Shown: piece after piece, positions 1-64,000 of the stretch
Layout of the letters: each line of letters begins with the position of its first letter
How positions within the stretch are numbered: position 1 is the first letter of the stretch
Notes under the pieces: generated by a model
The model's database searches: none
The model's input: only the letters and a program-made list of their open reading frames with translations
What the model was told of the DNA's origin: nothing
Program-made: the position numbers and the translations under genes
DNA from: Bacilli bacterium
GTDB lineage: Bacteria; Bacillota_I; Bacilli_A; RF39; UBA660
NCBI GenBank assembly: GCA_017941235.1
Contig: JAGAWU010000020.1
Span: 1-64,000, forward strand
Length of the DNA stretch: 64,000 bases
Reading direction: 5' to 3'

Positions 1-97
1 TATCAATACCATATTTTTTCCCAATATTTATAGATGAATTACCATCTTTTTTTTCATTATAAACATTTATATATTTTTCATATGTTATTTTTGCCAT
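1..97 (-). CDS. N-terminal fragment of a transposase-like HTH protein (runs off window)
   Basis: An ATG at 97-95 follows a GAGG ribosome site at 7-base spacing. The first 32 residues begin MAKITYEKYINVY and continue NEKKDGNSSINIGKKYGID, the pattern of an IS3-family OrfA helix-turn-helix (charged first helix, then a short I-x-x-K-Y-G-I recognition helix). The reading frame is open to the window edge. Function is inferred from this short stretch and from the IS-like terminal sequence just upstream; it could be another HTH protein. Confidence 0.4.
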   Translation of the reverse strand, partial: MAKITYEKYINVYNEKKDGNSSINIGKKYGID

Positions 98-140
98 CAA
101 AAAACCTCGCTTCTATGTCCAAGAAACGGGGTTCATATCA
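1..140 (-). mobile_element. right-hand end of an IS3-family-like insertion (partial)
   Basis: Read on the minus strand, the sequence begins TGATATGAACCCCG near 140, continues with CTTGGACA, and is followed 40 bases later by a ribosome site and an ORF whose first residues look like a transposase OrfA helix-turn-helix. An end of the form TGAACCCC...TTGGACA is typical of IS3/IS150-group terminal repeats (recalled, not searched). The rest lies outside the window. The boundary coincides exactly with the stop codon of the neighbouring gene at 138-482, which supports an insertion there. Confidence 0.5.
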
Positions 141-482
141 AAGTGTATTTTTTTGCTTTTCAGTAAGATTTTTAGGTAACAATATAATTCCTTGCTTACC
201 ATGTTTACCTAAACTACCATCCTCATTATACTTCGTAGCATTTAAAAAAACAGCATGATTAAAAAGATGAGTATAAAAATATGAAATAGCTTCAGGAGCA
301 TGTTTATTTGTCAATTTCTTAAACATACCCACATCAGAATAATACTCTTTTGCAAAATTTAATAAAGTAGTCGAATGAAAATATCCATCCTTCATATCAC
401 CAATTTTCTTTATACCACCATCAAAAATATTAACATCTTGCTTATCACTACCAAATATAAAAGCTATTTTATAATCATCCAT
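138..482 (-). CDS. unrecognised 114-residue protein, C-terminus probably cut by an IS
   Basis: I do not recognise the family. The protein starts MDDYKIAFIFGSDKQDVNIF, lies directly downstream of ffh on the same strand (9-base gap) and is probably co-transcribed with it. The conserved-looking stretch HAPEAISYFYTHLFNH and the GKHGKQG motif suggest a folded domain. The last codons read EKQKNTL and the stop TGA at 140-138 is formed by the first bases of the IS-like end, so the natural C-terminus has probably been lost. The coding stretch itself looks intact and in frame up to that point. Confidence 0.6.
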   Translation of the reverse strand: MDDYKIAFIFGSDKQDVNIFDGGIKKIGDMKDGYFHSTTLLNFAKEYYSDVGMFKKLTNKHAPEAISYFYTHLFNHAVFLNATKYNEDGSLGKHGKQGIILLPKNLTEKQKNTL

Positions 483-490
483 ATAAACTC

Positions 491-1798
491 CTAGAATGGC
501 ATTTTAAAATTACCATTTTTCATTTGCTTCATCATTTTTTTCATTTGTTCAAATTGTGTCAATAATTTATTTACTTCTTGAACAGAAAGTCCACATCCTT
601 TAGCAATTCTTGTTTTACGACTTGCCTTAATAATATCAGGATTACGCCTTTCTTCAGGTGTCATTGAAAGTACAATTGCTTCTACATGTGCCATTTGTTT
701 AGGATCAATTTTAACATTATTAAGTCCCATCTTCTTAGCACCAGGTATCATCTTAAGCAATGATTCAAGTGGTCCTAGTTTTTTCATTTGCTTCATCGTA
801 GATAAGAAGTCCTCTAAATCAAACTTACCAGCTTGTAATCTCTTAACAGTTTTTTCAGCCTCTTTTTCATCAATAGCTTCTTCTGCTTTCTCAACAAGTG
901 AAACTATATCACCCATTCCAAGAATTCTACCAGCCATTCTTTCAGGATCAAAACCTTCAAGACCATCTAACTTTTCAGAAACACCAATAAACTTAATTGG
1001 CACATTTGTTAAATGTCTAACAGAAAGTGCAACACCACCTCTAGTATCACCATCTAATTTAGTAAGTATAACACCAGTTAAATTAAGTGAATCATTAAAT
1101 CCTTCAATTACATTTATAGCATCTTGACCCATCATAGAATCTATAACTAATAAAACTTCTTTAGGAGAAATCTCAGTATATATATTTTGAAGTTCTTCCA
1201 TTAACTGAGTATCAATATGAAGTCTACCAGCTGTATCTATTAAAACATAATCATATTTGTTTTCTTTAGCATATTTAATAGCATTTTGACTAATTTCTAC
1301 AGGATCTTTTTTTCCTTCCTCATATACTTCGATATTTAACTGTTTACCAATCTGTTTTAATTGATCTATAGCAGCAGGCCTATAAACATCGCAAGCAACT
1401 AAAAGTGGTTTCTTTGCATGTTTCTTACGCAAAAAATTTGCAAGTTTACCAATAGTAGTTGTTTTACCACTACCTTGAAGACCAACAAGCATTAAAACAG
1501 CAGGATTACCATTCAAATTAAGAGGAGCACTTTCTCCACCTAAAAGTTCAGTAAGCTCATCATTAACAATTTTTACAAACATATCACCCGGATTAATGCT
1601 TTTCTTAACTTCTTCACCTAGTGCTTTTTCCTTTACTGCATTAGTAAATTCCTTAACAACTTTATAATTAACATCCGCTTCTAAAAGTGCAAGACGTATT
1701 TCACGCATTACTTCACTGATATTTTCTTCAGTTATCTTTCCATAACCTTTTATCTTATGTATAGCATTTTGTAATCTATCACCTAAATTTTCAAACAT
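491..1798 (-). CDS. ffh: signal recognition particle protein Ffh (SRP54)
   Basis: GTPase subunit of the signal recognition particle. It binds signal sequences of nascent membrane proteins and 4.5S RNA and docks with FtsY at the membrane. The 435 residues show the N domain, then the G domain with P-loop GLQGSGKTTT near residue 106, DTAGR and TKLDGDTRGG, then a methionine-rich M domain ending in MKKMMKQMKNGNFKMPF. Length matches the family (about 440). The start ATG follows GGTGAT, which pairs with the 3' end of 16S rRNA. The FtsY gene and the SRP-operon regulator ylxM lie upstream, separated from ffh by a HerA-like ATPase gene, which is unusual. Confidence 0.97.
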   Translation of the reverse strand: MFENLGDRLQNAIHKIKGYGKITEENISEVMREIRLALLEADVNYKVVKEFTNAVKEKALGEEVKKSINPGDMFVKIVNDELTELLGGESAPLNLNGNPAVLMLVGLQGSGKTTTIGKLANFLRKKHAKKPLLVACDVYRPAAIDQLKQIGKQLNIEVYEEGKKDPVEISQNAIKYAKENKYDYVLIDTAGRLHIDTQLMEELQNIYTEISPKEVLLVIDSMMGQDAINVIEGFNDSLNLTGVILTKLDGDTRGGVALSVRHLTNVPIKFIGVSEKLDGLEGFDPERMAGRILGMGDIVSLVEKAEEAIDEKEAEKTVKRLQAGKFDLEDFLSTMKQMKKLGPLESLLKMIPGAKKMGLNNVKIDPKQMAHVEAIVLSMTPEERRNPDIIKASRKTRIAKGCGLSVQEVNKLLTQFEQMKKMMKQMKNGNFKMPF

Positions 1799-1848
1799 TT
1801 ATATCACCAATAATATTATAAATTAAAACATAAAGAAAAAACAACCCT

Positions 1849-1876
1849 AAAAAAAGAAGAATAGATAAACTATTCT
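1849..1876 (-). terminator. intrinsic terminator after the HerA-like gene
   Basis: On the minus strand GAATAG and CTATTC form a 6-bp stem around a short loop (1859-1864 with 1870-1875), followed by TTCTTTTTTT. It overlaps the stop codon of the 1870-4218 gene and would separate it from ffh. Confidence 0.6.
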
Positions 1877-4218
1877 CCTGTAGCTACTGTAACATCCCCA
1901 AAACCTTGCATAAAATTAGATGAAATATTTTGACCTTGAGGTATTATTATTTCAGGTTGTTTTTGTTGCATTTCAATATTTGGAGTTAAACTATTTGAAG
2001 TATTAATAAAACTTTGTGAACCAGGAATATTCGAATCAGCAGTAACTGGTATATCCAAATTATTTGGATTCATAGCACCATCATCTACATTAGCATTATA
2101 ATTCTGTACACTATTATAAGGCTCCATCAAATCTTTACTAGGAGTATCCTCAATTCCCTCCAAAAGATTAGGTGCAGATTCTTCTGTATTTTCCATTAAA
2201 GATGGTGACTCCATCAATTGCCCAAAACCACCAGTTGTATCATTTGATGATTGACTATTATTGTCATCTCTTTGCATAAAGAACGAATTTACCATATTAT
2301 TTGAATTAGAATTCTGTACTAAAGGACTATTTTCATTAGGTAAACTTGGTACTGAAACCTGTACTTGATTAGAACTAACACTTGGTGCATTAACTTGTAC
2401 TTGTGATGAATTTGAAACTGAATTAACTTCATTTTGTTGCTTCTGATTTGATTGTGCATGTGAATTATTTCCACCCCAAATTCTAACAACATCACAGTTT
2501 CCACTCTTAGGTTCAGGATTTGGCATCTTTAATCTAACAATAAGTGGAATTGTAAATGCCATACCAAATGCCAAACAAGTACCTGCTTGTAAAGTTTTCT
2601 GTTTTTCAACAATTTCATCACTAATATTTGGAACCATCTTTCTAATATATTCAACATCAGCTGGGTGATTCATCTTAAATATTAAGAAATTAGAACACTG
2701 TGAAATAACTGTATCACTCATTTCTACTGGTCTCTGAGTAATTAAACCAAGTATTACACCGTACTTACGTCCCTCTTTAGCAATACGATCAAATATATTA
2801 TATCCAATCAAGAAAGTATCTGTATCATTTTGAATATATCTATGAGCTTCTTCAACTATTAAATGGAAAGGAATACTAGCCCTATTAGATAATCCTTTAG
2901 CAAAACTAAATATTAATCTTGAATATATTTTAACTACTACTTTAGCAAAAACATCATCTACATCATCCAAATTAATATTAACGAATTGATATTTTCTACC
3001 ATTACTAATTAATAAAGATGAAATAAATTGTTCTAATGTTACATTATCAGGATACTCAAAATATTTAGCATTTTGACCAACTATTAGTGAATGAAGTCTA
3101 ACTCTAATAGTAACAGAATCACCATAAGTATTTTCATTTCTTAGCCATCCTTCACTAATTAATGTAAAGTTTAATGCCTTTTCTAAAGTATCTAAATCAT
3201 AAAAGAAATTACCTTCAGGTTCAAAACTATCAAAATCTTCATTTATAAATTTATGTAAGTATTCACCCATAAGTACACTTTCAGTAAAATTACCAAACTG
3301 ATCTATTATAAAACAATCTCTGAATTTTCTTGTATAACCAACACCTTGTACTATTGTCTCTAATGTAAATTCAGGTGTTGAACAAGATTCTAAAATTGAA
3401 AATATTTCATTTCTTTTATTTGGAGAAGTTTCATTTGTATATAAAATTGTAGTAATAGCTTTTGCAATCAAATGATTTTTAAACGCATTAGCATCTACTT
3501 CAGTTTGTGAAAATATTTTTGCAAGTTTAAGCATTCTTTCTATTATTGGCAATTGTGAATGTGTAGTAGCATTTAAAAGAAGAGCTAAATCTTGTTGATT
3601 AAGTAAATAAATAGGTATTCTTAGTTTTTCTGCAAAAGGATCTATCTCATTAGTAGAAATAAATCTATAATTATAATTTGAATTAATACTTGATAAATCT
3701 TTAAAAGCATTATAATACTCTGCAGAAGAATCAAACATAATTATATTTGATTTATAAGGGAATAGTCTTTGATCTTCAAACATATTTTGAAAAACTCTAC
3801 TAACACCGCAACTTTTACCAGAACCACTATTACCCATAATAGCAAAATGGTTACTAAAGAATCCATTTACATCCATATAAACATCTCTATCATTATAGAA
3901 AGGACTATTTCCTAAAAGCATATATCCAGGTTCATCTTTTCCAGTAACTAAAGGAATTTCTTGTTCTGAAATAACACGACATTTAGCATCTAAAGTGGGT
4001 TTTCTTAATGTACCACCATATAACTTATTATTTCTTATTTCACCCAAAAACCTAATCTTAACTAAATCACCATCAAGATCATCTACTTCACCCAATATAG
4101 TTTTTTCATTATCCTCAAAAATAACATGCAAGTTCATCAAATTAAATGTTAAATCTGCATCTGCTTTTAGTTTTACACTAGCTCCTTTATCACTAATATA
4201 AACAATTCGATCAAACAT
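1870..4218 (-). CDS. HerA-like DNA-translocase-type ATPase with disordered tail
   Basis: The 782-residue protein has an N-terminal beta-rich segment like the HAS barrel, Walker A GNSGSGKS at residues 129-136, a Walker B-like LIVEEAHRY, and the downstream motif GLITQRPVEMS typical of HerA/FtsK-superfamily ATPases (DUF87 type). From about residue 575 it changes to a Gln/Asn/Ser-rich low-complexity tail with no recognisable domain. HerA enzymes work as hexameric DNA pumps, often with a nuclease partner; no NurA-like nuclease is visible here. It lies between ylxM and ffh, and a terminator follows its stop, so it is likely its own unit. Role in this organism is unknown. Confidence 0.8.
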   Translation of the reverse strand: MFDRIVYISDKGASVKLKADADLTFNLMNLHVIFEDNEKTILGEVDDLDGDLVKIRFLGEIRNNKLYGGTLRKPTLDAKCRVISEQEIPLVTGKDEPGYMLLGNSPFYNDRDVYMDVNGFFSNHFAIMGNSGSGKSCGVSRVFQNMFEDQRLFPYKSNIIMFDSSAEYYNAFKDLSSINSNYNYRFISTNEIDPFAEKLRIPIYLLNQQDLALLLNATTHSQLPIIERMLKLAKIFSQTEVDANAFKNHLIAKAITTILYTNETSPNKRNEIFSILESCSTPEFTLETIVQGVGYTRKFRDCFIIDQFGNFTESVLMGEYLHKFINEDFDSFEPEGNFFYDLDTLEKALNFTLISEGWLRNENTYGDSVTIRVRLHSLIVGQNAKYFEYPDNVTLEQFISSLLISNGRKYQFVNINLDDVDDVFAKVVVKIYSRLIFSFAKGLSNRASIPFHLIVEEAHRYIQNDTDTFLIGYNIFDRIAKEGRKYGVILGLITQRPVEMSDTVISQCSNFLIFKMNHPADVEYIRKMVPNISDEIVEKQKTLQAGTCLAFGMAFTIPLIVRLKMPNPEPKSGNCDVVRIWGGNNSHAQSNQKQQNEVNSVSNSSQVQVNAPSVSSNQVQVSVPSLPNENSPLVQNSNSNNMVNSFFMQRDDNNSQSSNDTTGGFGQLMESPSLMENTEESAPNLLEGIEDTPSKDLMEPYNSVQNYNANVDDGAMNPNNLDIPVTADSNIPGSQSFINTSNSLTPNIEMQQKQPEIIIPQGQNISSNFMQGFGDVTVATGE

Positions 4219-4294
4219 AAACAGTCCCTCTTTTCATTCTTACCCTATTATGATAATTATACTATCTATAAATTAAAGTTGCAAGAAAAAAAGA

Positions 4295-4585
4295 TTATGA
4301 TAACAAAATATCAATAACCTTATCTTTTAATTTCTCATCATCTATGCATTTTAATATATTCTCTTTTTTACTATATAGTTTTAGTTTCAATTCAAATTCA
4401 TCTAATTTTTCTCTAATTACAGCAAGTTGTTTAGATACAGCATTACGACTTATATCAAAATCTGAAGATATTTCACTTAAAGATAAATCATTAAAGTAGT
4501 ACTCTTCGAAATACTCTCTCTGTTTATCAGTAAGTAGATTTTTATAAAGATCATATAATTCAGAATAATATACTAAATCTTTCAT
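4295..4585 (-). CDS. ylxM: YlxM/p13 family SRP-operon helix-turn-helix protein
   Basis: A 96-residue UPF0122 protein. Residues 20-65 form a sigma-like helix-turn-helix (LTDKQREYFEEYYFNDLSLS followed by the ISRNAVSK recognition helix). YlxM is known to be encoded between ftsY and ffh and to affect SRP function; here it is downstream of ftsY with one small membrane-protein gene between, which supports the assignment. The start ATG lies one base from the stop of the preceding gene, so translation is likely coupled. Confidence 0.9.
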   Translation of the reverse strand: MKDLVYYSELYDLYKNLLTDKQREYFEEYYFNDLSLSEISSDFDISRNAVSKQLAVIREKLDEFELKLKLYSKKENILKCIDDEKLKDKVIDILLS

Positions 4586-4586
4586 A

Positions 4587-5033
4587 TTATATTCCTAAAA
4601 TATTGATAATAGCTAATACCAATAGTACTATTCCTAATAAAAAATATAATATAGTAAATGCTTTTCTTTTATAAATGATTAAATTATTAACCCCAGTAAT
4701 TAACATAGTTAAACCAAGTGATATTTGAAGAGCAAACATTACTCTTTTTTGAAAGAAATAAACAATTGCTAAAATTAAAGTAATGATAGAAAGAATAAAT
4801 TGAATATTTAATAAAATAAACTGTTTCTTAGTTAGCTTTGGTTTTTGGACTTTTTCTTTTACTTCATCACTTTCTCCAGATTCAGATTCATTAACAGTAT
4901 CTAAAACTTCGATTATTTCATTTTCTTTAGTAACTTCATCATAATATTCATCAGATTTTGTTCTTTTTAATTCATTTTTCTTTTCATCAACACTTTTTAC
5001 TTCTTTTACTTCAGTTTTTTTCTTTTTTTTCAT
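4587..5033 (-). CDS. small membrane protein with charged N-terminus
   Basis: Unrecognised, 148 residues. Residues 1-65 are highly charged (a KKKKK start, then Glu-rich). After that come three or four hydrophobic segments of about 20 residues (FILLNIQFILSIITLILAIV, VMFALQISLGLTMLITGVNN, FTILYFLLGIVLLVLAIINI), so it is a small integral membrane protein with a cytoplasmic tail. It sits between ftsY and ylxM in a tight operon, and its AGGAGA ribosome site overlaps the ftsY stop codon. Location suggests a link to membrane-protein targeting, but that is inference only. Confidence 0.75.
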   Translation of the reverse strand: MKKKKKTEVKEVKSVDEKKNELKRTKSDEYYDEVTKENEIIEVLDTVNESESGESDEVKEKVQKPKLTKKQFILLNIQFILSIITLILAIVYFFQKRVMFALQISLGLTMLITGVNNLIIYKRKAFTILYFLLGIVLLVLAIINILGI

Positions 5034-5041
5034 ATTTTCTC

Positions 5042-6298
5042 CTATAAATCCTTAAATAATCCATAAATATATTTTTCTATATCAAATACTTGCAAATCTT
5101 CTTCTCTTTCTCCAAGGCCTATATATTTAACAGGAATACTTACCTCATCTTTTATTGCAAGTACTATACCACCTTTTGCAGTACCATCAAGTTTAGTAAG
5201 AACAATTCCAGTAATACTTGTTATTTCCTTAAAACTTTTAGCTTGACTAATTCCATTTTGACCAGTAGTTGCATCAATTACTAGAAGAGTTTCATGTGGT
5301 CCACCTTCTACTTGCTGACCAATTACTCTATTAATCTTTTCAAGTTCTTTCATTAAATTAACTTTGTTTTGAAGTCTACCAGCTGTATCAACTAAAACTA
5401 AATCGTAGTTTTCTTCTTTTGCTTTAACTAATCCATCAAAAACAACACTTGCAGGATCTGCACCTTGCTCTTTACCAAAGAAATCTACACCTATTTTTTT
5501 ACCCCAATCTTCAAGTTGTAAAACAGCTCCAGCTCTAAATGTATCTCCTCCAACAAGTAAAACTTTCTTGCCTTCTTTTTTCATTTTAGAAGCAATTTTA
5601 GCAATTGTAGTAGTTTTACCCACTCCATTTACCCCTACAAATAATACTACTGTAGGACCATTATCATTAAAATTAATTTTATTAACTAAGACTTCATCAT
5701 TAACATAAATTATGAAAAGCTCATCAATAATTATTTCTTTTAAATCCTCTGTATTTTCTATTTTTTCATGTTTAACTCTATCTCTAAGTCTATCCATAAA
5801 ATTCATAACAGTATTTACACCAATATCAGCCATAATTAGTGTTTCTTCAAGTTCATCAAAATAATCATCTGTTATTTTTTTATATTTATTAGTAAGAAAA
5901 GCTAGTTTACTAACAAAACCTTCTCTAGATTTAGTAAGTCCTTTTTCATATATCCTAACTTCTTCTAATTGTTTTTGTCTTTTTTCTTCTTTTTTCTTTT
6001 GTTTTAAAAGTAATTTTTCTTCTTTCTTTTTTTGTTTTAACTCTTTTTTAGTTAATTTTTCTTCTTCCTCAGGTTTTTCCTCATCTTCAGTTTCTTCTAC
6101 TTTCTCAAGTTCTTCCTCATCTTCAGATTCTTCTATTTCTTCAAGTTCTTCCTCATCTTCAGATTCTTCTATAGATTCATTATCCTCATCAACTTCAAAC
6201 CCATCTTCATCTGTTTGTTCAATTTCTTCTTCATCTATTTCTAAAGTTTCTTCATCCTTAGATGAAAACATCTTTTTAATTTTACTAAATAAACCCAT
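5042..6298 (-). CDS. ftsY: SRP receptor FtsY with long acidic N-terminus
   Basis: Membrane-associated GTPase receptor that binds the Ffh-ribosome complex. The C-terminal 300 residues are the NG domain, with P-loop GVNGVGKTTT, DTAGRLQNK, TKLDGTAKGG and a final amphipathic GLFKDL. The first 115 residues are an acidic region (strings of Glu/Asp, then Lys/Glu) as in E. coli FtsY, where it helps membrane contact. The acidic part contains a 12-residue direct repeat. The gene starts the ftsY - small membrane protein - ylxM unit. Confidence 0.96.
   Translation of the reverse strand: MGLFSKIKKMFSSKDEETLEIDEEEIEQTDEDGFEVDEDNESIEESEDEEELEEIEESEDEEELEKVEETEDEEKPEEEEKLTKKELKQKKKEEKLLLKQKKKEEKRQKQLEEVRIYEKGLTKSREGFVSKLAFLTNKYKKITDDYFDELEETLIMADIGVNTVMNFMDRLRDRVKHEKIENTEDLKEIIIDELFIIYVNDEVLVNKINFNDNGPTVVLFVGVNGVGKTTTIAKIASKMKKEGKKVLLVGGDTFRAGAVLQLEDWGKKIGVDFFGKEQGADPASVVFDGLVKAKEENYDLVLVDTAGRLQNKVNLMKELEKINRVIGQQVEGGPHETLLVIDATTGQNGISQAKSFKEITSITGIVLTKLDGTAKGGIVLAIKDEVSIPVKYIGLGEREEDLQVFDIEKYIYGLFKDL
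6106..6177 (-). repeat. two 36-bp tandem copies in the acidic region of ftsY
   Basis: The plus-strand unit starting CAAGTTCTTCCTCATCTTCA begins at 6106 and again at 6142, identical over about 32 of 36 bases; degenerate copies flank it. It encodes the repeated Glu-rich 12-mer ELEEIEESEDEE. A period divisible by three keeps frame, so copy number could vary without breaking ftsY. Confidence 0.85.
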
Positions 6299-6362
6299 TA
6301 TCTCATCTCCTTAATACACGATATTATTGTACCATAAAGAATTTGGAAAAAGAATAAAATTC

Positions 6363-6387
6363 AAAAAAAATCCACAAAAATTGTGGA
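6363..6387 (-). terminator. intrinsic terminator after the transglutaminase-like gene
   Basis: On the minus strand TCCACAATTTTTGTGGA forms a 7-bp stem (6371-6377 with 6381-6387) followed by eight T residues. It directly follows the stop of the 6388-8016 gene. Confidence 0.85.
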
Positions 6388-8016
6388 CTACTTTCTAAAA
6401 TCAAAACTATTATCATCAAAATCATCGTCAAATGAGCTTTCAAAACCACCATTATCATAATCATCATCAAAATAATCAAATATTGACTGTAATTTTTGTT
6501 TTCTTTCTCTTTCACGTTTCTTTTTGTTTTTGTTAACATGTACAGCTAATCCAATAGCAGACATAACACCTACTAAGGCACCTAACGTAATACTAATAGT
6601 TTTTCCATTAACATTAATACTAACTTTTTTATTTGAAGAATTATCTAATATTACACCACTTTTATCTTCAATATTATTAACATCAGCCAAAACATATTCA
6701 GGGACCATAATATCTGAAGTATGGGAAACTGGTTCAGAATCAAAATCACTATTCATATACCACTCAAGTTTATCAGTATTACCTTCCTTAATAGCATCTA
6801 CGGAAGAAACAGAGTGACAAATAATTGTTTTATGTTCATATCCCTGATCATCAACATAAGTTTCTCCTACTGTTTCATTAGTAATTTTCTCATCATCTAA
6901 CCAAGTAGAGTCAACATAATATAATTCTCCATCAATATTCATTAAATTCCATGCATGATTACTGCCGGCCATAATTAATGATTTTTGAGGAGAACCAATT
7001 CTATCAAAGATTGCCTCTACCAAAGCAGAATAATTACCACATACCGCAGTATCTTTATTAAAAACTGCATATAACAAACCATCTTTATAGAAATCAGCAA
7101 CAGGAACACTATCTGTATTTCCACTATAAATAGCTGCCGTTACACCTGGATCATATTGCAATTTATCCATAACAAAAATAAGGACTGCATCTAATTTTTC
7201 TCTATCAGTACTATTTTCAGAAATATTCAAAGAATTAACTATATCATCTAACTTCTTTGAAATATCTAAAAATGTCTCCTTATCTTTTAATTCTACTTCA
7301 ACACCTGCATTACGTAATGTATTATACTCATTAGTATTAAAATATACTGGTACTGTATAAGGTTCATCCCCTAATGTTAGTTTTTTTAAAAATGTAAGTT
7401 TAGTAAAATCAATATCACAATTACGATATGGTGAAATAGATAATTCCTCAAGTCCTTTCATCTTTTCAACAAATACAGGATTAATTATAGCATTCCCTAT
7501 ATCTAATTTTTTTAAATTAGGAAATCTTTCTCTAAGCATGTCAATATATTCTTCAGTAAGTTCTGAACCATCCCAACACTCAATAGATAAAGTTTCAACA
7601 TTAGACATTATTGGCATTGAATTAAAAATATTACAAGAATAACATTTTAAATCAAGGTTTTTCACTTTCTCAAAATATTTTAAATCACTTAAATCAGATT
7701 TTTCATCTAAACCACTTAACGTCAAAAAACCATCTACTGTTTTTGCAATACCTACAGTCCACTTGAAATGATAAGAATTTTGTATTGTAACTTTTTCTCC
7801 AAAATTTATTTCCCTATTATCTTCATCAATAGACATTATAGAATTATTATTATCTAATTCATCAGCTGATGCTTTAATACTACTAGTTAAAGCTCCAGAA
7901 TACATAGAAAGAGCCATTCCTCCAGCAAGTAATCCAGAAGTTATTCTTTTTAATGGATTACCAATTCTACTAGCATCTATCTTTTTATGATTTTTATCTA
8001 CTATTAACTTTTTCAC
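6388..8016 (-). CDS. secreted/anchored transglutaminase-like protein with leucine-rich repeats
   Basis: 542 residues. A twin-basic N-terminus and hydrophobic stretch (LLAGGMALSMYSGAL) form a signal peptide ending near ASA. Residues about 85-235 contain leucine-rich repeat-like lines (VKNLDLKC, VETLSIEC, LKKLDIGN, LEELSISP). Residues 325-400 carry the transglutaminase/cysteine protease triad: Cys in VCGNYSALVEAIF, His in NHAWNLMNIDG, Asp in YYVDSTW. A transmembrane helix (ITLGALVGVMSAIGLAV) and a Lys/Arg-rich then Asp-rich tail end the protein. The start is GTG in the overlap GTGA with the upstream gene, behind a GAGGGGG site. Likely acts on cell-surface proteins; the substrate is unknown. Confidence 0.8.
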   Translation of the reverse strand: MKKLIVDKNHKKIDASRIGNPLKRITSGLLAGGMALSMYSGALTSSIKASADELDNNNSIMSIDEDNREINFGEKVTIQNSYHFKWTVGIAKTVDGFLTLSGLDEKSDLSDLKYFEKVKNLDLKCYSCNIFNSMPIMSNVETLSIECWDGSELTEEYIDMLRERFPNLKKLDIGNAIINPVFVEKMKGLEELSISPYRNCDIDFTKLTFLKKLTLGDEPYTVPVYFNTNEYNTLRNAGVEVELKDKETFLDISKKLDDIVNSLNISENSTDREKLDAVLIFVMDKLQYDPGVTAAIYSGNTDSVPVADFYKDGLLYAVFNKDTAVCGNYSALVEAIFDRIGSPQKSLIMAGSNHAWNLMNIDGELYYVDSTWLDDEKITNETVGETYVDDQGYEHKTIICHSVSSVDAIKEGNTDKLEWYMNSDFDSEPVSHTSDIMVPEYVLADVNNIEDKSGVILDNSSNKKVSINVNGKTISITLGALVGVMSAIGLAVHVNKNKKKRERERKQKLQSIFDYFDDDYDNGGFESSFDDDFDDNSFDFRK

Positions 8017-8240
8017 AACAATACCCCCTCTAAAATTTGATTACAAATATTAAGCTCATTCTCAGTTAAATCCGTATTTAATTCATCAATTTCATAAACA
8101 TACTTTGCAACATAATAATTATTACGATCCATATCAGTGTAAATTACATAATTAAAAATATTATTAGCAAACTTAAAAATAGTGACAACTTCCATCTCTA
8201 ATCTCTTATTATTACTATCATATATATAAATATTATTCAT
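8013..8240 (-). CDS. small DUF1292-like protein
   Basis: 75 residues, beginning MNNIYIYDSNNKRLEMEVVT. The pattern of short acidic beta strands (EVVTIFKFANNIFNYVIYTD, then YYVAKYVYE) resembles the DUF1292 (YrzB) family of small cytoplasmic proteins; this is by eye only. It overlaps the transglutaminase-like gene by 4 bases (GTGA), so the two are translationally coupled. Confidence 0.6.
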   Translation of the reverse strand: MNNIYIYDSNNKRLEMEVVTIFKFANNIFNYVIYTDMDRNNYYVAKYVYEIDELNTDLTENELNICNQILEGVLL

Positions 8241-8318
8241 AAAGCCTCCTACTATAAATTTAGTATATATATTTTTTTTACAAAAGTCTACATTAGAAAA
8301 ACAAATAAATGTTATTTA

Positions 8319-8347
8319 TAGACAAAAAACAAATTATATTGTATAAT
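8319..8347 (+). promoter_or_regulatory. sigma-A-type promoter of rnjA
   Basis: TAGACA (8319-8324), a 17-base spacer and TATAAT (8342-8347). The predicted start leaves a leader of about 50 bases before rnjA. The GGAG ribosome site ends 14 bases before the ATG, a longer spacing than usual. Confidence 0.65.
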
Positions 8348-8404
8348 GTTAGCGTTAGTTCTTTTACGAGTTATATTAACAAGAAAGGAGATTAAATAAA
8401 ATAT

Positions 8405-10102
8405 ATGAATAAAAAACCTAACGGAACAAAAATAGTTGTTTTAGGTGGTTTAGGAGAAGTCGGAAAAAATATGTATTGTGTAATGCATAACGACTCTATT
8501 GTTATTATTGATGCCGGTGTTAGTTTCCCTGAAAGTGAACTAATGGGAGTTGATTATGTACTTCCTGACTTTACTTTTTTAAAGGAAAATCAAGATAAAA
8601 TTAAAGCTTTATTAATTACTCATGGACATGAAGATCATATTGGTAGTATTCCTTTTCTAATTCAAAGTTTAGAAATACCTGCTATATATGCTCCAAGACA
8701 TGCTAAGGAATTAATAGCTGTAAAATTAGCTGATCGCAATATTCGTTATGACAATTTATTTGCCTATGATGGAGATACAAAATTAAAGTTTGGTGATATT
8801 GAAGTAGAATTTTTCTTGGTAACACACTCAGTACCAGATTCACACGGAATATCACTAACTACACCAGATGGAAGAATAGTAACTACAGGAGATTTTAAAT
8901 TTGACTTAACTCCTATTGGCCCTATGGCAGATCTTTATAAAATAGCAACATTAGGACATGAAGGTGTTGACGTATTAATTAGTGAATCAACTAATGCATT
9001 AAGTGAAGGATTTTCAACAAGTGAATCAAAAGTAGATAATGCACTTAATGGTATGTTTGAAAAATATCCACAACAAAGAATTATAATCGCAACATTTGCA
9101 TCAAACGTATACAGAGTTAAACACATTTTTGATACTTGCTATAAGCACGGAAGAAAAATTTGTTTATTTGGTAGAAGTATGGAGAATAATATTAAAATAT
9201 CTATTGAAGGTGGATATATTAATCATAAAGAAATACTAATTCAACCAGAAGAATTAAACAATTATAAACCAAGTGAAGTAGCAATTCTATGTACAGGAAC
9301 ACAAGGTGAACCACTAGCAGCCCTTTCAAGAATGTCTAATGGTAGTCACAAATATGTAAAACTAAGACCAGATGATATTGTAATATTCTCATCAAGTGCT
9401 ATTCCAGGTAATGCATTAAGTATTTCTAAAATAATTAATAAACTATGTCTTAATGGTGTATCAGTATATACTAATAAATCATTAAGTGGACTTCATACTT
9501 CTGGACATGCTAACCAAGAAGAATTAAAATTAATGATTAGATTATTACAACCTACATATTTAATGCCATTCCATGGTGATTATAGAATGTTAAAAAGACA
9601 TGCAAACTTAGGTATTGAATGTGGAATACCAAAAGAAAATACATTTATATTAAAAAATGGTGATACGCTTGATTTAGTTGATCACAAATTAACTAGAGGT
9701 GAAAGTAAACCAGGCGCAGATATATATGTAGATGGTAATAGAATTGGTGAAATCGGTAGTGCTGTTATAAGAGATAGAAAAATAATGGCTAACGATGGTA
9801 TATTAGTTGTAATAGTTAATGTAGATATGAAAAAACATGAATTATTGATAAAACCAAACATAACTACAAGAGGATTTATACAAGTAAATGAAAATGAAGA
9901 ATTAATCAAAAAAATCGAAGTTGAAGCTGAAAGAATCGTAAAAGAACAACTAAAGGATAATCACTCAACATTTGCAAGTATAAAAAATGAAATAATGGTA
10001 AACCTAATACCTTTTATTACTAATTTAACAGAAAGAAAACCAATTATTTTACCAATTATTTTAGACATAAAAAAAGAAGCTAAAGTTGAAATCAATCAAT
10101 AG
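8405..10102 (+). CDS. rnjA: ribonuclease J
   Basis: Metallo-beta-lactamase/beta-CASP ribonuclease with 5'-exonuclease and endonuclease activity, central to mRNA turnover and rRNA maturation in Bacillota. The 565 residues contain the zinc-binding motif HGHEDHIG near residue 78, the beta-CASP motifs (TQGEPLAALSRM, SGHANQEELK), MPFHGDYRML and the C-terminal dimerisation/RNase J domain. It lies alone on the plus strand, convergent with rny, the gene for the other main mRNA decay nuclease. Only one RNase J gene is present in the window, so J1 versus J2 cannot be told apart with certainty. Confidence 0.95.
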   Translation: MNKKPNGTKIVVLGGLGEVGKNMYCVMHNDSIVIIDAGVSFPESELMGVDYVLPDFTFLKENQDKIKALLITHGHEDHIGSIPFLIQSLEIPAIYAPRHAKELIAVKLADRNIRYDNLFAYDGDTKLKFGDIEVEFFLVTHSVPDSHGISLTTPDGRIVTTGDFKFDLTPIGPMADLYKIATLGHEGVDVLISESTNALSEGFSTSESKVDNALNGMFEKYPQQRIIIATFASNVYRVKHIFDTCYKHGRKICLFGRSMENNIKISIEGGYINHKEILIQPEELNNYKPSEVAILCTGTQGEPLAALSRMSNGSHKYVKLRPDDIVIFSSSAIPGNALSISKIINKLCLNGVSVYTNKSLSGLHTSGHANQEELKLMIRLLQPTYLMPFHGDYRMLKRHANLGIECGIPKENTFILKNGDTLDLVDHKLTRGESKPGADIYVDGNRIGEIGSAVIRDRKIMANDGILVVIVNVDMKKHELLIKPNITTRGFIQVNENEELIKKIEVEAERIVKEQLKDNHSTFASIKNEIMVNLIPFITNLTERKPIILPIILDIKKEAKVEINQ

Positions 10103-10112
10103 CTTCTTTTTT
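10071..10112. terminator. bidirectional terminator between rnjA and rny
   Basis: GAAGCTA (10076-10082) pairs with TAGCTTC (10100-10106), flanked by an A-run on the left and a T-run on the right, so it can end transcription from both sides. It overlaps the end of the rnjA coding sequence. Confidence 0.8.
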
Positions 10113-11667
10113 ATTTTGCTTCTTCAAGTGCTCTAGTTTCCCTAACAACAGTAATTTTAATTGTTCCAGGATATTTCATAGTACTTTCAATCTTCTCTTT
10201 TATTTCACGTGCAATTACATGAGCCTTCAAATCATCTACTTCTTCAGGTTTTACAATTACTCTTAATTCTCTACCTGCCTGAACAGCAAATGTTTTTTCA
10301 ACACCTTCAACATCATTTCCTACACTTTCAAGTTGTGAAAGTCTTTGAACATAATTCTCAATAGAATCATTTCTAGCTCCAGGGCGAGATGCAGAAAGAG
10401 CATCACTTATTGCTACTATACTAGATATTACACTAGTAGCTGGCTTATCACCATGATGAGACTCAATAGCATTAATAACAACTTCATTTTCATGATATTT
10501 ACGTGCAAGATCTGCACCCAATTCAACATGACTTCCTTCTACATCATGATCAATTGATTTTCCTATATCATGTAAAAGTCCTGCTCGTTTAGCAAGATTA
10601 ACATCTTCACCAAATTCACTAGCAAGAAGTCCTGAAAGCTCAGCAACTTCAATTGAATGAGCTAAAACATTTTGACCAAAACTTGTTCTAAAATATAATT
10701 TTCCTACAAGTTCAATTAGATTACTATCCATTTTAGTTAATCCCAAAGTAAATAGTGCATCATTACCTAACTCAACAATTTTCTTGTTCATGTCTTTACA
10801 TGTTTTATCATATATTTCTTCAATTCTAGTAGGATGTATTCTTCCATCCTTAATAAGTGTTTCAAGTGTAACACGTGCAATTTCCCTACGTAAAGGATCA
10901 AAACTAGATAAAACTACCGCCTCAGGTGTATCATCTATTATTAAATCTACACCAGTAATAGCTTCAATCGTTCTAATATTTCTACCTTCTCGACCAATAA
11001 TTCTACCTTTCATTTCATCATTAGGCAAATCCACAACTGTAATAGTTTGTTCATTAGCAATATCAGCTGCATATCGCTGCATTGCAGTAACAATATATTC
11101 TTTAGCTTGTTTATCAGCAATCATTTTAGCTTCTTGCTCTTGTTCTTTTATATATAAAGAAACTTCCTTACTCATATTTGCTTTAACTTGTTCCATTAAA
11201 ACATCTTTAGCTTTTTCTCTACTTAATTTTGAAATTTTTTCTAACTTATCTAATTGTTCATTTTTTATTTCTTCTACTTTACTCTTCTCATCTTGAATTT
11301 CACTTAACTTAACATTTAATTTATCTTCTTTTTCATCTAATAAAAGCTCCCTTTTTTGATAAAGTTCATCCCTTTTATCCATATTTTTTTCTCTTTGAAG
11401 AAGTCGTTCCTCATTATCTCTAATTTCTTGCTTCTTCTCTTTTATTTCTTTGTCAAGTTCAAGTTTCAATTTATGAGATTCTTCTTTTTGTTCTAGAATA
11501 ATCTCTCTTTTTGTCTTTTCAGCATCTTTACGAGCCTTTTCAATCATATCTTTAACAACTTTAGAAGTTAAATTTTTTCTAATATAATTTACTAATATAC
11601 TTAGTAAAAATCCAACAACTAAACCAATAAGAAAAAGTAAAGAATAGAAAACCATATTATTTCCCAT
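10111..11667 (-). CDS. rny: ribonuclease Y
   Basis: Membrane-anchored endoribonuclease that initiates mRNA decay. An N-terminal transmembrane helix ([20 protein letters not shown]) is followed by a long charged coiled coil (residues 40-200), a KH domain ([19 protein letters not shown]) and an HD domain with HDIGKS. About 518 residues, against 520 in B. subtilis. I place the start at the ATG of MGNNMVF (11667) behind GGAGG; the GTG four codons earlier is part of the ribosome site. In B. subtilis rny follows recA closely; here murE lies between. Confidence 0.96.
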
Positions 11668-11772
11668 CTTTTCCTCCACTTTCTAGAATATATTTAAAAT
11701 ATTAAAATATTTAAATCATAATCTAATTCTATTTTAGTTGTGAATTAAAAAAGTGTCAAGGCAAATATATGT

Positions 11773-13188
11773 TTAAAACTTTTTGGAATCAAAATAAGAC
11801 TTTATAACATCATAATCAGAGTATTTTACCTTTTTATCAAATATTGCCATATAATTATCTCTACCTTTTCCTAAAATTAAAATAGTATCTTCTTTATTAG
11901 CAATAGATAAAGCATAGTGTATTGCATTTTTCCTATTCTCAATTATTTTATAATTCTTTTTAGTCACCTCACAAAGCATATCAGCTATTATTTCAGAAAC
12001 TTTTTCATATCTAGGATCATCTTCTGTAAAAATTGCAATATCCGAAAGTTCTGTAACTATTTTACCTATTTTTTTTCTTTTTTCTTTTTCTCTACCACCA
12101 GCACTTCCTGTTAACGTAATAATCCTACCATTTTTATTAGAATTAACATCCAATAAAATATTTTTAATTGCATTTTCAGTATGAGCATAATCAAGTATTA
12201 TAGTATATTGTTGACCAAAGTTAAGTTTTTCCCCTCTACCAGGAATACTATCAATAGATCTAATTTTATCCAATATATAATCAGGATCAAGTCCTAATAA
12301 GTATAGACAGGCAAAAACTGCAGTTAAATTATAAAGATTGTATTTTTGAGTAAAAGATGTATAAACAGTATATAAATTACCATTATGTAAAATACTAAAG
12401 TTATTTACATTTTTCTTGTCAGAAGCTTTACAAATAGTAAAATCAGAATTTACATCAAATCCATATGTAAAAGTTTTACACTTACATTTTTTAAGTATTT
12501 GACCATAGTATTTATCATCTAAATTTAAAAGAGCAAATCCATCCTTCTTTATTTTAGTAAATAATAATGCTTTACTGTTAATATAATTATTAATATCTTT
12601 ATGTATATTTAGATGATCCTCTGTTATATTAGTAATTATTCCGACATTATATTTAATATTATCTAACCTTTTATGTAGTAATGCTTCACTAGACACTTCC
12701 ATAGAAATATATTTACATCTGATTTTTTTTAAATCAGAAAACATACTTGATAGTTCTTCAATACTAGGAGTGGTATTATCTAAACTTTTATAATAATCAT
12801 TATAAAAAAGACCATTAGTACCTATATTAGCACACCCATCAAGTACTTTAGAAATAAATGTAGAAGTAGTAGTTTTTCCATCAGTACCAGTAATGCCTAT
12901 AAAAAAAAACTCTTTTTCTATATTAGAATAGAATCTTTTTAATACTTTTCTTAAAGCTTTATTAGTATTTTTAACAATAACAACTGGAACATTAACATTA
13001 ATCTTTTTTTCACTAATTATAGCTGCAGCTCCCTTCTCTACAGCATCTTTAATAAAATTATGATGATCAGTATTCATACCATGAATTGCTACAAAAAGAT
13101 CTCCATTTTCAACTTTTCTAGAATCAGTCTTTATACCATAAATAGGTGTATTAAACTTACAAAATATTAATTCATTTAATCTCTTCAT
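11773..13188 (-). CDS. murE: UDP-N-acetylmuramoyl-tripeptide synthetase MurE
   Basis: Cytoplasmic Mur ligase that adds the third amino acid to UDP-MurNAc-L-Ala-D-Glu. Visible motifs are the substrate-binding TDSRKV near residue 21, ATP-binding GTDGKTTT near 100, the EVSSEAL and ITNITEDHLN motifs, and the C-terminal ligase domain with GKGRDN. The recognition motif reads DDPR where meso-diaminopimelate enzymes usually have DNPR, suggesting another amino acid (for example L-lysine). The two FemAB bridge enzymes at 59522-62108 fit that idea. No clear Shine-Dalgarno sequence precedes the ATG. It lies between recA and rny, with a terminator separating it from recA. Confidence 0.93.
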   Translation of the reverse strand: MKRLNELIFCKFNTPIYGIKTDSRKVENGDLFVAIHGMNTDHHNFIKDAVEKGAAAIISEKKINVNVPVVIVKNTNKALRKVLKRFYSNIEKEFFFIGITGTDGKTTTSTFISKVLDGCANIGTNGLFYNDYYKSLDNTTPSIEELSSMFSDLKKIRCKYISMEVSSEALLHKRLDNIKYNVGIITNITEDHLNIHKDINNYINSKALLFTKIKKDGFALLNLDDKYYGQILKKCKCKTFTYGFDVNSDFTICKASDKKNVNNFSILHNGNLYTVYTSFTQKYNLYNLTAVFACLYLLGLDPDYILDKIRSIDSIPGRGEKLNFGQQYTIILDYAHTENAIKNILLDVNSNKNGRIITLTGSAGGREKEKRKKIGKIVTELSDIAIFTEDDPRYEKVSEIIADMLCEVTKKNYKIIENRKNAIHYALSIANKEDTILILGKGRDNYMAIFDKKVKYSDYDVIKSYFDSKKF

Positions 13189-13220
13189 ACTATAAAATAT
13201 GAAAAAATATTAAAAGTGCT

Positions 13221-13246
13221 AAAAAAAAAGAAGAATTAATCTTCAT
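13221..13246 (-). terminator. intrinsic terminator of recA
   Basis: GAAG and CTTC form a short stem around ATTAATT (13230-13244), followed on the minus strand by nine T residues. It overlaps the final codons and stop of recA. Confidence 0.65.
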
Positions 13247-14249
13247 TTTTTTCTAAAGTTATTCCATAAAAATCTCTTACTTTAGTTTCTATCTCATCCC
13301 TTAAATCAGGATTTTCTTTTAATAATAGTTTAACATTTTCTTTTCCTTGGCCAAGCTTTTCACCTTGATAACTATACCAAGCACCTGATTTATCCAATAC
13401 ACCTGCCTCAGCACCTAAATCAACAAGTTCTCCTTCTCTACTAACACCTTCTCCATACATAATATCAACAACAGCTGTTTTAAATGGAGGAGCAACCTTG
13501 TTTTTTACAACCTTAATAGTTGTTCTATTACCAACTATTCCATCACCCATTTTTAATGCTTCAGCACGCCTAACATCAAGTCTAATAGTTGAATAAAATT
13601 TTAATGCTCTACCTCCAGTAGTAGTTTCAGGATTACCAAACATAACACCAACTTTTTCTCTTAGCTGATTAATAAATATAGCAATAGTGTTAGTTTTACT
13701 AATAGTACCTGATAATTTTCTTAGAGCCTGAGACATAAGTCTGGCTTGAAGTCCAACATGAGAATCTCCCATTTCTCCATCAATCTCAGCCTGTGGGACT
13801 AAAGCTGCTACTGAATCAATAACTATAATACTAATAGCCTCACTTCTAACAAGTGCATCACATATCTCAAGGGCTTGTTCACCAGTATCAGGTTGTGAAA
13901 GTAATAATTCATTTATATCAACACCTAATTTTTCTGCATAAACAGGATCTAAGGCATGCTCAGCATCTATAAATGCAGCTCTACCACCTTGTTTTTGAAC
14001 AGAAGCAATCGCTTGAAGTGCAAATGTTGTCTTACCACTTGATTCAGGACCATAAATTTCAACAATTCTACCTCTAGGATAACCACCTACTCCTAGTGCA
14101 ATATCCAATGATAGACATCCAGAAGATACAACATCAACTTTCATATGTGTATTTTCACCCAATTTCATTATTGATCCTTTACCAAATTGTTTTTCAATAT
14201 CGCTTAATACTTTATCTAAATCTTTAGTTTGTGTTTCTACTTTTTTCAT
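13236..14249 (-). CDS. recA: recombinase RecA
   Basis: ATP-dependent strand exchange protein for homologous recombination and SOS induction. 337 residues with Walker [11 protein letters not shown] near residue 66, the EHALD loop, the [11 protein letters not shown] Walker B strand, the DNA-binding loop L2 region ([20 protein letters not shown]) and an acidic C-terminus. Start ATG is preceded by AGGAGG. The preceding 170 bases contain no gene and no obvious LexA box that I can certify. Confidence 0.98.
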
Positions 14250-14386
14250 TAAAGCCTCCTACTTTTTTCCTACAAATTAATTGTAACTGAGTTTTTTTAA
14301 AAAAGCAAGAGTTTTTCGAACAAATTTTCGCAATATTACAAAAACATACCTCTAAATTACGATTTCAAGGCATTTCTACAAATTTC

Positions 14387-14417
14387 AAAAAAAAAGTAAA
14401 TACAAAATATTTACTTC
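14387..14417 (-). terminator. intrinsic terminator of pgsA
   Basis: AAGTAAATA (14394-14402) and TATTTACTT (14408-14416) make a perfect 9-bp stem, followed on the minus strand by nine T residues, just after the pgsA stop. Confidence 0.9.
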
Positions 14418-15019
14418 TACATAACTTCCTTCTTTTCAAAAAGTAATTCTTTATTTAATACATAATATTGAATACCACTTACTATAGATAATGCTGTTGC
14501 AATAATTAATAATGTATCAGCAACATTAATTGACCAAAGCTCAAATGGTAAATTATAAAAAAATGCAAGTGTAGTTCCAACCATTAATGTAGCAGTTTTT
14601 AATTTACCGCTTTTAATAGCAGCAACAACTTTCACTTTTGATGCAGCTTGCATCTTTATAGCATCAACAAATGTATCTCTTAAAACAGTAACTACAGGTA
14701 CAACGATAGGAATCATTCCTTTATATGCTAAAATTATCAAAACTGAGTTAACCAAAATTTTATCAGCAATTGCATCAAGCATTTTACCTAAATCAGTAAC
14801 CTGACTATTCTTTCTAGCTAAATATCCATCAAGAAAATCAGTAAGACTTGCTATAACAAATAAAACACCTGATATCATATATTGTAAACTAATAATAATA
14901 TTTCCAACTTTAAACATTGGAAAATTAAATCCAACATAATAAAATGGAAATAAAAGAAGAACAATAATAACAAATGTCATAATAATTCTTAATACAGTTA
15001 ATTTTGTAGGTAAATTCAT
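14417..15019 (-). CDS. pgsA: CDP-diacylglycerol-glycerol-3-phosphate phosphatidyltransferase
   Basis: Integral membrane enzyme making phosphatidylglycerol phosphate, the first committed step to phosphatidylglycerol. The CDP-alcohol phosphatidyltransferase signature is complete (DFLDGYLAR, then DLGKMLDAIADK), and there are about five hydrophobic segments in 200 residues. The ATG at 15019 overlaps the TGA of the rodZ-like gene (ATGA), with GGAG seven bases upstream; the GTG two codons earlier is too close to that site. The order ymfM-pgsA-recA-rny is the B. subtilis order, minus the full-length cinA. Confidence 0.95.
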   Translation of the reverse strand: MNLPTKLTVLRIIMTFVIIVLLLFPFYYVGFNFPMFKVGNIIISLQYMISGVLFVIASLTDFLDGYLARKNSQVTDLGKMLDAIADKILVNSVLIILAYKGMIPIVVPVVTVLRDTFVDAIKMQAASKVKVVAAIKSGKLKTATLMVGTTLAFFYNLPFELWSINVADTLLIIATALSIVSGIQYYVLNKELLFEKKEVM

Positions 15020-15516
15020 AAACACTCTCCTATAATATAATCATAATTATTAACTTTTAATTCACTTGTACGAGGTTTCGTTCTAGTAGCACGACCAATA
15101 AGTACAATTATAATAACTATTAATACAAAAATAATCAGCCCTATAGGAATAACTAAAGGCAAAATATTAATTTTTTCTTTATGCTCAATAGTATATGGCG
15201 ATTTAATTTTTTCTTTTTCTTCACTACCCTCAGCTTTTAATCTAGCTTTTCTTATATCTTCTAAAGATATTTTTGAAGTGTGTTCAAATAAAAAATCATT
15301 AAACTCTTCAACTACTTTTTCAGGATCAAGTCCTAAATACTTAGCATAAAACTTAATATGTTGTTTTAACTTATAAATATCTTTAAAAGCCCTAGTATTA
15401 CCATCTTCTATATTTTCAAGTAGTGCTAAAGAAATATTCATATCTTGTGCAGCCTCTTCTAAACTTACACCATTTTCTATTCTGGTTTTTTTTAGATAAC
15501 CGCCTAATTCTTTCAT
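15016..15516 (-). CDS. RodZ/YmfM-like helix-turn-helix membrane protein
   Basis: 166 residues. Residues 1-70 are the HTH_25 domain of RodZ-type proteins (GGYLKKTRIENGVSLEEAAQ with a second LALLENIEDGN helix), then a charged linker and one transmembrane helix (LPLVIPIGLIIFVLIVIIIV near residues 122-145). Only about 20 residues follow, so the extracytoplasmic domain of full RodZ is missing, as in YmfM of some Bacilli. RodZ helps link MreB to the elongation machinery. It is the first gene of the rodZ-pgsA pair. Confidence 0.8.
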   Translation of the reverse strand: MKELGGYLKKTRIENGVSLEEAAQDMNISLALLENIEDGNTRAFKDIYKLKQHIKFYAKYLGLDPEKVVEEFNDFLFEHTSKISLEDIRKARLKAEGSEEKEKIKSPYTIEHKEKINILPLVIPIGLIIFVLIVIIIVLIGRATRTKPRTSELKVNNYDYIIGECL

Positions 15517-15579
15517 ATTAACACCTCTTTATAAGAACAAAAGATTTGAATAAACTCAAAACTTTTAATTATAATAAAA

Positions 15580-15945
15580 AATAATATTCGTAAGCCATGT
15601 TCTGTTCTCAAATTATGAGCGACAAACATTTATCTACCGAATTATCGGTCCCCAACTCAGTTCTTAATTACCTCGTTAAAGCTCCCCTACCAAAATTTGG
15701 GTTTCTCACTTGCGGAGTTTACCTCGTTTCATTTCCAGCTTTCGCCTTATTCGTCTCTGTGGCACTTTACAAAAAGAAGTCATATCAAAAGACTTAGACT
15801 TCTCTTTAGTCGTTAGATTTCTCTACCTTAGGTTATTTTTTCCCTAAGCACAAACACTACAGACATCACAGTCTGTGTGAGCATGGACTTTCCTCAATTT
15901 TTCAGACACATAAATGTGGAAAAACCGCGTTTGTCAAATATTATT
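15580..15945 (-). ncRNA. rnpB: RNase P RNA (Bacillus-type)
   Basis: Catalytic RNA that matures tRNA 5' ends. The minus strand carries the universal RNase P core GAGGAAAGTCCATGCTC (15895-15879) and, near the 3' end, ACAGAACATGGCTTACG. The ends AATAATATT (15945-15937) and AATATTATT (15588-15580) pair as helix P1, giving about 366 nucleotides. The 5' strand of P1 overlaps the gpsB stop codon. The gpsB-rnpB order matches B. subtilis. Confidence 0.95.
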
Positions 15946-16306
15946 CTTCACTACCAAATTCTGAATAACTACTTCTTTCTGATTTACCAGTTCCATATAC
16001 TAACTTTTCAAGTCTTGAAAGTCTTCTAATTATATCAACATTAGTAACTTCAGGAGTTTCATTATTTTTAACAATTTCTACATTCATCTTAGCATTTCTA
16101 AGATCTTGTTTTAATCGCATGTTTTCAGCCATTAATTCACTTTTATCTTGTTCCAATGCACCAATTATTCTATAAAATTGTTCATAATCTGTAATAATAT
16201 CATCTAAAAATTGATCAACCTCTTTAAGTCTGTAACCTCTTGTATCAATCTTAAATGATTTTTCAAGTATCTCTTGTGGCGTAAGCTTTATCTTATTTTG
16301 ATACAT
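15941..16306 (-). CDS. gpsB: cell-cycle protein GpsB (DivIVA-like)
   Basis: Small coiled-coil adaptor that coordinates PBP1 and other envelope enzymes between division and elongation. About 121 residues: the DivIVA-type N-terminal lipid/partner-binding motif (KLTPQEILEKSF, then RGYRLKEVDQFLDDII), a coiled coil at residues 35-75 and a short C-terminal bundle (VDIIRRLSRLEKLVYG). I use the ATG at 16306 behind GGTGAT; the GTG three codons earlier is within that site. Its stop lies inside the predicted 5' end of rnpB. Confidence 0.93.
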   Translation of the reverse strand: MYQNKIKLTPQEILEKSFKIDTRGYRLKEVDQFLDDIITDYEQFYRIIGALEQDKSELMAENMRLKQDLRNAKMNVEIVKNNETPEVTNVDIIRRLSRLEKLVYGTGKSERSSYSEFGSEE

Positions 16307-16331
16307 ATATATCACCAACCCTTACGATAAT

Positions 16332-16360
16332 ATTATTACAAATAATAGCACTTTTGTCAA
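16332..16360 (-). promoter_or_regulatory. sigma-A-type promoter of gpsB-rnpB
   Basis: On the minus strand TTGACA (16360-16355), a 17-base spacer and AATAAT (16337-16332), about 30 bases upstream of the gpsB start. Confidence 0.75.
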
Positions 16361-16737
16361 TTAAACAAGTACCTATTTTAAAATAAATATCGTTAAATAA
16401 AATAAATGTAAAAACATATGCTTAAAGGTAATAAACAACCACCCAAAGCAAGTAATCATATTATACTATAAATTTATATTTTTTTGTACTATTATTTACA
16501 TTTTTTTATTAAAAAAGCATTATCTTCAGCAAGCTTAATAAAATTAACATCACTTATCATTTTATTTAAAGAAAAAATAATTTCTAAACTTTGCATTTCT
16601 ATCACCGATATAATTATATTTGTTTTTTTATTATATTTAAACAGTTTCGACAAAATTAGAAATATATCTACCAAATTTTATAAAAAAATAATAGAAAAAC
16701 ATATGCTAATATAGTATAATATATATTAGGTGATTAA
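16361..16737. other. intergenic region between gpsB and recU
   Basis: About 375 bases with no gene I can support. A 34-codon ORF on the minus strand (16596-16492, behind GGTGAT) begins MQSLEIIFSL and might be a small peptide, but nothing else backs it. A TATAAT at 16715-16720 on the plus strand is the likely -10 of the recU promoter; its -35 is weak. On the minus strand a TATAAT-like box lies near 16470. Confidence 0.4.
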
Positions 16738-17328
16738 ATGAATTATCCAGGTGGTATAAAAAAAAGACAAAACACTTTTGAAAAGAGTTTTGTTGATTAT
16801 GCTAATCGTGGAATGAAGTTAGAAGATGATTTAAATATTACCAATAAATACTATAGAGATATAGATAAGGCTATAATATATAAAAAACCTACTCCTATAA
16901 AGATAACAAAAGTTAATTATCTTTCTAGAAGTAATGTTACGATAAAAGAGGCATTTTTCGACACTCCATCCACAACAGATTATAATGGTATATATAAAGG
17001 TAAATACATAGATTTTGAAGCAAAAGAAACCACTTCAAAAACTGCATTTCCATTAAGTAATATACACTTGCATCAATTAAAGCACTTAGAAAGTATAGAA
17101 AAACATGGTGGAATTGCATTTATCATTGTTAAATTTACTCATCTAAATAAAATTTTTCTATTATTTGAAAAAGATATAAAGCTATTTTTAGAAAATACGG
17201 ATAGAAAATCAATACCAATAAGTTATTTTGAATCTAATGGATATTTAATAAAAGAAAAATTTAATCCTAGAATTGATTATTTAGAAATATTGGATAATAT
17301 AGGAGGAAATAATGAAGAAAAGAATTAA
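16738..17328 (+). CDS. recU: Holliday junction resolvase RecU
   Basis: Resolves Holliday junctions in recombinational repair and chromosome segregation. 196 residues, starting MNYPGGIKKRQNTFEKSF, with the catalytic PD-(D/E)xK-type core TTDYNGIYKGKYIDFEAKET near residue 80. Start ATG follows AGGTGAT at good spacing. Its end overlaps the start of the PBP1A gene by 17 bases, the recU-ponA pairing conserved across Bacilli. Confidence 0.95.
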   Translation: MNYPGGIKKRQNTFEKSFVDYANRGMKLEDDLNITNKYYRDIDKAIIYKKPTPIKITKVNYLSRSNVTIKEAFFDTPSTTDYNGIYKGKYIDFEAKETTSKTAFPLSNIHLHQLKHLESIEKHGGIAFIIVKFTHLNKIFLLFEKDIKLFLENTDRKSIPISYFESNGYLIKEKFNPRIDYLEILDNIGGNNEEKN

Positions 17329-20167
17329 AAGGTTAAAATTTAATTTTAATACAAAAAATACAGAAAAAACAAAAGTAATAAGTAAAGTTAATAAAAACAC
17401 ATTAGCACGAAAAACTAATACACAGAAAAGTAATGAAGTAAAAGTATATCGTTCTCCTAAAGAGAGAAAAAATGCAAGAATTATGAATATTACTATTGCA
17501 GCAATATTACTCTTAGCAATCATAATTGGATATATTAAATTTGGAATTATTTGTGCTGGAGTCTTAGGTGCTGGTATATTTATTATATTAGCAATATATT
17601 TATTACTTCAAAGCAAAAATATGTCTAGAAAAAAAAGAAAAGTAATTAATGCAATATTTATTCTAGTACTAGTATTAGGAATTGTATGTTTAGTTGCTCT
17701 TTCGGCATTCCTTACATATATAACAATAAAAGCACCAGAATTTGATCCAAACAACTTAGATATGCAAGAATTATCAATAATGTATGATGCAAATGGTGAA
17801 ATAATTGCTAAATTAGGTGCTGAAAAGCGTGAAAAAGTAACATATGACGAATTACCTCAAGTATTAATTGATGCCATAATTGCAACAGAGGATTCAAGAT
17901 TCTACCAACACAATGGATTTGATGCCCCAAGATTTGCAGTTGCAACATTCAAACAACTTTTAGGTAGTAGTAGTGCTGGTGGAGCTTCCACTCTATCAAT
18001 GCAAGTAGTTAAAAACAGTTTTACAGATGCATCACTTGATTCAGGATTGAAAGGTATAATGAGAAAATTCACAGATATTTATTTATCAGTATTTAAACTA
18101 GAAAAAAATTATTCTAAAGAAGAAATCATAGAATTTTATGTTAATAACCACTACTTAGGTGGAAATATATATGGTGTTGAAGAAGCAAGCCAAGCATACT
18201 TTAATAAAAGCGTTGGAGATTTAAATCTTAGTGAAGCAAGTATAATTGCTGGTATGTTTAAAAATCCAGGTAGATATAGTCCAACTGTTCATCCTGAAAA
18301 TGCAGCAGAAAGAAGAAAAACAGTACTTTATTTAATGAAAAGACACGGTTATATAACTGAAGAAGAACAAAAAACAGCAAACAGCATACCAGTTGAATCA
18401 TTAACAAAAGATGCAAGTGGTTCTTCATCAACTGGAGTTAGTCCTTATCAAGGATATATCGATACTGTTGTAAAAGAACTAGATGATAAATATAATGTAA
18501 ATCCTTATAAAACATCTTTATTAATATATACTAATATGGATAAAGGAAAACAAGATGCACTTAACAGAGTATTTAATGGAGAAATATATAATTGGGTTGA
18601 TGATAAAATTCAATCAGGAGTTTCCGTTCTAGATTCACAAACAGGAAAGATTTTAGCAATTGGAGCTGGTAGAAATAGATCTGTAGGTGGATGGAACTTT
18701 GCTGTTGATAATAAAAGACAACCTGGTTCTACTGCTAAACCATTATTTGATTATGGTCCTGGAATTGAATATAATGATTGGTCAACATATCAACAATTCT
18801 TAGATGCACCTTATACTTATACAGGTGGTAGAAAAATATCTAACTGGGATAATGGTTACATGGGAAAAATGACATTAAGAAGAGCTTTAGCTCTATCTCG
18901 TAATATCCCAGCCTTAAAAGCATTCCAACAAGTAGATAGAAAGAAAATAATAGAATTTGTTACTACTCTAGGTATAGAACCAGAAGTAGAAGATGGTTTC
19001 TTACATGAAGCACATGCCATTGGAGCATTTACTGGTGTTAATCCAGTACAAATGAGTGCAGCATACGCAGCATTCTCAAATGGTGGTTATTACAATGAAC
19101 CATATACAGTATCAAAGATTACATATCGTCAATCTGGTACTACTATAGAACATAAATCTGAAAAGAAAAAAGCAATGAGTGATTCCACTGCATTTATGAT
19201 TGCAAGTGTACTTCAAGATGTAGTACTAAATGGTGGAGGAAAAATTCCTAACTATGCTGTAAAAACTGGTACTACAAACTTTGATGATGCAACAGTTAAA
19301 GCCAGAGGATTACCTTGGGACGCAATACGTGATTCATGGGCTGTAGGTTTTTCAACTAAAACAGTTCTAGCAATGTGGTATGGATATAATGAATCAAACA
19401 GTGAATACTGTATGAGAAATGTCCCTGCTTCAGTAGAAAAAGATAAATTATACAGAAAACTAGTTGATCAAGTAATTGAGCATAATAGAGAAGAATTTAG
19501 AATGCCAGATAGTGTTGTAAAATTACCAATAATAAGTGGTAGTGATCCTGCAAAAATTGCACCAAGTGGTTACTCAGGAGCAGTAGTATATGAATACTTC
19601 AAGAAAACTGCACAACCTACTAGCACTGGTGGTAGTGAAGAAACAAAACTAGCAACTCCTGGTAATTTAAAAATTAGTGTAGATAATAATACTGTAAGCC
19701 TATCATGGAATGCAGTTGAAAACTTATACAGTGAATATGGAACATTTGGTTATAACGTTTATTTAGGAAATACTTTACTAGGATTCACTGAATCAACATC
19801 ATTTACAAAACAATTATCAAATCCATATGGTACTTACAAAGTAATCGCAACTTACCAAAGTTACAGTGGAGTAAACAGTGGTCCAGCAACTATTAAAGCT
19901 GAAGAAAAGAAAGTAGATATCAAATATACAATTAAATATTACTGTGATTCAACTCTATTAAATACAACAAATAAATCAGCAACAAGTAATTCCGATGGAT
20001 ATTACTTAAATGTAGGTGATATTCCTGATTTAGATGAATCAACTATTACTTCTAGTGGATGTAAAAAAGATGGTAGAACATTAAGTAATAACATCCCTGG
20101 AACAATAGTTAATAATTCAACAATTACTGTTACATATTCAAAATCACAACAACAACCAACACAGTAA
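17312..20167 (+). CDS. ponA: class A penicillin-binding protein (PBP1A)
   Basis: Bifunctional peptidoglycan glycosyltransferase/transpeptidase. A basic cytoplasmic tail of 60 residues is followed by two hydrophobic segments (residues 50-95 and 108-135), then the GT51 domain with EDSRFYQHNGFD and GGASTLSMQ, and the transpeptidase domain with SxxK in GSTAKP, SRN and KTGTT. After residue 770 come a fibronectin type III-like segment (LATPGNLKISVDNNTVSLSW) and a last beta-rich region with two cysteines. At 951 residues it is somewhat longer than typical PBP1. The GGAGG site overlaps the recU coding end. Confidence 0.95.
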   Translation: MKKRIKRLKFNFNTKNTEKTKVISKVNKNTLARKTNTQKSNEVKVYRSPKERKNARIMNITIAAILLLAIIIGYIKFGIICAGVLGAGIFIILAIYLLLQSKNMSRKKRKVINAIFILVLVLGIVCLVALSAFLTYITIKAPEFDPNNLDMQELSIMYDANGEIIAKLGAEKREKVTYDELPQVLIDAIIATEDSRFYQHNGFDAPRFAVATFKQLLGSSSAGGASTLSMQVVKNSFTDASLDSGLKGIMRKFTDIYLSVFKLEKNYSKEEIIEFYVNNHYLGGNIYGVEEASQAYFNKSVGDLNLSEASIIAGMFKNPGRYSPTVHPENAAERRKTVLYLMKRHGYITEEEQKTANSIPVESLTKDASGSSSTGVSPYQGYIDTVVKELDDKYNVNPYKTSLLIYTNMDKGKQDALNRVFNGEIYNWVDDKIQSGVSVLDSQTGKILAIGAGRNRSVGGWNFAVDNKRQPGSTAKPLFDYGPGIEYNDWSTYQQFLDAPYTYTGGRKISNWDNGYMGKMTLRRALALSRNIPALKAFQQVDRKKIIEFVTTLGIEPEVEDGFLHEAHAIGAFTGVNPVQMSAAYAAFSNGGYYNEPYTVSKITYRQSGTTIEHKSEKKKAMSDSTAFMIASVLQDVVLNGGGKIPNYAVKTGTTNFDDATVKARGLPWDAIRDSWAVGFSTKTVLAMWYGYNESNSEYCMRNVPASVEKDKLYRKLVDQVIEHNREEFRMPDSVVKLPIISGSDPAKIAPSGYSGAVVYEYFKKTAQPTSTGGSEETKLATPGNLKISVDNNTVSLSWNAVENLYSEYGTFGYNVYLGNTLLGFTESTSFTKQLSNPYGTYKVIATYQSYSGVNSGPATIKAEEKKVDIKYTIKYYCDSTLLNTTNKSATSNSDGYYLNVGDIPDLDESTITSSGCKKDGRTLSNNIPGTIVNNSTITVTYSKSQQQPTQ

Positions 20168-20205
20168 AAAAACAGATTAGAAAATTTCTAATCTGCTTTT
20201 TTTTT
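20165..20205. terminator. bidirectional terminator between ponA and nth
   Basis: CAGATTAGAAA (20173-20183) pairs perfectly with TTTCTAATCTG (20185-20195), with A-tract before and T9 after. It overlaps the nth stop region. Confidence 0.9.
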
Positions 20206-20826
20206 GTTTTTATAACAAGTACAATAATCAATTAAATTACACTCTGAACACAGAGGTTTAATAGCTTTACAATAGTACCTACCAAATAAAACTATTTGTT
20301 TATGTCTTCTAGCCCACTCTTCCTTCGGAAAAAATTTCTTCATCTGAGATTCAATTTTTAAAACATCATCATTTTCTTTCGATATTCCCAATCTTTTTGA
20401 AACTCTAGCAACATGAGTATCTACTGCAAATTCTGGAATATCATAAAACTCACTAAGAAAAACACTAACAGTCTTTCTACCAACTCCAGGTAATGCTTCT
20501 AAAAATTTTCTTTCTTTAGGTACTACTGAATTATAATTAGAAACTAAATCTTTAGCGACCTCTATCGTGTAAATTGCCTTCTTACGAAAAGACCCTAAAG
20601 GTCTTAATATTTGTTCAACCTCAGATAAATCAGCCACAGATAACTCATTTAAATCTTTATATCTATCAAATAATACTTTAGTTACTTCATTTACTCTCTT
20701 ATCAGTTGTCTGCGCACTAAGCATAACTGCAATTAATAATTCATAATCACAACTATAATTAAGTTCACATCTTGGTTCTGGAATAACTTCATCAAGTAAT
20801 TTTCCTATATCATTCATCTTCATCAT
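20188..20826 (-). CDS. nth: endonuclease III
   Basis: DNA glycosylase/AP lyase for oxidised pyrimidines. The helix-hairpin-helix LPGVGRKTVSVFL with catalytic Lys, the catalytic Asp in AVDTHVARVSKRLG and the C-terminal [4Fe-4S] motif (CKAIKPLC, then SEC and NLIDYC) are all present. The open frame extends further upstream inside dnaD, but the family length (about 212) and alignment favour the ATG cluster at 20826-20815, overlapping the dnaD stop. This dnaD-nth pairing is as in B. subtilis. Confidence 0.93.
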   Translation of the reverse strand: MMKMNDIGKLLDEVIPEPRCELNYSCDYELLIAVMLSAQTTDKRVNEVTKVLFDRYKDLNELSVADLSEVEQILRPLGSFRKKAIYTIEVAKDLVSNYNSVVPKERKFLEALPGVGRKTVSVFLSEFYDIPEFAVDTHVARVSKRLGISKENDDVLKIESQMKKFFPKEEWARRHKQIVLFGRYYCKAIKPLCSECNLIDYCTCYKNKKKAD

Positions 20827-21487
20827 CTTCAAACCAATTATAATCAAATATTTCTTCTTCCACCTCAGATGATTCTTCCCTATTTTTCTTTCTAAAAGCC
20901 TCTCTATTTTTCTCAACACCAGCTTTATCCTTAATACCTTTTTTCTGCCATTCAAACAATATTTTATCTATATATCTAAGATTATTAACTCCATTAAAAA
21001 CAGCCTCTTTTACAGCCTCTTTTACAAGTTCTTCAGTATAAGAGTTCTGAAGCCATGATTTTATTATTTCAACTTCCATAGGGCTTAAAGTTCTACCAAA
21101 TTCTTTTTCGATAAAAGAAAATACACTACTACTTGAACTATTATTTTGCTCAACAGCATCTCCAACCATTATTAAAGATAATTTTTGATAAAAATAATCA
21201 ATATTAATTCTATCCTCAATTATATCTTTATCATTTTTTATAGACTTAACCTTAACATATTTCTTATCACTTAGCCTAGAAATATATTCCATAACTTTTT
21301 CTAAAGAAATACCAAGTTCATTCCCTATTTCACCAGGATTAAATATTATATCATTTCCTTTATTATATAAGTACATAAGGAAAATAAATTCATCCAATTC
21401 AATCTTTAACTTATCTCTATTTTTAAGTATATATAATGGTATTGTCATATTACCACTCTTATAAAGTTCAATTAGTTTTTTATCCAT
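20810..21487 (-). CDS. dnaD: replication initiation/primosome protein DnaD
   Basis: Primosomal protein that helps DnaA and DnaB load the helicase. 225 residues: a winged-helix N-terminal domain (residues 20-95) and the DnaD C-terminal domain (FGRTLSPMEVEIIKSW, then ELVKEAVKEAVFNGVNNLRY and IDKILFEWQKKGI). It overlaps nth by 17 bases. A good AGGAGG site lies upstream of the start. Confidence 0.92.
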   Translation of the reverse strand: MDKKLIELYKSGNMTIPLYILKNRDKLKIELDEFIFLMYLYNKGNDIIFNPGEIGNELGISLEKVMEYISRLSDKKYVKVKSIKNDKDIIEDRINIDYFYQKLSLIMVGDAVEQNNSSSSSVFSFIEKEFGRTLSPMEVEIIKSWLQNSYTEELVKEAVKEAVFNGVNNLRYIDKILFEWQKKGIKDKAGVEKNREAFRKKNREESSEVEEEIFDYNWFEDDEDE

Positions 21488-21524
21488 ATGTACCTACCTC
21501 CTTTGTTATATATTATAACTTTTT

Positions 21525-22631
21525 TTATATAATATCACTAGAAAAATTTTTAAGACAATAATTAATAAGTGCATTTTTATTATTATCAAGTCTTCTATAC
21601 AAAACTTCTTTTTCTAAAGTAGTATATATCTTACTTATAGAAGGACCTGGTTTAAAACCAAGTTTCTCAATAATATCATTACTTGTAATATCCAAATCTT
21701 TTCTAGTTTGAATAACCAATTTTTCATAATTTCTTGCTACATCTTCCCTAGGGATTCCCTTTAAAACACCTGCAGTACTATTTACATACAATCCATATTT
21801 ATAAAGATTATAAGGATCTAAATTATTTATATTCATTGCTTCTCTAACTTTAGAAATAAGTTCTTTCTCATTATTAGTAAAAGGATAAGTATCATCATCT
21901 ACTTCAATAATAGACCAAATACCAATTAGTGATTCAGTAACATCTACTTTATCCAAATTTCTAAGTCCAAGTACTTCATCAAGCCCTAAATCAATCAATA
22001 GAGCAATCCCCTTCTTAGCATTACTACAAGTAAATATTTTATCAAGTTCTTCTTTTTTTCTAGAATAAGAAATATTATCTAATAATTTTTTATTTTTTAT
22101 AATTCCTTCCTTAACCTCATCACTTAAATCAAAATCAAGTTTAGTAGAAAATCTTATAGCCCTAAGTATTCTTAATGCATCTTCATGAAATTTATCAAAA
22201 CTTTTACCTACAGTCCTAATAACTTTATTACTTAAATCTTCTCTTCCACCTAACCTATCAATAATTTTACCATCTTTATCCATACATATTGTATTAATAG
22301 TAAAATCTCTTCTTATTAAATCCTCATTCAAATCATTAACATATTCTATTTCTTCAGGATGTCTATAATCTAAATAATCAACCTCAGTTCTAAAAGTAGT
22401 TATTTGAAAAGTAGTATTCTTAACCATAAGACTTACAGAACCATAATCATCTTTAGGAAGTACTGCTCCTTCAAATATTTCAACAAGTTCCTTTGGTTTA
22501 GCACTAGTACAAATATCTACATCACTAGATTCTATTCCCAAAATATAATCTCTAACAAACCCACCAACTATATAAGCTTTATAACCATTTTCTTCTATTT
22601 TATTAATAATTTTTAATGCTGCTTCTAACAT
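21525..22631 (-). CDS. cca: CCA tRNA nucleotidyltransferase
   Basis: Adds or repairs the 3' CCA end of tRNAs. Class II nucleotidyltransferase motifs are clear: GGFVRDYILG, the catalytic SDVDICT, RRDFTINTI and GGREDLSNKVIRTVG, followed by HEDALRILRAIRFSTKL. 368 residues, close to B. subtilis Cca (397). The gene is followed 9 bases later by dgkA on the same strand (upstream in transcription), so the two are probably one unit. Confidence 0.94.
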   Translation of the reverse strand: MLEAALKIINKIEENGYKAYIVGGFVRDYILGIESSDVDICTSAKPKELVEIFEGAVLPKDDYGSVSLMVKNTTFQITTFRTEVDYLDYRHPEEIEYVNDLNEDLIRRDFTINTICMDKDGKIIDRLGGREDLSNKVIRTVGKSFDKFHEDALRILRAIRFSTKLDFDLSDEVKEGIIKNKKLLDNISYSRKKEELDKIFTCSNAKKGIALLIDLGLDEVLGLRNLDKVDVTESLIGIWSIIEVDDDTYPFTNNEKELISKVREAMNINNLDPYNLYKYGLYVNSTAGVLKGIPREDVARNYEKLVIQTRKDLDITSNDIIEKLGFKPGPSISKIYTTLEKEVLYRRLDNNKNALINYCLKNFSSDII

Positions 22632-22640
22632 CTTATCCTC

Positions 22641-23000
22641 CTAAAATATTTTTGGTATAAATATAATTAATCCTATAATAACAGAACATAAAGCTAAAAT
22701 AAGAACTCCACCTGCTGCTGCATCTTTTGAATGTCCTGCTGCTATATATCTTTCATCTTTATTCATACGAACCACCATGTTATTAAGTATCTCTATAGCA
22801 GTATTAAAACATTCAGCACTAAGAACAAGCCCAAATAGAATAATACATACTATTAAAGATATTTTACTTATATGAAAAACAAAAGAACAAATTGTGACTA
22901 TTAAAACAGCAAGTAAATGTATTCTCATATTAAACTCACTTTTAATAACATAAATAATTCCATCTATAGCATACTTAAAACTCATTAAAAACTTTTTCAT
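22641..23000 (-). CDS. dgkA: undecaprenol/diacylglycerol kinase (DgkA family)
   Basis: Small membrane kinase of about 119 residues with three transmembrane helices, and the family motifs ECFNTAIEILNN and HSKDAAAGGVLI. In Gram-positive bacteria this family phosphorylates undecaprenol to refill the lipid carrier for wall synthesis. I choose the ATG at 23000 behind AGGAG; an earlier ATG ten codons upstream has no ribosome site. Confidence 0.9.
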   Translation of the reverse strand: MKKFLMSFKYAIDGIIYVIKSEFNMRIHLLAVLIVTICSFVFHISKISLIVCIILFGLVLSAECFNTAIEILNNMVVRMNKDERYIAAGHSKDAAAGGVLILALCSVIIGLIIFIPKIF

Positions 23001-23083
23001 TTCATTACTCCTAATAATATTATACAACAAAAAAGATTAACTTTGAAACTTAGTTAATCATCTTTACACAATATTTTATAAAC

Positions 23084-23112
23084 AAAAAAAAGATAAGTCC
23101 GATGACTTATCC
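23084..23112 (-). terminator. intrinsic terminator of hup
   Basis: GATAAGTC (23092-23099) and GACTTATC (23104-23111) form a perfect 8-bp stem with a 4-base loop, followed on the minus strand by T8. Confidence 0.92.
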
Positions 23113-23132
23113 TAAATAAGTAACTATTATTC

Positions 23133-23408
23133 TTATTTATTAACTGCTTCTTTAAGAGCAGATCCAGCTTTGAATACTGGTGCTTTACGTGCAGGAATAG
23201 TAACTTTTTCTCCAGTTCTTGGATTATGTCCTTCACGAGCAGCTCTTTCAGATACACCAAAAGTTCCGAAACCAACTACTGGTACTTTATCTCCTTTTGC
23301 TAAAGCTCCTGAAATAACTTCAAATGTAGCTTCGATAGCACGAGTAGCATCAGCTTTAGTTAAACCTGTTTTTGTAGCAACAGCTTCTACTAATTCAACT
23401 TTCTTCAT
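23133..23408 (-). CDS. hup: DNA-binding protein HU
   Basis: Histone-like nucleoid protein of 91 residues, the usual length. The sequence begins MKKVELVEAVATKTGLTKAD and contains the conserved arm GFGTFGVSERAAREGHNPRT and the C-terminal PVFKAGSALKEAV. GGGAGG precedes the start. It stands alone with its own terminator; in B. subtilis hbs lies next to spoIVA, and here spoIVA is only 4 kb away. Confidence 0.97.
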   Translation of the reverse strand: MKKVELVEAVATKTGLTKADATRAIEATFEVISGALAKGDKVPVVGFGTFGVSERAAREGHNPRTGEKVTIPARKAPVFKAGSALKEAVNK

Positions 23409-23538
23409 ATTAAATTTACCTCCCTTAGAAATATATATTAAGCATTACCATGCTTACATATATAACTTATCACAACTATTTTAAAAATACAATAAAAAAT
23501 GGCTATTTTTATACGTTTTTTGGTAACATAACATAATT

Positions 23539-23874
23539 TTACTTAAGTTTAGATACTATTTTTTCAAGTAAACTAATAATATGTCCAACCGCATAAATCA
23601 TCATACACATCAAAAAAGTAATAAACCAAAATAACAATGTAAGTGAAACATTAAACTCAGTATTAGTACAAGTAGCTGAATAAAGTCCACCCGATACACA
23701 TGATGGAAATAAATTTCCTAGTATTATACCAACTATAAAACAACCAAGCATTGTTATAATAGCTACTTTCTGATAAAAATTAAATTTGCGTTCCCTAACT
23801 TCTTTTATAGCCTTATCCATTTTAGGAATATCCTGTTTCTCAGCTTTAATCTGATCAAATAAACTTTTATTCAT
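23539..23874 (-). CDS. small membrane protein, unrecognised
   Basis: 111 residues with a charged amphipathic N-terminus and two hydrophobic helices (VAIITMLGCFIVGIILGNLF and LTLLFWFITFLMCMMIYAVG) separated by a short loop holding two cysteines (FPSCVSGGLYSATC), possibly a disulfide outside. Its ATG overlaps the stop of the upstream membrane-protein gene (TAATG), so the two are coupled and may work together. No family recognised. Confidence 0.65.
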   Translation of the reverse strand: MNKSLFDQIKAEKQDIPKMDKAIKEVRERKFNFYQKVAIITMLGCFIVGIILGNLFPSCVSGGLYSATCTNTEFNVSLTLLFWFITFLMCMMIYAVGHIISLLEKIVSKLK

Positions 23875-24572
23875 TATTTATCATCATCCTTTTTTTCTTC
23901 CTTAGATTTTTTATTTTTTTCTAAGTTATCTTGTAATTGTTTCTTAGTCTTAGTTTCTATTCTTTTTAATTCATCATCTTCAAGATACTTCCTATATAAA
24001 TAAATATATCTGCCAAATAAAATAATAAAACATGTATCAAGAAGTGTTGTAACTACACCATTAAAATCAACAGAATAAATCAAATTTACAAGTAATAATA
24101 CTAAACTAACTATACACACAACATAATAGTACCAATCATTTTTAATTTCTTCAAAAGGAAGCTTATTAAAATTAAGATCCTTCCATAACCTAGTATCAGG
24201 TAAAAATGCATAACACATATACCCTAATATTAAAAAATTAAGTACAAAAGATATTATAGAAGGTAACGTAAACGATTGAAATATAGTAAATATAGAAGCA
24301 ACAGTATTTAAAACATAAAGTACTATATAAATTACTGTGCTAATATTAAAGTTACGTCTTCCCATTTTTGTTTTTAAAAGGGCAAAATATACAATTGCAG
24401 CTATATAAGTAAAGTTATGATTAAACAAATTTCTAATCATCAAGAAACCATTTACATCACTATTTACAGCCATAGCCTGTGATAAAAGTACAATAGCAAT
24501 TGATAATAATAAAATTACATTTACAAGTAAATCAGGATTATCAAACCAACTAGTTTTTGCTTTTTCATTCAT
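23874..24572 (-). CDS. multi-spanning membrane protein, unrecognised
   Basis: 232 residues with about six hydrophobic segments (for example LVNVILLLSIAIVLLSQAMA, then FTYIAAIVYFALL, IVLYVLNTVASIF, FVLNFLILGYMCYAF) and a highly charged Lys/Glu C-terminal tail from residue 205, probably cytoplasmic. First gene of a coupled pair with the 111-residue membrane protein. No domain recognised. Confidence 0.65.
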   Translation of the reverse strand: MNEKAKTSWFDNPDLLVNVILLLSIAIVLLSQAMAVNSDVNGFLMIRNLFNHNFTYIAAIVYFALLKTKMGRRNFNISTVIYIVLYVLNTVASIFTIFQSFTLPSIISFVLNFLILGYMCYAFLPDTRLWKDLNFNKLPFEEIKNDWYYYVVCIVSLVLLLVNLIYSVDFNGVVTTLLDTCFIILFGRYIYLYRKYLEDDELKRIETKTKKQLQDNLEKNKKSKEEKKDDDK

Positions 24573-24712
24573 AAAAACTCCTCCTACCTAAATTATAGCA
24601 CTATGACCTTTTTGTGTATATCAAAAATATATATTTATAATGTAAGAAAATGTACAATTTAAAAGAAAAAAACGAATATAATTTTCTATATAATTGTATA
24701 ATTTAATTAATT

Positions 24713-24743
24713 TTGTTACAATTTAGAAAGAATATGGTATAAT
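24713..24743 (+). promoter_or_regulatory. extended -10 promoter of der
   Basis: TATAAT at 24738-24743 preceded by TGG (extended -10 TGn), with TTGTTA at 24713-24718 as a -35 at 19 bases. The AAAGGAG ribosome site and der ATG follow within 26 bases. Confidence 0.6.
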
Positions 24744-24768
24744 ATTACAACACAAAGGAGATGGTATT

Positions 24769-26076
24769 ATGATTCCTACAGTTGCACTAATTGGAAGACC
24801 TAATGTTGGTAAAAGTACTTTATTTAATAAAATAGCTGGAAAGAAAATATCTATAATTGAAGATACTCCTGGTATAACTAGAGATAGAATCTATGAACAA
24901 GTAACATATGAAAAGTATAAATTTAATCTTATAGATACTGGTGGTATAGATGTTTCAAAAGAAATATTTAATAATGAAATAAAAGTACAAGCTGAAATAG
25001 CTATAGAGGAAGCTGATGTAATAGTTTTTGTAACAGATGGTAAAGAAGGTCTTACACATAATGATTTAGTTGTAAGAGACTTACTTAGAAAAACTAAAAA
25101 AAGAGTTATTGTTGCTATTAACAAGGTTGATGTAAAAGAAGCAAAAGATAATATATATGATTTCTATGAACTTGGATTTGATACTTATGTACCTATAAGT
25201 GCTATTCATAATACTGGATATCACGATTTGCTTGAAACAATATGCATGGATTTTAATACGCATGAAGAAGAAATCGTCGATGATAGATTAAAGTTTTGTA
25301 TGATAGGTAGACCAAATGTTGGTAAAAGTAGCTTAATGAATGCACTTTTAAATGAAGAAAGAGTTGTTGTTAGTAACATTGCCGGTACTACACGTGATTC
25401 AATAGATTCAGTAGTAAAATACAATAAAGAAGAATATGTAGTAATTGATACTGCAGGTATGAGAAAAAAAGGTAAAATATTTGAATCAGTAGAAAAATAT
25501 AGTTTAGTGCGTTCAATGAGAGCAATAGATAGAAGTGATATATGTTTAGTAGTAATTAATGCTGAAGAAGGAATTAAAGAACATGATAAACATATTGCTG
25601 GATATGCCATTGAAAAAGGAAAAGGTTTAATATTTGTAGTTAATAAATGGGATACAGTTAAAGATACAACTATTAATGATTTTAAGAAATTAATGAGGGC
25701 TGAATTCCAATTTGCTCCATACGCACCTATAGTATTCCTATCAGCACTTACTAAAAAAAGAATAAGTACATTAATGCCCGAAGTAGTTAAAGTTGGAGAA
25801 AATATTAAGAAGGAAATAAAAACAAATCTTTTAAATAATGTAATTAGTGATGCATATCAATTAAATATACCACCTAGTTATAAAGGAAAAAGATTAAAAA
25901 TATATTTTGTAAATCAAACTGGTATAAAACCACCAAAATTTACTTTTAGAGTAAATGATAAAGGATTAGTACACTTTTCTTATGAAAGATACTTAGAAAA
26001 TAAAATTAGAGAAAGTTTTGATTTAGAAGGTACACCAATAACACTACAATTTAAAAACAGAAGGGATGATGATTAA
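24769..26076 (+). CDS. der: ribosome biogenesis GTPase Der (EngA)
   Basis: Essential GTPase in 50S subunit assembly. 435 residues with two tandem G domains, each with GRPNVGKS (residues 8 and 181), DTGG/DTAG, and NKVD/NKWD, plus the C-terminal KH-like domain (RLKIYFVNQTGIKPPKFTFR). Length equals B. subtilis Der (436). A 63-residue gene follows directly, its ATG one base after the der stop. Confidence 0.97.
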   Translation: MIPTVALIGRPNVGKSTLFNKIAGKKISIIEDTPGITRDRIYEQVTYEKYKFNLIDTGGIDVSKEIFNNEIKVQAEIAIEEADVIVFVTDGKEGLTHNDLVVRDLLRKTKKRVIVAINKVDVKEAKDNIYDFYELGFDTYVPISAIHNTGYHDLLETICMDFNTHEEEIVDDRLKFCMIGRPNVGKSSLMNALLNEERVVVSNIAGTTRDSIDSVVKYNKEEYVVIDTAGMRKKGKIFESVEKYSLVRSMRAIDRSDICLVVINAEEGIKEHDKHIAGYAIEKGKGLIFVVNKWDTVKDTTINDFKKLMRAEFQFAPYAPIVFLSALTKKRISTLMPEVVKVGENIKKEIKTNLLNNVISDAYQLNIPPSYKGKRLKIYFVNQTGIKPPKFTFRVNDKGLVHFSYERYLENKIRESFDLEGTPITLQFKNRRDDD

Positions 26077-26268
26077 ATGTTTTTTAGCTTTGGTAAAACA
26101 AAAGAACAAGCAGAAAAAGAATTAGAAGGATTAAAAAAAGCCTATGAAATACTAAATGAACGATATCAAAAAAAATCTATTACACTAGATCAATTTAGAA
26201 TTCAATGTGATACCCTTAATCAAAAAATAGAAAAACTAGAAAAAATAATTGAAAAGAAATCAAGATAA
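26077..26268 (+). CDS. small coiled-coil protein, unrecognised
   Basis: 63 residues, starting MFFSFGKTKEQAEKELEGLK and mostly charged helix with heptad-like leucines, so a coiled coil is likely. The segment ERYQKKSITLDQFRIQ faintly resembles a SHOCT-type motif. Start follows immediately after the der stop with GGGATGATG nearby, so it is co-translated with der. Confidence 0.65.
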   Translation: MFFSFGKTKEQAEKELEGLKKAYEILNERYQKKSITLDQFRIQCDTLNQKIEKLEKIIEKKSR

Positions 26269-26281
26269 ATAAAATGAAAAA

Positions 26282-26319
26282 AAGACTTCCTAAAACATAT
26301 AATATATTAGGAGGTCTTT
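26282..26319 (+). promoter_or_regulatory. hairpin that buries the spoVIF ribosome site, with a possible sporulation -10 in its loop
   Basis: AAGACTTCCTAA (26282-26293) pairs with TTAGGAGGTCTT (26308-26319), 12 bp with one G-T wobble. The 3' arm holds the AGGAGG of spoVIF and is followed by TTTT and the ATG, so it may act as a terminator or as a translation block on der read-through RNA. The loop contains CATATAATA (from 26296), which fits the sigma-K -10 pattern CATAnnnTA. A transcript starting downstream of it would lack the 5' arm. No good -35 was found, so the promoter part is inference. Confidence 0.5.
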
Positions 26320-26320
26320 T

Positions 26321-26560
26321 ATGTTTGGAGATAATTTCTTTAAAAGAGTAGAAAATAAAACAAATGTTGATAAAAATACAATTTTATCACTAGCTAAAAA
26401 AATACAAGAAGGTAATATGAAAGATGAAAACACACTAAAAGAAGTAATAAATGAATTAAGCACCTTGACGGGTAAAGAAGTTTCAAAGGAACAAGAAGAA
26501 AAGATAATAAACACTATAGTAAACGATAACATCCCAAAAAATATAGATAAAATGTTTTAA
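26321..26560 (+). CDS. spoVIF: stage VI sporulation protein F
   Basis: 79 residues starting MFGDNFFKRVENKTNVDKNT, matching the SpoVIF (YjcC) family: N-terminal NFFKxxExKT motif, a central KDExxLxxxI helix and a final NDNIPKNIDKMF. In B. subtilis the protein acts late in the mother cell in coat assembly and needs sigma-K. Placement one gene before spoIVA supports a sporulation role here. The ribosome site is in a hairpin (see 26282-26319). Confidence 0.85.
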   Translation: MFGDNFFKRVENKTNVDKNTILSLAKKIQEGNMKDENTLKEVINELSTLTGKEVSKEQEEKIINTIVNDNIPKNIDKMF

Positions 26561-26591
26561 AAAAATAAGTACAAAATACTTATTTTTTTTT
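26559..26591. terminator. bidirectional terminator between spoVIF and pncC
   Basis: AATAAGTA (26564-26571) pairs with TACTTATT (26577-26584), with A6 before and T8 after. Confidence 0.9.
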
Positions 26592-26613
26592 AATTATACT
26601 TATTATCAATAAA

Positions 26614-27081
26614 TCACATTATAATATTTAATAATTTTTCTTCAATTAAAGAAATAACAACTAATTTATTCTCTTTTCTACTTTTTTCTTTTACTTCAAT
26701 ATCATAATCATAATATTTATCATTATCTTTATCATATATAGATATATATACAACGTTATCTTTACCAAAAGGATTATTTTTATCCACACGATTAAGTTTA
26801 CCAGTTATCCCAACTCCATAATTAGAATTAGAAAACTTTGAAATAGCTTTACTCATCTCATGTGCTGTCTCTATACTATAAACGGAATATTCATCAATCA
26901 CTCTACTATCTACACCCATTTTTACTTTATATTCATTTGAATATGTAACAGCACTAAATTTTAATACTTCACTAGCACCTTCAATACTAGTAATAGCGTC
27001 AACTACTCCACCACCTGTACATGATTCCATTGTACTAATTGTTTTTCCGAGCTCAGTTAATTTTAAAATTATATCTTTCAT
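26614..27081 (-). CDS. pncC: CinA C-terminal domain / nicotinamide-nucleotide amidohydrolase
   Basis: 155 residues, the stand-alone CinA C-terminal (PncC) domain that deamidates nicotinamide mononucleotide to recycle NAD. Family motifs: STMESCTGGGVVDAIT near residue 16, FSAVTYSNEYK, YSIETAHEMSK, and YGVGITGKL. The N-terminal MoCF-like domain of full CinA is absent. Divergent from spoIVA. Confidence 0.88.
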   Translation of the reverse strand: MKDIILKLTELGKTISTMESCTGGGVVDAITSIEGASEVLKFSAVTYSNEYKVKMGVDSRVIDEYSVYSIETAHEMSKAISKFSNSNYGVGITGKLNRVDKNNPFGKDNVVYISIYDKDNDKYYDYDIEVKEKSRKENKLVVISLIEEKLLNIIM

Positions 27082-27149
27082 ATTAATCTCCTAATTACAT
27101 AAATTATCCACAATACCATTATATCAACTCTCAATACTTTTATAAAGAA

Positions 27150-27178
27150 GTAATTTTTAACAAAAATGAACATATACT
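27150..27178 (+). promoter_or_regulatory. possible sigma-E promoter of spoIVA
   Basis: CATATACT (27171-27178) matches seven of eight positions of the sigma-E -10 consensus CATACAMT, with GTAATTTT about 13 bases upstream as a weak -35. In B. subtilis spoIVA is transcribed by sigma-E in the mother cell. This is a visual match only. Confidence 0.4.
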
Positions 27179-27201
27179 TAAATGAATAAAGGAGAGACTA
27201 T

Positions 27202-27582
27202 ATGGAAAAATTAGAAATTATTAAAAACATAGCTGAACGTTCTGGAGGAGACATATATTTAGGAGTAGTAGGAGCTGTTAGAACTGGTAAAAGTACTTTT
27301 ATAAAAAAGGTCGTTGAAACGTTAATAGTTCCTAACATTGAAGATGAATATGAAAAGAAAAGAGCACTAGATGAAATACCCCAATCTGCTCAAGGTAAAA
27401 TGGTAATGACTACTGAACCTAAATTTGTACCAAATAATGCAGCTAAAATAAAAATAGATGATTTCACTTGTAAAGTAAGACTTATAGATTGTGTTGGATA
27501 TGTTATTAAAAACGCTAAAGGATTAGAAGATGAAAATGGACCTAGAATGGTTAAAACACCATGGGTGTCGTTGAATAAGTGA
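27202..27582 (+). CDS. spoIVA: spoIVA, 5' part (codons 1-121) interrupted by a mobile element
   Basis: SpoIVA is the mother-cell ATPase that polymerises on the forespore to form the coat basement layer. The fragment matches the N-terminus of the family: IAERSGGDIYLGVVGAVRTG with Walker A GAVRTGKST, QSAQGKMVMTTEPKFVPNNA, LIDCVGYVI and ENGPRMVKTPW. After Trp121 (TGG at 27562-27564) the frame enters the element, adds VSLNK and stops at TGA. In the family TPW is followed by YEEPIPF or similar; here YDEEIPF resumes at 41431. The fragment lacks most of the protein and should be inactive unless the element is excised. GGAGAG precedes the ATG. Confidence 0.95.
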   Translation: MEKLEIIKNIAERSGGDIYLGVVGAVRTGKSTFIKKVVETLIVPNIEDEYEKKRALDEIPQSAQGKMVMTTEPKFVPNNAAKIKIDDFTCKVRLIDCVGYVIKNAKGLEDENGPRMVKTPWVSLNK

Positions 27583-27587
27583 TACCC
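27562..27587 (+). other. left attachment junction (attL)
   Basis: The spoIVA codon TGG (27562-27564) is followed by 14 element bases and then GTGATACCC (27579-27587). The right junction has the mirror image GGGTATCAC (41404-41412), 15 bases, then TGG. TGG is the only identity across the crossover. Confidence 0.85.
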
Positions 27588-27631
27588 CAAATAAAAAATA
27601 AATAAATGCCCATAAAATAAGGGTTTAAGGC

Positions 27632-27685
27632 AATATTTCACTTTATTAGTTAAAGACTAATTTATAGAAAGTGAGATATTTTTTT
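27632..27685 (+). terminator. long hairpin with T-tract at the left end of the element
   Basis: AATATTTCACTTT (27632-27644) pairs with AAAGTGAGATATT (27668-27680) with one wobble; inside, ATTAGT pairs with ACTAAT (27645-27661). Six T residues follow and then the ATG of the next gene at 27686. It could stop transcription coming from the spoIVA promoter and also hides the only possible ribosome site (GTGAGA) of the next gene. Confidence 0.75.
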
Positions 27686-28699
27686 ATGAAAAATGAGAAA
27701 ATTTTTAAAAATCCCAATTTAATACCTTTGCTGATAAAATATGTAAAGGTAAATAAGGTAGTATTTCCTATTGAGAGAGTTAAGTATTTATCTAATGAAG
27801 AAGTTATAGAGATTTTAAAGGATTGTATTGATAATCAAATAATATATAATCCTAATTATGAAATGGTAAAGAATATTACTTTATTAGAAGATAAAGACCT
27901 AAAAGAAATATATCCTCTCATTAAGGAAAGTATGGATTATATAAATTATGATTATATGAGAGATATTAAAGATTTAATTAATAGTGTTAAATCTAGAAAG
28001 AAAGGTAAAAAGTATTCTTTTGAAGAACATTTAAAAGCATTAATTCTTGCTCTACTTTCTAATCATAGATGGGGAGATAATAATATAAGAGAAAATATGG
28101 ATACGATTGATAAAATATTTCATAATTATAATAAGAACTATTTAAAGATAGTAGATCCAAATATTTTAGTAAAGAAATTAAGGAATATTCATTGCACTAA
28201 TCCAATGATTAATAATCAAATGAAAGCATTATCAAGAAATATAATAGTATTAGAAAAAATTGAGAAAGATTATGGAAGTTTAGACAATTTTGTGAGTATT
28301 GAAACTCCTAATGACATTGCTAATATGTTTAATTCTGGTAAATATAAACTAACACAAGTTGGACGAGCTTTTGCTTATGATTATTTAAAACGTGTTGGTG
28401 TTAATACTTGTAAAAAGAGTTCTCAGTTAGAAAGATTATTTGGTAGTCATAGACTAGGAATTGTAGAAAATGCTAATGCAACAGAGCAACAAGTATTGAA
28501 TATAATTAAAAAGATAGCAATATTAAATGATTGTGATGAAATAATAGTAGAATCAATAATTCAACAATTTTGTTTATTAAGGTCTGCAAATATATGTGGA
28601 GAATATCCTAAATGTGAAAAATGCAAGATAAGAAAGTATTGTAATTATAATAAAAACAATTTAAATTCAGTATGCAAGGAAAACTTACATACTGAATAA
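27686..28699 (+). CDS. HhH-GPD / endonuclease III-like protein with iron-sulfur motif
   Basis: 337 residues from the ATG at 27686. The C-terminal two thirds follow the HhH-GPD fold of endonuclease III: EEHLKALILALLSNHRWGDN at the substrate side, a helix-hairpin-helix-like TQVGRAFAYDYLKRVGVNT, and a [4Fe-4S] motif with cysteines spaced C-x5-C-x2-C-x5-C near residues 310-325 (CGEYPKCEKCKIRKYC). The usual LPGVGxKTA loop is not conserved (KYKLTQVGRAFA), so substrate or activity may differ. The N-terminal 90 residues are not recognised. First gene of the element; a repair or defence role is possible but unproven. Confidence 0.75.
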   Translation: MKNEKIFKNPNLIPLLIKYVKVNKVVFPIERVKYLSNEEVIEILKDCIDNQIIYNPNYEMVKNITLLEDKDLKEIYPLIKESMDYINYDYMRDIKDLINSVKSRKKGKKYSFEEHLKALILALLSNHRWGDNNIRENMDTIDKIFHNYNKNYLKIVDPNILVKKLRNIHCTNPMINNQMKALSRNIIVLEKIEKDYGSLDNFVSIETPNDIANMFNSGKYKLTQVGRAFAYDYLKRVGVNTCKKSSQLERLFGSHRLGIVENANATEQQVLNIIKKIAILNDCDEIIVESIIQQFCLLRSANICGEYPKCEKCKIRKYCNYNKNNLNSVCKENLHTE

Positions 28700-28750
28700 T
28701 ATATTGTTTAAAAAACTATGATATTACGCATATTAATAATGTGAATTTAT

Positions 28751-28820
28751 TTGCATCAAATATATTGTTAATTGCATCACTTTATGATATAATGGTGCAA
28801 GCGGAAGGAGGATGATGCAA
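28751..28820 (+). promoter_or_regulatory. fic promoter with three TTGCATCA operator copies
   Basis: TTGTTA (28765-28770), a 17-base spacer, and TATAAT (28788-28793) with a TGA extension. TTGCATCA occurs at 28751-28758 and 28772-28779 (21 bases apart, two helical turns, the second inside the spacer), and inverted as TGATGCAA at 28813-28820 next to the ribosome site. This layout suits binding by a repressor, possibly the winged-helix end of the Fic protein itself. Confidence 0.7.
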
Positions 28821-28821
28821 T

Positions 28822-29874
28822 TTGAGAAGATTTAATTTAATGGAAGAATATAGTAGTATTATATCTAATAGTAATATTATTAACTTGATAAGTAAAATTC
28901 ATGAGTATAAAGGAAAACAATCATATTTATTAGATACTAAAAAAGACACATTAGAAACTTTATTAAAAGTTGCTAAAATTCAAAGTACTTCTTCATCAAA
29001 TAAAATTGAAGGTATTTATACAACTGATAAAAGAATTAATGAAATAGTAAATCAAAAATTAGAACCTAAAAATAGAAACGAAGAAGAAATTGCTGGTTAT
29101 AGAGATGTATTAACTTTAATACACGAAAATTATAATTATATTGATATTAACCAAAATACAATCTTACAATTACACAGAGATTTATATAAATATACTGGTT
29201 ATAGTTATGGTGGTAAATTTAAGAATTCTCAAAACTTTATTGAAGAAGAAAATGAAAAAGGAGAAAAGAAAATTAGATTTACACCACTATCTCCTGTTGA
29301 GACACCAATTGCAATTGAAGAACTGTGTAAAAATTATAATGAATTAGTTAATAATGAATCATGTGATTTACTAGTATTAATTCCTATATTTATATTAGAT
29401 TTTGTATCAATTCATCCATTTAATGATGGTAATGGTAGAATGAGTAGATTACTTACTTTACTATTATTATATAAAGCAAACTATATGGTAGGAAAATATA
29501 TTAGTATTGAAAAAATTATAGAAGAAACAAAAGAAAGTTATTATGACACATTAGAAAAAAGTTCTACAAATTGGCATAATAACGAAAATGACTATTCATA
29601 TTTTGTAGAATATTATTTAGGAATAATATTAAATGCTTATAAAGAATTTGATTCTAGAATAAATATTGTTGAAAACAAGAAAATAACTGCTTATGATAGA
29701 ATTATAGATATATTTAAAGATAATATTATTCCAATAGATAAAGCATTTATAACAAATAAATGTCCTGATTTAAGTGAAACTACAATTGAAAGAACTTTAA
29801 ATAAATTACTTAAAGAAGATAAAATTGTTAAAATCTCTGGTGGAAGATATACAAAATACAAATGGAATAATTAA
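28822..29874 (+). CDS. Fic family protein (class II, self-inhibited)
   Basis: Probable AMP-transferase acting on a protein target. 350 residues starting at TTG behind GGAGG. The N-terminal inhibitory helix motif (S/T)xxxE(G/N) is present as SNKIEG near residue 58; the Fic active-site motif HPFNDGNGRMSR lies near residue 200 with the catalytic His; a C-terminal winged helix (DKAFITNKCPDLSETTIERT) ends the protein. This domain order is common in stand-alone bacterial Fic proteins that need no separate antitoxin. Its own promoter and operators lie directly upstream and a terminator follows. Confidence 0.92.
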   Translation: MRRFNLMEEYSSIISNSNIINLISKIHEYKGKQSYLLDTKKDTLETLLKVAKIQSTSSSNKIEGIYTTDKRINEIVNQKLEPKNRNEEEIAGYRDVLTLIHENYNYIDINQNTILQLHRDLYKYTGYSYGGKFKNSQNFIEEENEKGEKKIRFTPLSPVETPIAIEELCKNYNELVNNESCDLLVLIPIFILDFVSIHPFNDGNGRMSRLLTLLLLYKANYMVGKYISIEKIIEETKESYYDTLEKSSTNWHNNENDYSYFVEYYLGIILNAYKEFDSRINIVENKKITAYDRIIDIFKDNIIPIDKAFITNKCPDLSETTIERTLNKLLKEDKIVKISGGRYTKYKWNN

Positions 29875-29916
29875 TTAAATAAATTATTTAAAATTTACAA
29901 ATAGCTAGAATTATGA

Positions 29917-29946
29917 AAGGTATGTTTAACGACATATCTTTTTTTG
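29917..29946 (+). terminator. intrinsic terminator of fic
   Basis: AAGGTATGT (29917-29925) pairs with ACATATCTT (29932-29940) with one G-U pair, followed by T7. Confidence 0.8.
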
Positions 29947-29974
29947 TTGTGTAAAAACGAAAGGAGAATGATAT

Positions 29975-31264
29975 ATGAATTTAAATTACGCAATATTTAG
30001 AAGTGAACCTATTATGACTACACAAGATTTATCACAAATAGGACCACATAATAAAAGAGAAAAACAGGCTTATAATTCTAATCCTGATATTAAATTAGAA
30101 CTAAGCAAAGATAATATAGAACTTGTACCACTTGCTGAAAAGTATTTAAAGGGATTTGATATACTAACAAAAGAATATAAAAAAGAACACGAAGAAAGAA
30201 TGAAAACCGAAAGGAAATCAAGAAAAAAGAAATATCACGATATGTTAAATAGTTCAAGAAATTGTGTTGCTGATGAATTAATGTTTACTGCAACTTCTGA
30301 ATTTTTTAAAAATATGACAAGAGAAGATATTAATGAATGGGCTAATACTTGCATGGAATTTGTTTATAATGATTTAGGCTATACAAAAGAACAAGTATTA
30401 CATGCAACGGTTCATCTAGATGAAAAAACACCACATGTTCATTGTGTTGTTGTTCCTCTTGTTAAAAAAATAGATAATAGAACAAATACTGAGAGATATA
30501 CAATATCTAAAAAACAATATATTAAAGATAAAATACACTTATCACAATTACAAGACTTATATCACAAAAGACTAACTGAAAAAGGATATGATTTAGAACG
30601 TGGTATTAAAGGTAGTGATAATAAGCACATTAAAATTAAAGAATATAAACGAGTAACTAAAAAATTAAATCAAGAATTAAATGTTAAAAATGATAGACTT
30701 GATAAGGCTGTTAATGACTTTGAAGATAAAATGAAATCAACTAAAAATATTCTTTTTGATAAAGAATATGTGAAAGTTAAAAAAGAAACTTTTGATAGTA
30801 TGAATAATGTTATTAAGGAATCTAAAAAAGTTATGGAAATGCAGCCAAAACTACAAACAATATTTAATGAAGTAGATAATTATGCTAATAGCTATAAATC
30901 ATTAGAAAAAGAAAATAAAAAGTATGAAAAAGAGATTACTAAACTTGAAAAAGATAATAAATATTTAGACCAAGAAAATAAAAGTTTAATAGCTAGATTA
31001 AATTATATATTTCAATTATTAAAGAAATTTTTAAGAAAACTATTGCAACGAGGTAATGAATATACCAAAGATGAAACTGCCAATGCCATTAAGGGCTACT
31101 ATGATAACGAAGTATTTGATATGCATGATGTTATTGGTATATCAAGAGGAACTACTAAACAAGATGAATTATATGATTATGTAGATGCACCTGACTATTA
31201 TAAAGAAAGAGTTAGAAATTATGAAGAAGAATATGATAAAGACGATTTTGAATTAAGTATGTAA
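29975..31264 (+). CDS. MobV/Pre-type relaxase
   Basis: DNA relaxase that nicks oriT and leads transfer of one strand during mobilization. 429 residues starting MNLNYAIFRSEPIMTTQDLS. The MobV signature is complete: the N-terminal HNKRE motif (GPHNKREKQAYNSNPDI) and the metal-binding HLDEKTPHVHCVVVPL near residues 149-165. The C-terminal half is a long coiled coil (residues 215-345), typical of Pre/Mob proteins. GGAG precedes the start. A sequence matching the pMV158-type nick region is present at 36,811-36,820 in the same element. Confidence 0.93.
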   Translation: MNLNYAIFRSEPIMTTQDLSQIGPHNKREKQAYNSNPDIKLELSKDNIELVPLAEKYLKGFDILTKEYKKEHEERMKTERKSRKKKYHDMLNSSRNCVADELMFTATSEFFKNMTREDINEWANTCMEFVYNDLGYTKEQVLHATVHLDEKTPHVHCVVVPLVKKIDNRTNTERYTISKKQYIKDKIHLSQLQDLYHKRLTEKGYDLERGIKGSDNKHIKIKEYKRVTKKLNQELNVKNDRLDKAVNDFEDKMKSTKNILFDKEYVKVKKETFDSMNNVIKESKKVMEMQPKLQTIFNEVDNYANSYKSLEKENKKYEKEITKLEKDNKYLDQENKSLIARLNYIFQLLKKFLRKLLQRGNEYTKDETANAIKGYYDNEVFDMHDVIGISRGTTKQDELYDYVDAPDYYKERVRNYEEEYDKDDFELSM

Positions 31265-31438
31265 AATTATTAAAAAACTCTTGATTTTTTAATTTGTTAG
31301 AGTGATAAATATTAAGACGGGAAACGGGATTAAATGTATATAATTTGTCAATAGCAAGGCATTATAGTAAAGTTTAATCTCCTATCTGGTCTTTTAAATA
31401 AAGTCGCTTAAAATGGCTAAAACGAAAGGAGAATAAAT

Positions 31439-31837
31439 ATGTTGTTAAGTGATAATACAAAAAGAGTTATAGATTTAATTGAAATATTTGATAATTTTAA
31501 AGATATTGATAAAATTAGATTAGCAATTTATTTACTAGAAAATAAAAAATTTAGTGTAGATTTTAATATAGGAGATATGATTATTTTATTAAAACAAGTA
31601 TTGAGTGTATTAGATCCAAATTATAGAAAAGTAATAACTAATTTTAGTAAATATAAGTATTTATTATTCTTTTCAGCTAAGTATTTAGAACTTACTGAAA
31701 AAGAAAAAAAACATTTCTCTATTGAAATGATATTTAATATATATGAAAATGATTTTAAAGATAAAGTTATTAATGATGAAATAAATAAACATTTATTAGT
31801 ATATGATTATTGTTATTCTCTGCTGAATAATGAGTAA
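31439..31837 (+). CDS. unrecognised 132-residue protein
   Basis: Starts MLLSDNTKRVIDLIEIFDNF behind GAAAGGAG. All-helical by appearance with a regular leucine/isoleucine pattern and no transmembrane segment. The leader of 170 bases between the relaxase gene and this one has no gene; it includes GACGGGAAACGGGA and TAGCAAGGC, whose role is unknown. The gene ends at a strong bidirectional terminator facing the glycosylation cassette. Confidence 0.65.
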   Translation: MLLSDNTKRVIDLIEIFDNFKDIDKIRLAIYLLENKKFSVDFNIGDMIILLKQVLSVLDPNYRKVITNFSKYKYLLFFSAKYLELTEKEKKHFSIEMIFNIYENDFKDKVINDEINKHLLVYDYCYSLLNNE

Positions 31838-31838
31838 A

Positions 31839-31876
31839 ACAAATCCCTAATAGGTATTATTAGGGATTTGTTTTTG
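31839..31876. terminator. bidirectional terminator
   Basis: ACAAATCCCTAATA (31839-31852) pairs perfectly with TATTAGGGATTTGT (31858-31871), followed by T5. It separates the 132-residue gene from the convergent gtr-type operon. Confidence 0.92.
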
Positions 31877-31895
31877 AATTAAACCTATATACTCA

Positions 31896-32849
31896 TTAAT
31901 CAAGTACACACTCAATGATATATCTAGGTCTCGCTTTAGTTTCCTTATATATTTTACCAATATATTCTCCTATCACACCAAGACATAGAGTTTGAATACC
32001 ACCTATTAACCAAATTGAACAAACAATAAACGTCCAACCAGATACAGTATTACCAATTAATTTCATAATAACAGAATAAACCAAAACTACAAAACTAAGT
32101 AGTAAAATAATAAATCCAATTGAAGTAATTATTCTTAAAGGTTTTATACTAAATGAAGTTATTCCATCAATAGCAAACGCTAACATTTTCTTTAATGGAT
32201 ATTTAGAATCTCCCGCTACTCTTTCGTTTCTTTCATAATAAGCAATATCAGTTTTATATCCAATTTGAGGAACTATACCTCTTAAGAATAAATTAACTTC
32301 TTTAAACTCACTTAAGCCTTCTAAAGCTCTTTTACTCATTAAACGACAGTCTGCATGATTAAATACAACTTCTACACCCATAACATTCATTAATTTATAA
32401 AAAAATTCTGCAGTAAACTTTTTAAAGAATGTATCTTTTTTTCTTGAACTTCGAACACCATAAACAACATCAGCACCGGCATTATACTTTTTTATCATAT
32501 CATCCATTACATTAATATCATCTTGTAAATCAGCATCCATACTAATACAGATATCTGCGTGATTTTTTGCATACATTAAACCTGCAAGCAAGGCATTTTG
32601 ATGACCTCTGTTTCTAGTTAAATTAATTCCTACGTACATATCATTTTCTTTATGTACCTTAGTTATAATTTCCCACGTTTTATCCTTAGAACCGTCATTA
32701 ACTAAAACCACTTTACTGTTTTTACTAATTAAACCTTCTTCCATTAAACTACTCATTTTTTTATCAAGTTCTTTTTTTGTTAGTGGTAGTGCTTCTTCTT
32801 CGTTATAACAAGGTATAACTAAATTTAATACTAAATTATTTTTCTTCAT
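31896..32849 (-). CDS. GtrB-type polyprenyl-phosphate glycosyltransferase (GT2)
   Basis: Transfers a sugar from a nucleotide donor to undecaprenyl phosphate on the cytoplasmic face. 317 residues with the GT-A fold motifs VIPCYNEEEALP, VNDGSKDKTW, the DxD-type SMDADLQDD, and two C-terminal membrane helices (IITSIGFIILLLSFVVLVYS and WTFIVCSIWLIGGIQTLCLG), as in GtrB/DPM1 enzymes. Last gene of a four-gene operon that also has a GtrA-like flippase and a GT-C-type enzyme. It overlaps the preceding gene by 14 bases. Confidence 0.9.
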   Translation of the reverse strand: MKKNNLVLNLVIPCYNEEEALPLTKKELDKKMSSLMEEGLISKNSKVVLVNDGSKDKTWEIITKVHKENDMYVGINLTRNRGHQNALLAGLMYAKNHADICISMDADLQDDINVMDDMIKKYNAGADVVYGVRSSRKKDTFFKKFTAEFFYKLMNVMGVEVVFNHADCRLMSKRALEGLSEFKEVNLFLRGIVPQIGYKTDIAYYERNERVAGDSKYPLKKMLAFAIDGITSFSIKPLRIITSIGFIILLLSFVVLVYSVIMKLIGNTVSGWTFIVCSIWLIGGIQTLCLGVIGEYIGKIYKETKARPRYIIECVLD

Positions 32850-33153
32850 TTACTTCTTCCTTCTTTCTAAATAACACTATAACTTCTATGCCTAATGTTA
32901 ATATCATTATTGTCATATATTCTAGATAAGTATAAATTCCTCTTTCTTCATTATTTACTACTTCAAACATCAAATCGCCAGCTTCTTCTTTTCCATTCAC
33001 TTCTAAAATACCATTCGGATAATAATCAAATTTTTCTTTATATGCGATATAAACTTCTAAATCACTTGCACTGTCCGAACTTAATCTTACGGTATAACTA
33101 CCACCTTCATAAGTTTTATCTAAATAAAAATCTGTATATTTTTTATCTTTCAA
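32836..33153 (-). CDS. small membrane-anchored protein of the gtr-type operon
   Basis: 105 residues. A soluble, beta-rich N-terminal part (YEGGSYTVRLSSDSASDLEV, YYPNGILEVNGKEEAGDLMF) is followed by one membrane helix (YLEYMTIMILTLGIEVIVLF) and a charged tail. It overlaps both neighbours (4 bases upstream as ATGA, 14 bases downstream), so it is translationally coupled to the glycosyltransferases. It may be the detached C-terminal extracellular domain of the preceding GT-C protein, whose end has a similar beta-rich region. Family not recognised. Confidence 0.65.
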   Translation of the reverse strand: MKDKKYTDFYLDKTYEGGSYTVRLSSDSASDLEVYIAYKEKFDYYPNGILEVNGKEEAGDLMFEVVNNEERGIYTYLEYMTIMILTLGIEVIVLFRKKEEVNEEK

Positions 33154-34904
33154 ATCATTTTTTTAAAGTCTTTTTCATACACAACTTCATTTTTAGTTAT
33201 TAACTCCAACTTATAAGTTGCATCCTCTATTTCATTAACTTTAAATTTTAATCTTATTTTATTAAAACTATCATATAAATCTAATGTTTGGGTGATAACC
33301 GTTTCTTTATTTAAAGAAGTATACTTAACCTTGGTTACACTGTCTTTTGCTACTATATTTTCTTTATAACTAATACCTGTATATTTATTAAAACTAAAAG
33401 CGAATAATGCTAAAGTTAAGACTAGTATAATACATTTAAAATATTTATAAAATTTGAATTTCTCATAATTGGTATATAAAGTATCATAAGAACATGTACC
33501 TATTAGTATTAACCACGGTAAGAATGATAAACCATATCGTGGACATACTTCCCAAACGAGATAGAAAAATACTGCTCCAAACAAGCTAATTGCTATAATT
33601 GATTTCTTACCACTTTTATAAATATTAATAAGAGATATTATTGCCATAAACATAACTACTATTTTAGAGAACTGTAATAAATAATTTATAACAATATTTT
33701 TATCTTCCAATAAATAAGAATAAGACGGATTAAAGTCATTAACTAATTCTAAATATTTTTGATAACTATAATCTCCTTTACCCCAAACAGAAACTAATTT
33801 AACTACTAATAATTTCACTGTTCCAAATGGACCTAAATCACTCAATCTGTTTTTTATTTCTTTAATATTTAAATCTGTTCTTTCTGAAACGTTTAAGGCA
33901 CTACTACTTAGGTTATAATCATCTTGGGAATAATATCCATAACTTTTTTCATTAACTCCCATCATAATCCAATGTGTCATTGGAAATTCTTTATCAACAT
34001 TAACATTTGTGAAAAAATTATTCTCAATAGTACCAATACAAGTTATTGTTAATATTGCCCCAATTATTATTGGTGCAAACTTCTTTAACACTATTAATAT
34101 CTTTTTAGTAAATATTAAATATACAAAATATGCTACTAGTATAAATATTGCAACAGCCCTTATCCTATAACCAATTATTGCGATGATACCGATCAATAAG
34201 CCATATAGAACGTTAGATTTTAAATTTTTTTCGTCTTTTGTTTTAACTATTAAATAAATTAAAATACTGGCAAATGGTAACATTAATACATCTGTATAGT
34301 AATATGATACATATAAATAAAAGATTGGAGATAATACACATATAAATAAACTTAATAAGCCTTTATTGATATCCCAAACTTTATTAACAGTTTTATAAGT
34401 AAATAATGACATAACAGAAATACATATTGTACTTAATAAAGAAAATAAAATTTGATTGCTAATAGGAATAATCTTTTGTAACCCATATAAAATAATCAAT
34501 AAAAATCTATTATTAGGATAAACAGAATAGTAAACATTATTTAATATTGAGCCTGTATCATTTAAACTATTTATTTCTGTTAAAATATGTATTAAATCAA
34601 CTTGAGGAATACTACTAATTACAAAAGTACTTATAAGTAATAAGATAAATTGCAATCCTAATAAAATACCTACTATTATTTTCTTTTTCTTATCATCAAG
34701 TTTGATAATAACCTTATATAATTTAATTAATAAAAACAAATATACAATTGAACCAACAATTAATACTAATGGATTTAAATAATCATAACTACGATTAATA
34801 TAGAAAAATATCGCTCCTATTAAAGAAATAGAAAAACATATTATGGTAAAAATTAACAAGAATTTATTAACAAAATTAAACATTTTATTTACTAGATTTT
34901 TCAT
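33150..34904 (-). CDS. GT-C-type multi-spanning glycosyltransferase
   Basis: 584 residues with about twelve hydrophobic helices. The loop after the first helices (PQVDLIHILTEINSL, YSVYPNNRFLLIILYGLQKI) and the SYYYTDVLMLPFASILIYLI and GYRIRAVAIFILVAYFV segments follow the pattern of ArnT/PMT-like (GT39/GT83-type) enzymes that take a sugar from polyprenyl phosphate outside the cell. The last 90 residues are a non-membrane beta-rich region. The stop is TGA. In gtr cassettes this position is taken by the serotype-specific transferase. Acceptor unknown: teichoic acid, glycan or protein. Confidence 0.8.
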   Translation of the reverse strand: MKNLVNKMFNFVNKFLLIFTIICFSISLIGAIFFYINRSYDYLNPLVLIVGSIVYLFLLIKLYKVIIKLDDKKKKIIVGILLGLQFILLLISTFVISSIPQVDLIHILTEINSLNDTGSILNNVYYSVYPNNRFLLIILYGLQKIIPISNQILFSLLSTICISVMSLFTYKTVNKVWDINKGLLSLFICVLSPIFYLYVSYYYTDVLMLPFASILIYLIVKTKDEKNLKSNVLYGLLIGIIAIIGYRIRAVAIFILVAYFVYLIFTKKILIVLKKFAPIIIGAILTITCIGTIENNFFTNVNVDKEFPMTHWIMMGVNEKSYGYYSQDDYNLSSSALNVSERTDLNIKEIKNRLSDLGPFGTVKLLVVKLVSVWGKGDYSYQKYLELVNDFNPSYSYLLEDKNIVINYLLQFSKIVVMFMAIISLINIYKSGKKSIIAISLFGAVFFYLVWEVCPRYGLSFLPWLILIGTCSYDTLYTNYEKFKFYKYFKCIILVLTLALFAFSFNKYTGISYKENIVAKDSVTKVKYTSLNKETVITQTLDLYDSFNKIRLKFKVNEIEDATYKLELITKNEVVYEKDFKKMI

Positions 34905-35322
34905 AACTATCCTTCTTAAAAACTATTAATTTACTTAATAAATAGTTTCCTACAATTACTAATATCTGACTTACCAGTTTAAATATTTTATCATTACCTT
35001 TTAATATAGTTACAAACAAAAACATTATTACCATATCAAGTAAAAGTGTTGATACTCTTGCACCAGTAAAAGTAATAAATTCTTTAAATTTATTTTCATT
35101 TTTACTATTAAATACAAACTCTCTATTTGTAAAATACGCAAATAAAACTCCAGCTATCCATGAAAAAAGATTTGCTATCTGTAACTCTACACTAACATTA
35201 GGATTTAATATAGTCAAACTCAACATATAATAAACAATTAAACTAATTAATGTAGTTAAACCCCCAAAGATTAAATAATTAATAATTTCCTTATATTTTT
35301 GATATAATTCTTTCACATACAT
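34885..35322 (-). CDS. GtrA-like flippase
   Basis: About 145 residues with four membrane helices, beginning MYVKELYQKYKEIINYLIFG. The GtrA-family signature is the first helix YLIFGGLTTLISLIVYYMLS and the motif FAYFTNREFVFNSK. The family is thought to flip polyprenyl-linked sugars made by GtrB. I place the start at the ATG at 35322 behind GGTGGTGAT, not at the first in-frame ATG. First gene of the operon; it overlaps the GT-C gene by 20 bases. Confidence 0.9.
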   Translation of the reverse strand: MYVKELYQKYKEIINYLIFGGLTTLISLIVYYMLSLTILNPNVSVELQIANLFSWIAGVLFAYFTNREFVFNSKNENKFKEFITFTGARVSTLLLDMVIMFLFVTILKGNDKIFKLVSQILVIVGNYLLSKLIVFKKDSYEKSSK

Positions 35323-35379
35323 CACCACCAATAAATCTGCATAATAATATTTTATCATATATTTCTATAAATAACTATT

Positions 35380-36066
35380 TCAACCTTTAAAAATAGAATC
35401 ATTTTTTTTATAATAATCAGCATAGATCCAATCTACTTGATGAAAATAAAAAGACAACTGTTTTTTATCAATTTCACTATGAGGCAAAAATATATTATAT
35501 AAATTACTTTTGCGATTACTTATTACCTTAATATAAAATTTTTCTATTTCTATAATATCTTTAGAATTGCTTAAACTTTTTGATTCTAAAAATAAATTTG
35601 CTTTTTGTAATGAATGATGAATATTATTTATGTCTTGTTTAGCATAATAGCGAGTATTATAAACTAAATTTGCTAAAAACATTTTCTTAAAACCATTTAA
35701 AAATATTTCTGGACATTCATGAAAATCAGTAACAACAAATAGTACTTTATTATATTTATTTTTTAAAGTTTGTTCTAATATAATTAGAAGCTCATTGTGA
35801 TTTATTGTATAAGTCTCCCTAACATAACCAATATACTTATCTAATATAGATACAAAATTTTCTTCTGAAGTAATTTCATTTTTTTCATAAAGTAATTTAA
35901 AATTTAATTTTATAGTACCTTTTTTTATTTTTTTAACAAGTTTATGTAATACTTCTAAGCTTAATAATTTATATATTTCACCACTGCAACTATAAATCCA
36001 CAATAGCGAGTGTTTCTTCATTCGCCTTATTTGTATTGTGTCTTTCTTCAAGTAATCTCTTTGCAT
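35380..36066 (-). CDS. unrecognised 228-residue protein
   Basis: Begins MQRDYLKKDTIQIRRMKKHS, behind AAAGGA at 8-base spacing. Soluble, mixed helix and strand; includes KVLFVVTDFHECPEIFLNGF and a C-terminal SFYFHQVDWIYADYY. No motif I can name. It lies 57 bases upstream of the gtrA-like gene on the same strand and may be part of that operon, or may be an independent cargo gene. Confidence 0.6.
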   Translation of the reverse strand: MQRDYLKKDTIQIRRMKKHSLLWIYSCSGEIYKLLSLEVLHKLVKKIKKGTIKLNFKLLYEKNEITSEENFVSILDKYIGYVRETYTINHNELLIILEQTLKNKYNKVLFVVTDFHECPEIFLNGFKKMFLANLVYNTRYYAKQDINNIHHSLQKANLFLESKSLSNSKDIIEIEKFYIKVISNRKSNLYNIFLPHSEIDKKQLSFYFHQVDWIYADYYKKNDSIFKG

Positions 36067-36198
36067 TTAAATTTTCCTTTCAATAGTTTTATTTTTACTG
36101 CAATTAAATTATAACACAAATCAGCAAAAAATAGTCTTGAAATAAGCAAAATGTCAATATTTTTGTTTTAAATGGGAAAATTATTATAGGTGGTAGCT

Positions 36199-36639
36199 AT
36201 GATAGATTTTCAAAGATTAAAAGATATAAGAGAAGATAATGATATAAATCAAGAAACAATGTCTAAAATATTAGGTGTTCCACGTTCTACTTATTCAATG
36301 TGGGAACTAGGTATAAGTGTTATTCCTTTAAAACCTTTATGTGATTTTGCAGATTATTTTAATATTACTTTAGATTATGCTTTAGGCTTAACAAATAACA
36401 GAAATAGCAAGAATTTAATTAAAGGATTGAACTTACAAATACTAGCAAACAATATGAAAGAAATTAGAAAGAAAAATAATCTTTCACAAGAAAATATAGC
36501 AGATATTCTTAAGGTAACTCAAAGTTGTATAGTTAAATATGAAAAAGGTAGAGTTTATATTTCTACTGAAAACTTATATAAATTCGCTAAAGAATTTAAA
36601 ATATCAATTAACGAGTTATGTGGTAAAACTAAAAAATAA
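36199..36639 (+). CDS. XRE-family regulator with two helix-turn-helix domains
   Basis: About 146 residues. Two HTH_3 domains in tandem: residues 4-58 (IREDNDINQETMSKILGVPR followed by STYSMWELG) and residues 82-142 (IRKKNNLSQENIADILKVTQ followed by SCIVKYEKG). The start is the ATG at 36199 behind AGGTGG; the GTG three codons earlier is part of that site. Divergent from the 228-residue gene and upstream of the oriT-like region. Likely a regulator of element or cargo genes. Confidence 0.85.
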   Translation: MIDFQRLKDIREDNDINQETMSKILGVPRSTYSMWELGISVIPLKPLCDFADYFNITLDYALGLTNNRNSKNLIKGLNLQILANNMKEIRKKNNLSQENIADILKVTQSCIVKYEKGRVYISTENLYKFAKEFKISINELCGKTKK

Positions 36640-36662
36640 TATCAAATTTTATATTATATGAT

Positions 36663-36717
36663 GGAATGACAGATAAAAATAGGTACCCATAAACTCCTGC
36701 CATTCTGTCATTTTTTA
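36663..36717 (+). terminator. possible terminator after the double-HTH gene
   Basis: AATGACAG (36665-36672) pairs with CTGTCATT (36705-36712), followed by T6. The 32-base loop is long, so it may be more than a simple terminator. Confidence 0.55.
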
Positions 36718-36739
36718 TATAAATCCCACACCTATTAAA

Positions 36740-36880
36740 GCGAAAATTCAAAAGAAATTTCATAACTAATGAATTTTCGCGATAGACTTATTTGTAAGCC
36801 AAATAAGTAACACACTACCAAGTTGGCAAAAGCCAACTAGGAATAGTGTGCCAAAGGAGAGCCTTCGGGAACCCATTTAA
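36740..36880. other. candidate origin of transfer (oriT) with three nested inverted repeats
   Basis: A gene-free stretch with: GCGAAAATTC (36740-36749) facing GAATTTTCGC (36771-36780), perfect; ACTTATTTG (36786-36794) facing CAAATAAGT (36800-36808), perfect; and CACACTA (36811-36817) facing TAGTGTG (36844-36850), enclosing AGTTGGC-AAAA-GCCAACT. On the minus strand the bases from 36817 read TAGTGTGTTA, which equals the nick region of pMV158 (TAGTGTG/TTA) as I remember it, the type substrate of MobV relaxases. A MobV relaxase is encoded at 29975-31264. Confidence 0.6.
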
Positions 36881-36926
36881 GCACCAATACTACAAACTAT
36901 CGTAAGTAGTAAAGGTGCCTTTTTTA
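36881..36926 (+). terminator. strong terminator-like hairpin after the oriT-like region
   Basis: GCACC (36881-36885) and TACTAC (36888-36893) pair with GTAGTA (36905-36910) and GGTGC (36913-36917), with symmetric AA bulges, followed by CTTTTTT. It suggests a plus-strand transcript across the region. Confidence 0.75.
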
Positions 36927-37009
36927 TTTGTCTTACGACTTCATAAAAAAGTGAAAAAACTATCCCCGCTTTCATCAGCATAGCTGACAAAACGTGCGTC
37001 GTTTTTTCA

Positions 37010-37058
37010 AAATAAAAATAGCATAATGCTAATCTTACGAAAAGCAAAATGCTATTTT
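37010..37058 (-). terminator. terminator after the 37052-37489 gene
   Basis: AAAATAGCAT (37015-37024) pairs perfectly with ATGCTATTTT (37049-37058); the minus strand continues TATTTTTATTTT. Between here and 36926 another 8-bp inverted repeat, GAAAAAAC facing GTTTTTTC, encloses TCAGC-ATA-GCTGA. Confidence 0.65.
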
Positions 37059-37489
37059 CTTATTTTAGGTATTAGTCGTTCAACTTTAGTTTGTTCTTTA
37101 TCTGTTATTTTATATAGAACAACTAATACTATTGCTGTCGCTATATAGGCAATAGTCATTGCTATATAGTTTTGTGAAAAGAATGTTTCAAATAACGCAA
37201 CAGGACATAACGCTATTCCTAAAAATCCTACTATATAAAATGTCTTGTCGCTATATTTTCTTGTTATTTGTTTTTCAGGATCTGTATCATCTTTTTCAGT
37301 CCATGTTCTACCCAACATAGACCAATTTTTTGTAAATATTGCATTACCAAAATTAGCTATTCCTATAAAGAACCAACCAAGCGATACAAATTTATAATCA
37401 TTTATAATAGGAATTATTATAACCATTATTGTTGCTAAAATAATACCAATAATTTGTACCTTATTTAAATACATTTTTATTTTTTGCAT
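37052..37489 (-). CDS. four-helix membrane protein paired with an XRE regulator
   Basis: 145 residues with four hydrophobic segments (VQIIGIILATIMVIIIPIIN, LGWFFIGIANFGNAIF, FYIVGFLGIALCPVALFETF, YIAMTIAYIATAIVLVVLYK). Starts behind AAAGGAGG and overlaps the XRE gene by 29 bases. The pair, HTH regulator plus small membrane protein, is often seen in mobile elements; function here is unknown. The stop codon lies in the downstream terminator. Confidence 0.7.
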   Translation of the reverse strand: MQKIKMYLNKVQIIGIILATIMVIIIPIINDYKFVSLGWFFIGIANFGNAIFTKNWSMLGRTWTEKDDTDPEKQITRKYSDKTFYIVGFLGIALCPVALFETFFSQNYIAMTIAYIATAIVLVVLYKITDKEQTKVERLIPKIRK

Positions 37490-37979
37490 TTTTCTTCGCC
37501 TCCTTTAATCTGTTTTCATCTAATATTTCAACTATAAGTTCATTAGTAACATTTTGATATTCTAAATCTTGTTTTGTTTCTATTGCACGTTCTCTTTCTT
37601 CTTCAGAAAGGTTGTCTTTGGCTAATTCTTGATTTAAAGTATCAATCATTAAATCATTATTACTAATACTTGCCTTTGCCATCATCCAAGCATCTTCTAG
37701 TTTATCTCCTCTTAAATTTTTATAGTAATTTCTAATAAAAGGATTAAGAGTAGTTAATTGAGTTCCTAAACCTATCATACTTAACATATCATTATAATTT
37801 AAATTTATATGTTTACTTATCTTTTTAAGTATTTTAGGATTAGGTAATTCTCTTTCTCCAGATTCTATTTTAGATAATTCGGCATTACTAATACCAACTG
37901 CATTGGCTAATTGTCTTTGAGATAAACCTTTGTTTTCTCTTGCTTTTGCGATTGCCTCGCCTATGTTTTGCTTTGGCAT
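37461..37979 (-). CDS. XRE-family repressor of the element
   Basis: 172 residues. Residues 6-62 are a canonical HTH_3 domain (IAKARENKGLSQRQLANAVG, then ISNAELSKIESGERELP); the rest is helical and charged, ending in a Lys-rich tail. Divergent from the genes at 38161 onward, with a shared 180-base region holding two face-away promoters and repeated TGTTAACG boxes. This is the layout of an immunity-type master repressor. Confidence 0.88.
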   Translation of the reverse strand: MPKQNIGEAIAKARENKGLSQRQLANAVGISNAELSKIESGERELPNPKILKKISKHINLNYNDMLSMIGLGTQLTTLNPFIRNYYKNLRGDKLEDAWMMAKASISNNDLMIDTLNQELAKDNLSEEERERAIETKQDLEYQNVTNELIVEILDENRLKEAKKNAKNKNVFK

Positions 37980-38000
37980 AAAACTTCACCACCTGCATTA

Positions 38001-38130
38001 ATCATACCACTATCGTTAACGAAAGTCAACACATTTGATAAAAATGTTAATAAAAGTGTTGACAAGTTCGTAATTATGATGTATATTTAATGTGTTACCG
38101 AGTGTTAACGTTATAAAAACAAATGTTAAC
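38001..38130. promoter_or_regulatory. divergent promoters with GTTAAC-type operators
   Basis: Minus strand: TTGACT (38029-38024), 17 bases, TATGAT (38006-38001) driving the XRE gene, with the palindrome CGTTAACG (38014-38021) in the spacer. Plus strand: TTGACA (38059-38064), 17 bases, TATATT (38082-38087) driving 38161 onward. Further GTTAACG and TGTTAACT copies lie near 38103 and 38124. The repeats are probable binding sites of the XRE repressor. Confidence 0.75.
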
Positions 38131-38160
38131 TCACAAAAAAGAAAGGAGGAAAAGATATGA

Positions 38161-38427
38161 ATGAGGAAAACAAGACATCTAGACTTAACCGACCATAGAA
38201 TATGGAAAGATAAGAATATCACATTTGAAGCAAAAGATATTTACTCTTATCTATATATAGAAGGCTTTGATAGAACAATAGCTAATGTAAATATTGGTAG
38301 GATACAAGGAAAAATTAAGGGTTTAAAGAATGTCGCATTTAGAAAGAACTTACAACTATTAGAAAAACACAAATATATTACTTTCAAAGAATACGACAGA
38401 GGATTATACGAATACACAATTTGCTAG
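38161..38427 (+). CDS. small helix-turn-helix-like protein, first gene of the right-hand operon
   Basis: 88 residues beginning MRKTRHLDLTDHRIWKDKNI. The stretch ITFEAKDIYSYLYIEGFDRT with VNIGRIQGKIKGLKNVAFRK resembles the winged-helix N-terminal region of plasmid replication initiators, but the protein is short. An alternative ATG four bases upstream (38157), better spaced from AGGAGG, opens a 13-codon ORF in another frame, so expression may be coupled or unusual. Confidence 0.55.
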   Translation: MRKTRHLDLTDHRIWKDKNITFEAKDIYSYLYIEGFDRTIANVNIGRIQGKIKGLKNVAFRKNLQLLEKHKYITFKEYDRGLYEYTIC

Positions 38428-38451
38428 AATAGACAAAATCGCTAGTAAATA

Positions 38452-38607
38452 AGGTACAATAAATGTTCGGAGATTTATGATAGTACCTAGCCAAAAGGCT
38501 AAACTGCTTCAATCCTAGAGACAGGATTTAAAATAAAGTCTCAGGATACTATTACCTTTTTTTCAGTTATATTAGTATGACTTGTAGAAAATTTTACAAG
38601 TTTTTTT
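38452..38607 (+). ncRNA. structured leader with alternative pairings and two T-tracts
   Basis: AGGTAC (38452-38457) can pair with GTACCT (38483-38488). The same strand AAGGTA with ATA can instead pair with TAT and TACCTT (about 38550-38558), directly followed by T7. Between are hairpins TAGCC-AAAA-GGCTA (38488-38501) and AATCCT/AGGATT (38511-38528), whose loop GAGAC matches GTCTC at 38539-38543 as a possible pseudoknot. A second terminator, CTTGTA facing TACAAG with T7, lies at about 38581-38607. Mutually exclusive pairings before a T-tract suggest attenuation of the next gene. Class unknown. Confidence 0.5.
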
Positions 38608-38639
38608 GTGTTTAAAAATAAATGAAAGGAGAATGATAT

Positions 38640-38918
38640 ATGAATAATGATATTAATAATTTAAAATATGTGGAAGTTCCTATGATTGTTTTATTAGATA
38701 ATGATATATCTTCCACATCAAAACTATTAATGGGATTAATTACTACTTTAACTATGAAAGAAGGATTTTGTTATGCTAGTAATAAATATTTAAGTAACCT
38801 TCTAAAAGTATCAAGAAGAACAATTACAAGTTGCATTTCATCTCTTAAAAGAAAAAATTATATTAAAGTAGAAAATGATCCTAATATGAGAAAAATTTAT
38901 TTAGCAAATTTCTTCTAA
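38640..38918 (+). CDS. winged-helix protein (replication-initiator-like fragment or regulator)
   Basis: 92 residues starting MNNDINNLKYVEVPMIVLLD. Residues 20-85 look like a winged helix: SSTSKLLMGLITTLTMKEGF, NKYLSNLLKVSRRTITSCIS, then LKRKNYIKVENDPNMRKIYL. This is the fold seen at the N-terminus of plasmid/IME replication proteins and in MarR/helix-turn-helix regulators. GGAG precedes the start. A conditional leader with two terminators precedes it. Confidence 0.65.
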   Translation: MNNDINNLKYVEVPMIVLLDNDISSTSKLLMGLITTLTMKEGFCYASNKYLSNLLKVSRRTITSCISSLKRKNYIKVENDPNMRKIYLANFF

Positions 38919-39048
38919 TATAAGTAGCAATATATTACTATTGTGTATAGCAAGATGTTTCTAACAGAATAAATAATATTAATAAATAATTATAATAAAT
39001 AAAATAATTTAAAATTTATTTAAATAATTAAAAAGAAAGGACTGATAT

Positions 39049-39468
39049 ATGAATGTAGATTTAAATGAAATAATTATCTCTGGTAATATAACTAATATTA
39101 CAGACAATAATCAAGATTATATTAAATTTGCTTTAAAAACAATTAAATATAATAAGAGTTATGTTTATTCAAGTTTAAATATTAATAGGAATCTTTATAC
39201 AATTTATAAAGATTTTTTTGTTAAGGAAAAAAAGGTGTTTATAAAGGGTTATCTCAATTCTTATTCTACAAGTAATAATATACAACTTTTTATAACTGTT
39301 ACAGATATATCTGATAATAAAGAAGATATATTAAACGGAAGAAGATCTCCCCATATTAGATGTGACCCAGATGGAGTTATGGTATGGAATGGGAAAAGAT
39401 GCGAAAGCGAAGAACCTTCCGAAGAAGAATCCAAAGAAATGGAAGAATTATTGAAAGATTTTAGATAG
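39049..39468 (+). CDS. SSB-like OB-fold protein
   Basis: 139 residues. Residues 1-95 follow the single-stranded DNA-binding OB fold: an opening EIIISGNITNIT strand, and the typical C-terminal strands KVFIKGYLNSYSTSNNIQLF followed by ITVTDIS. The tail is unusual: a segment PHIRCDPDGVMVWNGKRC with two cysteines, then a very acidic end (SEEPSEEESKEMEELLKDF) like the acidic tip of SSB, though without the DDDLPF motif. Its transfer-related partners are in the same operon. Confidence 0.7.
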   Translation: MNVDLNEIIISGNITNITDNNQDYIKFALKTIKYNKSYVYSSLNINRNLYTIYKDFFVKEKKVFIKGYLNSYSTSNNIQLFITVTDISDNKEDILNGRRSPHIRCDPDGVMVWNGKRCESEEPSEEESKEMEELLKDFR

Positions 39469-39509
39469 TAGGTGTTAATTATGAAATATTAGAAAGGTGC
39501 GTGATAATT

Positions 39510-39569
39510 ATGATAAAAAGTAATTTTAATAAAAGTTTATGCATAAAATTGGAGTGTGGAGGTATATAA
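39510..39569 (+). CDS. possible 19-residue peptide upstream of the recombinase operon genes
   Basis: ATG at 39510 behind AAGGTG opens a 19-codon ORF (MIKSNFNKSLCIKLECGGI) whose TAA is followed directly by the ATG of the next gene at 39570. A shorter ORF (MKY) lies just before. These may only serve translational coupling; there is no independent support for a functional peptide. Confidence 0.3.
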   Translation: MIKSNFNKSLCIKLECGGI

Positions 39570-39764
39570 ATGTATGAGACACTAGAATTTTATGATAGTA
39601 ATGGTTTTGATTTAAAAGAAGTTTTAAAGAGTTGTATATATAAATATTATATTGCTAATAAGAATTTAGATATTAGTTCTAAAAAAGTATTTAAAACGGA
39701 CAAAAAAAATAGTATAATTAAATCAACTAATGAAGTGAAAGTGTTGTCTAGTGAAAGGAGTTAA
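39570..39764 (+). CDS. unrecognised 64-residue protein just upstream of the recombinase
   Basis: Begins MYETLEFYDSNGFDLKEVLK behind GGAGG; the N-terminal LKEVLKSCIYKYYIANKNL is helical and the C-terminal half is basic. Its stop lies two bases before the GTG of the serine recombinase, and the recombinase ribosome site is inside its last codons. Position and size make it a candidate recombination directionality factor, but sequence alone does not show that. Confidence 0.6.
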   Translation: MYETLEFYDSNGFDLKEVLKSCIYKYYIANKNLDISSKKVFKTDKKNSIIKSTNEVKVLSSERS

Positions 39765-39766
39765 AA

Positions 39767-41359
39767 GTGTATAATAGAAATAGATATACAATAGACAATA
39801 CAATATTTAAAATAGCCATTTATATAAGACTATCTCGTGAAGATGGTGATGATTTAGAATCAGAAAGTGTTACTAATCAACGAAGTTTATTAATTGGTTA
39901 TTTAAAAGCACAAGGATTAGTTGCAGTTGATATATATGTTGATGATGGTTATACAGGTACTAATTTTGAACGTCCAGAATTTAAAAGAATGCTACAAGAC
40001 ATTGAAAATGGAAAAATAAATATGGTTATAACAAAAGATTTATCAAGACTTGGAAGAGACCATATAATGACAGGTTATTATGTTGAAACCTATTTTCCTG
40101 AAAACGATGTTAGATATATAGCTGTAAATGATGATATAGATACTTTTTTTGAAACTAGTGGTAGTGATATGATGCCATTTAAGTTAAGTATGAACGATAT
40201 GTATGCAAAAGATATTTCTAAAAAAGTTCGTTCTAACTTACTTCAAATGAAAAAAGATGGTAAGTTTTGTGGGAGTTCTACTCCTTATGGTTATATGAGA
40301 GACCCAAATAATAAACATCAGTTAGTTCCAGATCCAGAGACTGCTCCTGTTGTAAAAAGAATATTTGATTTATATGTTGCAGGTTATGGTAGTTCACAAA
40401 TTGCTGAAATATTAACAAGAGAAGAATTACCAACACCAATAATGTATAAATACTCTGGTTCAAAATTAAGTAAATTTGACCATCCTGAAATATGGAAACA
40501 CACATCTGTTAGCAATATCATAAAAAATAGAGTTTATATTGGAGATTTAATTCAACACAGATTTCAAAAAGTTAGTTATAAGGTTAAAAAGAGAAAAAGT
40601 TTACCTGAAAGCGAATGGTGTATAAAAGAAAATGCACATGAAGCACTTGTAGATAGAAAAACATTTGAAATAGCACAAAGTATTAAAGATTCTTCAAATA
40701 CTTATAATCCAGAACGTAGAAATGTTGAATATGTATTATCTGATTTAGTTTATTGCAAAGATTGTGGTGCTAGAATGAGTATTAGTTATGATAAAAAAAG
40801 AGATAGAGTTACAATGAATTGTAATAACTATCGTAAGTTTAGTAAGTATGATATATGTTTTTCTCATTATATTAACTATACTAAATTAGAAAATACTGTC
40901 TATAACAAATTAAGCACTATGGCTAATCAATATATTAATGATAAAGATGAGTTTGAAAGTATTATTAAAAATCAATATGTTGATCCTAAACAAGATAAAC
41001 TAAAAAAGATTGATGAACTTAATTTAAAGATAGCTGAATTAAAAAGAAAACAAGACTCTTTATATGATGATAAGTTTAATAATATTATAAGTGTAGAAAC
41101 TTATCAAAGATTATTTAAAACTACTGAAGAAGATATTAAAACTGCAAACGAAAAATTAGAAAAATTAAAAGAAGAAATTTCTAGTATAAATGAAGATTCC
41201 TCTTGTTATGTTGAATATTTAGATATAATTAAAAGTTTTCTTGATATGAAAAATCCAACAAGAGAGATTATGAATAGATTAATTGATAAGATATATGTAA
41301 CTAAAGATAAAAAACTAGAAATTCATTATAGAATTAAAAAAAGTGAAGTATTAGTATAG
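39767..41359 (+). CDS. large serine recombinase (integrase/excisionase of the element)
   Basis: 530 residues, starting at GTG behind AAAGGAG. The catalytic domain has IYIRLSRED with the nucleophile Ser near residue 23, the DDGYTGTNFERPEF and ITKDLSRLGRDHIMTGYYVE motifs, then the recombinase domain (PYGYMRDPNNKHQLVPDPET) and a zinc-ribbon region (CKDCGARM, then a second pair of cysteines) with a terminal coiled coil. It belongs to the large serine recombinases used by Tn4451/Tn5397-like elements and by the skin elements. It is the last gene of the element, 71 bases from the right junction, and should catalyse excision and integration at spoIVA. Confidence 0.95.
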   Translation: MYNRNRYTIDNTIFKIAIYIRLSREDGDDLESESVTNQRSLLIGYLKAQGLVAVDIYVDDGYTGTNFERPEFKRMLQDIENGKINMVITKDLSRLGRDHIMTGYYVETYFPENDVRYIAVNDDIDTFFETSGSDMMPFKLSMNDMYAKDISKKVRSNLLQMKKDGKFCGSSTPYGYMRDPNNKHQLVPDPETAPVVKRIFDLYVAGYGSSQIAEILTREELPTPIMYKYSGSKLSKFDHPEIWKHTSVSNIIKNRVYIGDLIQHRFQKVSYKVKKRKSLPESEWCIKENAHEALVDRKTFEIAQSIKDSSNTYNPERRNVEYVLSDLVYCKDCGARMSISYDKKRDRVTMNCNNYRKFSKYDICFSHYINYTKLENTVYNKLSTMANQYINDKDEFESIIKNQYVDPKQDKLKKIDELNLKIAELKRKQDSLYDDKFNNIISVETYQRLFKTTEEDIKTANEKLEKLKEEISSINEDSSCYVEYLDIIKSFLDMKNPTREIMNRLIDKIYVTKDKKLEIHYRIKKSEVLV

Positions 41360-41371
41360 GTAAAAAATACG

Positions 41372-41393
41372 ATTGCTTTGGAGCAATTTTTAA
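41372..41393 (+). terminator. terminator of the recombinase gene
   Basis: ATTGCT (41372-41377) pairs with AGCAAT (41382-41387) around TTGG, followed by TTTTTA. It lies just inside the right end of the element. Confidence 0.7.
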
Positions 41394-41403
41394 AAAGACT
41401 TAT

Positions 41404-41430
41404 GGGTATCACGAAAACAGGTCATACTGG
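41404..41430 (+). other. right attachment junction (attR)
   Basis: GGGTATCAC (41404-41412), 15 bases, TGG (41428-41430), then spoIVA from TAT at 41431. In a closed circle GGGTATCAC and the left-end GTGATACCC would flank 32 bases with TG of the shared TGG exactly at the centre, a 50-bp site of the size expected for a serine integrase attP. Confidence 0.85.
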
Positions 41431-42543
41431 TATGATGAAGAAATACCCTTCACAGAGGCAGCTGAAATTGGTACAGAAAAAGTAATAAAAGACCACTCTA
41501 CTATCGGTATTGTAGTTACAACTGACGGATCTATTGGTGAATTTAATAGAACAGATTACTTAGAAGCTGAAGAAAGAGTAATAAAAGAACTAAAAAGTAT
41601 AAACAAACCATTTATCGTTGTTCTAAATTCTACTCATCCTACTCTGCCAGAAACTGAAAGAATGGCAGAAAGTATAAAAGAAGAATGGGATGTTCCTGTA
41701 ATACCAATGAACGTTGATAATATGACTGAAATAGATATGTATAAAATATTAAGAGAAGCACTATATGAATTTCCAGTTGTAGAAATAAAAGTTAATATGC
41801 CAGAATGGATAGCTATACTAGATTCAAAAAATGAGTTAAAACAAAAATATATTAATCAAATAAAAGAAAGTATAACAGAAGTTGATAAACTTAGAGATGT
41901 TGAAAAAATAACTAGTCACTTTCTAAATACTGAAGAAATAGAAAAAGCATATATTTCAAACATAGATCCCAAATCTGGTACTATTACTATTAACATTACA
42001 GCACCTAGTAAACTTTATAATAAAACTCTTTCAGAAATAATAAACATTGATGTAAAAAACAAGGCGGATTTACTAAAACTATTCCAAGATTTTTCTATTG
42101 CAAAAAGAGAATATGATACTATAAAATATGCTTTAAAAATGGTTAAACAAACTGGATATGGAGTTGCAGTACCTTCACTTGAAGATATGAAATTAGAAAA
42201 ACCTGAAATAATTAAACAAGGTCCTAGATTCGGAGTTAAATTAAAAGCAATTGCTCCTTCTATACATATGATTAAAGTAGATGTTGAATCAACATTTGAA
42301 CCTATTATAGGTAGTGAAGTTCAATCAAAAGAATTAATAGATTATTTAATGAGAGATTATAAAAATAATCCTAGTACAATATGGCAAAGTGAAATATTTG
42401 GAAGAAGTTTAGATAATATTGTACAAGAAGGTATACAATCAAAAATAAATCTTATGCCTGATAATATAAGATTTAAACTACAACAAACTATGACTAAAGT
42501 TGTTAACAAAGGTTCTAACAACATGATTGCTATTGTAATTTAA
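41431..42543 (+). CDS. spoIVA: spoIVA, 3' part (codons 122-491)
   Basis: 370 codons without a start or ribosome site at their head. The sequence continues the family exactly after TPW: YDEEIPFTEAAEIGTEKVIK, then STIGIVVTTDGSIGEFNRTD, LREALYEFPVVEIKVNMPEW, YALKMVKQTGYGVAVPSLED and APSIHMIKVDVESTFEPIIG, ending NKGSNNMIAIVI. This includes the sensor threonine region of the ATPase and the C-terminal domain that binds SpoVM and SpoVID in B. subtilis. No frameshift or internal stop is seen, so the sequence has stayed under selection or the insertion is recent. An internal ATG at 41662 has no ribosome site. Confidence 0.95.
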   Translation, partial: YDEEIPFTEAAEIGTEKVIKDHSTIGIVVTTDGSIGEFNRTDYLEAEERVIKELKSINKPFIVVLNSTHPTLPETERMAESIKEEWDVPVIPMNVDNMTEIDMYKILREALYEFPVVEIKVNMPEWIAILDSKNELKQKYINQIKESITEVDKLRDVEKITSHFLNTEEIEKAYISNIDPKSGTITINITAPSKLYNKTLSEIINIDVKNKADLLKLFQDFSIAKREYDTIKYALKMVKQTGYGVAVPSLEDMKLEKPEIIKQGPRFGVKLKAIAPSIHMIKVDVESTFEPIIGSEVQSKELIDYLMRDYKNNPSTIWQSEIFGRSLDNIVQEGIQSKINLMPDNIRFKLQQTMTKVVNKGSNNMIAIVI

Positions 42544-42565
42544 GAAGAGTAATCTTCTTTTTTTT
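42542..42565 (+). terminator. terminator of spoIVA
   Basis: AAGAAGA (42542-42548) pairs with TCTTCTT (42553-42559) around GTAA, followed by T-tract. Confidence 0.85.
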
Positions 42566-42621
42566 ATAATAATAAAAAATATGTTATGATATACTTATAA
42601 TAAATAATTGGAGGTATTATT

Positions 42622-42753
42622 ATGGCAAAAAATAATAAAGTAACAACAACAGTAAAATCTGGTATAACGTTTGGTAGTGCATTAGCAATGGTAATAAGCT
42701 ATTGTAATTGGCACTCAATTGGATGGGCAATTATCCATGGACTAATGAGTTAG
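42622..42753 (+). CDS. 43-residue hydrophobic small protein, perhaps truncated by a stop
   Basis: ATG behind GGAGGT. The peptide begins MAKNNKVTTTVKSGITFGSA and contains SYCNWHSIGWAIIHGLMS before TAG at 42751. Reading past the TAG gives VYVIYYIIAY and then TAA. From memory, small Bacillota membrane proteins of this kind end in SW-(I/V)-Y-V-(I/V)-Y-Y, with Trp where TAG now stands. The gene may therefore carry a TGG to TAG change that removes ten residues, or really end at the TAG. Confidence 0.6.
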   Translation: MAKNNKVTTTVKSGITFGSALAMVISYCNWHSIGWAIIHGLMS

Positions 42754-42799
42754 GTATATGTTATATATTATATAATTGCATATTAAGAGGAGATAAAAA

Positions 42800-43195
42800 A
42801 TGAAAAGTAAAAAAATCATAGTATTAATAGGTTTATTTGTAATAGGATTTGCTTTAGGTCTAACTTCATACCTACTAAATGATAATGGTTCTGGTTCTAA
42901 AGAATTAGAATTAACATACCATACCAATAGTGGAGTTCCATATGAATGGAGATATGAAATAGAAGATAAAAGCATTGCAAAATTCGTAAAAAAATATACT
43001 CTTAGTGAAGAAAAAAATGTAGATGGTGGAAAAATTGATATTAATTATGTATTTAAAGGATTAAAAAAAGGTAAAACAAATATTACTTTTAAATACGTAA
43101 ATGTAATTAATGGTGAAGTAAAAAAAGAAGAAAAAATTACTGTAAAAGTTGATAACCATAAAAACATTTCATTAATAGTATACCTTAATAAATAA
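42800..43195 (+). CDS. membrane-anchored protein resembling chagasin/I42 protease inhibitors
   Basis: 131 residues: a signal/anchor helix (KIIVLIGLFVIGFALGLTSY) and an extracellular beta domain. The segment TNSGVPYEWRYEIEDKSIAK matches the shape of the chagasin-family loop (NPTTGYxW), and GLKKGKTNITFKYVN the late strand, but the family's other loops are not clear. If correct, it would inhibit cysteine proteases at the cell surface. Behind GAGG, 14 bases after the possible read-through end of the previous ORF; ends at a strong terminator. Confidence 0.55.
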   Translation: MKSKKIIVLIGLFVIGFALGLTSYLLNDNGSGSKELELTYHTNSGVPYEWRYEIEDKSIAKFVKKYTLSEEKNVDGGKIDINYVFKGLKKGKTNITFKYVNVINGEVKKEEKITVKVDNHKNISLIVYLNK

Positions 43196-43226
43196 AGAAG
43201 TAGATAATTCTACTTCTTTATTTTTC
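43190..43226. terminator. bidirectional terminator
   Basis: AAATAAAGAAGTAGA (43190-43204) pairs perfectly with TCTACTTCTTTATTT (43209-43223) around a 4-base loop, followed by TT. It separates two convergent genes and overlaps the end of the 43218-43643 gene. Confidence 0.93.
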
Positions 43227-43643
43227 TTCATCTCCAAGAATAATATTTCCAAACTCAGAATAACTATTAAAATCACTTATTTTATCTAAATTAACATAAT
43301 AAAAGCCATCGTTATAATAGTAATCCATATCTTTAACTAAAGAAAACTCTTCAGTCTTAAAATAAATTTTTTTATTAAGAATAACTAATATTTTAAATTC
43401 AAAATCATTTCCACTATATGTATCTTTATCTAGTAAAACTAAATCTATTATAAAACAAATTCTAGTTGGATATACTTTAACTCTATATAGTCCTTTAATA
43501 GAATAATGATAAACATCAGTAATAAAATCAAATATATAATTAAGTTTAGATACTATATTATCTTTATTTTCTAAATCAACATCATTAAAATATATATTTT
43601 GTAAAACCAATCTTAAACCATCTTCAGTATATTCAACTTTCAT
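43218..43643 (-). CDS. unrecognised 141-residue protein
   Basis: Begins MKVEYTEDGLRLVLQNIYFN behind AGGTGAT. Soluble, acidic, alternating short strands (LYRVKVYPTRICFIIDLVLL, FEFKILVILNKKIYFK). It lies downstream of engB on the same strand and could be in that operon. No motif I can name. Confidence 0.65.
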   Translation of the reverse strand: MKVEYTEDGLRLVLQNIYFNDVDLENKDNIVSKLNYIFDFITDVYHYSIKGLYRVKVYPTRICFIIDLVLLDKDTYSGNDFEFKILVILNKKIYFKTEEFSLVKDMDYYYNDGFYYVNLDKISDFNSYSEFGNIILGDEEK

Positions 43644-43675
43644 ATTATCACCTAAAATATAATATGAAAAAAAGC

Positions 43676-44269
43676 TTAAAGAGTTTCAATCAATAAGCTT
43701 TCCATTTTCTTAAGTACTTCTTCTCTTCCTAATTTATTAACACTAGAGAATACTATTATATCATCACCTACAACTAAATCAAATGTATTCATAATTTGCT
43801 TTAAACATTTTTCTTTTTTACTTCCACCTACTTTATCTGCTTTAGTAGCAACAATAGTAACTGGTAAATTATAATACTTTAAGAAATTATACATAAGTAA
43901 ATCATCCTCTGTAGGTTTAATTCTAAAATCAACGATTAAGAATACTCTTTTTAATTGTTTTCTTGTTTCTAAGTATTCCTCTATCATTTTTCCAAATTTA
44001 CTTTGTGTCTTTTTATCAACATTAGCATAACCATACCCAGGAACATCAATTAAATAAAATAGATCATTTATTTTATAAAAATTAAGTGTTTGAGTTTTTC
44101 CAGGTCTAGATGAAGTATGTGCTAAATTTTTTCTATTTAATAATGCATTTATAAAACTACTTTTACCAACATTACTACGTCCCACTAATAAAAATTCAGG
44201 ACAATCTAGAACAGGATATTGACTTCTTCTAGTTGCTAGTACTTCTAAATCACAACTTTTAATTGTCAT
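43676..44269 (-). CDS. engB: ribosome biogenesis GTPase EngB (YsxC)
   Basis: Circularly conserved TRAFAC GTPase needed for 50S assembly. About 197 residues with P-loop GRSNVGKSSF near residue 33, the RKNLAHTSSRPGKTQTLNFY switch region, DVPGYG and TKADKVG. I place the start at the ATG of MTIKSCDLEV (44269) behind GGAGGAGG, inside the end of nrnA; the upstream in-frame start has no ribosome site. Paired with nrnA by an 11-base overlap. Confidence 0.95.
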   Translation of the reverse strand: MTIKSCDLEVLATRRSQYPVLDCPEFLLVGRSNVGKSSFINALLNRKNLAHTSSRPGKTQTLNFYKINDLFYLIDVPGYGYANVDKKTQSKFGKMIEEYLETRKQLKRVFLIVDFRIKPTEDDLLMYNFLKYYNLPVTIVATKADKVGGSKKEKCLKQIMNTFDLVVGDDIIVFSSVNKLGREEVLKKMESLLIETL

Positions 44270-45236
44270 TTTCTTCCTCCTCCAATCCATTATCTTTTAT
44301 ATATTGCTCACATACTCTATCAAGTTCACTCATAATAATATGTGCTTCTTCAAATGTTTGTACACGTACACCACTAGCCATTTTATGACCACCACCATTA
44401 TGAGCTTCAGCAACTTTATTTATTTCAGGGCCACGTGATCTAATTGAAATTCTTATTAATCCACTTTTAACATCTTCTGTTATAGTACACCAAACAAGTA
44501 TTTCATTTATAAAATTAAAATCATTAATCATATTACCTGGGGCTGCACTATCTACTTTATACTTATTAATAATATCATCTGTAACATCTACATAAGCAAC
44601 ACCATTATCCGTAAGTGTTAAATTTTCAGATATGTATCCCTGAAATCTAACTTCATTAAGAGGCCTTAAATACATTTTTTGATATAGTTCTTTTAAATCA
44701 AATTGATATTTTTCTAAATACTCACCAACAAGTTTAAAAGTACGTGGACCACAAGTATTAAATAAAAATCTATTAGAATCACTTATTAATCCATAATATA
44801 GAGTTTCAGCTATTTGCTTATTACATTCTAACTTTGTATTTGAAATTATATCCATTAAGATCTCACAAGCACTTGATGCAGTAGTTTGAATACATTCAAT
44901 TCCACCAAAATCTTCCATAAACGGATGATGATCAATTTTTATAACAAACCCAAAATTATTAGGATCAGCACCATCAATTCGTCTTCTATCTGGAACATCT
45001 ACTGTAATTAATAATGTTTTATCTTTTTCAAATTCTTCTAATTTATCAAGCTTCCCTATATAAGAGAATCTAGTACTACCATTACCAATAGCATAAACAT
45101 TCTTTTCAGGAAAAGTAAGTTTTATTGAATCTCTTAAAGCAATTTGACTTGCCATTGCATCAGGATCAACACCAATATGTCTTGCTATTACAATATTATT
45201 ATATTTTTTTATGTACTTATATATTTCTTTGTACAT
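44259..45236 (-). CDS. nrnA: DHH-family phosphodiesterase NrnA (nanoRNase/pAp phosphatase)
   Basis: Degrades very short RNAs and pAp. 325 residues with the DHH motifs HIGVDPDAMASQ, ITVDVPDRRR, DHHPFMEDFG and the SDSNRF region, and the DHHA1 C-terminal motif AEAHNGGGHKMASG. Stop is TGA. In the same direction between ackA and engB; spacing of 18 bases to ackA suggests an operon. Confidence 0.92.
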   Translation of the reverse strand: MYKEIYKYIKKYNNIVIARHIGVDPDAMASQIALRDSIKLTFPEKNVYAIGNGSTRFSYIGKLDKLEEFEKDKTLLITVDVPDRRRIDGADPNNFGFVIKIDHHPFMEDFGGIECIQTTASSACEILMDIISNTKLECNKQIAETLYYGLISDSNRFLFNTCGPRTFKLVGEYLEKYQFDLKELYQKMYLRPLNEVRFQGYISENLTLTDNGVAYVDVTDDIINKYKVDSAAPGNMINDFNFINEILVWCTITEDVKSGLIRISIRSRGPEINKVAEAHNGGGHKMASGVRVQTFEEAHIIMSELDRVCEQYIKDNGLEEEENDN

Positions 45237-45254
45237 CTAATCACACCATTCTAA

Positions 45255-46439
45255 TTAACTATTCTTTGCAAGAAACAAAGTATCTCTAGCAATCATTAAT
45301 TCTTCATTAGTTGGTACCACATAAACACCAATAGAAGAATCATCTGTACTAATTTTTGCAAATTCCCCAAAAGCTTTATTAGCATCTAAATCTATTTTAA
45401 CACCTAAGCAAGCTAAATTTTCACAAATTTTTCTTCTTGTAGGAGCACTCTTTTCACCAATACCAGCAGTAAAACAAATTACATCAGCTCCGCCTAAAAG
45501 TACATAGTATTGAGCAATATAATTAGTAACAGCACGACAATATTTATTAAATGCTAGTAAACATTGTTCATCACCATTATTCATACCATCAACAATATCT
45601 CTCATGTCACTGCTTTTTTCACTCATACCTAAAAGTCCAGATTGTTTATTTAAAACATCTATTGCTTCTCCTATATTAAGCCCATCTTTTTCCATTACAT
45701 AAGGAAGTATAGATGGATCAATATCACCAGTACGAGTACCCATTATTATACCAGCAAGTGGAGTAAATCCCATTGAAGTATCAACACATTTACCATCTTT
45801 AATAGCACTAACACTTCCACCACTACCAATATGACAAACAATAATTCTTAAATCATCTCTTCCAAGTACCCTACTTATTTCTTCACTAACATATCTATGA
45901 GAAGTACCATGAGCTCCATATTTTCTAACTTTATAATCTCTATACCATCTCATTGGTGTAGGATAAATAAATTGTTCTTTTTCCATTGTTTGATGAAATG
46001 TAGTATCAAATACACATGCCATCGGTGTATTAGGAAGTACACTTCTAAATGCCTTAACTGCAGTAGCTTGAGCAAAATTATGAAGTGGAGCAAAATCTCT
46101 AATCGAAATAATATCTTCAATAACCTTATCATCTACAAGTACACTCTTATCAAATAATTCCCCACCAGCAGTAACTCTATGACCAATACCATCAATCTCA
46201 TCTAAAGATTTAATTATATTTAAAGTAATTAACTTATCCATTAATAATTTAACTGCTTCCTCATGGTTTTCCATATCAATATCTTGTTCTATTTTTTCAC
46301 CATTATATTTAATTTCACAATGTCCATTATCAATACCTATTCTTTCAAATAAACCAGAAGCAATTACTTCTTCGTTATCCATATTAAATAAACTGAATTT
46401 AAGTGAACTACTTCCAGCATTAATTGACATAATTTTCAT
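45255..46439 (-). CDS. ackA: acetate kinase
   Basis: Converts acetyl phosphate and ADP to acetate and ATP, the energy-yielding end of acetate fermentation. 394 residues with NAGSSSLKFSLF at the start, HRVTAGGELF, the FDTTFHQTM region, HIGSGGSVSAIKDG, the GTRTGDIDPS phosphate-binding motif and FTAGIGEKSA. No pta gene is next to it. Upstream of nrnA-engB. Confidence 0.96.
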   Translation of the reverse strand: MKIMSINAGSSSLKFSLFNMDNEEVIASGLFERIGIDNGHCEIKYNGEKIEQDIDMENHEEAVKLLMDKLITLNIIKSLDEIDGIGHRVTAGGELFDKSVLVDDKVIEDIISIRDFAPLHNFAQATAVKAFRSVLPNTPMACVFDTTFHQTMEKEQFIYPTPMRWYRDYKVRKYGAHGTSHRYVSEEISRVLGRDDLRIIVCHIGSGGSVSAIKDGKCVDTSMGFTPLAGIIMGTRTGDIDPSILPYVMEKDGLNIGEAIDVLNKQSGLLGMSEKSSDMRDIVDGMNNGDEQCLLAFNKYCRAVTNYIAQYYVLLGGADVICFTAGIGEKSAPTRRKICENLACLGVKIDLDANKAFGEFAKISTDDSSIGVYVVPTNEELMIARDTLFLAKNS

Positions 46440-46545
46440 AACATAACCTCTTTCCTATAGACAATTAATATTATACATTATTTTCTGTTAAATTCATAGA
46501 AAAAGTTAATAAAACAAACAAAAAAGATGGCAAAAAACCACCTAA

Positions 46546-46815
46546 TTAATAACCTTTATCTCTAAGATAAGTTATCAAACTTTCTTGAATCATTAATACA
46601 TTATTATATAATTTAACCAAGTTATCAGATTCGCTATCAGAAGAATTTTCTGTATAATCTACAAGTTCATTACTATTTGGATTATTTTGAAATTGTAAAA
46701 CTATATCAAGTATTTTCTTAGTTTTATCAAGCTCTTCAAATAATTCTTTTCTTTTACTATCAACATCTAAATCATAATACTTAGAAATAAGTATTTCATA
46801 ATCTTTATTATCCAT
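46546..46815 (-). CDS. unrecognised 89-residue acidic protein
   Basis: Begins MDNKDYEILISKYYDLDVDS behind GGTGAT. Two helical parts separated by a Ser/Asp/Asn-rich linker (ENSSDSESDN). Its start is eight bases from the stop of the 244-residue gene upstream, so the two are probably one operon. No family recognised. Confidence 0.65.
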   Translation of the reverse strand: MDNKDYEILISKYYDLDVDSKRKELFEELDKTKKILDIVLQFQNNPNSNELVDYTENSSDSESDNLVKLYNNVLMIQESLITYLRDKGY

Positions 46816-46823
46816 AATATCAC

Positions 46824-47558
46824 CTATTTTAAATCCTCAAGTTTAGCCATTCTTTCATTTATCATATTTCTATAATTCTCTTTTGCTGTTTCAAAATCTA
46901 TTTCAGTTTCTACTTCTACTTCTTTTTTAAATATCTGTTGAAGAAGTTCTTTTTTCAAATCTTTATCTCCAAATTTAGAAAAATCTATTTCCTCATCTTC
47001 AATATCCAAACCATCGAGTTGTTGATGAATCAAATCTTTATCTTCATTTTCAACATATGTACCATTTTCTTTTTGTTTTTCAATCATCTTTTCTCTATAA
47101 TTAGCCTGATAAATCTTTTGATTACAATAATTTCTTATACAAACATCAATTCCAGCAGCTATACCTTCTTTATTAATTTCTAAAGCAAGATTACTACCAA
47201 CTTTTACATAATTATCATTATCATCTACTTTACCATCAATACTTTTAGAAAGAGCAACTAATTTAGATTTTCTAACTAGTGAATCTGCTATTTCAGCCTT
47301 AGCTATTAATGCTCTAGTTACTTGTTTATTAATATCATCTACTATTTCACTAAACTCATCCATTGTAAGTTTATTTAAATCTTCTACTGTAATAGCCTCT
47401 ACTATTTGCTCAAAAAACTTTTCAAGTCTCTCTGTCTTTACGCCTCTATTTTTTAATTCTTCTACTACAATATCAAAACCAGCAGATTTAACTGCATCTG
47501 CTTTAAATTCCGACTCTCTAATTTGTTGCTTATAACTAGTAATAACAATATCTTCCAT
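46824..47558 (-). CDS. unrecognised 244-residue coiled-coil protein
   Basis: Begins MEDIVITSYKQQIRESEFKA. Mostly charged helix, with a middle stretch (NLALEINKEGIAAGIDVCIR) and a second half rich in Asp/Glu (LDIEDEEIDFSKFGDKDLKK) ending in a Lys-rich helix. No membrane segment or known motif. First gene of a two-gene unit with the 89-residue protein. Confidence 0.65.
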   Translation of the reverse strand: MEDIVITSYKQQIRESEFKADAVKSAGFDIVVEELKNRGVKTERLEKFFEQIVEAITVEDLNKLTMDEFSEIVDDINKQVTRALIAKAEIADSLVRKSKLVALSKSIDGKVDDNDNYVKVGSNLALEINKEGIAAGIDVCIRNYCNQKIYQANYREKMIEKQKENGTYVENEDKDLIHQQLDGLDIEDEEIDFSKFGDKDLKKELLQQIFKKEVEVETEIDFETAKENYRNMINERMAKLEDLK

Positions 47559-47629
47559 AATAGCACCCTATTCTATTCTTTTATTCTACTATAATTATAA
47601 TGTTTAAATTAAATAAAGTCAAAGAAATA

Positions 47630-48175
47630 TTATCTAAAATTTAATTTAATAATTTCACCTGAAGAAGTATTAGAATAAACTTCATTCTCAACCTTAATAT
47701 CAGAAAATTTATACTCAGTATTAAGCTTTCTAAATTCTTTATCAATATTTTTAATATCCTTAAAATTAACTATATTACTATTTGTATAATAAATATCACC
47801 ATTTTCTGTTAATAAAATATAAACCATATCATCACATTTAGAAGTATAAGTAATACTAGATATTTGTTTTATACTATTTATATTTTTTAAAGAATAATTT
47901 TCAAAGTTATCTTCGTTGATTATATTTAATTCACCAGATATAAGTTTTAAAGTATAATTAACTTTTTTATTTTTTGAATTACATTTAAGATTAGATATCT
48001 CCTTAGTATCATTATTAAAAATAACTTCACTATTATTTACTATTTCAATTCTTTCACTATCACTTAAATTACTATTCTTTTTATTCTCTATCTCATTTTC
48101 CTGTTTATTAAAACAACCAGTACAAAAGAAAATAATAACAAAAAATGTAATAATAACTAAATTAATTTTTTTCAT
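47630..48175 (-). CDS. predicted lipoprotein, function unknown
   Basis: About 181 residues. The signal peptide KINLVIITFFVIIFF ends in a lipobox-like FCTGC, so the mature protein starts at the second cysteine and is lipid-anchored outside. The rest is polar, with Asn/Lys/Ser-rich linker and two beta-rich parts, including DMVYILLTENGDIYYTNSNI. I use the ATG at 48175; the GTG three codons upstream is in the GAGGTG ribosome site. Confidence 0.75.
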   Translation of the reverse strand: MKKINLVIITFFVIIFFCTGCFNKQENEIENKKNSNLSDSERIEIVNNSEVIFNNDTKEISNLKCNSKNKKVNYTLKLISGELNIINEDNFENYSLKNINSIKQISSITYTSKCDDMVYILLTENGDIYYTNSNIVNFKDIKNIDKEFRKLNTEYKFSDIKVENEVYSNTSSGEIIKLNFR

Positions 48176-48212
48176 AGATAACACCTCTATTATTAATTAT
48201 AATTTAAAAATC

Positions 48213-48241
48213 AAAAAAAAGATAGGCTTAATAAGCCTATC
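48213..48241 (-). terminator. terminator of the SASP gene
   Basis: GATAGGCTTA (48221-48230) pairs with TAAGCCTATC (48232-48241), followed on the minus strand by T8. Confidence 0.92.
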
Positions 48242-48256
48242 TAGTAAGTTATCTAA

Positions 48257-48472
48257 TTATTTGTTAGTATAACTTCCACTAACTTGGTTTAATCCATTTT
48301 GAACTAGTCTACGTGTAATTTCACCACCAACTGAACCATTAGCACGACTAGTAGCATCAGCTCCTAAGTTTACACCAAACTCATTAGCTATTTCGTATTT
48401 CATTTTATCAATAGCTTGTTTAGCACCAGGAACTTGCATTTTCATTGAAGAATAATTATTTCTTGATGTCAT
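48257..48472 (-). CDS. alpha/beta-type small acid-soluble spore protein
   Basis: Spore-core DNA-binding protein of 71 residues from the ATG at 48472 (the GTG at 48484 overlaps the AGGAGG). The family signature is intact: a first helix ALxxMKxEIAxEFGV (here [20 protein letters not shown]), the GPR-type region, and [18 protein letters not shown]. These proteins coat spore DNA and protect it from UV and heat; the GPR protease cuts them at germination. This is direct evidence of a forespore programme in this organism. Confidence 0.95.
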
Positions 48473-48543
48473 TGTGTTTTTCACCTCCTACACTAATATG
48501 ATGGTAAAAAGTGAAAAAAACATACTAATTTTTTTTTGGTAAT

Positions 48544-49725
48544 TTATAGCAATTCATTAACATCTTCGTAATCACTAACTCTGATTGTTAAAACATTATC
48601 AACAGTTTCCTTAAGCATAGTATTATAATCAAATTTTTGTTCCATAACTTCACATTTTAACTTATCCGGATTAATAACAGGATGTTTAGGAACAAATACA
48701 GTACAACAATCTTCATAAGGTAAAATACTAATATCATAAGTATCAATTTTTTTAGCTATATCAATTATTTCAAGTTTATCAAGACAAGCAACAGGTCTAA
48801 CAACTGGTATATTAGTTACACTATTTATAGTATTCATACTCACTAAAGTTTGACTAGCAACTTGTCCAATACTTTCTCCATTAATAATTACATAAGAATT
48901 TAGTTTTTCACAAAGCATATCCATAATTCTATACATCATTCTTCTCATGATAGTAATAACATAATCATGATCACATTCTCTATAAATAGCTTCCTGTATT
49001 TTAGTAAAATTAACAATATGTAAATTTATATTATCAGTATAATTAACAAGTTTTTTAACAAGAGAAACAACTTTTTCCCTAGCTTCTAAACTAGTATGTG
49101 GAATAGCCTCAAAGTATACACAATCAACCTTAATTCCTCTCTTCATAGCTAAATAACCAGCAACTGGAGAATCAATTCCACCACTAAGCATTAGAAGACC
49201 TCGTGGTTGTGATCCAACTGGATATCCACCAGCACCCTTAAATGAATTTAAATAGATAAAACTCTCATTTTCTCTTATTTCAACATTCACAAGTATTTCA
49301 GGATTATGAACATCTACTTTTATATCTTTAACATTTCTTAAAATAGCTGAACCTAGAACTTTACAAAAAGTAGGACTATCATATTCAAAACCTTTAAAAC
49401 TTCTTTTTACTTCTACTTTAAAAGTTTTAAAAGAAATACTACTTAATATAGATAAAACACTTTTGGTAATATCATCAGAATTAGTATTTACAATATAAGC
49501 AACATGATACATCTGAATACCAAAAATATTTTTTAAAATATTAGTAATATCATCTAAATCTTTATCTTCGAAATAAATATACATTCTTCCCAAATCTTTT
49601 TGAATTTTAACAGAATAGTTTTTTAATTTATGTTCAATATTTTTGGTCAATGTTTTAACAAAAAAATTTCTATTTCCTTTTTTAGTAGAAAGTTCACCAT
49701 ATCTAATAAGTATTACTCTATTCAT
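48544..49725 (-). CDS. thiI: tRNA 4-thiouridine synthase ThiI
   Basis: Adds sulfur at U8 of tRNA (and takes part in thiazole synthesis in some species). About 393 residues: N-terminal ferredoxin-like and THUMP domain (YGELSTKKGNRNFF), then the PP-loop ATP-pyrophosphatase domain with SGGIDSPVAGYLA. There is no C-terminal rhodanese domain, as in Bacillus. Start is the ATG at 49725 behind GGAGG. No cysteine desulfurase gene is next to it, unlike in B. subtilis. Confidence 0.94.
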   Translation of the reverse strand: MNRVILIRYGELSTKKGNRNFFVKTLTKNIEHKLKNYSVKIQKDLGRMYIYFEDKDLDDITNILKNIFGIQMYHVAYIVNTNSDDITKSVLSILSSISFKTFKVEVKRSFKGFEYDSPTFCKVLGSAILRNVKDIKVDVHNPEILVNVEIRENESFIYLNSFKGAGGYPVGSQPRGLLMLSGGIDSPVAGYLAMKRGIKVDCVYFEAIPHTSLEAREKVVSLVKKLVNYTDNINLHIVNFTKIQEAIYRECDHDYVITIMRRMMYRIMDMLCEKLNSYVIINGESIGQVASQTLVSMNTINSVTNIPVVRPVACLDKLEIIDIAKKIDTYDISILPYEDCCTVFVPKHPVINPDKLKCEVMEQKFDYNTMLKETVDNVLTIRVSDYEDVNELL

Positions 49726-49819
49726 AACTACCTCCAAAACTGATAATAATTATATCAAAAAAACAAAAGAAAGCAAATATTATACCATTAACTAGTATTA
49801 CTTATTATAATTAATGAAT

Positions 49820-49843
49820 AAAAAAAGATGTATAAAACATCAA
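49820..49843 (-). terminator. possible terminator of ezrA
   Basis: GATG (49827-49830) and CATC (49838-49841) form a short stem, followed on the minus strand by T7. The stem is weak. Confidence 0.5.
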
Positions 49844-51552
49844 TTTTTATAAGTTTCAACTAATCTCTGATAAAATCCTTTATCTACTATAGAAATAGAT
49901 TTAACAGCTAAATCAAATGATTTCTTATAATTTCCCTTAAAAAATAATTTTTCAGATTCTTTTAAGCCATTATTAATTTCAGAATAACTACTTCTAAATC
50001 TATTCCCATATACAATTGCGCCTTCTGCCATTTGTGCAGTCTTAATCATCTGATCAGTAGTACTATAAAGTTTTAAAACTAAATCTCTAGCAGTATCAAC
50101 ACGTATATTAAGTGTCTCAATTACAATTGGTTTTTTTTCTAACTCTTTTACAACTTCTTTGATTGCTTCATTAGCTTCACTTAATTGGACAAAATACTCT
50201 TCGGATATTATTGGAAGTTTATAACTATGTATCCTCTTCTTACTATTTTGTAAAAATTCTTCTATTTCTACTAATTGCTCACGAGCTCTTTGTTCATCAT
50301 CATACATATGACCAAGTGAATTTAAAGTATTATCAAGCGAATCTGACATATTTTTAAGTCTTACAGTAAGCTCTTCTATTTCTTTATGCAAAACAGAATA
50401 AGGTGTAGAATGTGCATCTAATTTAGCAAGAAGTTTCTTATAATCATCTTGAATAACTATAAGAACTTTTTTAGTTTCTTGGATGGAATTATAATCTTCT
50501 TCTTTCATATCATAATTATTTTTAATATTATCAAGTTGATTAAACACTTCATTAACTATTTTTTCAGTTTTACGAAGTTTAGAAGAAAAATCTTTTTCAG
50601 CCTCTTCATATACTTTTCTACTAAGTCTTTCTTTCTCAAAATCAATAAATAAAGAATCAAAATAATCAAGAATAGTTTTTAATTCAAACATACAATCTTC
50701 CAAATTTAAAACTTTAATCTTATCAACAATCTTATTTATATTATTAGTAGATTCTTCTACATTATAATCAATATTTAAATATTCAAGTGGATAACCATCC
50801 TCTTCCATCTCTAAAACAACATCTTTTACTTCTTTAATACGTTTAGGAATAAGCTCTTTTGCCATCAATATTAAGTCTGGTGTTTCCTTAACTACTATTT
50901 CCATGTGTTCTATCATAGCGTCTAGTGCCTTAACAATATGTACAACTTCAGTATACTCATTATTTTCCATAGCACTTTCAAATCCCAAGAAGTTCTTTTC
51001 AATATTCTCAAGCTGAAGACCGATAGCATCTTGAACATCATCATATAAATTAGTATGCTCCTGATATTCAGTATTTAATTTACGATATTTAGTTTTTAAT
51101 TTTGTAACAATACTACGATATTTTTCATCACTTAAAGTAATTTCTTTGATTTCTGATAGGAGTTGTTCACTAGATTCACGAACTTTATAAATCTCAAGTT
51201 CCGTTTTAGCAATCCTATAATCGCAATTTTCAAAATCCTTCTTTTCTATAAAAGTATCTATTTCAATAAGCATATCATCAATTTTAGGAATGCGCTCATT
51301 TTTTAGTACATCGTTTCTATCTTCCCATAATTTATATCTACTTTCCAAATCCTCATTCTTAATAATCGGTTCAACCTTTGAAAGTTCAAGCGTAATTGGA
51401 ATACTAGAAACTAGATTTTTTGATAAATCTAATTGATCAAGCATATTTTTATATCTTTTTAATTTCTTCTTCTTAAAAACTATAAGACTAATAATTAAAA
51501 ATAAAAGAAGAGCAAAGGAAATACTAATTATAATAATCATATTTTTATTCAC
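49840..51552 (-). CDS. ezrA: septation ring regulator EzrA
   Basis: Membrane-anchored inhibitor of FtsZ assembly and partner of GpsB and PBP1. About 570 residues (562 in B. subtilis): one N-terminal helix (IIIISISFALLLFLIISLIV), then an all-helical, spectrin-like cytoplasmic part with several coiled coils. The start is probably the GTG at 51552 behind AGAGGTGAT. The thiI-ezrA neighbourhood matches B. subtilis. The motif characteristic of the EzrA C-terminal patch is present as MAEGAIVYGNRFRSSYSEIN. Confidence 0.92.
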   Translation of the reverse strand: MNKNMIIIISISFALLLFLIISLIVFKKKKLKRYKNMLDQLDLSKNLVSSIPITLELSKVEPIIKNEDLESRYKLWEDRNDVLKNERIPKIDDMLIEIDTFIEKKDFENCDYRIAKTELEIYKVRESSEQLLSEIKEITLSDEKYRSIVTKLKTKYRKLNTEYQEHTNLYDDVQDAIGLQLENIEKNFLGFESAMENNEYTEVVHIVKALDAMIEHMEIVVKETPDLILMAKELIPKRIKEVKDVVLEMEEDGYPLEYLNIDYNVEESTNNINKIVDKIKVLNLEDCMFELKTILDYFDSLFIDFEKERLSRKVYEEAEKDFSSKLRKTEKIVNEVFNQLDNIKNNYDMKEEDYNSIQETKKVLIVIQDDYKKLLAKLDAHSTPYSVLHKEIEELTVRLKNMSDSLDNTLNSLGHMYDDEQRAREQLVEIEEFLQNSKKRIHSYKLPIISEEYFVQLSEANEAIKEVVKELEKKPIVIETLNIRVDTARDLVLKLYSTTDQMIKTAQMAEGAIVYGNRFRSSYSEINNGLKESEKLFFKGNYKKSFDLAVKSISIVDKGFYQRLVETYKN

Positions 51553-51702
51553 TCTTAAATCACCTCTATTATATATAATATATTTTACCACAAGAAGAGT
51601 ATATATTTCTACTTTTTTTGAATAATATTTTGTAATGATTAAAAATTAGCAACTTTTCTAATTATAAAAAAGCCATTTTACATAGGAAAATAGCCAAAAT
51701 AC

Positions 51703-51730
51703 TTGACTTTAAAGAATTTTTAAGTATAAT
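51703..51730 (+). promoter_or_regulatory. sigma-A-type promoter of rpsD
   Basis: TTGACT (51703-51708), 16 bases, TATAAT (51725-51730). A start around 51737 leaves a leader of about 165 bases. Confidence 0.75.
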
Positions 51731-51736
51731 TTATAT

Positions 51737-51890
51737 TGCATGTTTAACTTTAACAGCGAAGTTTAGAGTATTTTAAAGTGTTTTTCAATTAGGTTTAGTA
51801 ACCTTTTGCTGTTAGGCGAAAAAATAAGAAAAACTCCCTAAGATATGACTAACTTGTTTAATTAAATATGTAATTGTCAAAGAAATTAGG
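51737..51890 (+). ncRNA. probable S4-binding autoregulatory leader of rpsD
   Basis: The leader contains TAACAGC (51751-51757) facing GCTGTTA (51808-51814) and further short complementary stretches. In Bacillota, S4 represses its own mRNA through a leader structure that mimics its 16S site. The position and length fit; I have not folded it. Confidence 0.5.
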
Positions 51891-51900
51891 AGGAAAAAAT

Positions 51901-52503
51901 ATGGCAAGATATACTGGTCCAAGTTACAAACAAGCACGTAGTGTTGGATTCTCAATCAGTGAAACTGGTAAAGAATTAGCTCGTCGTCCTTATGCACCTG
52001 GACAACATGGAAAAGGTCGTAAGGCTAAATTATCAGATTATGGTACACAATTAAAAGAAAAACAAAAAGTTCGTTTTATGTATGGATTAAACGAAAAACA
52101 ATTCCGTAAAACATTTGAAGAAGCTGGAAAAATGAGCGGTATTCATGGTTATAACTTCTTAAAGTTACTTGAATCTCGTTTAGATAACATTTGTTATCGT
52201 TTAGGTTTCTCTACTACACGTCGTGGTGCTAGACAATTAGTTAATCACGGACATGTAACTGTTAATGGAAAGAAAGTTGATATTCCATCATACAGATGTA
52301 AACCAGGAGATGTAATCGCTATTAAAGAAGGATCTGTTGATCATAAAGCAGTTAAAGAATCTCTAGAAAAAGTTACTAAACGTGTTGAATTTGTTACATT
52401 TGATGCTAACAAATTAAGTGGTACATATGTAAGATATCCAGAAAGAAATGAATTAAATATGGATATTGATGAATCACTAATCGTTGAATTCTATAACAAA
52501 TAA
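51901..52503 (+). CDS. rpsD: 30S ribosomal protein S4
   Basis: Primary 16S-binding protein that starts 30S assembly. 200 residues from the ATG at 51901 (the in-frame ATG nine codons upstream lies before the AGGAGG). It begins [20 protein letters not shown] and carries the S4 RNA-binding domain ([20 protein letters not shown], then [20 protein letters not shown]). Its position near tyrS matches B. subtilis. Confidence 0.98.
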
Positions 52504-52517
52504 AAAATAGAATAAGC

Positions 52518-52552
52518 AAAAAACTATTAACAAATGTTAATAGTTTTTTTTA
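52518..52552 (+). terminator. terminator of rpsD
   Basis: AAACTATTAA (52521-52530) pairs with TTAATAGTTT (52537-52546), then T-tract. Confidence 0.9.
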
Positions 52553-52691
52553 TTAACTTTAATATTTTATATATTAAAGTTTTAAATTTCCATATTTCAA
52601 ATTTCCCCATTATTAATTTTCTACATTAATTGTAAGTTATAATTCATAGGAATGATATCATATCCATCACAATATACAAAAAGATTGATAT

Positions 52692-53231
52692 CTATATGAC
52701 ATCAATCTTTTCAAAATAACAATTTGGAACTTCGAATCTAAGTTCTTCATTCTCAAAATCAGTTTTATTAAGTAGATGATGCATTATTCTAATAGGACCT
52801 TTATGTGAAACTATTAATATTTTTTTATCCTTATTTTTTTCTAACACATCATCAAGAAAATCCTGGCATCTATTTATGATACTACTTAATTTTTCAACAC
52901 CTCTATCACCTGAATCAAGTTTATAATCCCAATATTTTATATGATCAAAATCATCAGAAGATTTCCCTTCAAACTCTCCCATATCACGATCAATTAATCT
53001 ATTATCATTAACTATTAAACATTTATCAGCAACTAGTCCAAATGCAGTTTCTAATGTTCTAAATAAAGGAGATGTATAACAAATATCACATCCTAAATCA
53101 CAAATAGTTTCTCTTAATACTTTAACCTTATTAACACCATTAGTATTTAAATGAGTATTTTTCATAGATTGTATTACTTTTTGTCTATTTAAATCAGTCT
53201 CACCATGTCTTACTAAATATACAGTAGTCAT
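52692..53231 (-). CDS. histidine phosphatase family protein (phosphoglycerate mutase-like)
   Basis: 179 residues with the catalytic LVRHGETDLN, the second-helix region TSPLFRTLETA, the acid in RDMGEFEGKS and the second histidine in VSHKGPIRIM. Family members dephosphorylate sugars, nucleotides or other small phosphates; the substrate cannot be told from sequence. Last gene of the T-box-led deoC-tyrS operon, seven bases after tyrS. Confidence 0.88.
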   Translation of the reverse strand: MTTVYLVRHGETDLNRQKVIQSMKNTHLNTNGVNKVKVLRETICDLGCDICYTSPLFRTLETAFGLVADKCLIVNDNRLIDRDMGEFEGKSSDDFDHIKYWDYKLDSGDRGVEKLSSIINRCQDFLDDVLEKNKDKKILIVSHKGPIRIMHHLLNKTDFENEELRFEVPNCYFEKIDVI

Positions 53232-53238
53232 ATTTCAC

Positions 53239-54477
53239 CTAAAAAGAAATAACAAAATACTTTTTCTTTCCCCTTCTGATAATTACGTATTTCCCATCCA
53301 TTGCAACATCCTTATTAATAATTAACTCTAAATCAGTAGTTCTATCTCCATTTAGATAAATTGATCCATTAGTTATAAATTCACGAGCTTCTCTCTTACT
53401 AGAGCAAATTGAAGCCTCTACAAGTAAATCAACTATATTCTTATCTTCATTAATTTTATAAGGTTCAATACCATTAAAAGCTTGTTCAATTTCTTTAACA
53501 GATAAATTCTTAATATCACCACTAAATAGTGATTCACTAATTTTTAGTGCTACTTCAAAACTTTCTTTACCATGTAAATCTGTAATTATTTCTCTAGCTA
53601 GAGTTTTTTGAGCAATTCTTAAATGTGGAGCTTCATTATGTTCCTTCATAACATTTAATATCTCTTCAGGAGTTAAGAATGTAAATACTTTCAAATATTC
53701 TTCAACTTTAGTATCATCAGAATTAATTAAGTATTGATATAGTTCATAACTAGATGTTTTTTCTTCATTTAACCATAAAGCATTTCCTTCACTCTTACCA
53801 AACTTTTTACCAGTTGCATCTAATATTAATGGCATTGTAAATCCATATGCTTGTTTGCCTGTCATCTTACGAATTAAATCTACACCAGTAGTAATATTTC
53901 CCCACTGATCAGATCCAGCAGCTTGTAAAGTACAACCTTTTTCTTTAAATAAATGTAAATAATCATAACCTTGAATTAATGTATAAGAAAACTCTGCAAA
54001 TGTAATACCAGTATCAAGTCTTCTTCTAATTATATCCTTATCAAGCATATAGTTAACATTAATATACTTTCCTACATCTCTTAAAAAGTCAGTGAATGAA
54101 AACTCTTTCATCCAATCATTATTATTTACTACTTCTACATTATCTCCAACAATTTCTTTAACTTGTTTCTTAATTGCTTCAACATTTCTACTAACTGCTT
54201 CTTTAGAAATAATTTCTCTTTCACTAGTTGGTCTAGGATCGCCTATTAAACCAGTTGCACCACCTACTAAAAGTATTGGATTATGTCCAGCTTTAGCAAG
54301 TCTTTTAGCTGTTACTAAACTTGAATAATGCCCAATATGAAGACTATCAGCAGTAGGATCTGTTCCCCAATAAAAAGTAATCTTTTCATTGTTTAATTTA
54401 TCCTCTAAATCTTCTCCAGCTATATCTTTAACTAAGCCTCTCCATTTTAATTCTTCAAAAAAAGTCATATCTTCCAT
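53239..54477 (-). CDS. tyrS: tyrosyl-tRNA synthetase
   Basis: Class I synthetase that charges tRNA-Tyr. 412 residues with the HIGH motif in DSLHIGHYSS, the tyrosine-binding QGYDYLHLF and GSDQWGNITTG, the KFGKSEG (KMSKS-type) loop, and the C-terminal S4-like RNA-binding domain (CSSKREAREFITNGSIYLNG). Start is the ATG of MEDMTFF at 54477 behind GGAGG; the ATG two codons upstream is too close to that site. A T-box leader stands before deoC, the first gene of the unit, and would control tyrS through it. Confidence 0.96.
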   Translation of the reverse strand: MEDMTFFEELKWRGLVKDIAGEDLEDKLNNEKITFYWGTDPTADSLHIGHYSSLVTAKRLAKAGHNPILLVGGATGLIGDPRPTSEREIISKEAVSRNVEAIKKQVKEIVGDNVEVVNNNDWMKEFSFTDFLRDVGKYINVNYMLDKDIIRRRLDTGITFAEFSYTLIQGYDYLHLFKEKGCTLQAAGSDQWGNITTGVDLIRKMTGKQAYGFTMPLILDATGKKFGKSEGNALWLNEEKTSSYELYQYLINSDDTKVEEYLKVFTFLTPEEILNVMKEHNEAPHLRIAQKTLAREIITDLHGKESFEVALKISESLFSGDIKNLSVKEIEQAFNGIEPYKINEDKNIVDLLVEASICSSKREAREFITNGSIYLNGDRTTDLELIINKDVAMDGKYVIIRRGKKKYFVISF

Positions 54478-54479
54478 AA

Positions 54480-55115
54480 TCATTCCTCCATCATTCCTAT
54501 AGCATTACTAGTTCCTATTCTACTAACACCAAATTCTATATATTTTAAAGCATCCTCTTTAGTCCTAATACCACCTGATGCTTTAACTCTTAATTTATCA
54601 TTTTTATATTTATTTATTATTTCAATATCATCAAAACTTGCTCCTCTACTACCAAAACCAGTACTAGTTTTAATAAAATCAACTCCTGTTTCATTACAAA
54701 TCTCAGTCATCTTTATTATCTCTTCTTCAGTTAAATAACAAGTTTCAATAATTACTTTTAATATTTTATCTTTAGCAATTTTTCTAAGTTCATCTATTTC
54801 TCTTTTCACATAATCATAATTATGATCTTTTAAAAAACCAATATTAATAACCATATCTAATTCATCAGCACCATTATTAATTGCATCTTCTGCTTCTAAC
54901 ACCTTAACTTTAGTAGTATTAGCACCAAGCGGAAAACCAATAACAGTACAAACTTTTACATTAGTATTACTAAGTAATTTGCTTGCATATGAAACATAAC
55001 AAGGATTTACACATACAGTAGCAAAACCATATTTAATTGCATCATTACATAATTTTTCTATATCTTTACTAGAAGAAGTGCTCTTTAATAAAGTAGAATC
55101 TATATACTCATTCAT
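54480..55115 (-). CDS. deoC: deoxyribose-phosphate aldolase
   Basis: Class I aldolase that cleaves 2-deoxyribose-5-phosphate to glyceraldehyde-3-phosphate and acetaldehyde, linking nucleoside salvage to glycolysis. 211 residues with the Schiff-base lysine in FIKTSTGFG, the second lysine in VKASGGIRT, and the substrate region GFPLGANTTKVKV. It is placed between the T-box leader and tyrS, which is unexpected for a catabolic aldolase. Its TGA overlaps the start region of tyrS. Confidence 0.94.
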   Translation of the reverse strand: MNEYIDSTLLKSTSSSKDIEKLCNDAIKYGFATVCVNPCYVSYASKLLSNTNVKVCTVIGFPLGANTTKVKVLEAEDAINNGADELDMVINIGFLKDHNYDYVKREIDELRKIAKDKILKVIIETCYLTEEEIIKMTEICNETGVDFIKTSTGFGSRGASFDDIEIINKYKNDKLRVKASGGIRTKEDALKYIEFGVSRIGTSNAIGMMEE

Positions 55116-55137
55116 AAATACCTCCTAAATAAAAAAA

Positions 55138-55360
55138 AACGAATTATCAATCCATAAGGACGAATAATTCGCGGTACCACCTTAATTCATAGTATAACTA
55201 TGCGCTTAATACTTTAACGCAGTAAACGATTTTTCTCATAATGTGTAATTCATATATATCAACTTATCTATTTTCACCATCCATAGACTCTCTAAAACAA
55301 TTAATACATATTACTTTTCATTAATCACTGAAAACATTAACTATATTTTAACATTAATTT
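55138..55360 (-). promoter_or_regulatory. T-box leader (probably tyrosine) upstream of deoC-tyrS
   Basis: The minus strand carries AAGGTGGTACCGCG (55183-55170), the T-box antiterminator core that pairs with the tRNA acceptor end. It is followed by the terminator CGAATTAT/ATAATTCG (55140-55147 with 55164-55171) and a T-tract. Upstream are GGATGGTGAAAATAGATA, like the Stem I apical loop, and GAATTACAC, in which TAC (55247-55245) would be the tyrosine specifier codon. Antitermination on uncharged tRNA-Tyr would raise deoC, tyrS and the phosphatase. Leucine (TTA) in the same loop is the alternative reading. Confidence 0.9.
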
Positions 55361-55377
55361 ATAATAAATCAATAAAA

Positions 55378-55815
55378 TTATTTATTTTCTTTATCTTCTT
55401 TAGCCTTTTTATCAGCATTTTCTAATTTATTTAACACATTTTTAGTTACATCAATAGCTTTAAGTCTAACATCTTCAGCAGTTTTTTCTAAAACTGGAGT
55501 TCCCTTTTCTTTAGCTAAATCAACTAATTTTTGTGTTTCTCTTTTAACAAGTTTTGCTTTCTCTTTTGCTATATTTAATACTTTTTCCTTATCCAATTCA
55601 TCTATCTCTTTCTTTAATTTTTCGATTCTAATTTCAAATTCTTCTTGAATATCTTCTTTTTTTAGACTCTTAACTTTCTTCAAAAATTCATCAGTTTTAA
55701 TTTTTAAATCTTCTCTTGTTTCGCTACCTTTTTTAGGTGCAATTAAAATTCCTATTAGTGCTCCAATTCCAGCACCAACAACAAATTTTCCAAATCCTCT
55801 CTTACTCATCCTCAT
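55378..55815 (-). CDS. ytxH: YtxH-domain protein
   Basis: 145 residues: an N-terminal glycine-rich membrane-like segment (GFGKFVVGAGIGALIGILIA, then PKKGSETRED), the hallmark of YtxH, then a long charged helix. The family is linked to general stress in Bacillus; function is unclear. Overlaps ytxG by 14 bases, as in B. subtilis where ytxG and ytxH are adjacent. Confidence 0.88.
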   Translation of the reverse strand: MRMSKRGFGKFVVGAGIGALIGILIAPKKGSETREDLKIKTDEFLKKVKSLKKEDIQEEFEIRIEKLKKEIDELDKEKVLNIAKEKAKLVKRETQKLVDLAKEKGTPVLEKTAEDVRLKAIDVTKNVLNKLENADKKAKEDKENK

Positions 55816-56095
55816 CTTCCTCTCTTTTTTTACGTTTTTTTCTTAATACACTAGGAAATATACTATTAGCTTTTTTAATTATGGAAGTTGTTAAATAATT
55901 AAAACCGTAACCAACTTTATCAATAGCCTCAAATAAATCATCTAATGATTTAACTTTAGATTGAACATCATCAAGTATAACATCCGTTTTATCCAAAAGC
56001 TTTATCAATCTAATTCCTACTACTGAAAATACCACCAAAATCATAATACCAGCTAAATATAGTAATACTTGTAGTGCTACAATAAGTGTATCCAT
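55802..56095 (-). CDS. ytxG: YtxG-like DUF948 protein
   Basis: 97 residues, one N-terminal membrane helix (VALQVLLYLAGIMILVVFSV), then a helix with TDVILDDVQSKVKSLDDLFE, typical of DUF948. The basic, acidic tail (KKRKKREEDEDE) ends it. Partner gene is ytxH. Confidence 0.85.
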   Translation of the reverse strand: MDTLIVALQVLLYLAGIMILVVFSVVGIRLIKLLDKTDVILDDVQSKVKSLDDLFEAIDKVGYGFNYLTTSIIKKANSIFPSVLRKKRKKREEDEDE

Positions 56096-56116
56096 TTTAT
56101 CTCTCCTTTATTCTTA

Positions 56117-57262
56117 TTATTCATACATAGAATCAATTAAATCAAATAAGTTATCACTATCAGTTGTACTATCACTATCTTTATCCTTTACAATAACTTT
56201 ATCTGAAGAATTATCTTCTCTTGTATCTTCCGAATCTCTTTCAATAATTTTTGGTAATTCAACCGTATTATTAGTTTTTAAAAATGAAACATCCTCATCA
56301 TCATTATTTGAATTTTCTTCTTGAAGTTTACTAATTCTAGTATTCTTTTCAGCATCGATATAATCTTCATTATATTCAAGACCTAAATCCTCAAAATATT
56401 CTACAGCATCTCCTACAGTAAGATTGTTTACTTCAGGTGTATTTTCTTCACTTGTTAAATCTAAAAGCATATTATCGTCTTCTTTTTCTTCTTCAATAGA
56501 ATAACTTGATTCAGAATTTCTATGAAGTCCTACATTATCACCTATATCATCAGTTAGATTTCCATATGCCTTTCTTCTTATATCATCAATATTTATCTTA
56601 TCATGATTAATAGAAGTTGTAATCCTAATCTCTCTCTTTGGTTTCTCCATAAATCTAGTATCTTCAACAATACCATAAACAGGAGAAATAATTGGAGATG
56701 GTTTGAATATTTCTTTCGCCTTTTCTTTCTCATAATTACCATATTCATGAGGTGTATAATTTTCTAAATAACTCTCTTTTTTACTAGCTTGATAAAGCTT
56801 AACAGGTCTTTCAACAACCTCTTCCTTTTGTACAACCTCAGGCTTTACTTCCGGCTCAATATATTCTTCTTCAATTACATCATCATAATTAACTGTATCA
56901 GTTCTTTTTCTAGTAACTTCAGAAATAGGTGGAAGTTCTGGATAAGTATTCTGAGAAATCAAATCATCGTCATCAACCATAGTAATTTTAACTTCTTGAT
57001 TTCTATTTAATAATTCCGAATCATTGTTTTTAACTTCTAAATCCACTTCATTAGTATCAACCTTATCCCTAGGTACAATTCTTTTTGCTATAGGTTTTTG
57101 TTCTTCATAAACCTCATTTTCTTCATCATCCTTAGAAATAATTGAAGGTTTTACTTTTTTTACTTTTTCTTTCTTCTCTTTTTTTGGTTTTTGCTCTTTT
57201 TCATCTATCTCAACATATTCTTCTTCAAAAAGTGCATTCTTTAGTTTATCTAATAGTTTCAT
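56117..57262 (-). CDS. large acidic, mostly disordered protein of unknown function
   Basis: 381 residues from the ATG at 57262 behind GAGGTG. Almost wholly charged low-complexity sequence, with an amphipathic N-terminal helix (KLLDKLKNALFEEEYVEIDE) that could touch the membrane and a short motif SPVYGIVEDTRF near residue 200. Short linear motifs of this type occur in disordered tails of Bacillota division and translocase proteins, but I cannot assign it. It lies between ytxG and a lipoprotein gene, all on one strand with tiny gaps. Confidence 0.7.
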   Translation of the reverse strand: MKLLDKLKNALFEEEYVEIDEKEQKPKKEKKEKVKKVKPSIISKDDEENEVYEEQKPIAKRIVPRDKVDTNEVDLEVKNNDSELLNRNQEVKITMVDDDDLISQNTYPELPPISEVTRKRTDTVNYDDVIEEEYIEPEVKPEVVQKEEVVERPVKLYQASKKESYLENYTPHEYGNYEKEKAKEIFKPSPIISPVYGIVEDTRFMEKPKREIRITTSINHDKINIDDIRRKAYGNLTDDIGDNVGLHRNSESSYSIEEEKEDDNMLLDLTSEENTPEVNNLTVGDAVEYFEDLGLEYNEDYIDAEKNTRISKLQEENSNNDDEDVSFLKTNNTVELPKIIERDSEDTREDNSSDKVIVKDKDSDSTTDSDNLFDLIDSMYE

Positions 57263-57273
57263 ATAACACCTCA

Positions 57274-57945
57274 CTAGTCATTACTACTAATATCTATCCT
57301 ATCATCATCTGGCATAGAAGAATCTTTATCATTACTTTTATCAAATTGTTCTATATAATCAAGATAATTTGAAGTAGTTTTTTTAGTAGTAAATATATTA
57401 AAACTTTCTTCTTTATAACTCAAAACATTATCTCCTATTAAACTTTCTAATACTTTTTTATTATACTTTAACGAAGAAAGTATCTCACTAATATTAAGCA
57501 CTGTCGTATTTATATGCTTCTTACTAGTATATACTTCTATTTTACCATAATTATAAACAGCTTCAACAAAATATTTATTATTTGACTTATTTATTTCCAA
57601 ATAACCATTCTTTTTTTTGTTTTTTGATTCTATTTTTTTTGAATAATAACTACTACTATCCACTTTAAAAGTGTTTTTAGCTTTATTAAAATAACCAACA
57701 GCATCTACATATATATAGTATTCATTACCATACTCATCCTTAAGTACAGTATTATAATCATTTTTATTTATTACTTTAAGAGTATTAGGAACATAATAAG
57801 AATACCCACTAAATGAAATATTACTAAGTTTATTATTCTCCAGCAATACATTATCAATAATACTGTCAATACTATTAATATTTATAGAAGTACATCCACT
57901 AACAATTAATATAGTAAACAATATTAAAAGAATACGTTTTTTCAT
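57274..57945 (-). CDS. predicted lipoprotein, function unknown
   Basis: 223 residues. Signal peptide KKRILLILFTILIVSGC with lipobox VSGC, so it is lipid-anchored outside. The mature part alternates strands (KVINKNDYNTVLKDEYGNEY, VEAVYNYGKIEVYTSKKH) and ends in a Ser/Asp-rich tail. It lies 11 bases upstream of the disordered-protein gene, so the two are probably one operon. Confidence 0.78.
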   Translation of the reverse strand: MKKRILLILFTILIVSGCTSININSIDSIIDNVLLENNKLSNISFSGYSYYVPNTLKVINKNDYNTVLKDEYGNEYYIYVDAVGYFNKAKNTFKVDSSSYYSKKIESKNKKKNGYLEINKSNNKYFVEAVYNYGKIEVYTSKKHINTTVLNISEILSSLKYNKKVLESLIGDNVLSYKEESFNIFTTKKTTSNYLDYIEQFDKSNDKDSSMPDDDRIDISSND

Positions 57946-57984
57946 TAAATCACCTACTCTAATTTATTATATCAAAATTTATTC

Positions 57985-58608
57985 TCACTTACTAGCTTTT
58001 AAATGATAAATTTTGTTACCTTTTTTCATAAACTTGTCTTCATACTCAGTAGTTATACGTTCAGGTATCATCGTATTTAAATCAAAACTTACTTCACTTA
58101 AAGCATAACCATAAAGACTAAGCATTTCTATTGAATAAATGAATAAATTTTCATTATCCGTCCTTTGCTCTATTATTTTTTTATCTTTAAAAATCTTATC
58201 ATATTTTTCTAAAAATATATTACTTGTAAGTCTTCTAGTATTATGTCGAACTTTAGGCCAAGGATCTGAAAAATTCAAATAAAGTAAATCAACTTCCTTT
58301 GAAAAAACTTCATCTATTTCAAGCGCATTTAGTCTAATAACCCTTAAATTATCTAAACCTTCTGGAATATTTGGCAAACTACGCGCTAAAACATTATCTT
58401 GCTTTTCTATTCCAATATAATTAATATTTTTATTAGCTTTAGCATTTTCAACAATAAATTTTCCCATTCCCATACCTATTTCTATATATATAGGATTATC
58501 ATTGTTAAATACTTTACTCCATTTACCTTTATAATCTTTAGGATTTAAAACTATATATTTAGAGTTTTCAATTATTTCTTCTTTATTTTTAATATTTCTA
58601 AGTCTCAT
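57985..58608 (-). CDS. trmB: tRNA (guanine-N7)-methyltransferase
   Basis: Makes m7G46 in tRNA. 207 residues with the SAM-binding IEIGMGMGKFIVENA near residue 38, the ALEIDEVF region and the TrmB signature NFSDPWPKVRHNTRRLTS, ending in a TEYEDKFMKKGNKIYHLKAS motif. Located near ytxGH as in B. subtilis. Divergent from the 69-residue gene upstream. Confidence 0.95.
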   Translation of the reverse strand: MRLRNIKNKEEIIENSKYIVLNPKDYKGKWSKVFNNDNPIYIEIGMGMGKFIVENAKANKNINYIGIEKQDNVLARSLPNIPEGLDNLRVIRLNALEIDEVFSKEVDLLYLNFSDPWPKVRHNTRRLTSNIFLEKYDKIFKDKKIIEQRTDNENLFIYSIEMLSLYGYALSEVSFDLNTMIPERITTEYEDKFMKKGNKIYHLKASK

Positions 58609-58687
58609 ATAAAATCTCCAATCAACATAAATATAATATCATATTTTTACATTTTAGCATACAATATAAAGAGGATGTGACTTAAAA

Positions 58688-58897
58688 ATGAATTACGGAA
58701 TACCTGTTAATCCTTTTGGAATAATACCAGAAAATATAAATACAAAACTATTAGAAGAAGAATTAAATCAAATAAAGAAAACTCTAGCTTATTTAGAAGA
58801 AAGAATTAAAGTACTAGAAAATAAGGAAATAAAGAAGGATATACCAAAATTTATGAATAGTGATATTAATAAAAATGAAGGATTTTATATGATTTAA
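58688..58897 (+). CDS. small coiled-coil protein, unrecognised
   Basis: 69 residues starting MNYGIPVNPFGIIPENINTK; the Pro/Gly-rich first 17 residues are followed by a heptad-like helix (LEEELNQIKKTLAYLEERIK). GAGG lies 12 bases upstream. The layout is similar to small spore-coat or coat-associated proteins of Bacillota, but there is no firm match. It ends at a bidirectional terminator. Confidence 0.65.
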   Translation: MNYGIPVNPFGIIPENINTKLLEEELNQIKKTLAYLEERIKVLENKEIKKDIPKFMNSDINKNEGFYMI

Positions 58898-58928
58898 AAA
58901 ACACTTTAATTATTTTAAAGTGTTTTTA
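58896..58928. terminator. bidirectional terminator
   Basis: AAAAACACTTTAA (about 58897-58909) pairs with TTAAAGTGTTTTT (58915-58927). Convergent genes on both sides. Confidence 0.92.
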
Positions 58929-59390
58929 CTATTCTTCTTCTATTCTATAAATATCATCATCACTAATATTATTTATATCTTTTAATTCATTTTCAAAATA
59001 ATTAGTACAAGTATCACCTAATATTCTAGCAAGTCTTTTAGGATCATAATCAAGATGTTCATTTAAGAATTTATAAAATGAAACTGCTAAATAATCAGTT
59101 AATTCATCTTGTAATTTAATAATATCTTTTAAATAATTTGAATTGATTTCTTTATTTTCCATTTTATCACTCTCTTTTTCTAATTTATAAAACTTTGGAA
59201 CAATTATAATATTATCACGATTTGTATTACATATCTCATCTAATTCATAAATACTAATTCTGTAATACTTTGATGAAGAATTACTACTTTCATTATCATA
59301 AATACCTAAAGGTCTAAGCATTCTTCTTTCTATATACATGTCATTACCATCATAATAAACATTTAAACTAACAACATTTGATTGATTCAC
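58929..59390 (-). CDS. unrecognised 153-residue protein
   Basis: Begins MNQSNVVSLNVYYDGNDMYI. The N-terminal half alternates strands and polar loops; the C-terminal half is helical with LQDELTDYLAVSFYKFLNEH and YDPKRLARILGDTCTNYFEN. No membrane segment or known motif. Divergent from the FemAB genes at 59522. Confidence 0.65.
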   Translation of the reverse strand: MNQSNVVSLNVYYDGNDMYIERRMLRPLGIYDNESSNSSSKYYRISIYELDEICNTNRDNIIIVPKFYKLEKESDKMENKEINSNYLKDIIKLQDELTDYLAVSFYKFLNEHLDYDPKRLARILGDTCTNYFENELKDINNISDDDIYRIEEE

Positions 59391-59521
59391 TACATCAACC
59401 CCTATTCTAATATGATTATATTAAAGAAAAGAAAATATGTCAATTACTCAATATTACAAGATTTATTTAATTTTATTTATTAAATATGGTATACTAGTAA
59501 CAGATATAGAAATAAGGTGAA

Positions 59522-60832
59522 ATGATGTTTAAATTAGAAGAACTAGAAAAAAAAGAATATGAACAATTTGTAAAGAATAATAAATATAAATCACATTTTT
59601 TACAATCTTATGCTTGGGGAGAATTTGCAAAAGAGAAGAAAAAATTAATACCATTTTACTTAGGGTTAAAACAAGATAATAAATTAGTAGCAACAGCTCT
59701 ACTTCTTCAAAAAAAATTACCACTAGGATACTCTTATTTTTACTCACCAAGAGGATTTGTTCTAAACTATGAAGATGAAACTATCTTTAAAGAGATGACA
59801 AAACAAATCATTAGTTTTTGTAAATCTAAAAAAAGTATATTTATAAAAATAGATCCAGATATTATTATAAGAAAATATAATTATTTAGATGAAGAAATAA
59901 AATTAGATTATGATTGGAATAAAATATTTAAAATGATTACTAATAGTGGTTTTAAACACTTAGGTTTTACAAAAAATTTTGAAACAATGCAACCAAGATA
60001 CACTTTTAGAATTGATTTAAAACAAGATTTAGATACAATAAAAGAACATTTTTCTAAAACCACAAAGCAGCGCATAAATAAAGCAATAAAATTAGGTTGT
60101 GAAACAAAAATAGGAACAGAAAAAGACTTAGATGAATTTTGCCGTTTAATGATGGTAACCGAAGAAAGAAAAGACTTTGTATCATATGATAGTTCATATT
60201 ATAAAACCCTATATAAAATGTATAATAAAGAAAACAAAATGACCTTATTCCTAGGAAAAATACATATAGATAAAATATTAAATGAACTTAACAAAAATAA
60301 AGATGAGATACTTGAATCAATAAAAGATTTACCTAAAGAAAATTTAAGTAAAAGTGCTAAAAACAAGCTTAAAGAAGCAAATAGAAGACTTGAGAGTATT
60401 GAAAATGACATAAAAAAATATACAGAAGTAAATGAAAAGTATGGAAAAGAATTAACATTAAATGCACATATGCTAATAGAATATGGGGATAAAGCATGGG
60501 TATTGTATGCAGGAAATGAAAATATTTTAACCGAAACATATGCTAACTATTATACTTATCAAACGCACTTAGAATACTGTAAAGAGCAAGGATATAATAT
60601 TTATGATCAATTCGGAACTATAGGAGATTTAAGAAAAGATAACCCAAGAATGGGACTGCATGAATTTAAAAAGAAATTTGGTGGGGATTATGTAGAATTT
60701 ATTGGAGAATTTGACTACATAACAAATCATTTAATGTATTTCGTATTCACAAAACTAGTCCCACTATATAGAAAAATAATTAAAAACAAATCAAAGAAGG
60801 CGATTACAAATGAGATTAATGGAAATAAGTGA
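59522..60832 (+). CDS. FemAB-family aminoacyltransferase (peptidoglycan bridge)
   Basis: Uses aminoacyl-tRNA to add amino acids to the stem peptide of lipid II. 436 residues with two GNAT-like halves: HFLQSYAWGEFAKEKKKLIP at the start and YSPRGFVLNYEDETIFKEMT, then KTTKQRINKAIKLGCETKIG. A helical hairpin at about residues 240-305 (charged coiled coil) is the tRNA-binding arm typical of FemA/FemX. The end holds YDQFGTIGDLRKDNPRMGLH and EFKKKFGGDYVEFIGEFD. First of a tandem pair; two ATG codons follow AAGGTG and either could start it. Confidence 0.93.
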   Translation: MMFKLEELEKKEYEQFVKNNKYKSHFLQSYAWGEFAKEKKKLIPFYLGLKQDNKLVATALLLQKKLPLGYSYFYSPRGFVLNYEDETIFKEMTKQIISFCKSKKSIFIKIDPDIIIRKYNYLDEEIKLDYDWNKIFKMITNSGFKHLGFTKNFETMQPRYTFRIDLKQDLDTIKEHFSKTTKQRINKAIKLGCETKIGTEKDLDEFCRLMMVTEERKDFVSYDSSYYKTLYKMYNKENKMTLFLGKIHIDKILNELNKNKDEILESIKDLPKENLSKSAKNKLKEANRRLESIENDIKKYTEVNEKYGKELTLNAHMLIEYGDKAWVLYAGNENILTETYANYYTYQTHLEYCKEQGYNIYDQFGTIGDLRKDNPRMGLHEFKKKFGGDYVEFIGEFDYITNHLMYFVFTKLVPLYRKIIKNKSKKAITNEINGNK

Positions 60833-62108
60833 TAAAGAATTTGAAAAATTTGCAAAAAAACATGAACAAGTAACTTTCCATCAAACTAAACAGTGGGGAG
60901 AGTTAAAGAAAACTAATGGGTGGAAAAGTTATTTAATTGGTATGAAAGATAAAGACAAAGTAGTAGCTGCTGCCCTACTTTTAGCAAAAAAAATACCTGT
61001 ATTTAATAGATATATGTTTTATTCACCTAGAGGTTTCTTAATAGATTATAAAGATAAAAATTTACTAAAAGAATTTACTAATCAAATAAAAGAATTTGTA
61101 AAAAACAAAAAAGGAATATTCATAAAAATAGATCCATATGTACCTTATAAGGAACATGATAATAATGGTAAACTTGTAGAAAATGGTTTTGATAATAGTG
61201 ACGTTGTTAATAATTTAAAAGAACTTGGTTATAAACATTTTGGATTCAATTTAATGCAAGATACACTTCAACCAAGATGGATGCATGTGATTGATACAGA
61301 TAGATCAATGGATGATGTATTAAAAGATATGGAATCAAAAACAAGACAAATACTAAGAAAAAATGAAAAATGTGGAATAATTACACATGAGATTGAAAAA
61401 GATGAACTAAAAACATTTAAAGAAATAATGAAACATACTTCAGATAGAAGAGAATTCGTTGATAGACCGTTCTCATACTATGAAAATATGTGGGATAAAT
61501 TACACGATTCAGGAATACTGAAAATAAGAATCGCTGAAATAGACTTTAATTTATATGAAAAAAATACTAATAATGAAAAAAATGAGATTGAAAATGCATT
61601 AAAAGATAGAATTAGAAAATATGAAAATAAAGAATTAAAAATGAACGAAAAAAAATATAATTCACATAATAAACAAGATGAAGAAAGAATTAAACAACTA
61701 GAAAAACAGTTAGAAAAAATTAAAGAATATAAAAAAGAATATGGAGAAAAAACTACTTTAGGTGGAATTTTATTCTTAGTATATGGAAATGAAGTTCTTT
61801 CACTTTATGGAGGAAGTGAAGCCAAATTAATGCAATTTCAATCAGCATACACTGTACACTTTGATGGAATTAAATATGCTGTAGAAAATGGATATAAAAG
61901 ATATAATTTCTATGGTATTACAGGTGATTTCCGTGAAGAAAATCCACTATATGGATTGTATTTATTTAAAAAAAGTTTTGGTGGTACAGTAGTTGAACTT
62001 GTAGGTGAATTTGATTTAATAACTAATAAATTCTGGTATAACACATATAAACTTGCATTTGGAACATATCATAAATTTAAAAATATAACAAAAAAGATAA
62101 AGCACTAA
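60810..62108 (+). CDS. second FemAB-family aminoacyltransferase
   Basis: 432 residues, paralogous to the preceding protein (for example TFHQTKQWGELKKTNGWKSY, YSPRGFLIDYKDKNLLKEFT, and the end YNFYGITGDFREENPLYGLY). It has the same coiled-coil arm (residues 255-315). It overlaps the first gene by 23 bases and uses AGAAGG as ribosome site, so both are made from one mRNA. Two enzymes in a row suggest a bridge of at least two residues, or two enzymes with different amino acids, as with MurM/MurN and FemA/FemB. Confidence 0.93.
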   Translation: MRLMEISDKEFEKFAKKHEQVTFHQTKQWGELKKTNGWKSYLIGMKDKDKVVAAALLLAKKIPVFNRYMFYSPRGFLIDYKDKNLLKEFTNQIKEFVKNKKGIFIKIDPYVPYKEHDNNGKLVENGFDNSDVVNNLKELGYKHFGFNLMQDTLQPRWMHVIDTDRSMDDVLKDMESKTRQILRKNEKCGIITHEIEKDELKTFKEIMKHTSDRREFVDRPFSYYENMWDKLHDSGILKIRIAEIDFNLYEKNTNNEKNEIENALKDRIRKYENKELKMNEKKYNSHNKQDEERIKQLEKQLEKIKEYKKEYGEKTTLGGILFLVYGNEVLSLYGGSEAKLMQFQSAYTVHFDGIKYAVENGYKRYNFYGITGDFREENPLYGLYLFKKSFGGTVVELVGEFDLITNKFWYNTYKLAFGTYHKFKNITKKIKH

Positions 62109-62124
62109 GCTTTATCCTTTTTTA
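62090..62124. terminator. bidirectional terminator
   Basis: GATAAAGC (62096-62103) pairs with GCTTTATC (62109-62116) around ACTAA, with A6 before and T6 after; it ends the FemAB operon and the convergent GDPD-like gene. Confidence 0.92.
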
Positions 62125-63176
62125 TACGTATTTTTTAATAAAAACAAAGTTCCAACTAAAATTAAAAAGCTACCAATTACTTTAATATACAAAGGCAAAT
62201 TAATACCCGTAGATGGAACACTTATTATTGTTGTTTCACTAGTACTACTCACATCAGAATTATTTTCTTCTGTACCCGTATTACTAATTTTAGTGTCTTC
62301 TTCTACAAGAACACTTAATTTAAATGCATCCATATTAATAGTATTATTAGGTAAATTAGATGCTTGAACGTAAAGTGGATTACTTTCTGAAGCTCCTGGA
62401 ACTCTAACTAAATTTTTACTAGTTTTTAAGCTATTATAAATATTATTAAGCTCATCTGAACTTTGACCGTTTACATTAAAGCCTAAATAATATGTATCAT
62501 TATAATCCTTTACATATTCAAGTAATTGAGAATTAAAACTTAACCAAACAACACTTTCTTCCATCTGATATTGTTCAACTAATCTAATAATAGATTCAAT
62601 TTGTTCTCTAGAACCTTCTTTCAATTCTAACTGATACATCATACCATTCTGTTTAGCCCAAGATAAAGCTTCTTCTAAAGTAGTAATTTTATTACCAAAA
62701 TACTCAGTTAAAACACTACCAGTTCTTGTAACAATGAAGTCATATTGATAAAGTTCAGCAAGTGTTAAATTCTTAATATATAAAGTTTCAGAAATAGTAC
62801 TACCATCTGAATTTCTTGCAATCCTATTTATAGTAGCATCATGACTTAATACTGCAACATTATCTTTAGTAAAGAATATATCTGTCTCCATACCAAAGAA
62901 ACCATTCTGCTTAGTTAATTTAAACGACTCTAAAGAATTTTCAGGAGCAGTGTCCCATCCACGATGAGAAGTTCTTAAATCAGAATAACGCAGAGTCTCT
63001 TTTCCACTTTCATAATATGCCCAATCGAGCTTATTTGGATTAGTAAGATTTTTTACTAAATACCAACCATTTGTCGTTTCTTTACCAGTATAAGAATAAT
63101 TTTTAGCATGTACAACCTTAGTTGGTAACAAAACCAATATAAACAAAAATGTAAATAAAATCTTTTTTATATTCAT
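62112..63176 (-). CDS. surface glycerophosphodiester phosphodiesterase-like protein with VPSTG anchor
   Basis: 354 residues. Signal peptide (KILFTFLFILVLLPTKVVHA), then the GDPD TIM-barrel motifs: HRGWDTAPENS near residue 71, METDIFFTKDNVAVLSHD with the acidic pair and second His, and TINRIARNSDG. The region ELKEGSREQIESIIRLVEQY continues the barrel. The C-terminus has VPSTG (320-324), a hydrophobic helix and KK, as in LPxTG sortase substrates with Val for Leu; without a sortase it would be a plain membrane anchor. Family members release glycerol-3-phosphate from lipids or teichoic acid; the substrate here is unknown. Confidence 0.85.
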   Translation of the reverse strand: MNIKKILFTFLFILVLLPTKVVHAKNYSYTGKETTNGWYLVKNLTNPNKLDWAYYESGKETLRYSDLRTSHRGWDTAPENSLESFKLTKQNGFFGMETDIFFTKDNVAVLSHDATINRIARNSDGSTISETLYIKNLTLAELYQYDFIVTRTGSVLTEYFGNKITTLEEALSWAKQNGMMYQLELKEGSREQIESIIRLVEQYQMEESVVWLSFNSQLLEYVKDYNDTYYLGFNVNGQSSDELNNIYNSLKTSKNLVRVPGASESNPLYVQASNLPNNTINMDAFKLSVLVEEDTKISNTGTEENNSDVSSTSETTIISVPSTGINLPLYIKVIGSFLILVGTLFLLKNTYKKG

Positions 63177-63244
63177 AAAACCGCATCCTATCTAATATAA
63201 AATTTAACATATTAGACAATTACATTCAATTGATTTACATTATA

Positions 63245-63281
63245 AAAAAAAAACGCTTTACACTTTTTTAGGCGTTTTTTA
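63245..63281 (-). terminator. terminator after the flippase gene
   Basis: AAAAAACGC (63248-63256) pairs with GCGTTTTTT (63272-63280); the minus strand continues with more T residues. Confidence 0.85.
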
Positions 63282-63299
63282 CATTTCATTTACAAACAA

Positions 63300-64000
63300 T
63301 TAATGTTTTTTGTTAAAATAACTTTTTAATTGTAAACTGATTTTACTTAGGAAATTCCTACCAAAAACAGCATTTAGTGTTCCTGTTTTATATATAATAG
63401 CAAAATAAGTAATTCCACCTATTAAAACATAACATAAAATAATAAATATATTTACTACTCTTATATTTGAATATTGTGGAAAAACAAATCTTAATAACAC
63501 AATTGAAACAATCATAAATAAAGTAGAGAAAATTACATTTACCAAATTTTTTAAAGTTACTTCAAAGTTAATCTTAAACTTCTTATTAAGAGCAAATAAA
63601 CAATATATAAGTGATGAAAAATAACCAATAATAGTTGCGGTTATATTACCATAATAAGGAGGAAGTCCCATATTATAAAAACTATTCATTAAAGTAACAT
63701 TTAAAAAGCATTTTAATAAAACTCCAATAACTAAACTTATAAAGACAGTTTTATAATCCTTTAACACTTGAAGAATCGTAACTAATATTGTAAACGTTGA
63801 AACAAAGAAAGATGTAAAAATATAATAAGCAAATACTGAAGGCCCTATTTTACTACCTCCATAAAATAAGAACCAAATAGGTTTAGAAAGTAAACTTAAT
63901 CCAACTACCATTGGAATTATAGATACAAATAAAATTTGAAAAGTTTTATTTATTTTTCTATTTATATCCTCTTTGTCTTTTTTTATAACACTTTCCGTTA
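63300..64000 (-). CDS. MurJ/SpoVB-type lipid flippase, C-terminal part (runs off window)
   Basis: The frame is open through to 64000: upstream of the internal ATG at 63911 the codons read KDKEDINRKINKTFQILFVS, in frame. The visible 233 residues contain about six hydrophobic helices of the MOP exporter fold (PMVVGLSLLSKPIWFLFYGG, IFTSFFVSTFTILVTILQVL, ISLVIGVLLKCFLNVTLMN), ending in a short basic tail. It resembles the C-terminal half of MurJ (YtgP) or SpoVB. With the FemAB pair nearby a role in lipid II export is plausible, but the N-terminus is needed to decide. Confidence 0.8.
   Translation of the reverse strand, partial: TESVIKKDKEDINRKINKTFQILFVSIIPMVVGLSLLSKPIWFLFYGGSKIGPSVFAYYIFTSFFVSTFTILVTILQVLKDYKTVFISLVIGVLLKCFLNVTLMNSFYNMGLPPYYGNITATIIGYFSSLIYCLFALNKKFKINFEVTLKNLVNVIFSTLFMIVSIVLLRFVFPQYSNIRVVNIFIILCYVLIGGITYFAIIYKTGTLNAVFGRNFLSKISLQLKSYFNKKH

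Follow-up and report, generated by a model that had tools for sequence, protein, structure and literature searches.

In the 64,000-nucleotide stretch of DNA analysed here (the window), an element inserted in spoIVA encodes a MobV-family relaxase, and kilobases away from the relaxase gene lies a cluster of hairpins with a motif resembling known MobV nick sites. This raises the question whether the cluster is the origin of transfer (oriT) of the element and, if so, why it does not lie beside mobV. The element extends approximately from position 27565 to 41430 inside spoIVA (PF09547, PF20438, PF20439), the C-terminal part of which resumes after 41430 (Table 1). From left to right it carries the genes for the HhH-GPD-like protein, Fic, MobV and orf132, the gtr cargo, the double-HTH regulator, the candidate oriT, orf145/XRE, orf88, HTH, orf139 (SSB-like by eye, without a family match) and the serine recombinase. 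The combination of an integrase, a relaxase, an oriT and defined ends in spoIVA without genes for a conjugation pore is that of an integrative and mobilizable element (IME), and neither pore nor coupling-protein families were found among the element proteins scanned. VirD4/TraG-type proteins are encoded elsewhere in the host genome, which is only suggestive as a pointer to a helper. The MobV translation contains the MOBV motifs HNxR and HxDExxPHxH (as GPHNKRE and HLDEKTPHVH) and matches MobM structures (4lvi etc.), the phmmer match being limited to residues 94–227; judged by these matches the protein is distant from MobM. Relatives of the Fic and HhH-GPD-like genes are present in other spoIVA elements (L035, L104).

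The element splits spoIVA between the codons for ...KTPW and YDEE at the core TGG, and the reading frame would be restored by excision. The split gene is the sole match to the SpoIVA middle domain in the host genome, and spoIVA halves adjoin a recombinase of the same type in family loci of several other species. A skin-like developmental role of the spoIVA element is possible; no such role was found in a literature search.

Table 1. Positions of the attachment cores, genes and oriT features of the spoIVA element in the window.
Feature	Position	Strand	Remarks
Left att core TGG in spoIVA	27562..27564		spoIVA N half 27202-27582; junction read from sequence
HhH-GPD-like protein	left part of element, beside Fic protein		by eye; without Pfam match
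Fic protein, SoFic type	28822-29874		adjoins mobV; PADLOC SoFic E 8e-39
mobV, MobV-family relaxase, putative nicking enzyme	29975..31264	+	PF01076 105 bits; NCBIfam MobV equivalog 110 (cut-off 100)
orf132	31439..31837	+	conserved neighbour of mobV
gtr-type cargo	31896..36066	-	profile matches
GT2 glycosyltransferase (gtr cargo)	31896-32849	-	
PMT_2-type (gtr cargo)	33150-34904	-	
GtrA (gtr cargo)	34885-35358	-	
orf228 (gtr cargo)	35380-36066	-	
Double-HTH regulator	36190..36639	+	at edge of cargo slot
Hairpin A	36740..36780 (arms 36740-36750/36770-36780, 11 bp)	-	TGAATTTTCGC/GCGAAAATTCA; found in subset of relatives
Hairpin B	36786..36808 (arms 36786-36794/36800-36808, 9 bp)	-	ACTTATTTG-GCTTA-CAAATAAGT; begins 2 nt 3' of nick
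Nick motif TAGTGTG/TTA	36808..36817	-	predicted nick 36811 (G) / 36810 (T); matches mapped pMV158 nick sequence exactly (PMC5090054, PMC5863519)
Hairpin C (nick hairpin)	36811..36850	-	16 bp in nested stems; plus-strand loop AAAA; equivalent of pMV158 IR3/IR1
Hairpin D	36851..36868		CCAAAGG/CCTTCGG; CAAAGGG...CCCTTTTG conserved in relatives
Hairpin E, terminator-like	36881..36926	+	T-run; near-invariant loop motif ACAAACTATCGTAAGT
orf145 + XRE regulator (XRE 37461-37979)	37052..37979	-	constant neighbour of oriT
orf88, HTH_36 protein, orf139	38161..39468	+	conserved between oriT and recombinase
Large serine recombinase (integrase)	39767..41359	+	PF07508, PF00239, PF13408
Right att core TGG in spoIVA	41428..41430		reading frame runs on into spoIVA C part

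The nick motif TAGTGTGTTA occurs on the minus strand at 36817–36808, exactly where the earlier note had placed it, and a scan of the 64-kb window found no other exact copy. Taken alone the 10-mer is weak evidence, because 12 of 100 shuffled windows also contain at least one copy (0.13 expected per window). The 43-nt composite of nick motif, hairpin and mirrored CACAC/GTGTG arms has a single copy in the window, and 100 shuffles gave none. In this composite the motif stands at the end of hairpin C, laid out as GCACAC, a 7-bp stem with a 4-nt loop and TAGTGTG/TTA; a longer hairpin, with the outer stem CACACTA/TAGTGTG and the nick at its 3' end, encloses the inner stem, which reads AGTTGGC-TTTT-GCCAACT on the minus strand. 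Folded as single-stranded DNA, the minus strand of 36735–36870 forms four hairpins, A–D, at -34.7 kcal/mol as compared to -9.1 ± 2.5 for shuffled sequences (z = -10.2), and the plus strand folds to -33.0 kcal/mol. The inverted repeats reported by the earlier note are real, but the three (A, B, and C) lie side by side in tandem rather than nested, and D adds a fourth. Pairing of the IR2 type around the nick (GGTAGT-GTGTT-ACTATC) is by eye possible in most relatives, with only three pairs in the window type, and the pairing that covaries beside the nick is hairpin B. IR2, the third inverted repeat, is a feature of pMV158 and was not taken as a requirement for an oriT of its group.

The pMV158 oriT is published as GCACACACTTTATGAATATAAAGTATAGTGTG/TTATACTTTAC (PMC5863519) and the nicked strand in the window reads GCACACTATTCCTAGTTGGCTTTTGCCAACTTGGTAGTGTG/TTACTTATTTGG. 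A comparison of the two, in line with the alignment suggested by the earlier note, gives the nick sequence and the layout of the published 43-nt pMV158 oriT (MobM, MOBV1) in common, i.e., TAGTGTG/TTA and a 7-bp hairpin with a 4-nt loop inside a longer hairpin that has CACAC/GTGTG at its base and the nick at its 3' end. The window differs from pMV158 in the sequence of the inner stem, which ends 10 nt before the predicted nick as compared to 8 nt in pMV158, in having the separate covarying hairpin B past the nick, in that IR2 appears not to be kept in the window type, and in that its oriT is found kilobases from mob and on the opposite strand, whereas that of pMV158 is just upstream on the coding strand, a location that is usual but does not define the group. 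A characterised MobV IME, IMESag-rpsI of Streptococcus agalactiae with the relaxase MobSag, is similarly chromosomal, has the oriT TAGTGCG/TTA and lacks a conjugation pore of its own; its oriT is, however, directly upstream of mobSag and its integration site differs (PMC5090054). The nearest plasmid relatives of the window MobV that were found, about 36–38% identical, are encoded by small Priestia plasmids (NZ_CP127880, NZ_CP040364, NZ_CP018881). These have a hairpin and the nick-like site GAGTGTG/TTC, but they replicate as plasmids and the site precedes mobV by about 70–80 nt and is on its coding strand; nick-like sites are also found directly upstream of staphylococcal plasmid MobV genes. 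No DNA similar to the oriT region was found in the plasmid collection or in viral contigs, a phage search gave just two unrelated 26-base matches (E 0.5), and the family core sequence AACACACTACCAAGT was not found in the literature searched.

A pattern of the approximately 43-nt core matched 15 of 385 genomes of the order, while the reversed control pattern matched none of the 385. The same core is present in 35 stretches (contigs) of public genomes, by title mostly gut and rumen metagenome-assembled genomes of Bacilli, Erysipelotrichaceae, and Tenericutes, some being filed as Clostridia. Comparison of 29 distinct copies showed that the predicted transfer site is nearly identical in some 30 related mobile elements that reside in gut bacteria. 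The search pattern fixed 18 bases in the two TAACACACTA/ATAGTGTG arms, so that their invariance in these copies is by construction, and TAACACACTACCAAGTYGG-spacer-CCAACTAGGAATAGTGTG is almost invariant even where the pattern was free. The host genome itself carries a second such element approximately 53 kb further on the same contig, with a MobV that is 65% and an oriT region that is 81% identical to those of the window. It has the same gene order without the gtr genes, and its oriT is located 4.0 kb from mobV beside the XRE/orf145 pair.

Where the sequences do vary, pairing is mostly retained. At loci found through mobV, described below, the arms of the outer stem change in step (CACAC/GTGTG, CCCAC/GTGGG, and CCCCC/GGGGG), and hairpin B takes seven different forms among the 29 copies, fully or nearly fully paired when counted per sequence, including ACTATCTT/AAGATAGT, ACTTATTTG/CAAATAAGT, ACTAACTT/AAGTTAGT, and ATTAACTC/GAGTTAAT. 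A C-A opposition on the plus strand in the inner stem of 20 of the 29 copies corresponds to G-T on the minus strand. The strand that keeps its pairing is therefore the nicked (minus) strand, because G-T forms a wobble there and C-A is a mismatch on the plus strand; for L036, which is of the G-T type, the nicked strand folds to -17.2 kcal/mol and the other strand to -14.2 kcal/mol.

The same base pairs bear on whether the hairpins could be transcriptional punctuation or a structured RNA, i.e., terminators around the regulator genes with a nick motif present by coincidence. An RNA copied from the plus strand and ending at hairpin E would have the C-A mismatch in its inner stem in 20 of the 29 copies, a search of Rfam found no known RNA family at the region, and, whichever genes adjoin them, the loci retain the nick motif, its mirrored arms and the placement of these with respect to mobV. 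On the other hand the region lies between gene ends and the terminator-like hairpin E, with its T-run, directly follows. On balance we regard punctuation as highly unlikely. Nicking does not account for hairpin E or for its near-invariant loop motif, which counts against that explanation. A simple terminator scan omitted this hairpin, the loop of which is longer than the limit of the scan. The loop motif is almost invariant in 28 relatives, TCTTACGA recurs at 36931 and 37033, and hairpin E is perhaps a protein-binding site or a regulated terminator.

The order of genes in the family is conserved, i.e., mobV, variable cargo, oriT, XRE, orf88, HTH, orf139, and recombinase, and the distance from oriT to the recombinase is 2.5–3.1 kb in most members. 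Because the region shares its side of the element with the recombinase and the HTH proteins, it could be conceived as a recombination or replication site, either an accessory site of the serine recombinase or a rolling-circle origin at which a replication protein acts. We consider this extremely unlikely. The element has its attachment sites at its two ends, in spoIVA; the sequence matches known MobV nick sites; and recombinases that share only 23–32% identity with the one in the window accompany the same core, mobV then lying on the other side.

Taken as a MobV-type oriT, the region has to be reconciled with its distance from mobV. From the end of mobV at 31264 to oriT we measured 5.55 kb, in accordance with the 5.5 kb of the earlier note, and oriT is 3' of mobV with the nick on the opposite strand. 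In all 13 pairs in which a mobV of this class and the core are found on the same contig, mobV is 5' of oriT at a distance of 2.3–7 kb, and the nicked strand is opposite to the mob coding strand (13/13). A nick region just upstream of mobV (29975 in the window), which by the earlier note would refute its candidate, was looked for in nine family members, where only a conserved terminator-like and ribosome-binding stretch is found; the candidate thus withstands this check, and an exact nick motif adjoining mobV is rejected. A kilobase-scale separation on opposite strands is the normal layout of the family.

The earlier note had further proposed that the gtr cargo was inserted between a mob gene and an oriT that were ancestrally adjacent. 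Gene annotation confirms that gtr is situated exactly between the two, and a distant relative, L100, has its oriT 48 bp from the mobV stop codon. The latter oriT, however, follows mobV at its 3' side and has the opposite strand, whereas plasmid oriTs precede the gene. The gtr genes are absent from 11 of the 13 paired elements, including the second element of the host genome, where mobV and oriT are all the same separated by 2.3–7 kb, with other cargo in between or, in the nearest gtr-less relative (L107, MobV 85% identical), a single gene of 712 aa. Because these eleven relatives show the same separation, gtr did not cause it, and insertion as the cause is contradicted and unlikely. What stands of the proposal is a weaker form, in which gtr is, by comparison of the loci, one occupant of a variable cargo slot between mobV and oriT; among the fetched family loci it is confined to the window and to the L035 group, which is closely related to it with a MobV identity of 96%. 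In L035 itself (G188), a gtr-bearing sister element, mobV is broken into two reading frames.

Evidence that does not depend on the core pattern was obtained from MobV genes of the same class on contigs without the core, six of which had enough flanking DNA. In all six loci a single nick hairpin is present, always on the expected strand and never on the other, as compared to 0–0.05 expected from resampled sequence. The nick sequences are TAGTGTG, TAGTGGG, and AAGTGTG before /TT, and the outer arms again match (CACAC with GTGTG, CCCAC with GTGGG) except in L101, which speaks against the MobV-type oriT. L100, with a MobV 50% identical to that of the window, has the order recombinase, mobV, and oriT. 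In a tree of the relaxases 12 of the 13 common-type elements fall together (support 96/88), the exception being the second element of the host genome, and L004 has a common-type oriT yet its MobV groups with variant-type MobV at modest support, so that oriT type and relaxase tree do not agree perfectly, another point against that reading. Two related elements with the nick types TAGTGGG and TAGTGTG lie side by side in L093 (G360 contig C17:25001-45000). The host genome also encodes a second, distant MobV class (L109, contig C4:5001-23000) that resembles the window in its PF01076 relaxase and in a hairpin on a CCCCC/GGGGG base stem with the nick-like TAGGGGG/TTA; it differs in that this oriT of its own, CCCCC...TAGGGGG/TTA, precedes mob by about 54 nt on the strand that codes for mob. 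With variant nick hairpins and MobV sequences available in pairs, the way in which MobV relaxases choose their target can readily be tested.

The core is also found without mobV. L090, from a genome that is 96% complete, and L092 carry it in genomes without any Mob_Pre match, and in L091 it lies without mobV beside a broken recombinase. Such loci could represent passengers or remnants, or some contigs may be missing. Together with the broken mobV of L035 they could indicate that the oriT in the window is a relic, out of use by its MobV. This is very unlikely, as the window has an intact mobV and as, in many species, a core that hardly varies and compensatory substitutions indicate that selection has been maintained.

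Taken together, it is very probable that the region is a MobV-type oriT on the minus strand that serves the MobV of the element from a position far from mobV that is normal for the family, i.e., a MobV-type oriT in a new arrangement. The earlier note's identification of a MobV oriT is in agreement with the conserved core, the pMV158-like layout, the covarying hairpins, the constant linkage to MobV, and the lack of a nick motif upstream of mobV. From conservation, folding, covariation, strand bias, linkage, and orientation, which are read directly in the DNA, we infer nicking and its exact position, strand transfer with its polarity, and the use of a helper as follows. The serine recombinase would first excise the element. 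Once hairpin C is extruded from the minus strand, MobV would most likely bind it and cut TAGTGTG/TTA between 36811 and 36810. In pMV158, MobM shifts IR3 to IR1 and thereby exposes the nick (PMC5863519); a similar switch is plausible at hairpin C, where the nick would come to lie exposed beside the inner hairpin, in the manner of IR1, once the CACAC/GTGTG base stem opens. With its 5' end in front, the minus strand would pass through the conjugation pore of a helper element into the recipient, in the order hairpins B and A, the cargo, mobV, and finally the recombinase and control genes. The oriT is situated between the variable cargo slot and the conserved control and integration module.

The finding would provide a clear oriT for a large and apparently undescribed family of mobilizable elements of uncultured gut and rumen Bacilli, in which oriTs are rarely known, and the usual expectation that a MobV oriT is just upstream of mob would overlook the whole family. 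DNA can be scanned directly for the signature, by which candidate passengers without a relaxase come to light. One candidate is the compact element of L090 (L090:5099-12945), which has, besides the oriT core, genes for a serine recombinase, a small XRE protein and a protein of 1544 aa that belongs to no family. Mobilizable elements that lack a relaxase and use that of a helper are known in principle (PMC5704250). It is tempting to speculate, but only tentatively, that a shared oriT specificity links complete MobV IMEs to oriT-only elements, most clearly that of L090, which travel on the MobV of the IMEs. If so, the near-invariant core would be held by its use in trans across many species, and an oriT freed from mobV would allow cargo and oriT to be reshuffled.
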